A DNA stretch of 25,176 nucleotides from a virus, in the IMG/VR virus record IMGVR_UViG_3300044911_001462, positions 1 to 25,176 of that record; one strand, given 5' to 3'. The translations under genes were made by a program, and so were the position numbers. Every line of letters starts with the position of its first letter. The first letter of the stretch is position 1. Shown piece by piece: positions 1-25,176 of the stretch. Under the pieces are notes generated by a model, which made no database searches, was not told the DNA's origin, and saw only the letters and a program-made list of their open reading frames with translations.

Positions 1-176
1 CCGCACCACAAGCTGGACAGGACTTGATCGCCAGCTACACCGCTGAGGTGGTGGATGTCTCTGGTAGCTTCACGCGGCTTGATGTGGAGCTTGGCAGTAG
101 CCTGTCACCAGTAGGCGCGCAGGTGCCGCCGCGTAAGTTCACCACGTATCAGATCGGGTCGCCACTGCGGATATGA
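1..176 (+). CDS. C-terminal end of an upstream tail-module protein (partial)
   Basis: An open frame enters from the left edge (first full codon at base 3) and runs 57 codons to TGA at 174-176. The visible tail has short beta-prone stretches (EVVDVSGSFTRLDVELG) and ends in SPLRI. Its stop overlaps the ATG of the next gene by four bases (ATGA at 173-176), so the two are probably translationally coupled. The position just before a J-like tail hub suggests a tail-tip assembly protein, but too little is present to name the family. Confidence 0.7.
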   Translation, partial: APQAGQDLIASYTAEVVDVSGSFTRLDVELGSSLSPVGAQVPPRKFTTYQIGSPLRI

Positions 177-2659
177 GCCTCAACATCTCGGATCCGCTAT
201 CGCTCCTGGCTTACCAAAGCGGCCTAGCTGATCCGCCGCTACTCGAGGCAGCAGCACAGGCCGCTGATGATCTGACCAGCCAGCAGCGTGCATACAAGAT
301 TGGCGATCCGGTACCAATCGTCTTTTGTCGCCGCGTCTCCAACAATGGCGGCGTGATGGTCAGCCCCGGCGCAACAGAAGCGCGCTATCAGAACGATGGC
401 ACCACCAATGCGCTGACCGTCAGCTTGATGGTGGTGCTCAGCGAAGGCGAACTGCCGCAGATCGCCATCAAGGATTGTTTCGTCGGGCCATGCCGCCAAG
501 GCACATGGAATCAAACCTATGACCGCAGGGCTGGCACATGGACGCCCGGCAACTTCGTTACCACCGTATCCGGCAAGGATCCATGGGCGTGCCCTTACTA
601 CTGCGGCACATCAGGACGATATGAAGACATGACCACAATGAGCTATGTGAACACGTTCGTGGATGGCAGCGAACGATGGGAGCATCAGCTGCATGTGTTT
701 GTGCGTCAAGGCATCAAGATCACGCGGATTATTGACAGCACGTTGGGTCCCAGTAACAACGTGATTGATCTGGCGATCTACCTGATGAATCAATCAGGCC
801 GGATCCCGAGCACGCTGATCGACAACACGCAGATGTTGGCCGCGGCCAACTTCACCGAGACCAATGGGTTGCATTTCAATGGTGTGTTCCAAGAGAGCCT
901 GAACCTTGACGAATGGCTCGAGCAGATCAGCAACGACTATCTGTTGCGACTTGTGGAGCTGAACGGCAAGTTCGGATTCAAGCCACGGCTACCGGTTAAT
1001 GCGAACCACACGATCAAGACCACTGCCATCGGATGGTCGTTTACGTTCACTGAGGATCACCTTTTACCGGATGGTTTCGAGATCCAGTACATCCCTCTGA
1101 GTGAGCGGCAGCCTGTCACGCTGCAGATGATGTGGCGGCAGCAGCCAGATTCTGATATTGGCTTTGCGCGCACCACTGAGATCAGCTACATCGGCGAAGC
1201 ATCAGCTGGTCCATTCGAGCAGTATGACCTTAGCGGCTACTGCACCAGCGAAACACATGCCGTCAAGGTTGGTGCGTATCGCTTGGCGCGACGCAAATAC
1301 ATCACGCATACGTTGCGACTGACAGTGCGTCCTGCCAGCTACAACAGCACGCTGACACTGGGCGACATTGTGCGTGTGAGGCTGCGCCGCGAGACAGCGC
1401 TAACAGCACTGGACTATCACGACTTCTTGTATGAGGTCGAGCGGATTGAGAAGACGGCGAGCGGTGCATGTGTTTTTGATCTGACGCACTACCCGATCGA
1501 CTCTCAAGGGCGCAGCCTTGTGGCGCTAGAGGTTGCAGCTGCAACAGCGCCAGGTGTCACCATCGCGGCAGGCCGCAGTGATTACAGCTGCGACGATAAC
1601 TCATCATCAGACAACACACCAGTCGGTGGTGGCGGCATTGATTATCCGGCGTTTGATGACACGCCTGATATAGGCGATGCCACGGTTGATCTACCTACAC
1701 CGACTGAACCCCTATGGCCAGAAGGCGGCAGTCCGCCGATCGGTCCTGATGTGACGCAGCCCCCCGGCGAATCCAGCGGCGGCCAGACTCCGATTGGCGG
1801 ATGGGACAATCCGGCTGATCCGCTTGAGGAATCGCTGGATCAGGATGGTGTTGGCTACATCACTGGCGGCACTGGAATAGGCGGTTCGCCGCTCACTGGT
1901 GACACCTTGTCCGTCAGTGATGATGACTTCACGTGTGCTGGCCAGGTATGTTGGAGCAAGATCAATAAAAACACAGGCGTAGAGACTGATATCTCATGCC
2001 AAGACGAACCCATTGCTGGATCGTGGGATCTTTCTATCACTACCAACGAGGCCGATCATTACATTGTTGCGACTGGCCGATGCAAAGATCCAGCAACGCC
2101 ATCCGGATGGGGTGCGCCTACAACGCTTGGCACAACCCAGGCCGTTGTCAATCCAATCCCAACGCAGTTTGGCTACTGGCGCTGGGTTGGTTCCGCGACT
2201 AATGGCACACTTGCTGGAACTAACACCACAGGCGGCACAACAACGGGATGGCTATCAAATGGATATTCAACAGCTGGCGGCACAACAACGCAAACGGTTT
2301 ATGGATGGTGGACGGTCAATGATTCAATCAATGCCCGGACACCAACCCAAGCAGGCCAAGCGGCAAGTCCTAAGACTGGCGTGCCACTGAATGGTTCCGG
2401 CAGCCGCACGCACACAGTCTCCTGCGCAGGTGGCAGCAGCGACTTGGCGTATATCTATACAAGCACCTACACCAATGGCGCGCTTACATCAAGCTCCCTA
2501 TTCGCTTTCAGCACAACTCAGATCCGCTTGACCATGACTCAAAACATTTGTGCAAGCGCGATCGGTTACACATCAAGCTATGCAGGCACGTGGCAGTTCA
2601 GCCCAAATGCTGATCCAAACAACATCACGATCGAAGTGGATCTGAATCCAAATAGCTGA
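173..2659 (+). CDS. Tail tip hub / host-specificity protein, lambda J-like
   Basis: 828 aa. Residues about 1-460 look like the tail-hub part of J-type proteins. They end in an 'A...ARRKYITHTLRLTVRPAS...LTLGDIVRVRL' stretch, which matches the typical pattern in which a row of hub beta-strands is followed by 'L.pGD.v.v'. From about residue 475 there is a low-complexity Gly/Pro/Asp/Ser/Thr linker. After that comes a Thr/Gly/Ser-rich C-terminal part (about 560-828) with beta character, probably an exposed receptor-contacting region. Hub proteins cap the tail tube, contact the host surface and let the tape measure and DNA pass. The gene starts within the stop of the previous gene (ATGA) and is followed two bases later by the next tail gene. 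The J-like assignment rests on pattern and context; the C-terminal half is unassigned. Confidence 0.7.
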   Translation: MSLNISDPLSLLAYQSGLADPPLLEAAAQAADDLTSQQRAYKIGDPVPIVFCRRVSNNGGVMVSPGATEARYQNDGTTNALTVSLMVVLSEGELPQIAIKDCFVGPCRQGTWNQTYDRRAGTWTPGNFVTTVSGKDPWACPYYCGTSGRYEDMTTMSYVNTFVDGSERWEHQLHVFVRQGIKITRIIDSTLGPSNNVIDLAIYLMNQSGRIPSTLIDNTQMLAAANFTETNGLHFNGVFQESLNLDEWLEQISNDYLLRLVELNGKFGFKPRLPVNANHTIKTTAIGWSFTFTEDHLLPDGFEIQYIPLSERQPVTLQMMWRQQPDSDIGFARTTEISYIGEASAGPFEQYDLSGYCTSETHAVKVGAYRLARRKYITHTLRLTVRPASYNSTLTLGDIVRVRLRRETALTALDYHDFLYEVERIEKTASGACVFDLTHYPIDSQGRSLVALEVAAATAPGVTIAAGRSDYSCDDNSSSDNTPVGGGGIDYPAFDDTPDIGDATVDLPTPTEPLWPEGGSPPIGPDVTQPPGESSGGQTPIGGWDNPADPLEESLDQDGVGYITGGTGIGGSPLTGDTLSVSDDDFTCAGQVCWSKINKNTGVETDISCQDEPIAGSWDLSITTNEADHYIVATGRCKDPATPSGWGAPTTLGTTQAVVNPIPTQFGYWRWVGSATNGTLAGTNTTGGTTTGWLSNGYSTAGGTTTQTVYGWWTVNDSINARTPTQAGQAASPKTGVPLNGSGSRTHTVSCAGGSSDLAYIYTSTYTNGALTSSSLFAFSTTQIRLTMTQNICASAIGYTSSYAGTWQFSPNADPNNITIEVDLNPNS

Positions 2660-2661
2660 TC

Positions 2662-3030
2662 ATGGCTACCTTCCCTTCTCTATCACCAGCAAGCCGCACC
2701 TACACACCTGGCACCAATGCCAGCAGTGAGTTCGCCGTACTGGATGGCTATCAATCCAGCGTGCGGCACAGCAATGCGAGCGTTGGCCACGTGTTGCGTA
2801 TGACCTTCACGCGGCTGACATCTGCCGAGTCATTCAACCTCGTAAGCCATTACAGCTTGCATGGCATCTTCGAGCCTTTCGATCTGCCAAGCTCAGTTCT
2901 GATCGCCACAAATCTGACGTTCCCATCAGGCTATCTATGGCGCTACCTATCGCCGCCGCAGATCGAGCAGTCGTGTGACATCACCGATGCCACAGTAGAT
3001 CTGCAGCTCCTGCCGCCATACCTGATATGA
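2662..3030 (+). CDS. Small tail-tip protein, possibly lambda M-like/distal tail domain (copy 1)
   Basis: 122 aa beta-rich protein. It shares a layout with the next gene: an opening 'YPSLSP/FPSLSP' segment, 'VRHS...' near residue 35, then 'LT..E...v..HY...G....F.L'. That layout resembles lambda minor tail protein M and similar proteins ('vRFGDGY..R', then a segment on loading onto the tail tip), but no single motif proves it. ATG lies two bases after the hub stop (TGATCATG). The end overlaps the next start as ATGA. Its likely role is a ring or connector at the distal tail, by context and by similarity of layout only. Confidence 0.5.
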   Translation: MATFPSLSPASRTYTPGTNASSEFAVLDGYQSSVRHSNASVGHVLRMTFTRLTSAESFNLVSHYSLHGIFEPFDLPSSVLIATNLTFPSGYLWRYLSPPQIEQSCDITDATVDLQLLPPYLI

Positions 3031-3551
3031 ACGCCTACCCATCGCTATCCCCTGCTGGATTCAGCTATGACCTTGGTGGTTTGAACGTCAGCGTTGAGGA
3101 CACGATCAACGGCGCGCCCGTTCTGTTCAGGCACAGCTTGCGGCAAAGCAACTACCGCTTGGTGCTGACCTACACCAATCTGACAGAAGCTCAGGCCACG
3201 CTGATCCGTGATCACTACGTCGACGCGGCCGGTAGTCATCGCACCTTCACGGTATCAAGCACCCTATGGGGCAGTGCTGATGTAGTGCCATCTGATGCGC
3301 TCTACCGTTATGGCGCCAAACCAGATGAGGTGCAACGCGGCGTTTACACCGACATGACCGTTGAGCTGGTCGCACTGATCGGCAACTTCCTGCTTTACAA
3401 CCTCGTGGGCGAACCTGCTGCGCTCGGTGCAGAGGCTGCCTTCACCTCCTACGCAATGAGTGGCACCGCGCCATTCATCTTGCAAGCAGACGATGCCGAT
3501 CCGGCAGTGGCTGCCACTCTTATCATTCAAGCTGGTGGTGCTGAATCATGA
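3027..3551 (+). CDS. Tail-tip protein, paralogue of the preceding gene with a C-terminal extension
   Basis: 174 aa. Residues 1-120 align by eye with the preceding 122-aa protein (YPSLSPAGFSYDLGG; 'FRHSLRQSNYRLVLTYTNLTEAQATLIRDHYVDAAGSHRTF'-type core, cited here in part). An Ala-rich extension of about 50 residues (LGAEAAFTSYAMSGTAPF...) follows and may carry or dock the fibre. Both start and stop are ATGA overlaps, so hub, copy 1, copy 2 and fibre read as one translationally coupled tail cassette. The family is probably a distal tail or M-like domain, which is inference. A tandem duplication explains the pair. Confidence 0.5.
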   Translation: MNAYPSLSPAGFSYDLGGLNVSVEDTINGAPVLFRHSLRQSNYRLVLTYTNLTEAQATLIRDHYVDAAGSHRTFTVSSTLWGSADVVPSDALYRYGAKPDEVQRGVYTDMTVELVALIGNFLLYNLVGEPAALGAEAAFTSYAMSGTAPFILQADDADPAVAATLIIQAGGAES

Positions 3552-5881
3552 CTGCAACTACGATCCGCGTACAGATGGCGCAGCGGAAAGATACCGCTGC
3601 AAATTGGACAGCCGCAAATCCGATTTTGCTATCTGGTGAGATCGGCTATGAGACAGACACCAAGAAGTTCAAGATCGGCGATGGCACCACCAACTGGAAC
3701 AGCTTGGCTTACTTGCCGATTCCTGATGGCAGCGGCAATCTGACGATCACGGGCAACCTTGAAATCGGCACCACTGGCAGCTTGACCTTTGAAGGCAGCA
3801 CGGCCAATGGCTTTGAAACGACGCTGGCAGTAACTGATCCCACTGCCGACCGGACGATCACCCTGCCCAACGTAAGCGGCACAATCATCACCACGGGCGA
3901 CACCGGCAGCGTTACCAGCACGATGCTGCTCGACGGCACCATCGTTAATGCAGACATCAGCGACATCGCCGAGATTGCCGTCAGCAAGCTGGCGAACGGC
4001 ACTGCTAATCAGGTGATCGTCACTGATGGCACCAATGTGAGCTGGTCAGACAATCTGACACTGGCCGGTGATCTGATCGTGAATGGCATCACGACCACGA
4101 TCAACACGCAGGAGTTGCTGGTTGAAGATAAGAACATCATCATCGGCAATGTCACCAGCCCGACTGATGTGACAGCCGACGGCGGTGGCATCACCCTCAA
4201 AGGGACCACTGACAAAACGATCAACTGGGTCGATTCCACCGATGCGTGGACTAGCAGCGAGCGCTTCAGCTATCCACTTGGCAGCGCAACGGCGCCAGCG
4301 CTTACTTTCACCGGCGATCCCAACACCGGCATTTACTCCCCCGGCGCAGACCAAGTAGCCATCTCGACTAACGGCACTGGGCGGTTAATTGTTGGGAGCA
4401 CTGGTACGGTCAACATTGTCGGCGCTGGTACCGCAGGTTCCACTCAAGCCGTCAGCTTTAACGGCAGCGCACCAGTTAATAGCCTGGTGATGCTTTCCGA
4501 CGGGAAAATAGGTCTGGGGACTAGTAGCCCTGCACAACTCCTTGAAACGCAGGACGGCAACATACAGATACGCAATTCAGTAACGCTTTCTGAGAATACT
4601 CTGTCCCCTTACGGACTTACCTTTAGAAACGCCAACCAACTTGGCCAGGACAGGGGCACTATTGCTGAGATCAAACCATATCTTGCTGGCGCAGGTGATA
4701 ACGACTTTGGCCTGCAGTTCCGCACTCAAGCAACAACAGCGGGTGGTGTTACCACCAAGATGACCTTAACACCTGGAGGGTCATTAGGGATTGGCACTAC
4801 TAGCCCTGGCACTGACCTTGACGTAAATAACAGTGGTGCTAACTGTGTTATTCGTGCTCGGTCTGGCTCGACATATTCGGCAACGCTGAGCCTTCTTCCG
4901 AATGGAAGCGGCAGTGGTGTTTCATTGGCTGCGGGTGAAGACTCCAGTGCGTTGCTTTATAACCAGTTAAACAGCCATCTTGCGTTTGGCACCAACAACA
5001 CAGAACGCGCCCGCATCGACGGCTCCGGCAGGTTGTTAGTTGGCACGTCTTCCACGTCTAGCACTGCAGGTTTAATCGTCCAAGGCGCAGGTGGAGCGGC
5101 ACCTGGGATTATCCGAGCTTGCTATACAGCAGCCACGCCTGCAGATGGCGATACCTTTGGCTATTTGGTATTTGGCGATTCGGCTCACGCTGATGCTGCT
5201 TGGGTAGCTGCTGCGCGTGATGGTGGAACCTGGAGTGGTGCATCAAAACCAACTCGCTTAGTGTTCTCCACTACTGCCGACGGAGCGAGCAGCCCGACGG
5301 AGCGGATGAGGATTACGCAAGACGGCGACGTATTTATCAATCACAATTCCAGCACTTCACCAGTTGTTGGCGGAGAGAAGCTTGGCGTTGTGGGCGGAAG
5401 TAATTTTGCAATCGCCGCTAGCACTACAACAAATACAGTCCCTACAGTGTTTCTTGCTAATACAAGTGACACGACAAACACTTATTTAATGCGTTTTTCG
5501 GCTGGCAGCGGCGGGAATACCAGGGGAGAAATTTATTACAACGGCAGCCAGCTTGTTTACGCTACTTCGTCCGATTATCGGTTAAAAGAAAACGTCCAGC
5601 CTCTTTTGGGCGGGATTGAACTTGTTAACAGGCTGCGACCCGTAACTTATCAGTGGATTGAAAACCAGAATCACGACATTGGCTTTATCGCTCACGAAGT
5701 TCAAGAGGTATTCCCGAATGCTGTTGGCGGAGACAAAGACGCTGTTGATGAGAACGGCAAAATCCTTCCGCAAACCTACGACCCATCCAAGCTGGTGCCT
5801 CTGCTGACGGCTGCGTTGCAGGAAGCCATCGGACGCATTGAAACCTTGGAAGCTGAAGTAACAGCTCTCAAAGCCTCGTAG
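3548..5881 (+). CDS. Tail fibre with Mtd-like N-terminal domain and S74 intramolecular chaperone
   Basis: 777 aa. Residues about 3-57 carry the pattern of the major-tropism-determinant N-terminal domain (IRVQMAQRKDTAANW, GEIGYETDTKKFKIGDG, NSLAYL). This trimeric domain attaches receptor-binding proteins to the virion. The middle is a long Thr/Gly/Ser/Asn-rich beta shaft with repeated 'GIGTTSPG/GLGTSSPA' and 'ERARIDGSGRLLVGTSS'-type turns. The C-terminal 103 residues are a peptidase S74/endosialidase chaperone: S675-D-Y-R-L-K680 gives the Ser/Lys dyad (S...K at +5), followed by 'HDIGFIAHEVQEVFP' and a terminal coiled coil (LQEAIGRIETLEAEVTAL). These domains trimerise the fibre and cleave themselves off before S675. 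The last third of the gene looks less GC-rich than the first, which suggests exchange of the distal tip. It ends in a TAG inside the GTAGTC-N5-CACT motif. Confidence 0.88.
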   Translation: MTATTIRVQMAQRKDTAANWTAANPILLSGEIGYETDTKKFKIGDGTTNWNSLAYLPIPDGSGNLTITGNLEIGTTGSLTFEGSTANGFETTLAVTDPTADRTITLPNVSGTIITTGDTGSVTSTMLLDGTIVNADISDIAEIAVSKLANGTANQVIVTDGTNVSWSDNLTLAGDLIVNGITTTINTQELLVEDKNIIIGNVTSPTDVTADGGGITLKGTTDKTINWVDSTDAWTSSERFSYPLGSATAPALTFTGDPNTGIYSPGADQVAISTNGTGRLIVGSTGTVNIVGAGTAGSTQAVSFNGSAPVNSLVMLSDGKIGLGTSSPAQLLETQDGNIQIRNSVTLSENTLSPYGLTFRNANQLGQDRGTIAEIKPYLAGAGDNDFGLQFRTQATTAGGVTTKMTLTPGGSLGIGTTSPGTDLDVNNSGANCVIRARSGSTYSATLSLLPNGSGSGVSLAAGEDSSALLYNQLNSHLAFGTNNTERARIDGSGRLLVGTSSTSSTAGLIVQGAGGAAPGIIRACYTAATPADGDTFGYLVFGDSAHADAAWVAAARDGGTWSGASKPTRLVFSTTADGASSPTERMRITQDGDVFINHNSSTSPVVGGEKLGVVGGSNFAIAASTTTNTVPTVFLANTSDTTNTYLMRFSAGSGGNTRGEIYYNGSQLVYATSSDYRLKENVQPLLGGIELVNRLRPVTYQWIENQNHDIGFIAHEVQEVFPNAVGGDKDAVDENGKILPQTYDPSKLVPLLTAALQEAIGRIETLEAEVTALKAS

Positions 5882-5892
5882 TCCTACTCACT
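5878..5892 (+). repeat. Post-stop motif GTAGTC-N5-CACT, copy A
   Basis: The TAG stop of the fibre gene sits inside this 15-base motif. The same motif with the same spacing recurs at the next two gene ends. An ATG follows three bases later (5896). Confidence 0.5.
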
Positions 5893-5895
5893 GCG

Positions 5896-6006
5896 ATGCC
5901 TCACGTTTCTTATTGCTGCCAACGTTGCGGTGAACAGATCGGGGGGGGGGGGAGGGGGGTTGGGAGATTCTTCCAGCTCATCCGTATTCCGCTGCATCGC
6001 TGTTAG
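5896..6006 (+). CDS. Small zinc-knuckle ORF apparently cut short by a G12 tract
   Basis: 36 codons as sequenced. It opens MPHVSYCCQRCGEQI, a Cys-rich start (C7, C8, C11) like one half of a zinc ribbon, then enters four Gly codons made by the G tract and stops at 6004-6006. The ATG sits exactly 15 bases after the fibre TAG, with the intervening GTAGTC-N5-CACT-N3-ATGCC. The real gene at 6469 has the same arrangement, which supports this as a true start. A tract one base longer would read on to TAG 6060-6062, five bases before the next gene. A tract one base shorter would stop at 6011-6013. The length is therefore uncertain: it could be a frameshifted gene, a phase-variable one or a sequencing error. 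Function unknown. Confidence 0.4.
   Translation: MPHVSYCCQRCGEQIGGGGRGVGRFFQLIRIPLHRC
5941..5964 (+). repeat. Poly-G tract: G12, A, G6, TT, GGG
   Basis: Twelve Gs, one A, six Gs, TT and three Gs. It is the only long homopolymer in the window. It can form a G-quadruplex or slip during replication. It may also be an assembly or two-colour sequencing artefact. Confidence 0.85.
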
Positions 6007-6067
6007 GGCATAATGGTGGGGCAGCGAGTTTGCACCTCCTGCCCCTGGCCACAGTTCCCTAGAAACC

Positions 6068-6454
6068 ATGACCCAAGAACCTTACCCCAAGCTCACGCCT
6101 ACCGAATGGCTTGAGCAGCGCGAGAACCACATGGAGAAACATTCCGCGTGGGTTCAAGATGGCGTTGTAAAACTGGCTAACAACGAAGATCCGCACTACA
6201 CGGAAGTTTTTGAAAGCCGCGAAGAGGTCGAGCGCTTTGTTGTTTACCTGCTTCAAAAGGCTGATGAGGCTTGGGGTGAATACTGCGAAGCCAGCCTTGA
6301 CCTGAGCGATCAGGATGATGTTGGTGAAGAGCAAGACGAAGATGAGCGCCACTTTCAAGCCTGCCTTGAACAGATCCGCAAACTCACCCACGCAGATCTT
6401 GTAAAGCTGATGGGCGAGGAGTGGCTTGAAGACTATTGCCGCCAGTTCAAGTAG
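6068..6454 (+). CDS. Acidic hypothetical protein
   Basis: 128 aa, mostly helical. It is strongly acidic in the middle (SDQDDVGEEQDEDE around residues 80-92) and has a Trp-rich N-terminus (TEWLEQRENHMEKHSAWVQ). I recognise no domain. No signal peptide or membrane segment is visible. ATG follows a short 'CCCTAGAAACC' and no clear ribosome binding site. The end carries the shared GTAGTC-N5-CACT motif, and a second small gene starts 15 bases on. Acidic small phage proteins sometimes mimic DNA, but nothing here proves that. It is less GC-rich than the lysis genes downstream. Confidence 0.65.
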   Translation: MTQEPYPKLTPTEWLEQRENHMEKHSAWVQDGVVKLANNEDPHYTEVFESREEVERFVVYLLQKADEAWGEYCEASLDLSDQDDVGEEQDEDERHFQACLEQIRKLTHADLVKLMGEEWLEDYCRQFK

Positions 6455-6465
6455 TCATTACCACT
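6451..6465 (+). repeat. Post-stop motif GTAGTC-N5-CACT, copy B
   Basis: Contains the TAG stop of the acidic protein gene. An ATG follows after three bases (6469), the same spacing as copy A. Confidence 0.5.
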
Positions 6466-6468
6466 TCT

Positions 6469-6675
6469 ATGCCCAAAAGAATTGATCTCACCGACGAATA
6501 CGCGCACAGCGGTATCGACATCACTTGGACGCCGACCGCTCAGCGTCTTGACATTGGTGGCTGGTACGACTCTTGCGTTGGCCTTGAAGGCGGGAGCCTG
6601 ACATTGCGCCAGTTCTTCGAGAAGCTTGGCATCACCGAAAAGGATTGCGTCAAAGCTTTTAAGCAGACCGAGTAG
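6469..6675 (+). CDS. Small hypothetical protein
   Basis: 68 aa starting MPKRIDLTDEYAHSG. The frame is open upstream to a TTG at 6436, but that start would overlap the previous gene. The ATG at 6469 has the same 15-base spacing after the preceding stop as the small ORF at 5896, so I chose it. The protein has an N-terminal beta-like half (IDITWTPTAQRLDIGGWYD) and a helical C-terminus (LTLRQFFEKLGITEKDCVKAFKQ). I do not recognise a family. The TAG lies in the third copy of the post-stop motif. Confidence 0.65.
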   Translation: MPKRIDLTDEYAHSGIDITWTPTAQRLDIGGWYDSCVGLEGGSLTLRQFFEKLGITEKDCVKAFKQTE

Positions 6676-6686
6676 TCCACGTCACT
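6672..6686 (+). repeat. Post-stop motif GTAGTC-N5-CACT, copy C
   Basis: Contains the stop of the 68-aa gene. Unlike copies A and B, no ATG follows at the fixed distance. Confidence 0.45.
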
Positions 6687-6692
6687 AGGCGG

Positions 6693-6717
6693 GCAACCGG
6701 CCTATTCAACAGGTTGC
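6693..6717 (+). other. Weak hairpin in the intergenic space
   Basis: GCAACC (6693-6698) can pair with GGTTGC (6712-6717) across a 13-base loop. No T-run follows, so it is not an intrinsic terminator. It lies between two gene groups of different composition. Confidence 0.25.
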
Positions 6718-6751
6718 ACCACACCTAAGCTGCCACCACAGGACCCCACCC

Positions 6752-7066
6752 ATGGCCACCACCTTCACCTGGGCGATCGCGAACATGGATCGCCAGCTCG
6801 CCGATGGCGCCGTGACCACGATCCATTGGACTCTCCAGGCGCACGATGGGACGTACTCCAGCGGCGCCTATGGCTCGATCGGCCTGCCGGAGCCTGACCC
6901 CGAGGCCATGATCCCCTTCGCTGATCTCACCCCCGAAACCTGCGCGCAGTGGGTGAAGGACCACTTCGGTGCCGAGAAGGTCGCCGAGATCGAGGCCGCA
7001 CTCCAGCAGCAGATCGATCAGCAGCGGCAGCCCGTCACCGGCCAGGGTCTTCCTTGGGGTAGCTGA
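6752..7066 (+). CDS. Small conserved-looking phage protein of unknown function
   Basis: 104 aa. The N-terminus (TFTWAIANMDRQLADGAVTTIHWTL) has the alternating hydrophobic pattern of a short beta-domain that I recall in small marine and cyanophage proteins annotated only as hypothetical. A Pro-rich middle (GLPEPDPEAMIPFADLTPE) leads to a helix (CAQWVKDHFGAEKVAEIEAALQQQI), with Gln-rich residues near the end. ATG at 6752 follows 'GGACCCCACCC', a poor ribosome site. The stop TGA overlaps the next ATG by one base (TGATG). It may be a virion accessory protein, because it lies between tail and lysis genes, but that is only context. Confidence 0.7.
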   Translation: MATTFTWAIANMDRQLADGAVTTIHWTLQAHDGTYSSGAYGSIGLPEPDPEAMIPFADLTPETCAQWVKDHFGAEKVAEIEAALQQQIDQQRQPVTGQGLPWGS

Positions 7067-7203
7067 TGGCTGTTAAGTCCAAAACCGGCACCGCTCGCGT
7101 CGAGCATCAAGTCGGGCCACCTAAGACCACACGCCAAGGCTATGGCCAGCGGTCACGGCCACGTCGTCGTGGCAAGAAGCCCTTGCGCGGGCAGGGTCGG
7201 TAA
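7066..7203 (+). CDS. 45-aa very basic small protein
   Basis: 45 codons from ATG 7066 to TAA 7201-7203, read directly from the sequence. It starts MAVKSKTGTARVEHQVG. The rest is packed with Arg and Lys (SRPRRRGKKPLRGQGR) and has almost no acidic residues. I recall near-identical short basic proteins as conserved hypotheticals in cyanophage genomes, which supports both the gene call and the host guess. The start overlaps the previous stop by one base (TGATG). It probably binds nucleic acid or sits in the virion, which is inference. Confidence 0.7.
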   Translation: MAVKSKTGTARVEHQVGPPKTTRQGYGQRSRPRRRGKKPLRGQGR

Positions 7204-7228
7204 GCTGAACAGGTACCACCATGGCGCC

Positions 7229-7480
7229 ATGGTCGAAGTGATCGCCGCCATTGCTGGCGCTTCAATTTCAGTTGCAGCCATGGGTGCTGCTGGCTTCAGT
7301 CGCAAATCAGATGAAGCCCGCGAGGCGGTAATCAGACTCACCTCAGCTGTGGAGCACATCGCCACGCAGCTAGAGGTGTTGCATCAAGACATCAAGGAAG
7401 ATCGCAAGGAAACGTTCGGCCGGCTATCGACGGTGGAGCAGCGCGTCTCTAAGTTGGAAGCACGTCCGCCAGCCTGCTGA
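7229..7480 (+). CDS. Small membrane protein with coiled coil, holin-associated type
   Basis: 83 aa from ATG 7229. Residues 2-23 (VEVIAAIAGASISVAAMGAAGF) form one membrane segment. The rest is a charged coiled coil (EAVIRLTSAVEHIATQLEVLHQDI, RLSTVEQRVSKLEAR). A longer in-frame start at 7142 exists but would overlap the 45-aa gene and lacks coding character, so I reject it. The layout resembles XhlA-like lysis proteins, with the anchor reversed to the N-terminus. Its place just before a second small membrane protein and the endolysin suggests a lysis role. Three bases separate it from the next ATG (TGATCATG). Confidence 0.65.
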   Translation: MVEVIAAIAGASISVAAMGAAGFSRKSDEAREAVIRLTSAVEHIATQLEVLHQDIKEDRKETFGRLSTVEQRVSKLEARPPAC

Positions 7481-7482
7481 TC

Positions 7483-7629
7483 ATGGATCAGGCAACTACC
7501 GTTGCGATCATTGCCATCGTTGTTGCAGCAGGTTCTGAGATCATCGCCGTCTCACCACTTAAGTCCAATAGCTGGCTGCAACTGCTGCTGCAGGCATTGC
7601 GGCTGATCTTCCCAAAGCAGCGCGGTTGA
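7483..7629 (+). CDS. 48-aa membrane protein, candidate holin
   Basis: 48 codons from ATG 7483 to TGA 7627-7629. The N-terminal part is one hydrophobic helix (TTVAIIAIVVAAGSEIIAV). Then comes SPLKSNSW and an amphipathic helix (LQLLLQALRLIFPKQ). I recall short proteins with this 'SPLKSNS...' signature in cyanophages. It lies three bases after the coiled-coil membrane protein and three bases before the endolysin, the usual place of a holin. It is the smallest plausible holin here. The function is inferred from position and topology. Confidence 0.65.
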   Translation: MDQATTVAIIAIVVAAGSEIIAVSPLKSNSWLQLLLQALRLIFPKQRG

Positions 7630-7632
7630 ACC

Positions 7633-8715
7633 ATGGCGAACGATGCGCCCATCACCCTGCAGCAGCTGTTCAGGTATTACAAGGCGCTGCCGCATCAAAC
7701 CGCAGCAATCCAGCAACTCGAGACCGATCTAGCTGCCAACGGTTACGACGTTGTGATGCGCAGGGATCGAGAGTGGTTTCAGACGTGGAGCCAAGACGGG
7801 AAGCAAAGCGACCTAAGCGCCGCGATCAGCTTGATTAAGGAGTTCGAGGGCTGCCACCTTTCGGCCTATCCAGATCCGCTCAGCGGCGGAGACCCTTGGA
7901 CCATCGGCTATGGCACCACGCGCTACAGCAGTGGTACACCCGTGCAGCGTGGTGACAAGATCAATGTGATCGAGGCCGATATGCTGCTGCGTCTCGAGAT
8001 CGACCGCATCACAGACAAGCTGCGCACCACAGTGCCGCATTGGAAAGCGATGGATGACAACCAGCGATCTGCGCTGGTCAGCTTCGCCTACAACCTTGGA
8101 TCTGGCTTCTACGGCTCCACTGGGTTCGAGACGATCAGCAGGTGCCTGCGTGAGCGCGATTGGGCAGCAGTCCCGGCAGCCTTGGAGTTGTACCGCAACC
8201 CTGGCACCAGCGTGGAAGCTGGCCTGCTGCGGCGCCGTCGTGCTGAAGGCAAACTCTGGGGGCAGCATCAGGCCGCGGCCGAACCGGAAACCGCCAAGCT
8301 GCGCCCCGGTAGCCCATTCACGGCACGCATCACGCCGCACATCAGGCTCGGAGAGTTTGCGCTCGATCAGGAGGCGCGCAGGTTCCAGCATCAGTACCAG
8401 CTGGACATAGCAGCGGAGTTGGCGGCATTTCTGGAGCGCGCTCGCACGGCATTCGGTGGAAAGGCGATCATCATCACCAGCGGCTTCAGGCCACCAGCCG
8501 TGAATCGCTCAGTTGGCGGGGCCAGTGGGAGCGAGCACCTTTACAACGCGCCAGGCGTCGGCGCTGTGGACTGGTACATCGATGGAGTCGACATCTACAA
8601 GCTGCAGGACTGGTGCATCAAGAACTGGCCATACAGCACCGGCAAGGGCGCGCCTAAAAAATTTATTCATACCGGCATCCGACAGGGCCGGCCTAAGGTC
8701 GTTTGGGATTACTGA
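7633..8715 (+). CDS. Two-domain endolysin: GH24 lysozyme + M15 peptidase
   Basis: 360 aa. Residues 1-60 are a helical N-terminal part of unknown role. Residues about 62-210 are a phage lysozyme: catalytic Glu72 in 'LIKEFEG', Asp81 in 'AYPDPLSGG' and Thr90 in 'WTIGYGTT' match the T4-type E/D/T triad. It cuts the glycan strands of peptidoglycan. Residues about 230-360 resemble M15 D,D-carboxypeptidase/L,D-endopeptidase: 'ITSGFRPPAVNRSVGGASGSEH302', then D313 and 'KKFIH346' as the zinc ligands, with an unusual short insertion (LYNAPGVG) between the first His and the Asp. So the protein should cut both sugar and peptide bonds. No signal peptide is present, so release needs a holin. ATG follows the previous stop by three bases (TGAACCATG). 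Confidence 0.9.
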   Translation: MANDAPITLQQLFRYYKALPHQTAAIQQLETDLAANGYDVVMRRDREWFQTWSQDGKQSDLSAAISLIKEFEGCHLSAYPDPLSGGDPWTIGYGTTRYSSGTPVQRGDKINVIEADMLLRLEIDRITDKLRTTVPHWKAMDDNQRSALVSFAYNLGSGFYGSTGFETISRCLRERDWAAVPAALELYRNPGTSVEAGLLRRRRAEGKLWGQHQAAAEPETAKLRPGSPFTARITPHIRLGEFALDQEARRFQHQYQLDIAAELAAFLERARTAFGGKAIIITSGFRPPAVNRSVGGASGSEHLYNAPGVGAVDWYIDGVDIYKLQDWCIKNWPYSTGKGAPKKFIHTGIRQGRPKVVWDY

Positions 8716-8721
8716 GCGCCT

Positions 8722-9237
8722 GTGCTGCTACCTGATCACGAGATCCGCCGGCTGTGCCAACGGCACGGAATGGTGAGCCCATATAACGAAGAGCAGCTCA
8801 ACCCAGCCAGTTATGACGTGACGCTTGGCGGCCAGATCATGATGGAGGTAACCAGCACACCAGAGTTGCAGAAGGTGCAGCTGCATGGCCACACGCAACA
8901 GGATCCGTTTTGGATCCAGCCGGGCGAGTTTTTCCTAGCCGAGACGCAGGAGATCTTCAACCTGCCAAACCACGTTGGCGCTCAGTTCGTACTCAAGTCC
9001 TCCCGCGCACGCGAAGGATGGGACCATGCAGAAGCCGGATGGTGTGATCCGAGCTGGTATGGCAGCCGCCTGACCATGGAATTATGCAATCAACGAAGAC
9101 TTCATCCGCTGCCAATCTGGCCAGGGCTGCGCATTGGGCAGATGAAGTTCTTGCTTGTTAGTGGCGAGCCTGAAATTGGATATGACGAAAAAGGGCGCTA
9201 CAACTGCGATCTTGGAGTGACCAGCAGCAAGGGCTAA
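8722..9237 (+). CDS. dcd: dCTP deaminase
   Basis: 171 aa with a GTG start (GTG CTG CTA CCT GAT), six bases after the endolysin stop. The core is diagnostic: 'LKSSRAREG' (nucleotide-binding Ser/Arg), 'AGWCDPSWYGSRLTMELCN' with the catalytic Glu in TMEL, then 'IWPGLRIGQMKFLLVS' and 'Y..KGRY' near the end. The enzyme converts dCTP to dUTP and supplies precursors for dTTP. Some relatives also hydrolyse dUTP directly; no separate dUTPase or thymidylate synthase is in the window. It is the last gene before the terminator at 9268-9295. Confidence 0.88.
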   Translation: MLLPDHEIRRLCQRHGMVSPYNEEQLNPASYDVTLGGQIMMEVTSTPELQKVQLHGHTQQDPFWIQPGEFFLAETQEIFNLPNHVGAQFVLKSSRAREGWDHAEAGWCDPSWYGSRLTMELCNQRRLHPLPIWPGLRIGQMKFLLVSGEPEIGYDEKGRYNCDLGVTSSKG

Positions 9238-9267
9238 GATTGTTGGCGCGGAAAGCCAAGGTGTCAG

Positions 9268-9295
9268 GCGCCGGTCATGCAACCGGCGCTTTTTT
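9268..9295 (+). terminator. Intrinsic terminator after the lysis/dcd block
   Basis: GCGCCGGT (9268-9275) pairs perfectly with ACCGGCGC (9282-9289) around a 6-base loop, followed directly by T6 (9290-9295). It lies 30 bases after the dCTP deaminase stop. On the other strand it encodes the last codons of the convergent small gene. Confidence 0.92.
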
Positions 9296-9475
9296 CATGG
9301 GGTGCGCTAGGGGCGCCATGCGCAGCCGGTAGATCTTGCCGGGCGCTTCGGCAGGATCATCCATTGGGATCATCGTGTAATCGTCGCAGCCGTGCGATTC
9401 AGCAAAGTGGCTGGCGGCTTGATGGGTCGAGAATGGCCCGACGTGCCACGGGCCGATGCGGAGGATGTATTGCAT
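9275..9475 (-). CDS. Small hypothetical protein on the opposite strand
   Basis: 66 aa, MQYILRIGPWHVGPFSTHQAASHFAES. The pattern 'RIGPWHVGPFSTHQAASHFAE...YTMIPMDDP' looks like a genuine small phage protein with a beta-beta-alpha start. It resembles small SPOR-like or DUF-type folds, but I cannot name one. It is convergent with the dCTP deaminase gene and its end overlaps the terminator hairpin. No ribosome site is evident. Together with the gene at 9516-9749 it would form a short minus-strand unit. Confidence 0.5.
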   Translation of the reverse strand: MQYILRIGPWHVGPFSTHQAASHFAESHGCDDYTMIPMDDPAEAPGKIYRLRMAPLAHPMKKAPVA

Positions 9476-9515
9476 GGGTGAAGGGTAGGGGGGCCGCCGG
9501 AGCAGCCCGTGCTGG

Positions 9516-9749
9516 TCAATCGTCCATCTGCTCGAGCTCGGTCAGTAGCGAGCGGATAGTGGCAAGGCGCTCGGTAATGGTTGCGGGCGCTGTTGCTTCA
9601 ACAGCAGCCGCGTCAATAACGACGCCATCGTTCAGCTCAACGGCCATTGCCTTGCATCGTTGGATCCGTTGCAGGATCCGGGCTTCGCGAGCAGCTTCTG
9701 CTGCGGCAAGCTCATCGAGTTGAGCGGTGAAGAGATCAGCGAGGCTCAT
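9516..9749 (-). CDS. Small helical hypothetical protein
   Basis: 77 aa from ATG at 9749 (MSLADLFTAQLDELAAAEAAREARILQ). The frame stays open 13 codons upstream, but the internal ATG fits the end of the leader hairpin better. The protein is almost fully helical, with a short 'VELNDGVVIDAAAVEA' middle and a final 'ITERLATIRSLLTELEQ' helix. No domain is recognised. A plausible promoter and a leader hairpin lie directly upstream (9764-9818). Confidence 0.55.
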   Translation of the reverse strand: MSLADLFTAQLDELAAAEAAREARILQRIQRCKAMAVELNDGVVIDAAAVEATAPATITERLATIRSLLTELEQMDD

Positions 9750-9763
9750 GGTCAGAGGGCGGT

Positions 9764-9818
9764 GGGAGCCGTGCTCCCAATAAATCAATCATACACCGCA
9801 GACAGTGCATCATGCCAA
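9764..9818 (-). promoter_or_regulatory. Candidate minus-strand promoter with a leader hairpin
   Basis: Read on the minus strand: TTGGCA (9818-9813), a 19-base spacer, TATGAT (9793-9788), then a hairpin GGGAGC-ACG-GCTCCC (9778-9764) close to the expected start site. The spacer is a little long. The hairpin is perfect and would sit at the very 5' end of the mRNA for the gene starting at 9749. Confidence 0.35.
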
Positions 9819-9898
9819 TTCAGTGCAGGCCGTTCACAATGCTTCGCACTCCCCGATCCTGTTGCGCTCGCTACCGTGACACCAGCGGCGGCCAGCCC

Positions 9899-10084
9899 AT
9901 GCGGGCGTTCTACCTAGAAATCTCCGCCAAGCTCATCATCAGATCCAACACCGACCCCGACGATCTGCCAGCTGAGATCTACTCACGCATGGCCGAGTTC
10001 ATCCCGTCCGATGAAGACATCATCGACGTCGAGGTGAACGCTGTCCCCCTGCCGCCGGATCTCTGTGGATCGACACCGCATTGA
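9899..10084 (+). CDS. Small acidic hypothetical protein
   Basis: 61 aa from ATG 9899 (MRAFYLEISAKLIIRSNTDPDDLP). It has a beta-strand start and then an acidic helix-strand part (AEFIPSDEDIIDVEVNAVPLP). The frame is open upstream to 9812, but those residues look non-coding. It overlaps the GTG start of the HNH gene by 20 bases. I recognise no family. The strand order and overlap suggest that it and the HNH gene are co-expressed. Confidence 0.55.
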   Translation: MRAFYLEISAKLIIRSNTDPDDLPAEIYSRMAEFIPSDEDIIDVEVNAVPLPPDLCGSTPH

Positions 10085-10382
10085 TGAGACACGCCTGATC
10101 ACCCGGCGATCAGCGCGTGATCAGATCCTCCTTGCCTGGAACTACCGCTGCGCCTATTGCGGCGCGGATCTGGATCGCAGCCCGACGCTCGATCACGTCA
10201 TCCCCAAGGCGCACGGCGGGCTCACGGTGCCCAGCAACATGGTCGCCTGCTGCATGGGCTGCAACTGCTCTAAAGGGCACAAGCCTTGGGTGGACTGGTA
10301 CCGCCAGCAGCCATTCTGGTCAGCACTCGGCGAGTGGGCAATCGTGCAGTGGCTCACCAGCGGCGCTAATCTTGCGGCCTAG
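10065..10382 (+). CDS. HNH endonuclease, small
   Basis: 105 aa with a GTG start (GTG GAT CGA CAC). A complete HNH/ββα-metal site is visible: C29-x2-C32 (CAYC), 'TLDHVIPKAHGG' with D43-H44, N58, and C62/C63-x2-C66 with K70 (CCMGCNCSK). The fold cuts double- or single-stranded DNA with one metal ion. Small free-standing HNH proteins in phages act in packaging with the terminase or as homing nucleases. No terminase is next to it here, so homing or recombination is possible. It overlaps the preceding gene by 20 bases and converges on the minus-strand operon. Confidence 0.85.
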   Translation: MDRHRIDETRLITRRSARDQILLAWNYRCAYCGADLDRSPTLDHVIPKAHGGLTVPSNMVACCMGCNCSKGHKPWVDWYRQQPFWSALGEWAIVQWLTSGANLAA

Positions 10383-10509
10383 ACCTTTCTCGAGGATCTA
10401 GGTGGTACCGCAGCGGCAGGCTGCGGCGAGGCCGGCACCGCGTGAGGACCGGCCACCTGCCAACCCATTGCACAGCCCGATGCCGAGGCAGAGCGGGAAC
10501 CTGCTGAGG

Positions 10510-10596
10510 CTACGGCAAGATCTTGCTGCACACCCACAGCGCAATCAGGCAGGTCGCCCAGTACTCGAGCATCAGGATCAGCACGTCGTGAAGCAT
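10510..10596 (-). CDS. 28-aa membrane micro-protein
   Basis: MLHDVLILMLEYWATCLIA, then LWVCSKILP. It is a single hydrophobic helix covering nearly the whole peptide. The ATG (10596-10594) shares one base with the TGA of the upstream gene (TGATG), the same coupling that links most genes in this operon. Very short, so it could be chance, but composition and coupling both fit a real last gene of the operon. Function unknown. Confidence 0.45.
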   Translation of the reverse strand: MLHDVLILMLEYWATCLIALWVCSKILP

Positions 10597-10766
10597 CAGC
10601 GGCCGAGCAGATGGTCCAGATACAGCTCGGCCTGCCACAGATCGCTCGAATAGCGGCAGGTGCCGCCTACACAGCTGCGGTAGTAGACCTCACCCTTCAC
10701 GGGCATGATCGTCTCAATGCAGCCGCCATCACGTTCGGTGCGGCTGATCACCTCAGGGCCGAACAT
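10596..10766 (-). CDS. Small hypothetical protein with paired cysteines
   Basis: 56 aa from ATG 10766 (MFGPEVISRTERDGGCIETIMPVKG). An AGGTG sits about nine bases before that ATG, so I prefer it over the in-frame ATG at 10787. The middle has 'YYRSCVGGTCRYSSDL', a CX4C pair. No family is recognised. It overlaps the end of the preceding zinc-binding protein gene by 14 bases and is coupled to the following micro-ORF. Confidence 0.55.
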   Translation of the reverse strand: MFGPEVISRTERDGGCIETIMPVKGEVYYRSCVGGTCRYSSDLWQAELYLDHLLGR

Positions 10767-11076
10767 ACAGATCACACCTGGCCGCATAACGACCGCCGCT
10801 TCTCTTTGATTCTGGCAACTCGTACCCGCACCGCTGATGCCGCATCTCCCAGTATTTGCAATCCCAACACATGCGCGGGCTATCAGGTGGCCGCAGGTTG
10901 GTGACCGCTGCGCGATAGATCGACTGCGCCCGCAGCAGCGCTTCCTGCAGCTGCACCGTGCCGGTATCAGCCTCGATCTGCAGCTCGGGCTTTGGGCCCA
11001 GCACGATGCGCGCGTGCCAGTTTCGATCGAAGCGGCTGCACACCAGCAGCAGGCGGCCGGCGTGCAGACTAATCAA
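10753..11076 (-). CDS. Cys-rich, probable zinc-binding protein
   Basis: 107 aa with a TTG start (11076-11074) that overlaps the upstream TGA as TTGA. The C-terminal half has C70-x2-C73 (MCWDCKYW), C83 (QRCGYELPESKRSGGR) and C101 (ARCDLY), spaced like a small zinc site. The N-terminal half mixes strands (RIVLGPKPELQIEADTGT) with a helix (VQLQEALLRAQSIYRAAV). The 'CGYELPESKRSGG' block looks conserved in character, but I cannot name a family. A regulatory or nucleic-acid-binding role is inference. Confidence 0.6.
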   Translation of the reverse strand: MISLHAGRLLLVCSRFDRNWHARIVLGPKPELQIEADTGTVQLQEALLRAQSIYRAAVTNLRPPDSPRMCWDCKYWEMRHQRCGYELPESKRSGGRYAARCDLYVRP

Positions 11077-11303
11077 TCCTTCTCCCCGTAGCTCGGCAGG
11101 TGGAAGAGACGCTCGAGCGTCATGCTGGCCGGCTCGGGCTTACCGCAGGTGACGTGTGCCGCCACCGGATCGGCCGGGTTGGCCGCCACGAACACGGTTG
11201 GCCAGTGCAGCTCTTTCACTGCCACCAGACTGGTGCGGGGACTGCGCACCAGCACCCACAGCGCAGCGCGCTCGAGCAGGTTGAGGCCGGGCAGGTGCAT
11301 CAT
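11073..11303 (-). CDS. Small hypothetical protein
   Basis: 76 aa from the ATG pair at 11303/11300 (MMHLPGLNLLERAALWVLVRS). The first ATG gives an ATGA and the second a TGATG overlap with the DUF3310 gene. The N-terminal helix (LLERAALWVLVRS) is hydrophobic but short for a membrane span. The rest is beta-like (SLVAVKELHWPTVFVAANPADPVAAHVTC) and Pro-rich. An upstream in-frame start at 11378 is less likely. No family is recognised. Confidence 0.55.
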   Translation of the reverse strand: MMHLPGLNLLERAALWVLVRSPRTSLVAVKELHWPTVFVAANPADPVAAHVTCGKPEPASMTLERLFHLPSYGEKD

Positions 11304-11521
11304 CCCTCCAGTTTGCCGATCAATCGATCGAGATACCACCGGCACTTGCGCGCATCCTGCAGGGCATTGCCCTTGCACCAGATGCGCAGCAGATACTTCA
11401 GCGCCTGGCCGTGTAGGTAGGCGGGCACCATGTGCGGTGCGTCCGCAATGGCGGCCTCAATCACATCAATCGCCTCGACCGGGCCGCGCTTGTAGTGATC
11501 CGGGTTGATCTGGTCAGTCAT
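11300..11521 (-). CDS. DUF3310 protein
   Basis: 73 aa from ATG 11521 (MTDQINPDHYKRGPVEAIDVIEA). It carries the family's whole pattern: 'NPDHYK.G.vEaIDvIeA', then '...GQALKYLLRIWCKGNALQDARKCRWYLDRLI'. DUF3310 proteins are short, found in many phages and sometimes labelled nucleotide-kinase-like; their reaction is not established. An upstream in-frame extension to 11578 would overlap the HTH gene and is rejected. It overlaps the HTH gene by eight bases and the next gene by one to four. Confidence 0.8.
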   Translation of the reverse strand: MTDQINPDHYKRGPVEAIDVIEAAIADAPHMVPAYLHGQALKYLLRIWCKGNALQDARKCRWYLDRLIGKLEG

Positions 11522-11702
11522 CGAGCCAGCTCCATGCGATGCGTTTGCAGATGCGCCATGCGTGTTTCTCGTCAACATCGAACTCAGCCGCCAGCTGGCG
11601 GTAGCTCCACCCCTCGCGCTGAAGCTGGCGCAGCTTGCGCACCAGCTCCGGCGTGAGGATGGCGGCGATGTTTTCCTCGCCAGCCTTGAATGGCCGGCTC
11701 AT
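11514..11702 (-). CDS. Small helix-turn-helix protein
   Basis: 62 aa from ATG 11702 (ATGA overlap with the previous stop; a GTG two codons earlier is possible). 'LTPELVRKLRQLQREGWSYRQLAAEFDVDEKHAWRI' is the short HTH often attached to phage homing nucleases and small regulators, with recognition helix residues around VDEKHAWRICK. It likely binds DNA and could regulate the operon. No nuclease domain is attached. Confidence 0.65.
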   Translation of the reverse strand: MSRPFKAGEENIAAILTPELVRKLRQLQREGWSYRQLAAEFDVDEKHAWRICKRIAWSWLDD

Positions 11703-11965
11703 CGCCACTTATCCCCCAGCAGCTGCTGGCGGCACACCTCGATCGCCTGCTGCGCCTGCTTCTGCGTCATCACCGACTCGGTGGCATCCATGGCGCGCAC
11801 CACGCGGGCAAGCAGCTCGGGGTAGTCCGTGTCGCGGAAGTTGGCGGCGATGTCGGCGCAGAACTCCTGCCACAGGCCGGTGTACGTGCCGCAGGTGCGG
11901 CCGCTGCGTTCGTAGAGCGCGTCCAACATGTCGGCGCGCTGCTGATCGAGCTGGATGGTGTTCAT
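11699..11965 (-). CDS. Small helical hypothetical protein
   Basis: 88 aa, MNTIQLDQQRADMLDALYERSGRT. Helical throughout, with 'GLWQEFCADIAANFRDTDYPELLARVVRAM' in the centre and a Gln-rich end (KQAQQAIEVCRQQLLGDKWR). No known domain. It is coupled to both neighbours by ATGA overlaps (start 11965, stop 11699). Confidence 0.6.
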   Translation of the reverse strand: MNTIQLDQQRADMLDALYERSGRTCGTYTGLWQEFCADIAANFRDTDYPELLARVVRAMDATESVMTQKQAQQAIEVCRQQLLGDKWR

Positions 11966-12159
11966 GGTTCGAGGTGTTGGCGGATGCGGAGCAGCTCAGC
12001 GCAGAGCTGCTGGCGGTTGCGGAACCCAACGGTGCCGCACAGCTGGTCGATGCGGATGTCGATCAGCTGGCGGATGCGCTGGCGCTCCTCAGTCTGACCA
12101 GCAGTGAAGGCGCTGGTGTCGCTGAGCAGCTGCTCGATGCGGTGACGGATGTCGCTCAT
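11962..12159 (-). CDS. Small helical, Arg-rich hypothetical protein
   Basis: 65 aa, MSDIRHRIEQLLSDTSAFTAGQTEERQRIRQLIDI. Two Arg/Gln-rich helices. Coupled by ATGA to the RlpA-like gene upstream and to the next gene. No family is recognised. Small enough to be an interaction partner rather than an enzyme, but that is a guess. Confidence 0.6.
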   Translation of the reverse strand: MSDIRHRIEQLLSDTSAFTAGQTEERQRIRQLIDIRIDQLCGTVGFRNRQQLCAELLRIRQHLEP

Positions 12160-12479
12160 GGATGGTCGATCGTGACGGTGGCAATGCCATCCAGCGGCAC
12201 ACCAAGGCGATGCGCAGCACCGGCGCTCAGGTCCAGGCTGGAGCAGTCGCAGCGGTCAGTGACGCGCACCGTGAGCACACGGCCGCGGTGGCTGACGCGA
12301 ACCGGCGTGCCGCAGGGCAACCATGGGTGCGCCGCTGACACATCCCAGTGGCGGTAGGTGCCGCCGCAGGCGGTCTGCCGGCCGTGGTAGTAGCTGTGAT
12401 AAACCGTGGCAGTCACCGAGCGCGCGTGAACTGGCATGGCAGCCAGCAGCAGCGCTGCAGTCAGCATGTGGCGCACCAT
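12156..12479 (-). CDS. Secreted RlpA-like double-psi beta-barrel protein
   Basis: 107 aa from ATG 12479 (ATGA overlap with the upstream stop). Residues 1-19 are a signal peptide (RHMLTAALLLAAMPVHA, with an A-x-A-like site before RS). The mature part has the RlpA/DPBB pattern: 'TATVYHSYYHGRQTACGGTY', 'SAAH51PWLPCGTPVRVSHRG', 'LTVRVTD75RC', 'LDLSAGAAHRLGV'. RlpA proteins bind or cleave naked glycan strands of peptidoglycan outside the cytoplasm. The His in 'AAH' and the Asp in 'TDR' are kept, but the Glu usually following the TA.G box is not, so activity is uncertain. Four Cys (38, 56, 77, 79) could form disulphides. Its place among early genes, far from the lysis genes, is odd. Confidence 0.75.
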   Translation of the reverse strand: MVRHMLTAALLLAAMPVHARSVTATVYHSYYHGRQTACGGTYRHWDVSAAHPWLPCGTPVRVSHRGRVLTVRVTDRCDCSSLDLSAGAAHRLGVPLDGIATVTIDHP

Positions 12480-12712
12480 CACGCCACCTCCACCGTGGCG
12501 CCCGGCCAGCGATTCTGTGCGTAGCGGACTGCGTGACTCTTGCTCTCAGCACGTGTAATCCACGTCATCGGACGTGCGCCTTGCGGATAGACGATCAACC
12601 GAAACTGACGTGTGCGTGCCTTGGCTGCTGGCCGGCTGATGCCTTCGCCATAACAGCCGCCATCGTGTTCATCATTGCGCCATTGAAAGAGGGCGCCTTT
12701 TACATCAGCCAT
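12479..12712 (-). CDS. Small hypothetical protein
   Basis: 77 aa from ATG 12712 (MADVKGALFQWRNDEHDGG). It overlaps the upstream gene by eight bases. The second half (RQFRLIVYPQGARPMTWITRAESKSHAVRYAQNRWPGATVEVA) reads as strand-strand-helix-strand, like a small phage fold that alters or binds a partner. A longer in-frame start at 12802 overlaps the upstream gene fully and is rejected. No family is recognised. Confidence 0.6.
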   Translation of the reverse strand: MADVKGALFQWRNDEHDGGCYGEGISRPAAKARTRQFRLIVYPQGARPMTWITRAESKSHAVRYAQNRWPGATVEVA

Positions 12713-12878
12713 AGGTGATCGACTCGGTGACGGTATCGGTGTTGATCCATTCGAGATCAGGCCATTGATGGCCGTATTCCTCGAACACTTTTGCTTTGGC
12801 ATCCGTGATGCTGACTGCCATCACGCAGTCGATCACGTTCGCGCTAGGAATCTGAAAGTAGTAGCGGCGCTCAGTCAT
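12705..12878 (-). CDS. Small hypothetical protein
   Basis: 57 aa from ATG 12878 (MTERRYYFQIPSANVIDCVM). Layout beta (RRYYFQIPS), helix (ITDAKAKVFEEYG), beta (LEWINTDTVTESITYG). This resembles the second half of its downstream neighbour in order of elements, so the two may be distant relatives. It overlaps the previous gene by eight bases. No family is recognised. Confidence 0.6.
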   Translation of the reverse strand: MTERRYYFQIPSANVIDCVMAVSITDAKAKVFEEYGHQWPDLEWINTDTVTESITYG

Positions 12879-13206
12879 GGCTGGCCTCCAGTACCTCACG
12901 GATTGCTGCGGCAAGTTCACCATCAAGATGACCGTTGGCGATCATCACTTCCAATCCTTTTAGTGCCCGCTGCTTAAGCGTTCGAGGCTTGGGGCGACGT
13001 GCGGCGCGAAGGGCGTCAATGGCAGGTTCCAGAATGTCCTTGCTGCGCAGCCACTTACAGCACGCTTCCAGCTCAATGTCGGCGCCCCACTGGGCGGCGC
13101 AGTTGGCGATGTACTCGGGCAAAGGCAAAGTGTCCCGAAGAAGTTCTCGGTCTTCTGCCCACTCGTAGATCAGTTCCGGCGGTGGGGTGATGGGGTGCTC
13201 AGTCAT
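12871..13206 (-). CDS. Hypothetical protein with a 'TPPPEL...W' N-terminus
   Basis: 111 aa from ATG 13206 (MTEHPITPPPELIYEWAED). I recall the start 'ITPPPEL...W' from many short cyanobacterial-prophage proteins without known function. A Cys pair (LEACCKWLRSKD) and a basic stretch (RAARRPKPRTLKQRALKGLE) follow, with a helical end (GELAAAIREVLEASHD). It starts eight bases inside the 43-aa membrane gene and ends eight bases past the next start. It may bind DNA through the basic part, which is inference. Confidence 0.65.
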   Translation of the reverse strand: MTEHPITPPPELIYEWAEDRELLRDTLPLPEYIANCAAQWGADIELEACCKWLRSKDILEPAIDALRAARRPKPRTLKQRALKGLEVMIANGHLDGELAAAIREVLEASHD

Positions 13207-13330
13207 GCCGCACCACCTGCTGCGTGCCGGAGTGGGTGGGCTGGTGGTGGGCACCGGACTCGATGCCGATCATGGCAAACACGCTTGCGGCGATCAGGCA
13301 GCAGATGGCGTTGTTGATGTAATTGATCAT
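13199..13330 (-). CDS. 43-aa single-span membrane protein
   Basis: Read directly: MINYINNAICCLIAASVFAM, then IGIESGAHHQPTHSGTQQVVRHD. A membrane helix spans residues 7-22 and a His-rich tail follows. The ATG (13330-13328) overlaps the stop of the membrane HTH gene as ATGA. The stop overlaps the next gene by eight bases. This coupling makes it very likely translated. Function unknown; it may partner the membrane HTH protein with which it is coupled. Confidence 0.6.
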   Translation of the reverse strand: MINYINNAICCLIAASVFAMIGIESGAHHQPTHSGTQQVVRHD

Positions 13331-13521
13331 GATGCGAGCGCCTTGCGGACGCGGTAGCGGGACAGGTTGAGGCGATCAGCGATCTGCTGCTGTGTGAGGC
13401 CAGTACGCCGCAGGATGCGGACGCGGCGATCGTCGCTGGCGGTTAGCCAGTCGATCACTGCGATCACAAGCAGCAGCGGCAGGAACAGCTTCCAGATCAC
13501 CAGGAGAGTGGCGGTGAGCAT
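13327..13521 (-). CDS. Membrane-anchored helix-turn-helix protein
   Basis: 64 aa from ATG 13521. Residues 4-25 (ATLLVIWKLFLPLLLVIAVI) form one membrane helix. After a short basic linker (SDDRRVRILRRT) comes a helix-turn-helix at 40-61 (GLTQQQIADRLNLSRYRVRKAL), typical of resolvase/sigma-region-4-like DNA binding. The topology would place the HTH inside the cell near the membrane. Longer in-frame starts (13617) give a poor N-terminus. It could tether phage DNA to the membrane or act as a membrane-bound regulator, which is inference. It overlaps the 43-aa membrane gene by four bases. Confidence 0.7.
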   Translation of the reverse strand: MLTATLLVIWKLFLPLLLVIAVIDWLTASDDRRVRILRRTGLTQQQIADRLNLSRYRVRKALAS

Positions 13522-13644
13522 GGCGCGGAGTGAGTAGGTGCGCCCCTGCAATCGCAGCTCGCTGAGGCAGTAGTGGCTGGCTGTTCTCTTGTCCACAGCG
13601 GAGGATCCGGGGCGCACTATCCGGCTTATGGCCTAAATCCTTGT

Positions 13645-13658
13645 GCCCCCGAAGGGGC
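13645..13658 (-). other. Stable UUCG-tetraloop hairpin after a stop codon
   Basis: On the minus strand GCCCC-TTCG-GGGGC: five GC pairs around a classic UUCG loop, eight bases after the stop of the gene ending at 13666. There is no T-run, so it is not a typical terminator. It may stabilise the mRNA 3' end or separate two parts of the operon. Confidence 0.45.
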
Positions 13659-13665
13659 GGTGCCC

Positions 13666-13863
13666 TTAGAACCACTCCTCAAGCACGGCCTGGGCGTTGC
13701 CCAGATCGTGCTCGATCGAGTCAGCCAACGCGATGGCCTGTTGGGTCACCGCGAGCAGCTGCTCGGTGGAGCGGCTCCACGCCTCGAAGGCCGCGTCCAC
13801 CTCAGCGATTAACGCTGCGGTTTCGGCCTCGCGGGCGAGGGCGTTGCGGGTGATGTCGTCCAT
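13666..13863 (-). CDS. Small helical acidic protein with a sequestered ribosome site
   Basis: 65 aa, MDDITRNALAREAETAALIAEVDAAFEAW. Long amphipathic helices make a coiled-coil-like protein (STEQLLAVTQQAIALADSIEHDLGNAQAVLEEWF). It has one of the few clear ribosome binding sites in the operon, GGAG five bases before the ATG, and that site lies inside the hairpin at 13869-13931, so translation could be controlled by RNA structure. No family is recognised. Confidence 0.65.
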   Translation of the reverse strand: MDDITRNALAREAETAALIAEVDAAFEAWSRSTEQLLAVTQQAIALADSIEHDLGNAQAVLEEWF

Positions 13864-13868
13864 GGAAT

Positions 13869-13931
13869 CTCCGGTTGGTGGTTGAGCCCCCGGCGGGACT
13901 CATGGGTGCCGGGTGAAGGCCACCACCGGAG
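13869..13931 (-). promoter_or_regulatory. 5'-leader hairpin covering a Shine-Dalgarno sequence
   Basis: On the minus strand CTCCGGT (13931-13925) + GGTGG (13924-13920) pair with CCACC (13881-13877) + ACCGGAG (13875-13869), with only T13876 bulged. Inside, CCCGGC and GCCGGG form a second 6-bp stem. The GGAG in the outer 3' arm is the ribosome site of the gene starting at 13863. The fold therefore hides it; melting, protein binding or a ligand could open it. Confidence 0.55.
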
Positions 13932-13965
13932 CGGACGACGCCCGCGAGTATTCGGTTTTCTAGGA

Positions 13966-14148
13966 TCAATGGTGTGCCGGGCCAACCGGCGGTGCGGGCT
14001 TATTCAGGCCCTGTTGCGCTCGGGTTTTACGGCCTCGTGTGCGCTGTTCGGCCGGCGGTTGAGTTTTGCGAGTGGACCGCTCCCCCTCGTGATCACATAT
14101 TACACCGTCGGCGGTGCTCACGTCAGTATCGCTGCAACATTCCCTCAC
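13966..14148 (-). CDS. Possible small basic protein (weak call)
   Basis: 60 aa with a GTG start (14148-14146) that overlaps the stop of the zinc-ribbon gene as GTGA. The C-terminal half is basic (RTRGRKTRAQQGLNKPAPP), as in some small DNA-binding proteins. The N-terminal half has two Cys and is nondescript. The coupling supports it, but coding character is weak and a possible promoter lies inside it. Without this ORF the interval 13864-14144 holds only the leader hairpin and that promoter. Confidence 0.35.
   Translation of the reverse strand: MRECCSDTDVSTADGVICDHEGERSTRKTQPPAEQRTRGRKTRAQQGLNKPAPPVGPAHH
14097..14126 (-). promoter_or_regulatory. Candidate minus-strand promoter
   Basis: CTGACG (14126-14121), an 18-base spacer and TAATAT (14102-14097) on the minus strand. 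It would place a start about 220 bases before the gene at 13863 and so give a long leader including the ribosome-site hairpin. The -10 box is good and the -35 only fair. Confidence 0.35.
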
Positions 14149-14378
14149 ACTGCGTCAGTGCCCACGGCGAGCGCCACCGGTACCCGCAGCACCGGCACGC
14201 TTTTGCCGGTGCCTGGCGTGCGCTCCCATCCCACTACGGCCACGCTCACCGGCAGTTCCGCGGTGTACCAGACAAACTGACATTCAGTGCACTTGCGCTG
14301 GCGGATCACGCGATCACTGCCGCGGCTGTTCGTCATGCTCGCCCGGATCTCGCTGCATCCACAACGGGGACAGTTCAC
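14145..14378 (-). CDS. NrdR-like zinc-ribbon protein without ATP cone
   Basis: 77 aa with a GTG start. The first 40 residues copy the zinc-ribbon layout of the nucleotide-reductase repressor NrdR: C3-P-R-C6, then 'SDRVIRQRKC30TEC33QFVWYTAE', where NrdR has 'R.RRREC..C..RF.TYE'. The ATP-cone domain that follows in NrdR is missing; instead there is a Val/Pro-rich tail (LPVSVAVVGWERTPGTGKSVPVLRVPVALAVG). It may bind DNA or RNA by the ribbon. It is divergent from the small gene at 14438 by only a few tens of bases. C8 gives an extra Cys. The NrdR link is by motif only. Confidence 0.6.
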   Translation of the reverse strand: MNCPRCGCSEIRASMTNSRGSDRVIRQRKCTECQFVWYTAELPVSVAVVGWERTPGTGKSVPVLRVPVALAVGTDAV

Positions 14379-14437
14379 AGCTTCGCTAACGTGATGATGT
14401 ACCCCACCACTATGGCACCGTGAATTTTGGTCAGTGG

Positions 14438-14623
14438 ATGGCAGTCGAGCTCAGCGCAGAGCAGCAGTTCGAGATCGAAAAGCAAGCCCGCACCCTGCTC
14501 ACCAGCAAGGATGCGGGCCCAATGGCAGCAGCGCTCCTGAAGCAAGCCTGCTACCAGCAGCAGCTGCTGCAGCAGGCCGTTAACGAGATCGCTCGTCTTG
14601 AATGCGAGCTGATGGGGCGTTAG
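14438..14623 (+). CDS. Small helical protein, lone plus-strand gene in a minus-strand operon
   Basis: 61 aa from ATG 14438 (MAVELSAEQQFEIEKQARTLLTSKD); a GTG at 14420 would add six residues. Strongly helical, Gln/Leu-rich (YQQQLLQQAVNEIARLECEL), with the look of a genuine phage protein. It runs against all its neighbours. Its TAG (14621-14623) overlaps the TAA of the SSB-like gene on the other strand, so the two end tail to tail with no terminator between. Antisense transcription over the SSB-like gene is possible. Function unknown. Confidence 0.6.
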   Translation: MAVELSAEQQFEIEKQARTLLTSKDAGPMAAALLKQACYQQQLLQQAVNEIARLECELMGR

Positions 14624-14946
14624 AAGAACGGCTCTTCCATCACCTCCGCCACCACACCATCGGTGGCTGCAGCCAAGCTCTGAGCAGCAGCAGCAGCAGC
14701 CTGCGGCGGCTCCCATCCCATTGGCGGTTGCGCCACAGCGCTCACATAGGCAAGCCCCTTGCTGCTGGTCTTCTTCCAGCCGCTGATCGGTACCTGGACG
14801 CTGCCGTATTGATCTGGCGTCTGGCTAAGCACGAATGCGCAGAACGCATCGAGCTCCTCCACCTTCACGCTCATCATTCCGCTGAAATCCACCTTGCTCT
14901 CAGGCTTGGTGGACTTGAAGATCGCCAGGTTCAGCTTGAAGCTCAT
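14620..14946 (-). CDS. Probable single-stranded-DNA-binding-like protein
   Basis: 108 aa, MSFKLNLAIFKSTKPESKVDFSG. Residues 1-75 are beta-rich (VDFSGMMSVKVEELDAFCAFVL; SVQVPISGWKKTSSKGLAYVSAVAQ), in the size range of a small OB-like domain. A low-complexity Ala/Gln linker (partly a CAG/CTG-like run near 14685-14703) leads to an acidic-aromatic end, EVMEEPFF. That resembles the acidic tip through which SSB proteins recruit partners. It lies in the RecE/RecT operon, where an SSB is expected. The call rests on context and the tip, not on a proven fold. Confidence 0.5.
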   Translation of the reverse strand: MSFKLNLAIFKSTKPESKVDFSGMMSVKVEELDAFCAFVLSQTPDQYGSVQVPISGWKKTSSKGLAYVSAVAQPPMGWEPPQAAAAAAQSLAAATDGVVAEVMEEPFF

Positions 14947-15134
14947 TGCTCTCCGGGGTTGATGGTGTTGGCCTGTTCGTATTGCTCCACCTCGGCCAAG
15001 GGGTAGAGCACGAAACCGGGCGTGCGGAAGTATGCAGGCCCCTTACCGGTCTTGCGCCAGCGCAGCAGCGTGTCACGACTGACACCCCAGCGCTCGCATA
15101 ACTGCGTGGCGGTTAAGTAGTCAGAAGATCTCAT
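14943..15134 (-). CDS. Excisionase/MerR-type HTH protein
   Basis: 63 aa from ATG 15134 (MRSSDYLTATQLCERWGVSRDTLLRWRKTGKGP); an ATG two codons earlier is equally possible. The pattern 'YLTATQLCERWGVSRDTLLRWRKTGKGPAYFR...VLYPLAEVEQYE' is the helix-turn-helix/wing of the HTH_17 group, used by excisionases and small phage regulators. It starts inside the end of recT and ends with an ATGA overlap onto the SSB-like gene. No integrase is visible, so excision is not shown; regulation of the operon is equally likely. Confidence 0.75.
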   Translation of the reverse strand: MRSSDYLTATQLCERWGVSRDTLLRWRKTGKGPAYFRTPGFVLYPLAEVEQYEQANTINPGEQ

Positions 15135-15789
15135 CGTCATCCGTTGCAGCGGCTGCTGTTTCGGGCTGCAGCTTGGCATTCAGATCGGCCACGCTTGTGG
15201 TTGCAGGTGCTGCGCTCACCGTTGCCGGCTGCACGTCCAACACCTCCTCCTGGCTCTGCATACCGAGCAGCATGTCACTCGCATACAGACGGCCCCAGAA
15301 GGCCGCGGCGCGGTAGCGAATCATCAGCTCCGGCATGGTCTGCCACTTGCTGCCGCTCTTGGTGGCCCATCCTTCCTTCTTCGCCATCGCAATGGTGACC
15401 GTTGGGCCTTTCAGCTGTTGGCTGCTGGCTAGATCGGTGGCAACCGCATAGCAGGCCAGGCCATCGCCTTCACCGCTCATCTCAAACCGCAACGGGCTGA
15501 ACCTGCCGCAGCCGTTCACCATCGCAATGATGAAGCTGCTGCTCCACGATGGGCGGCCGTGGATGACGTGCAGGTGCTGCATGGCGAGAAATGGGCTGAT
15601 GCCCATGCGGCCTGCAATCTCGAGCGCGACGAGGCAGTTGGCAAACCCCTGCTGCCCTTGGAACTGCGGCGGAATCAGCGTGCTGCTAGCCAGTGCCTTG
15701 GCGATCCGTTGCGCATCCTCGAATGCTTGGATGCCCGAGAAGACTGAGCCTCCGGGTTGTGTGGTGGTGAGTGCTGTGGATTCTGTCAT
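15121..15789 (-). CDS. recT: RecT-family single-strand annealing protein
   Basis: 222 aa. It has the RecT-like run: 'LIPPQFQGQQGFANCLVALEIAGRMGISPFLAMQ', 'IHGRPSWSSSFIIAMVNGCGRF', 'AMAKKEGWATKSGSKWQTMPELMIRYRAAAFWGR' and 'MQSQEEVLD' (given in parts). Members coat single strands made by the partner exonuclease and anneal them to homologous DNA. A flexible Ala/Thr-rich tail ends in DDDEIF, resembling the acidic SSB tip. The stop of the exonuclease gene overlaps this ATG by one base (TGATG), the classic exonuclease-annealase pair. The family is clear by motif. Confidence 0.85.
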   Translation of the reverse strand: MTESTALTTTQPGGSVFSGIQAFEDAQRIAKALASSTLIPPQFQGQQGFANCLVALEIAGRMGISPFLAMQHLHVIHGRPSWSSSFIIAMVNGCGRFSPLRFEMSGEGDGLACYAVATDLASSQQLKGPTVTIAMAKKEGWATKSGSKWQTMPELMIRYRAAAFWGRLYASDMLLGMQSQEEVLDVQPATVSAAPATTSVADLNAKLQPETAAAATDDDEIF

Positions 15790-16625
15790 CAGTACATCTC
15801 GATCTCGGTGGTCTGTTGCTGCGCGCCACTGGCGCCCGTCATCCAGCCCGGCAGGCTGATGGTTTCGATCTGATCGCTGTAGCTCGGCCAGTTGTCAGCA
15901 GCACGGCAAACGGCCAGCTTGCCTAGATCCTTCATGGCCTGTTCGTAGCCGCGATCAGTCATCACCTCATCAGCGGCATAAACCGCCACGGCGTATGGCG
16001 CGGTCGATTCCACGCAGATGAAGATGAACTGATCCGGGCGCTTGCCCGTGGCCTGCTCAACCCCGTTCAGATACCAAGCTGCCTGCACGTGGTAGCGGTA
16101 ATCAGCGATGCTGCGCATAAACCCGCGTGGACTGGCGTCTCTGGTGGTTTTGAGATCCACCATGATGCTGCCGTCATCGGTCAACCAATCCGGCCGGCAC
16201 TTGCACTCCACCCCATAGGTGGCATCCGTCCACATATGGGTGGTCTCTGCCTTGCCCGGCAGGCCCAGCAGCATTGCTGCACCGGGATGGCGCATGATGC
16301 TGCGGCCCATGGCCATCACCACCTCGGCATCGTCGGCGGTGATCACGGTCTTGCCAGCAGCAGCAGCCTCGAACGCTGCATAAGACTCCTTGCCGGCTTT
16401 GGTGCGGCGATCCATGGCAGGTGCCACGGCGATTTCTTCATCCCACCTGCTCAGCTCGAGCACGTGCGTGTGAAGCGCAGTGCCAAGGCGCATGGCAGCA
16501 GATGGTTCCGGCGTGATGCGGTTCGGATCCAGGTAGCGCGACCAGTAGTGCAGCGGTGATCGCGCGATGAGATCCAGATGAGACTTTGAGACGGCCGGAT
16601 GCGCGTGATACGCGGTGTTGTCCAT
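15789..16625 (-). CDS. RecE-like PD-(D/E)XK exonuclease
   Basis: 278 aa. The nuclease core is visible: 'LGTALHTHVLE' (H52/H54), 'YGVE140CKCRPD146WL', 'IMVD157LK159TT', and 'YHVQ181AAWYLNG'. This matches the exodeoxyribonuclease VIII/DUF3799-type PD-(D/E)XK nucleases that degrade one strand of double-stranded ends and feed a RecT protein. It is first in the minus-strand operon, reading away from the divergent control region at 16626-16715, and couples to recT by TGATG. Shorter than E. coli RecE, it is close to the C-terminal catalytic domain only. Confidence 0.85.
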   Translation of the reverse strand: MDNTAYHAHPAVSKSHLDLIARSPLHYWSRYLDPNRITPEPSAAMRLGTALHTHVLELSRWDEEIAVAPAMDRRTKAGKESYAAFEAAAAGKTVITADDAEVVMAMGRSIMRHPGAAMLLGLPGKAETTHMWTDATYGVECKCRPDWLTDDGSIMVDLKTTRDASPRGFMRSIADYRYHVQAAWYLNGVEQATGKRPDQFIFICVESTAPYAVAVYAADEVMTDRGYEQAMKDLGKLAVCRAADNWPSYSDQIETISLPGWMTGASGAQQQTTEIEMY

Positions 16626-16633
16626 ACTTGCGG

Positions 16634-16664
16634 GCAGTTGCGGCCAAATACTAGCAGTTGCGGC
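16634..16664. promoter_or_regulatory. Divergent control region with two 11-bp direct repeats (operator candidate)
   Basis: GCAGTTGCGGC occurs at 16634-16644 and 16654-16664, exactly 20 bp apart (about two helix turns). It lies between the divergent starts at 16625 (minus) and 16716 (plus). A TAGTAT on the minus strand (16653-16648) lies between the repeats and could be a -10 box. A dimeric regulator bound to both repeats would cover the whole control region. No regulator is identified. Confidence 0.5.
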
Positions 16665-16715
16665 AGGCTGCGCTACTGTGCCGAGCGCTGGGACACCCAG
16701 CTCGATCCTCCGCCT

Positions 16716-18983
16716 ATGACCTACTCCGACTTCCTGGCTTCAAAGTCCACAGCCTGCCCACCAGCAGGATTTGATCCGGCATCCTTCACCGCGCCGCTGT
16801 TCCCCTTTCAGCGGGACATCGTGACCATGGCCTGCCGTGTTGGCAGGTTCTGCATCTGGGCCGACTGCGGCATGGGCAAAACCGCCATGCAGCTCGAATG
16901 GGCATCACAGGTCTGCCGGCACACCAAAGGCAACGTGCTGGTGTTGGCACCCCTTGCCGTTGCACATCAAACCGTGCGCGAGGGCAGCAAGTTCGGCATC
17001 CCATGCGCGTTCGCTGCAACGCAAGCCGACGTGCGCCGCGGCATCACGATCACCAACTACGAGAAGCTGACCCACTTCGATCCATCCGCCTTCGATGGCG
17101 TGGTGCTTGATGAGAGCAGCATCCTCAAGGCATATACGGGCAAGATCCGCAATCAGATCATCGAGTCGTTCGCGCAGACCCCATTCCGTCTGGCCTGCTC
17201 AGCCACACCAGCACCGAACGACCACATGGAGCTGGGCAACCATGCCGAGTTCATCGGCGTGATGACCCGCACCGAGATGCTGGCCATGTTCTTCGTGCAT
17301 GACGGCGGCGACACCGCTAAGTGGCGGCTCAAGGGTCACGCGCGGAGCAAGTTCTGGGAGTGGGTCTGCAGCTGGGCGGTCACGATCCGCAAGCCATCAG
17401 ACCTTGGCTACGACGATGGCAGCTTCATCCTGCCGGCGCTGCAGATCAATGACTGCACAGTTGAGACGCCACGTGATGCCGCAACTGATGACGCTGGCCA
17501 GATGGCACTATTCGCCATGGAGGCTCGCACGCTGAGCGATCAGCGGCAGGTGCGCAAGGCATCGCTCGATCTGCGCGTTGCAGCAGCAGCCACCCTGGCC
17601 AACAACAGCACCGAGCAGTGGTTGATCTGGTGTGATCTCAACGATGAGAGCAAAGCGCTCACTGCCGCCATCCATGGTGCGGTTGAGGTGTCGGGCTCAG
17701 ACTCCGACGATCACAAGCAACAGGCCGCCATCGACTTTCAAGATGGCAACATCCGCGTGCTGGTCAGCAAGCCAAGCATCTTTGGATTTGGTCTGAACTT
17801 CCAGGGCTGCCACAACGTCGCATTCGTTGGTCTGTCACACAGCTACGAGGCGTTCTATCAGGCGATCCGCCGCTGCTGGCGATTCGGCCAACAGCAGCCC
17901 GTCAACGCTCACATCATCTACGACGTGGCAGAAGGCCGCGTAATCGACAACATCCGCCGCAAAGAGGCGGACAGCATCGCCATGGCTGAATCAATGGTCG
18001 CCATCATGAAGCAATCCACCATGGAGCAACTCAAGAAGATCCAGCGCCAAGTAGCGCCGCACATCACTAAGCACAAGTCCGGTGATGGATGGGACATGTA
18101 TATGGGCGACTGCGTGGAGAGCATCAAGCAGCTCGACAGCAACTCAATCCACTACAGCATCTTCAGCCCACCGTTCGCGTCGCTTTACACCTACAGCAAC
18201 AGCGACCGCGATATGGGCAACAGCCGCACTGAGCAGGAGTTCTTTGATCACTTCGGATTCCTTGCCAGTGAGCTGCATCGCGTGATGATGCCCGGCAGGC
18301 TGATCAGCTTTCACTGCATGAACCTGCCCAGCAGCAAAGAACGTGATGGCTTCATCGGTGTGAAGGATTTCCGCGGTGACATGCTGCGCATCTTCCAGGC
18401 TGCTGGTTTCGTGTTCCATAGCGAGGTGTGCATCTGGAAGGATCCCGTCACCGCCATGCAGCGCACCAAGGCAATCGGCCTGCTGCACAAGCAAGTGCGT
18501 AAGGATTCAGCACTGAGTCGCCAAGGTATTCCTGACTACCTCGTGACCGTGCGCAAGCTGGGCGACAATCCAGAGCCATGCGCCGGCCCGTTCACTGAGT
18601 TTGCTGGTGAGAACCCACCAGCCAAGAGCGGCGACCCGATCAAGGACTCGATCAATATCTGGCAGCGCTACGCCAGCCCCGTATGGATGGACATCAACCC
18701 ATCGGACACGCTGCAATACCGCAGCGCACGCGCCAATGAGGATGAACGCCACATCTGCCCGCTGCAGCTAGAGGTGATCCGCCGCGGCCTGCAACTGTGG
18801 AGCAACCCAGGCGATCTCGTGCTCAGTCCATTCGCTGGTATCGGCAGCGAGGGTTACGTCAGCCTTCAGATGGATCGCCGCTTCGTTGGCTTTGAACTGA
18901 AGCCCAGCTACTTCAACTGCGCTATCAAGAACCTGACCAATGCACAAGCGGCAAAGCAGGCGGAGCTGCTGCCATGCAACTGA
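16716..18983 (+). CDS. SNF2-type helicase fused to a DNA methyltransferase
   Basis: 755 aa from ATG 16716; an in-frame upstream start (16599) would overlap the divergent exonuclease gene. Residues 25-430 are an SF2/SNF2-like motor: Walker A 'CGMGKT' (51-56), DES box (132-134, 'VVLDESS'), 'SAT' (162-164), and motif V/VI 'GFGLNFQG...YQAIRRCWRFGQ' (357-391). Residues about 455-740 are a methyltransferase with 'SPPF' (484-487) ahead of 'LSPFAGIGSEGY' (703-714), the beta-class order; SPPY/F is typical of N4-cytosine or N6-adenine enzymes. The single chain would translocate on DNA and methylate it. No partner restriction nuclease is fused, so the likely use is protecting phage DNA from host restriction or marking replicated DNA. 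It overlaps the next helicase gene by ten bases. Confidence 0.88.
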   Translation: MTYSDFLASKSTACPPAGFDPASFTAPLFPFQRDIVTMACRVGRFCIWADCGMGKTAMQLEWASQVCRHTKGNVLVLAPLAVAHQTVREGSKFGIPCAFAATQADVRRGITITNYEKLTHFDPSAFDGVVLDESSILKAYTGKIRNQIIESFAQTPFRLACSATPAPNDHMELGNHAEFIGVMTRTEMLAMFFVHDGGDTAKWRLKGHARSKFWEWVCSWAVTIRKPSDLGYDDGSFILPALQINDCTVETPRDAATDDAGQMALFAMEARTLSDQRQVRKASLDLRVAAAATLANNSTEQWLIWCDLNDESKALTAAIHGAVEVSGSDSDDHKQQAAIDFQDGNIRVLVSKPSIFGFGLNFQGCHNVAFVGLSHSYEAFYQAIRRCWRFGQQQPVNAHIIYDVAEGRVIDNIRRKEADSIAMAESMVAIMKQSTMEQLKKIQRQVAPHITKHKSGDGWDMYMGDCVESIKQLDSNSIHYSIFSPPFASLYTYSNSDRDMGNSRTEQEFFDHFGFLASELHRVMMPGRLISFHCMNLPSSKERDGFIGVKDFRGDMLRIFQAAGFVFHSEVCIWKDPVTAMQRTKAIGLLHKQVRKDSALSRQGIPDYLVTVRKLGDNPEPCAGPFTEFAGENPPAKSGDPIKDSINIWQRYASPVWMDINPSDTLQYRSARANEDERHICPLQLEVIRRGLQLWSNPGDLVLSPFAGIGSEGYVSLQMDRRFVGFELKPSYFNCAIKNLTNAQAAKQAELLPCN

Positions 18984-20329
18984 GGTCTTATCAAGACCGC
19001 GCCATTGATGATCTGCGCTCGGCTTATCAGTCGGGCGCCCATGCACCGCTGCTGGTCCTACCAACCGGCGGCGGCAAAACCTGCATCATTGCCGCGATCT
19101 CAGCCAATGCCGCAGCACGTGGCCGCCACGTCCTGATACTGGTGCATCGCCGTGAGCTGATCCATCAGACCAGCAGCAAGCTCGCATGGGTTGGACTTGA
19201 TCACGGCATCATCGCCGCAGGCATTCCGCCATCCGATCACGCGGTGCAGATCGCATCCGTCCAGACACTCGCGCGCCGGCTCAGCCGGCTGGACTGGCAG
19301 CCGACGCTAATCATCATTGATGAGGCCCACCACTCCACTGCAGGGCAGTGGAGGCGCATTCTTGACCACTGGCTCGATGCCTACAGGCTGGGCGTTACCG
19401 CCACGCCATGTCGGCTCTCAGGCGAGGGGCTGCGACCAGTGTTCGATTGCATGGTGCTCGGCCCATCAGTGGCCGATCTGATCTTCACCGGCTATTTATC
19501 GCCCGCACGGATCTACGCACCGCCAGTGGTTGCTGATCTGCAGGGCATCCGCAGCCGTGGTGGTGATTATGCCAACGATCAGGCCGCGGCCGCTATGGAT
19601 CGGCCCACAGTGACCGGTGATGCCATCAGCCACTACCAGCGCCTAGCAGCAGGCCAGCAAGTGATCGCCTTCTGCTGCAATGTCAACCATGCCGTCTCAG
19701 TGTGCGACGCATTTAAGACGGCAGGTATTGGCGCCGAACTGCTGCTAGGCAATACTCCAGACCGCGAGCAGGTGGTGGCCGACTTCGCAGCACATCGCAT
19801 CCGCGTTCTCGTCACCGTCGACGTGGTCAGCGAGGGTTTTGACGTGCCAGCCGCCAGCTGCGCCATCCTGCTGAGGCCCACGCAATCGCTCGGCCTCTAC
19901 CTGCAGCAGGTGGGCCGTGTGCTGCGCCCTGCGCCCGGCAAAGAACACGCAGTGATCCTCGATCACGTCGGCAACGTCAACCGCCATGGCTTTCCCGATG
20001 ATCACCGGGACTGGTCACTTGATGACCGTATGCGCCGCACCAAGGGCACACCAGCGCCATCTGTACGTACATGCCCAGAGTGTTTCGCAGCATTCAAGCC
20101 ACAGCCGCAATGCCCGGTCTGTGGCGCGCAGTGCGTGCCGATCAAATCACGCGTGATACGTGAACTGGCAGGCGAGCTGCAAGAGATGAAGCGCGCACAG
20201 CAGCGCACAGCACGCCGCGAACAGGGCCAGGCACGGACGCTCTCTGATCTCATGGCCATCGCACGCCAGCGCGGCTACAGCCCCGCATGGGCGTGGAAGG
20301 TCCACACGGCCAGAGCAAGAACGCAATAA
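18974..20329 (+). CDS. SF2 DEAH-box helicase with C-terminal zinc ribbon
   Basis: 451 aa. Q-motif region 'LRSYQDRAIDDL', Walker A 'PTGGGKT' (30-36), 'IIIDEAHH' (DEAH 116-119), 'TAT' (142-144), 'TVDVVSEGFDVP' and 'LQQVGRVLRPA' (motif VI, 310-320) give a complete RecG/SSL2-like SF2 helicase. After it comes a zinc ribbon, C367-x2-C370 and C380-x2-C383 (TCPECFAAF...QCPVCGAQ), and a basic Arg/Gln-rich helix. It unwinds or remodels duplex DNA. The zinc ribbon probably binds DNA or a protein partner. ATG lies inside the end of the methyltransferase-helicase gene (ATGCAACTGA), so both helicases are made together. Confidence 0.88.
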   Translation: MQLRSYQDRAIDDLRSAYQSGAHAPLLVLPTGGGKTCIIAAISANAAARGRHVLILVHRRELIHQTSSKLAWVGLDHGIIAAGIPPSDHAVQIASVQTLARRLSRLDWQPTLIIIDEAHHSTAGQWRRILDHWLDAYRLGVTATPCRLSGEGLRPVFDCMVLGPSVADLIFTGYLSPARIYAPPVVADLQGIRSRGGDYANDQAAAAMDRPTVTGDAISHYQRLAAGQQVIAFCCNVNHAVSVCDAFKTAGIGAELLLGNTPDREQVVADFAAHRIRVLVTVDVVSEGFDVPAASCAILLRPTQSLGLYLQQVGRVLRPAPGKEHAVILDHVGNVNRHGFPDDHRDWSLDDRMRRTKGTPAPSVRTCPECFAAFKPQPQCPVCGAQCVPIKSRVIRELAGELQEMKRAQQRTARREQGQARTLSDLMAIARQRGYSPAWAWKVHTARARTQ

Positions 20330-20357
20330 GATTGGAACAGTTATCCCATCTTGCTCC

Positions 20358-20948
20358 GTGCCAAATCCCATACCTGTTGAGCTGCTCGGCCAGCGCTTCG
20401 GGCTTCTAACTGTTTTGGCCGACGCTTCGGCTGGCCACCGCTATCAAATGGTTCGCTGCCAGTGCGACTGCGGCAACGTGACCGTGATCAGGAAAAACCG
20501 TCTCTACGAACGCACCGGTAAGCAGCTGGCATGTGGATGCCTTCGTGGCCGACACGCCAAGCATTCGGACTGCCACAGCAAGCTTTATCGCGTCTGGGAT
20601 TCGATGGTTCGACGGTGCCACAACCCAAATCATCGAGCGTTTGCAAACTATGGCGGCAGAGGTATTCAGGTATGCGCCGAGTGGCGCGACTACCGCAACT
20701 TCAAGGCATGGGCAGATACCAGCGGCTACTCAGAAGGCCTGACGATCGACCGCATCGATAACGACAAGGGCTACGCACCAAGCAACTGCCGTTGGGCGAC
20801 CAGGAAGGAACAGCAAAACAATCGCCGCTGCTGCGTCTACATCCAGCACGACGGCAAGCGCCTGACCGTCACAGAGTGGAGCGAGCTGCTCGGCGTGCCG
20901 CGCCACACTGTGCGCAAGCACCTCGAGGCAATGAATGGCGGCCAGTGA
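20358..20948 (+). CDS. HNH/AP2-like phage homing-type protein
   Basis: 196 aa with a GTG start. N-terminal part 'GQRFGLLTVL...CQCDCGN...ACGCL' with Cys 34, 36, 38, 59 and 61 is a zinc-binding module seen in many phage proteins. The centre, 'LYRVWDSMVRRCHNPNHRAFANYGGRGIQVCAEWRDYRNFKAWAD' (in parts), then 'LTIDRIDNDKGYAPSNCRWATRKEQQNN', is the 'YGGRGI...DRIDN..Y.P.NCRW' signature of free-standing HNH-like homing nucleases. A C-terminal helix-turn-helix (VTEWSELLGVPRHTVRKHLE) would read the target. It sits between the helicase and VRR-NUC genes and may be a mobile insertion. It overlaps the next gene by 14 bases. Confidence 0.75.
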   Translation: MPNPIPVELLGQRFGLLTVLADASAGHRYQMVRCQCDCGNVTVIRKNRLYERTGKQLACGCLRGRHAKHSDCHSKLYRVWDSMVRRCHNPNHRAFANYGGRGIQVCAEWRDYRNFKAWADTSGYSEGLTIDRIDNDKGYAPSNCRWATRKEQQNNRRCCVYIQHDGKRLTVTEWSELLGVPRHTVRKHLEAMNGGQ

Positions 20949-21285
20949 GACGCATCTCCAACAGGAAATCCGACTGGCTCTGGGAACTAGGCCGGACCTA
21001 AGGCTCTACAGAAACAACTGCGGCTCCTTGCCCGATCCACGCACCGGCCGGCTCGTCACATTCGGCCTTGCTCGTGGCTCTGCTGATCTGATCGGCTGGC
21101 GCACCGTCACGGTCACCCCGGAGATGGTGGGCCAGCGCATTGCTGTGTTCACCAGCATCGAGGTGAAGACGGAGCGGGGCCATGTGCGGCCCGAGCAACA
21201 CGCATGGCAGCGCACCGTATCGGCCGCAGGTGGCATCGCAGGCATCGCACGCTCAGTACAAGACGCAAACGAATTGCTGAGATAA
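20935..21285 (+). CDS. VRR-NUC nuclease
   Basis: 116 aa from ATG 20935. A complete VRR-NUC core: 'ETHLQQEIRLAL', 'YRNNCG', 'GSAD51LIGW', 'SIE76VK78TERG', 'EQ88HAW', and 'AGGIAGIARS' at the end. VRR-NUC is a PD-(D/E)XK fold; phage members are small single-domain nucleases thought to resolve branched DNA or remove flaps. It starts 14 bases inside the HNH-like gene and lies before the primase, so it belongs to the replication operon and may trim branched DNA made by the helicases. Confidence 0.85.
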   Translation: MAASETHLQQEIRLALGTRPDLRLYRNNCGSLPDPRTGRLVTFGLARGSADLIGWRTVTVTPEMVGQRIAVFTSIEVKTERGHVRPEQHAWQRTVSAAGGIAGIARSVQDANELLR

Positions 21286-21320
21286 CTGCCAACCTGCCAA
21301 CCTTTCTGCCAAACTCTGCC
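21286..21320 (+). repeat. CTGCCAA repeats upstream of the primase gene
   Basis: CTGCCAA occurs at 21286-21292, 21294-21300 and 21306-21312, with a partial CTGCC at 21316-21320. The first two are spaced 8 bases apart, so CTGCCAACCTGCCAACCT reads as one 18-base run. Related units, mostly inverted, occur after the gene (23376-23522). Confidence 0.6.
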
Positions 21321-21337
21321 GGCCTCTCCGTAGCCAT

Positions 21338-23377
21338 GTGGCAGCCGATCTCCTTCAACAGCTCGCCAATATCCCCGACCACTGGGCGCTGGTAGCCGTC
21401 GGCAACGACAAGCGCCCCTATCAGCCCGAATGGCAAAAGCACCCCATCTCCCGCCAGCAGCTCACCGCTGAGATCACCGCCGGCCGTGCTGTAGCCATTG
21501 GCGTGATCGCAGGTCCACAGTCCGGTGGCCTCCTCTTCGTTGATCACGATGGTCTTGGCGCCTCAGAGGTGCTTGAGCAGATCGGCGCACCACTTCGTGA
21601 CCTACCCAAGTCATGGGCCGTTACCTCCGGCCGTGATGGCCGCGTACAGATCATCTATCAAGTCCCAGAACCCTTCTGGGCCACCATCAAGACCACCAAG
21701 CTGCGCAGCTCCATCAAGGGTGAGCAGCTTGAGCTTCGATGGTCTGGCTGTCAGTCCGTCGTCGCAGGTGCTCACCCCATCACCGGTGCCTACCGCTGGC
21801 TCAAAGGTCGCGCACCTGGTGATCTGCCCCTCGCTGAAGCGCCTTCACTCCTGCTGCAGCAGATGCAGCGCCACAAGCCTGACCCAGCGCCACTGCTGCG
21901 CCTACCAGACACCGACGCACAACGCGCACGCGATTACCTCGCATCCATCCCAGCAGCCGATGCCGACGACTACGACGCATGGCTGCGCGTTGGCATGGCG
22001 CTTCACAGCGTTGGCGACGACTCGCTCCTATCCGATTGGATCAGCTGGTCCACCGCATCCGGCAAGTTCGAGCCCGGTGTCTGCGAAGCGAAATGGCGCA
22101 CCTTCCATGCAGCATCTGGTGGCGTCAGCATCGGCACCCTCGCGCACCTAGCAGGTCATGAGAAAAGCCGCCCGTCTCCAGCCGGGCAGCCGCCATCTCC
22201 GCCGCAACAACGCAGCGCGCCAAACCCTACCGCAGCTCACGGCAAGCTCCTCAAGCTCGAATCCAATGAGCTCCTCGAACTCCTTCGTCAGCAGCTAGGC
22301 GACCGCCTTCGCTGGAACCTGTTCACCAAGGTGATCGAGCTCGACGAAAAACCCCTTGAGCACATCGAGCATTTCTACCTACAGCTCTCACAGCAGGGCG
22401 TCAAGGTCACCAAAGACCTAGCCGCTGATGCCGTCCACGTCGTCGCACTCGAGAACCCATACGACCCCGTCCGCAACTACCTCGAGCACGTCGCTGATCA
22501 CGTGCAGCCCGTTCCGATCGATCACATCGCAACCGCCTACCTCCGCCCAGCAGATCAGCCCGGCACCCTCTACGACGCCATGCTCAAGGCCACCCTCGTG
22601 GCCGCCGTACGCCGCATCTTCGAGCCCGGCTGCAAGCACGACTCCGCCTGCGTCCTGATGGGCCCGCAAGGCTGCGGTAAGTCCACCTTCTGGCGCAACC
22701 TTGGTGGCCTCTGGTTCAGTGATGCCCTACGCGACATCGGCTCCAAAGACGATCTCATGGTGCTCCACCGCTCATGGCTCATGGAATGGGCCGAGCTCGA
22801 TCACATCACCAACCGCAAGCACGCAGGCCAGGTCAAAGCCTTCCTCACCCAACAGACGGACATGTTTCGCGCGCCATACCAGCGCACCACTGAGGCATAC
22901 CCACGCCGCTCGATCATCGTCGGCTCCACCAACCGCGACACCGGGTTCCTCGTCGATGACACCGGCAACCGCCGCTTCTGGGTCATACCCATCACAGCAG
23001 CGCCACACATCCCCGTAGATGGCCTACTGCTCGAACGCGATGCCATCTGGTCTGCAGCTGTCGCCGCCTACCGCACCGGCGAACCCAACCACCTCACACG
23101 CGAACACAGCGCACAGGTCGACGCTGAAAACGAGTCCTACCTCGTCGACTCGCCATGGAAGGCCGCCATCCAGGAGTGGATCAACTCACCCCGCAATGAA
23201 GGCCGACCTATCACCAGCGAGCTGCTGCTCACCGAAGCGATCAGCAAACCAGTCGAGCGCCAGGGCCGCGCAGACCAGATGCAGGTCGCATCGATCATGC
23301 GCGAGCTCGGCTTCGTCAAACAGCGCCAGTGGATCGATGGCCGCAACAAGTGGGTTTTTGTCCAACCTCGCGGATGA
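21338..23377 (+). CDS. Prim-pol/VapE replicative primase-helicase
   Basis: 679 aa with a GTG start (an overlapping ATG at 21336 is in another frame). Residues about 10-180 are a primase-polymerase domain with the metal site 'LLFVDHDG' (D69, D71). Residues about 195-270 are a PriCT-like helical domain ('DYDAWLRVGMALHSVGD...CEAKWRTF'). Residues about 370-640 are the VapE/SF3-like ATPase: Walker A 'GPQGCGKST' (442-450), Walker B-like 'LMEWAEL' (481-487), 'FRAPYQR', 'STNRDTGFLVDDTGNRRFW' with the Arg finger (545-547). Such fused proteins make primers and unwind the phage origin. It is the last gene of the replication operon and is bracketed by the CCTNCCAA repeats. A perfect hairpin spans its stop codon. 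Confidence 0.9.
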   Translation: MAADLLQQLANIPDHWALVAVGNDKRPYQPEWQKHPISRQQLTAEITAGRAVAIGVIAGPQSGGLLFVDHDGLGASEVLEQIGAPLRDLPKSWAVTSGRDGRVQIIYQVPEPFWATIKTTKLRSSIKGEQLELRWSGCQSVVAGAHPITGAYRWLKGRAPGDLPLAEAPSLLLQQMQRHKPDPAPLLRLPDTDAQRARDYLASIPAADADDYDAWLRVGMALHSVGDDSLLSDWISWSTASGKFEPGVCEAKWRTFHAASGGVSIGTLAHLAGHEKSRPSPAGQPPSPPQQRSAPNPTAAHGKLLKLESNELLELLRQQLGDRLRWNLFTKVIELDEKPLEHIEHFYLQLSQQGVKVTKDLAADAVHVVALENPYDPVRNYLEHVADHVQPVPIDHIATAYLRPADQPGTLYDAMLKATLVAAVRRIFEPGCKHDSACVLMGPQGCGKSTFWRNLGGLWFSDALRDIGSKDDLMVLHRSWLMEWAELDHITNRKHAGQVKAFLTQQTDMFRAPYQRTTEAYPRRSIIVGSTNRDTGFLVDDTGNRRFWVIPITAAPHIPVDGLLLERDAIWSAAVAAYRTGEPNHLTREHSAQVDAENESYLVDSPWKAAIQEWINSPRNEGRPITSELLLTEAISKPVERQGRADQMQVASIMRELGFVKQRQWIDGRNKWVFVQPRG

Positions 23378-23383
23378 GGTTGG
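23362..23383 (+). other. Perfect inverted repeat across the primase stop codon
   Basis: CCAACCTC (23362-23369) and GAGGTTGG (23376-23383) pair exactly around a 6-base loop that contains the first T of TGA. No T-run follows. The arms are the same CCAACCT unit as the flanking repeats, so this is more likely part of the repeat system than a terminator. Confidence 0.55.
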
Positions 23384-23420
23384 CAGGCCGAGATCCCTTG
23401 CGCTGCAAGCCTTCTCCTAT

Positions 23421-23522
23421 CCTTACTAACCTTCTAACCTTAGTAATAAACTATATAAAAGGGAGGAGTAGGGGAAAAAGAGCCTATAGGGGCAACGTTG
23501 GTGAGGTTGGGAGGTTGGTAGG
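23421..23522. repeat. Repeat cluster with AT-rich stretch: candidate origin or operator array
   Basis: Plus-oriented units CCTTACTAA, CCTTCTAA and CCTTAGTAA lie end to end at 23421-23446. An AT-rich stretch (AGTAATAAACTATATAAAA, 23442-23460) overlaps their end. Minus-oriented units TTGGTGAGG (23498-23506), TTGGGAGG (23507-23514) and TTGGTAGG (23515-23522) also lie end to end. All share the CCTNNNAA or CCTNCCAA form and an 8-9 base step. Iteron-like repeats beside an AT-rich stretch next to the primase gene fit a replication origin; operators for a repressor are the main alternative. Confidence 0.55.
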
Positions 23523-23554
23523 TGCCTGGCCGGCTCGCGCCCTACCCTTGGCGT

Positions 23555-24235
23555 ATGGCCATCAACATCACCATCGATCAACAGGGCATTGGCCTCCTGC
23601 AACGTCGATCGGCCGTGGTCGCCAAGCAACTACCCTTCGCCACCAGTCAGGCGCTCAACAGCGCAGCGTTCAGTGCCCGTGATGCTCTTAAAGGCGCTTC
23701 ACGCGAGGTCTTTGATCGACCAACCACCTTCATCCAAAATGCGTGGCTGGTTCAAAAGTCCACCAAAACCACGCTCATCGCAGTGGTTTACCCAGAAGCT
23801 CGCCGTCGCCCCTATCTCAAAGCCAACATCCTTGGTGGCCTACGAGGGACCAAGCCATTCGAGGCCAAATATTTCGGACAGGCTTCTGGAAGCGTCGGCA
23901 ATGCCTCTCGACTCATCCCAGCCGCGATCAACCGCAACGCACAAGGCAACGTGTCTCTGTCCGTTCTGACGCGCCTTTCAGCGAAGATCAGCACCAAAGG
24001 CAAAGGGTCGGTCTTTATCGGCACACCAGCCGGTGGGGCACGGCCTCCAGGCGTCTACGAACGAACAGGCACCAAACGCACCGGACTGCGCCTTAGGCCC
24101 CTGTTTGTCGGCAAGCCATCAGCCACCTATCAACGCATCTTCAAGATTGATGAGATTGGCAGCAAGGTCGTGCAACGCCGATTCAACGAATACCTGCGTA
24201 CAAGCCTTGAACGCGCCGTTGCCTCTGCGCGTTAA
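23555..24235 (+). CDS. Minor tail protein, lambda Z-like
   Basis: 226 aa from ATG 23555 (MAINITIDQQGIGLLQRRSAVVAK); an earlier GTG at 23522 lies in the repeat cluster. The opening 'LLQRRSAVVAKQLPFATSQALNSAAFSARDAL' matches the start of minor tail protein Z-like proteins, which cap or complete the tail tube. Later parts are basic, with Gly-rich loops (GTPAGGARPPGVYERTG) and a C-terminal helix (IGSKVVQRRFNEYLRTSLERAVA). It is the only structural gene in this arm, so the head and tail-tube genes probably begin beyond the right edge. Assigned by pattern, not by a signature motif. Confidence 0.55.
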   Translation: MAINITIDQQGIGLLQRRSAVVAKQLPFATSQALNSAAFSARDALKGASREVFDRPTTFIQNAWLVQKSTKTTLIAVVYPEARRRPYLKANILGGLRGTKPFEAKYFGQASGSVGNASRLIPAAINRNAQGNVSLSVLTRLSAKISTKGKGSVFIGTPAGGARPPGVYERTGTKRTGLRLRPLFVGKPSATYQRIFKIDEIGSKVVQRRFNEYLRTSLERAVASAR

Positions 24236-24241
24236 TGTGGT

Positions 24242-24270
24242 GGCCTAGCGCAGTAGCACCTGCCTAGGCC
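24242..24270 (+). other. Strong 11-bp hairpin between the tail gene and the HNH gene
   Basis: GGCCTAG (24242-24248) pairs with CTAGGCC (24264-24270), and GCAG (24250-24253) with CTGC (24260-24263), leaving only C24249 bulged and a 6-base loop. It lies six bases after the tail gene stop. No T-run follows. It could mark the edge of the inserted HNH gene or be an RNA-processing or translation-control element. Confidence 0.5.
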
Positions 24271-24292
24271 GTGATCACCTGCACACCAGGCA

Positions 24293-25132
24293 ATGCCCAA
24301 AGCCTATCAACTGCCAGCACCCGGCGAGCCGTTTGATCCTGAGCTATTCAAACTCGGCGCACCGTGCAAACGCAATCACATCCATGCCGATGGCATGACC
24401 CTTCGTTGGGTACGCAGAGGGCAATGCTGCATCTGCGATCGCATTGACGCGTTAGAACGGCAGCAGCGTCTAAGGCAAGATCCTGAGTACTTACGCAAAC
24501 GAGCTGCTTACGTTGCTGAGAAACGAAAACGGCAAGGCAGAGAGTCCAGATCTAAACATGGACTTCCGTACCAACCCAGACCAGACGCGGAAACTCTGTC
24601 GATGCGTAAGGCGATCCAATCAGCAGGGCGCCTGCCATCTGTCGCTGAACTTGTAATACGACAGCAGTATAAATACTGGCGAGAGCATCGGAGCGAATAC
24701 GAGCAACACAAGCGTGACCGCAAACGTGAGTACGTACGTTGGCGACAGATGACTGATACCGGCTACCGCCTCTACCACCGCGCCAAGTCCAAAGCGCGCA
24801 AGGTGGCGCAACGTGGTAGCACCCCCCATCACTTGACCCCCTCCCACCTCTTGAGACGGTGGGGGGAGTTCAATCACGTTTGCGCCTACTGCGGGGCGAC
24901 TGGAGATCTGCAGATTGAACACGTTGTGCCGATCAGCAAAGGCGGCGAGCATCACCTCGGCAACATCGTGCCTGCTTGCCATCGATGCAACAGCAACAAG
25001 CGTGATCACGATGCCCACAACTGGTTTGCATCTCAATCGTTTTACAGCGCAGAGCGATGGCAGCTCATCCAAGCTCTCCTGCTCAAATCCAAACCACAGG
25101 CCACCCAGCTGCCGCTTTTGCTGCCAGCTTAA
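24293..25132 (+). CDS. HNH endonuclease with a long basic N-terminal part
   Basis: 279 aa from ATG 24293. The C-terminal HNH site is complete: C197-x2-C200 (CAYCGATGD), 'LQIE209H210VVPISKGGEHHLGN224', C229-x2-C232, N235-K236. The N-terminal 180 residues hold a Cys set (C25, C45, C46, C48) and very basic helices rich in Arg, Lys and Gln, probably to bind the target site. This is the layout of a free-standing homing endonuclease. It stands after the Z-like tail gene and a strong hairpin, consistent with insertion between structural genes. Inside the gene, before the HNH part, C-rich and G-rich tracts (24836-24869) can pair. Confidence 0.85.
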   Translation: MPKAYQLPAPGEPFDPELFKLGAPCKRNHIHADGMTLRWVRRGQCCICDRIDALERQQRLRQDPEYLRKRAAYVAEKRKRQGRESRSKHGLPYQPRPDAETLSMRKAIQSAGRLPSVAELVIRQQYKYWREHRSEYEQHKRDRKREYVRWRQMTDTGYRLYHRAKSKARKVAQRGSTPHHLTPSHLLRRWGEFNHVCAYCGATGDLQIEHVVPISKGGEHHLGNIVPACHRCNSNKRDHDAHNWFASQSFYSAERWQLIQALLLKSKPQATQLPLLLPA

Positions 25133-25176
25133 AAATTGGGTCCTTTTCCTCCCATAGGTCGAGGGTGATCGCTTGC

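Follow-up and report, generated by a model that had tools for sequence, protein, structure and literature searches.

A probable phage replication origin of the SaPI/PICI rep-ori kind behind the Prim-Pol/VapE gene in a cyanosiphophage family

In PICI origins an AT-rich region lies between two iteron sets; a plasmid is maintained when it carries a cloned rep-ori segment (PMC6092414). SaPI Rep uses its C-terminal domain to recognize iterons directly downstream of its own gene (PMC7581432). In systems of this kind (SaPI Rep, PriRep1, EcCICFT073 Pri-Rep) a VapE/D5-like helicase is fused to a primase or encoded next to it, the origin lies directly 3' of the initiator gene, two opposed iteron sets surround an AT-rich region, and the C-terminal domain reads the iterons (PMC6092414, PMC7581432). 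Cch2 of SCCmec, another D5-type helicase, likewise has a C-terminal domain that binds direct repeats immediately after the cch2 gene (PMC7581432). The alpha protein of satellite phage P4 is a primase-helicase whose winged helix binds origin repeats, followed by unwinding and priming (PMC4234260). ORF904 of pRN1 and the replication protein of Bordetella phage BIP-1/BPP-1 combine an AEP Prim-Pol with an SF3 helicase and a winged helix, and an origin 3' of the gene has been proposed for them (PMC4234260). Finally, the Sfi21-type ori of S. thermophilus phages, a phage-encoded resistance element, is noncoding, is located in the DNA replication module and has origin properties (PMC6356513).

Here we describe a locus in a viral record of 25,176 bases (the window), the right part of which carries, in this order, an HNH gene, a VRR-NUC gene, a gene for a Prim-Pol/PriCT_2/VapE protein (the primase), a minor tail protein gene and a second HNH gene. 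The HNH endonuclease genes, at 20358-20948 and 24293-25132, lie on either side of the replication block, and a single ORF of 794 aa at 16599-18983 joins a superfamily II helicase to an N6/N4 DNA methylase, which are separate genes in Synechococcus phage S-LBS1. S-LBS1, a freshwater cyanosiphovirus (PMC6157547), is the named phage nearest to the window. This isolated relative has terminase, portal, capsid and tail genes and is thus a full phage. Since the window has a minor tail protein gene behind the putative origin, and S-LBS1 is a full phage, the window does not fall among PICI satellites, which lack a virion gene set of their own. The features of the locus are as follows.

21289..21303, + strand: direct pair CCAACCTGCCAACCT upstream of the primase gene, a possible autoregulatory site; 59 of the 60 cluster loci have one unit or more.
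21338..23377, + strand: gene for Prim-Pol + PriCT_2 + VapE, 679 aa, the proposed initiator, helicase and primase (Pfam; match to SaPI PriRep1).
23141..23374, + strand: part coding for the C-terminal winged helix (about residues 602-679), the proposed iteron reader (AF2 models, covariation with the iterons).
23362..23383, no strand: palindrome CCAACCTC-GCGGAT-GAGGTTGG, two opposed iterons spanning the stop codon; 57 of 60 loci.
23421..23446, + strand: left iteron set with CTAACCT at 23426 and 23434, abutting the AT-rich stretch; mean conservation 0.86.
23440..23461, no strand: AT-rich stretch, the proposed melting site; GC 25-30%, compared with about 60% in its surroundings; all main lineages are AT-rich here.
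23458..23483, + strand: G-rich purine tract adjoining the AT-rich stretch, which makes the core directional.
23484..23500, + strand: conserved block, GAGCCTATAGGGGCAAC in the window, between the purine tract and the right iteron set; conserved in relatives.
23497..23522, - strand: right iteron set with AGGTTGG at 23504 and 23512, partial units flanking both; mean conservation 0.79.
25138..25176, + strand: right genome end with a cos-like motif, a neighbor of the putative origin and outside it.

The repeats are real and non-random. The motif C[CT]AACCT occurs ten times in the window, and eight of the copies are at the locus (21289+, 21297+, 23362+, 23377-, 23426+, 23434+, 23504-, 23512-); six fall within 170 bp behind the primase gene, where 1,000 Markov simulations of the window gave three at most. 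CCTNCCAA alone is only weakly enriched: 8 copies stand against 3.0 expected, a count that 3 of 100 shuffles also attain. The array behind the gene, 23362-23522, begins at the stop codon (23375-23377) and continues beyond it, a place common to nearly all lineages. An earlier note, made from the window's sequence, had taken CTGCCAA as the unit ahead of the primase gene. CTGCCAA is indeed present there, at 21286, 21294 and 21306; however, it is unspecific, with 14 occurrences throughout the window, and the working unit is CCAACCT/CTAACCT rather than CTGCCAA. The perfect inverted repeat that the note had placed at 23362-23383 was found, as were the inverted units further downstream, and the agreement of 16 of 18 positions between the upstream run and the reverse complement of the right units plus their flank is correct. 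The AT-rich middle of the downstream cluster is likewise real (GC 25-30% at 23420-23479, about 60% in the surroundings). The three units said to lie end to end at 23421-23446 are there as sequence, CCTTACTAA/CCTTCTAA/CCTTAGTAA being contiguous, but for the middle 'CCTNNNAA' units a reading as two CTAACCT is preferable, at positions that are among the best conserved in relatives.

Relatives came from five scans, four over viral contigs and one over genome contigs. Together these yielded 192 distinct loci, which fall into 40 clusters when grouped at 80% primase identity; the most distant relatives sampled have 39% primase identity to the window. Among the 60 loci of the window's own cluster, the upstream unit was found in 59, the palindrome in 57, at least two left units in 57 and at least two right units in 45. 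In 34 thinned members of this cluster, mean conservation was 0.86 for the left set, 0.83 for the palindrome and 0.79 for the right set, whereas the AT-rich stretch (0.57), the following spacer (0.56) and the start of the next gene (0.47) were less well kept. What is retained in relatives is the layout: an AT-rich stretch lies between two iteron sets of opposite orientation, and a palindrome spans the stop codon. The core lies 3' of the primase gene in all array-bearing lineages; the upstream units, present in the window's clade, are missing in many. The unit itself varies by lineage: CCAACCT, CCCAACCT, CCTACCT, TTCCTACC, TGCCCTACC, GTCCCAACC, CCCCACCT, GATCCGACC, CGTCCAAC and others were seen, and S-LBS1 has CCTAACCT units plus four copies of AGGTTGGGC in tandem. 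Opposed repeats in the 3' region exceeded all 40 shuffles in 30 of 39 lineages (nine fell short), while coding controls did so in none of the 39. No 3' array was found in the Nostoc cluster L087 (39% identity). The anatomy and its conservation are direct observations. Because arrays are present in close and distant relatives, and because the units are not scattered evenly through the window, neither of the two checks that the earlier note had proposed on these points speaks against an origin.

Several side observations concern these relatives. The block at 23484-23500 reads GGAGCTATAGGGGCAACG in relatives and could be a promoter, a priming site or a part of the origin. Locus L083 (CAIMHL010000448.1) has an 83% identical primase, the same putative origin and the cos-like end; its contig was binned as an uncultured beta-proteobacterium and is a phage contig inside a bacterial genome bin. 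In the published record of S-LBS1 (L092), the end, 34518-34641, repeats 34261-34383 inside the iteron region, which is probably an assembly break at the repeats.

If all sites are read by one protein, the sites within one genome must change together. For 27 representatives under 75% identity we counted the 7-mers that one half of the 3' region has in common with the other. The mean was 12.4 within a genome and 5.0 between genomes, and the highest value in 20,000 permutations was 8.7, below the observed one; coding controls gave 5.7-6.1 within and 4.5 between genomes. The upstream pair was tested in nine lineages, where it too goes with the downstream unit, at modest support (p 0.014-0.04). This concerted change is accompanied by covariation with the protein. 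Between lineages, iteron distance correlated with divergence of primase residues 601-665 (Mantel, r 0.30; partial r 0.28 with the helicase controlled, 0 of 2,000 permutations), and was uncorrelated with that of PrimPol (-0.01) or PriCT (-0.06), with the reservations that shared ancestry partly remains in pairwise statistics such as the Mantel and pair comparisons and that the automatic choice of the iteron was noisy for some lineages (L163, L286, L128). In a sliding window the signal extended from residue 586 to the end of the protein with a peak at 601-630; in the window this peak is not encoded by the palindrome, which starts at residue 675. Judged by this covariation, the primase C-terminal domain appears to set iteron specificity.

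The primase contains Pfam domains PF05272 (E 1e-65), PF09250 and PF08707, and AlphaFold2 gives a confident winged-helix fold for residues about 605-675. Residues 291-679 match SaPI PriRep1 with dsDNA (Z 20.2; next family 12.9), which is also matched by the sequence profile (E 3e-38) and Foldseek (E 3e-13) and is the nearest solved structure; residues 2-180 match the pRN1 Prim-Pol (Z 12.9). A PDB search with the C-terminal model alone returned generic winged-helix proteins (Fur/PerR, PadR) and plant O-methyltransferases, the best E being 0.019, and the named relative of this domain therefore rests on the full-length match. Together, the concerted change of the units, their covariation with the C-terminus and the PriRep1 match strongly favor an origin bound by the primase itself, in support of the candidate origin named in the earlier note.

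The AT-rich core, the abutting iterons and the G-rich tract form a directional unit, which by inspection is inverted in 16 of 39 lineages. A first automatic classifier of orientation was unreliable because the iterons and the tract have the same purine/pyrimidine bias; it was replaced by gap measurement and inspection, which are still noisy. On a tree of the primase body, nine changes of orientation were counted, at least six of them forced by well-supported branches. Nearest neighbors shared an orientation in 32 of 39 cases when chosen by the C-terminus and in 25 of 39 when chosen by the body. For lineage pairs of equal body identity (0.77), which are not independent of each other, the C-termini were 0.69 identical if the orientation was the same and 0.53 if it differed. 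As an example, L104 and S-LBS1 have a body identity of 0.84 and a C-terminal identity of 0.54, and L104 has the C-terminus type and the unit of L142 (TGCCCTAC); L153 against L115, L120 and L128 is another example of exchange. That unit and core orientation are linked to the C-terminal domain is directly observed, and the sequence comparisons indicate that the AT core flips repeatedly, together with the C-terminal domain, like a cassette.

These data bear on the possibility that the repeats are operators of a transcription regulator, either the primase itself or a phage repressor, which control the primase operon together with the genes that follow, in which case the origin would lie elsewhere. 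A unit pair immediately ahead of the primase gene in the window's clade and a right iteron set 33-58 bp from the start of the next gene would suit operators. On the other hand, the core is 3' of the gene wherever arrays exist and the upstream pair is often missing, the AT-rich stretch and the tract invert as one, which a promoter could hardly survive, and changes in the units go with changes in the primase C-terminus; a search of 20900-23700 gave no sigma-70-like promoter, although cyanophage promoters may differ. We therefore regard operators as an unlikely explanation.

The opposed sets are able to pair, so that the repeats could also act in RNA as a hairpin or terminator ending the primase transcript. 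The region 3' of the gene folds with z -1.25 as DNA and z -2.87 as RNA (2 of 200 shuffles as good), values to be read with the fact that opposed repeats pair by construction, and the palindrome of S-LBS1 is followed by a T run. The window's palindrome has no T run after it, however, no terminator-like site was found there and the locus matches no Rfam family; moreover, pairing alone leaves the direct units and the inverting directional core unexplained, and the units covary with a DNA-binding domain of a protein. A role in RNA is accordingly very improbable. For pRN1 and BPP-1 a stem-loop was proposed as the origin and iterons were considered and then set aside; the repeated units of the window covary with the protein.

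The right end of the window carries the motif GGGTCCYTCC-N(about 15)-GGGTNNTTCGCGCG or ...GGGTGATCGCAGAC at 25138-25176, and more than 40 related loci end there, including L005, L008, L011, L013, L032, L048 and L069, the last continuing straight into apparent sequencing-adapter sequence; contig G007 has GGTGTTTGTCGAC at both its start and its end. A search for the whole pattern with up to three mismatches gave no match in 12 records, probably because the spacing varies, and a flexible regular expression succeeded. In form the motif resembles a cos site that leaves 5' overhangs of about 13 nt, and the right end of the window is therefore probably the true end of the genome. The HNH gene between the putative origin and cos seems to be missing in many relatives, where cos lies 0.9-1.1 kb after the primase.

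In the window's clade this cos-like end is 0.9-1.8 kb downstream of the array, and such proximity would be expected if the repeats were packaging or recombination sites, bound by the terminase (cosB/pac-like) or used in other end-processing. But the cos motif has a conserved sequence of its own without iteron units, one unit pair is 2 kb off on the other side of the primase gene, S-LBS1, for which headful packaging was reported (PMC6157547), carries the same arrays, the units covary with the primase C-terminus, and such arrays are also found at VapE genes of unrelated phages. We give packaging or recombination sites very little credence. The same neighborhood limits what can be learned from GC skew, a check proposed in the earlier note. 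In eight of 12 near-complete genomes the detrended skew minimum is at most 1.4 kb from the primase stop codon; the minimum is, however, mostly at +0.8 to +1.4 kb from the stop, at the adjacent cos/module boundary and closer to cos than to the array, and in two genomes it is more than 11 kb away. Skew points to this locus only to within about 1 kb and does not separate the array from the neighboring cos site; it is compatible with an origin here, neither refuting nor proving it.

No DnaA boxes (TTWTNCACA) were found in the window, and the locus does not class as a DnaA-dependent origin. The array is, in our opinion, very probably a phage replication origin of the SaPI/PICI rep-ori kind that would be bound, melted and primed by the Prim-Pol/VapE protein. 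By analogy to SaPI Rep we infer binding, melting, priming, the arrangement of rings and autoregulation as follows. The C-terminal winged helix would bind the CCAACCT-type iterons on either side of the AT-rich stretch, the protein would assemble across this stretch as two opposed helicase rings, the rings would melt it, and the Prim-Pol domain would make the first primers; binding of the protein to the upstream pair, near its own promoter, would most likely serve autoregulation or provide a secondary site. The locus shares with the SaPI/PICI systems the initiator domains, the 3' location, the opposed sets around an AT-rich region and, by covariation only, the specificity of the C-terminal domain. 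It differs in belonging to a complete phage rather than a satellite, in the additional unit pair ahead of the gene, in the palindrome that spans the stop codon and in the rapid turnover of unit and core orientation. Cch2 differs in its separate polymerase-MP primase partner, in having only three 5-nt iterons and in not belonging to a phage. P4 has a Toprim-type primase and the window an AEP Prim-Pol; a crr-like element is a feature of P4, and the locus is not of the P4 type. S. thermophilus phage SW6 resembles the locus in its opposed repeats 3' of a VapE-type helicase gene, but its primase and helicase genes are separate, Sfi21-type origins belong to Gram-positive phages, and the unit is unrelated.

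We also sampled, without enumerating all such phages, 18 named phages with VapE-type helicases by an 8-mer test for opposed repeats with 40 shuffles. In ten of them (S-LBS1, Marinobacter PS3, Corynebacterium StAB, Streptococcus Javan405 and SW6, Paenibacillus Bob, Evtepia and Blautia phages, Bacteroides F4 and Fusobacterium phiPaco) no shuffle reached the opposed repeats that surround and follow the stop codon, and the unit differs from phage to phage; Rhodobacter RcWhiteOak, reached by one of 40, brings phages with similar arrays to 11 of 18. The remaining seven (Pseudomonas U5 and Haddon, Xanthomonas Murka, Parabacteroides PM116P7, IMGVR 15682261, archaeal vir335 and S-EIVl) had no clear array in this test. 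The window itself was reached by one shuffle in 40, since some of its units read CCAACCT and others CTAACCT.

The earlier note knew of no described origin of this form. The form is that of SaPI/PICI origins (PMC6092414, PMC7581432), and the mechanism is already known from satellites; for the cyanosiphophage family an origin of this form is apparently undescribed in the literature searched, in which we found no paper on iteron origins of VapE/prim-pol phages. What is new is that the mechanism occurs in a phage family, where it is diverse, and that the origin and the DNA-binding domain are swapped together. With somewhat better than even confidence we propose that the origin and the initiator's C-terminal domain form one exchangeable cassette in this large family and that PICI-type origins are general for VapE-helicase phages. 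If so, dozens of distinct iteron/winged-helix pairs would exist, with the AT core flipping along, related phages could replicate alongside one another with no cross-recognition, and origins of the PICI type would be no peculiarity of PICIs. The locus offers a directly testable putative origin for phages of little-studied replication and a natural library of initiator/iteron pairs from which to learn how a winged helix changes its specificity, and it may be a basis for replication compatibility among co-infecting cyanophages.
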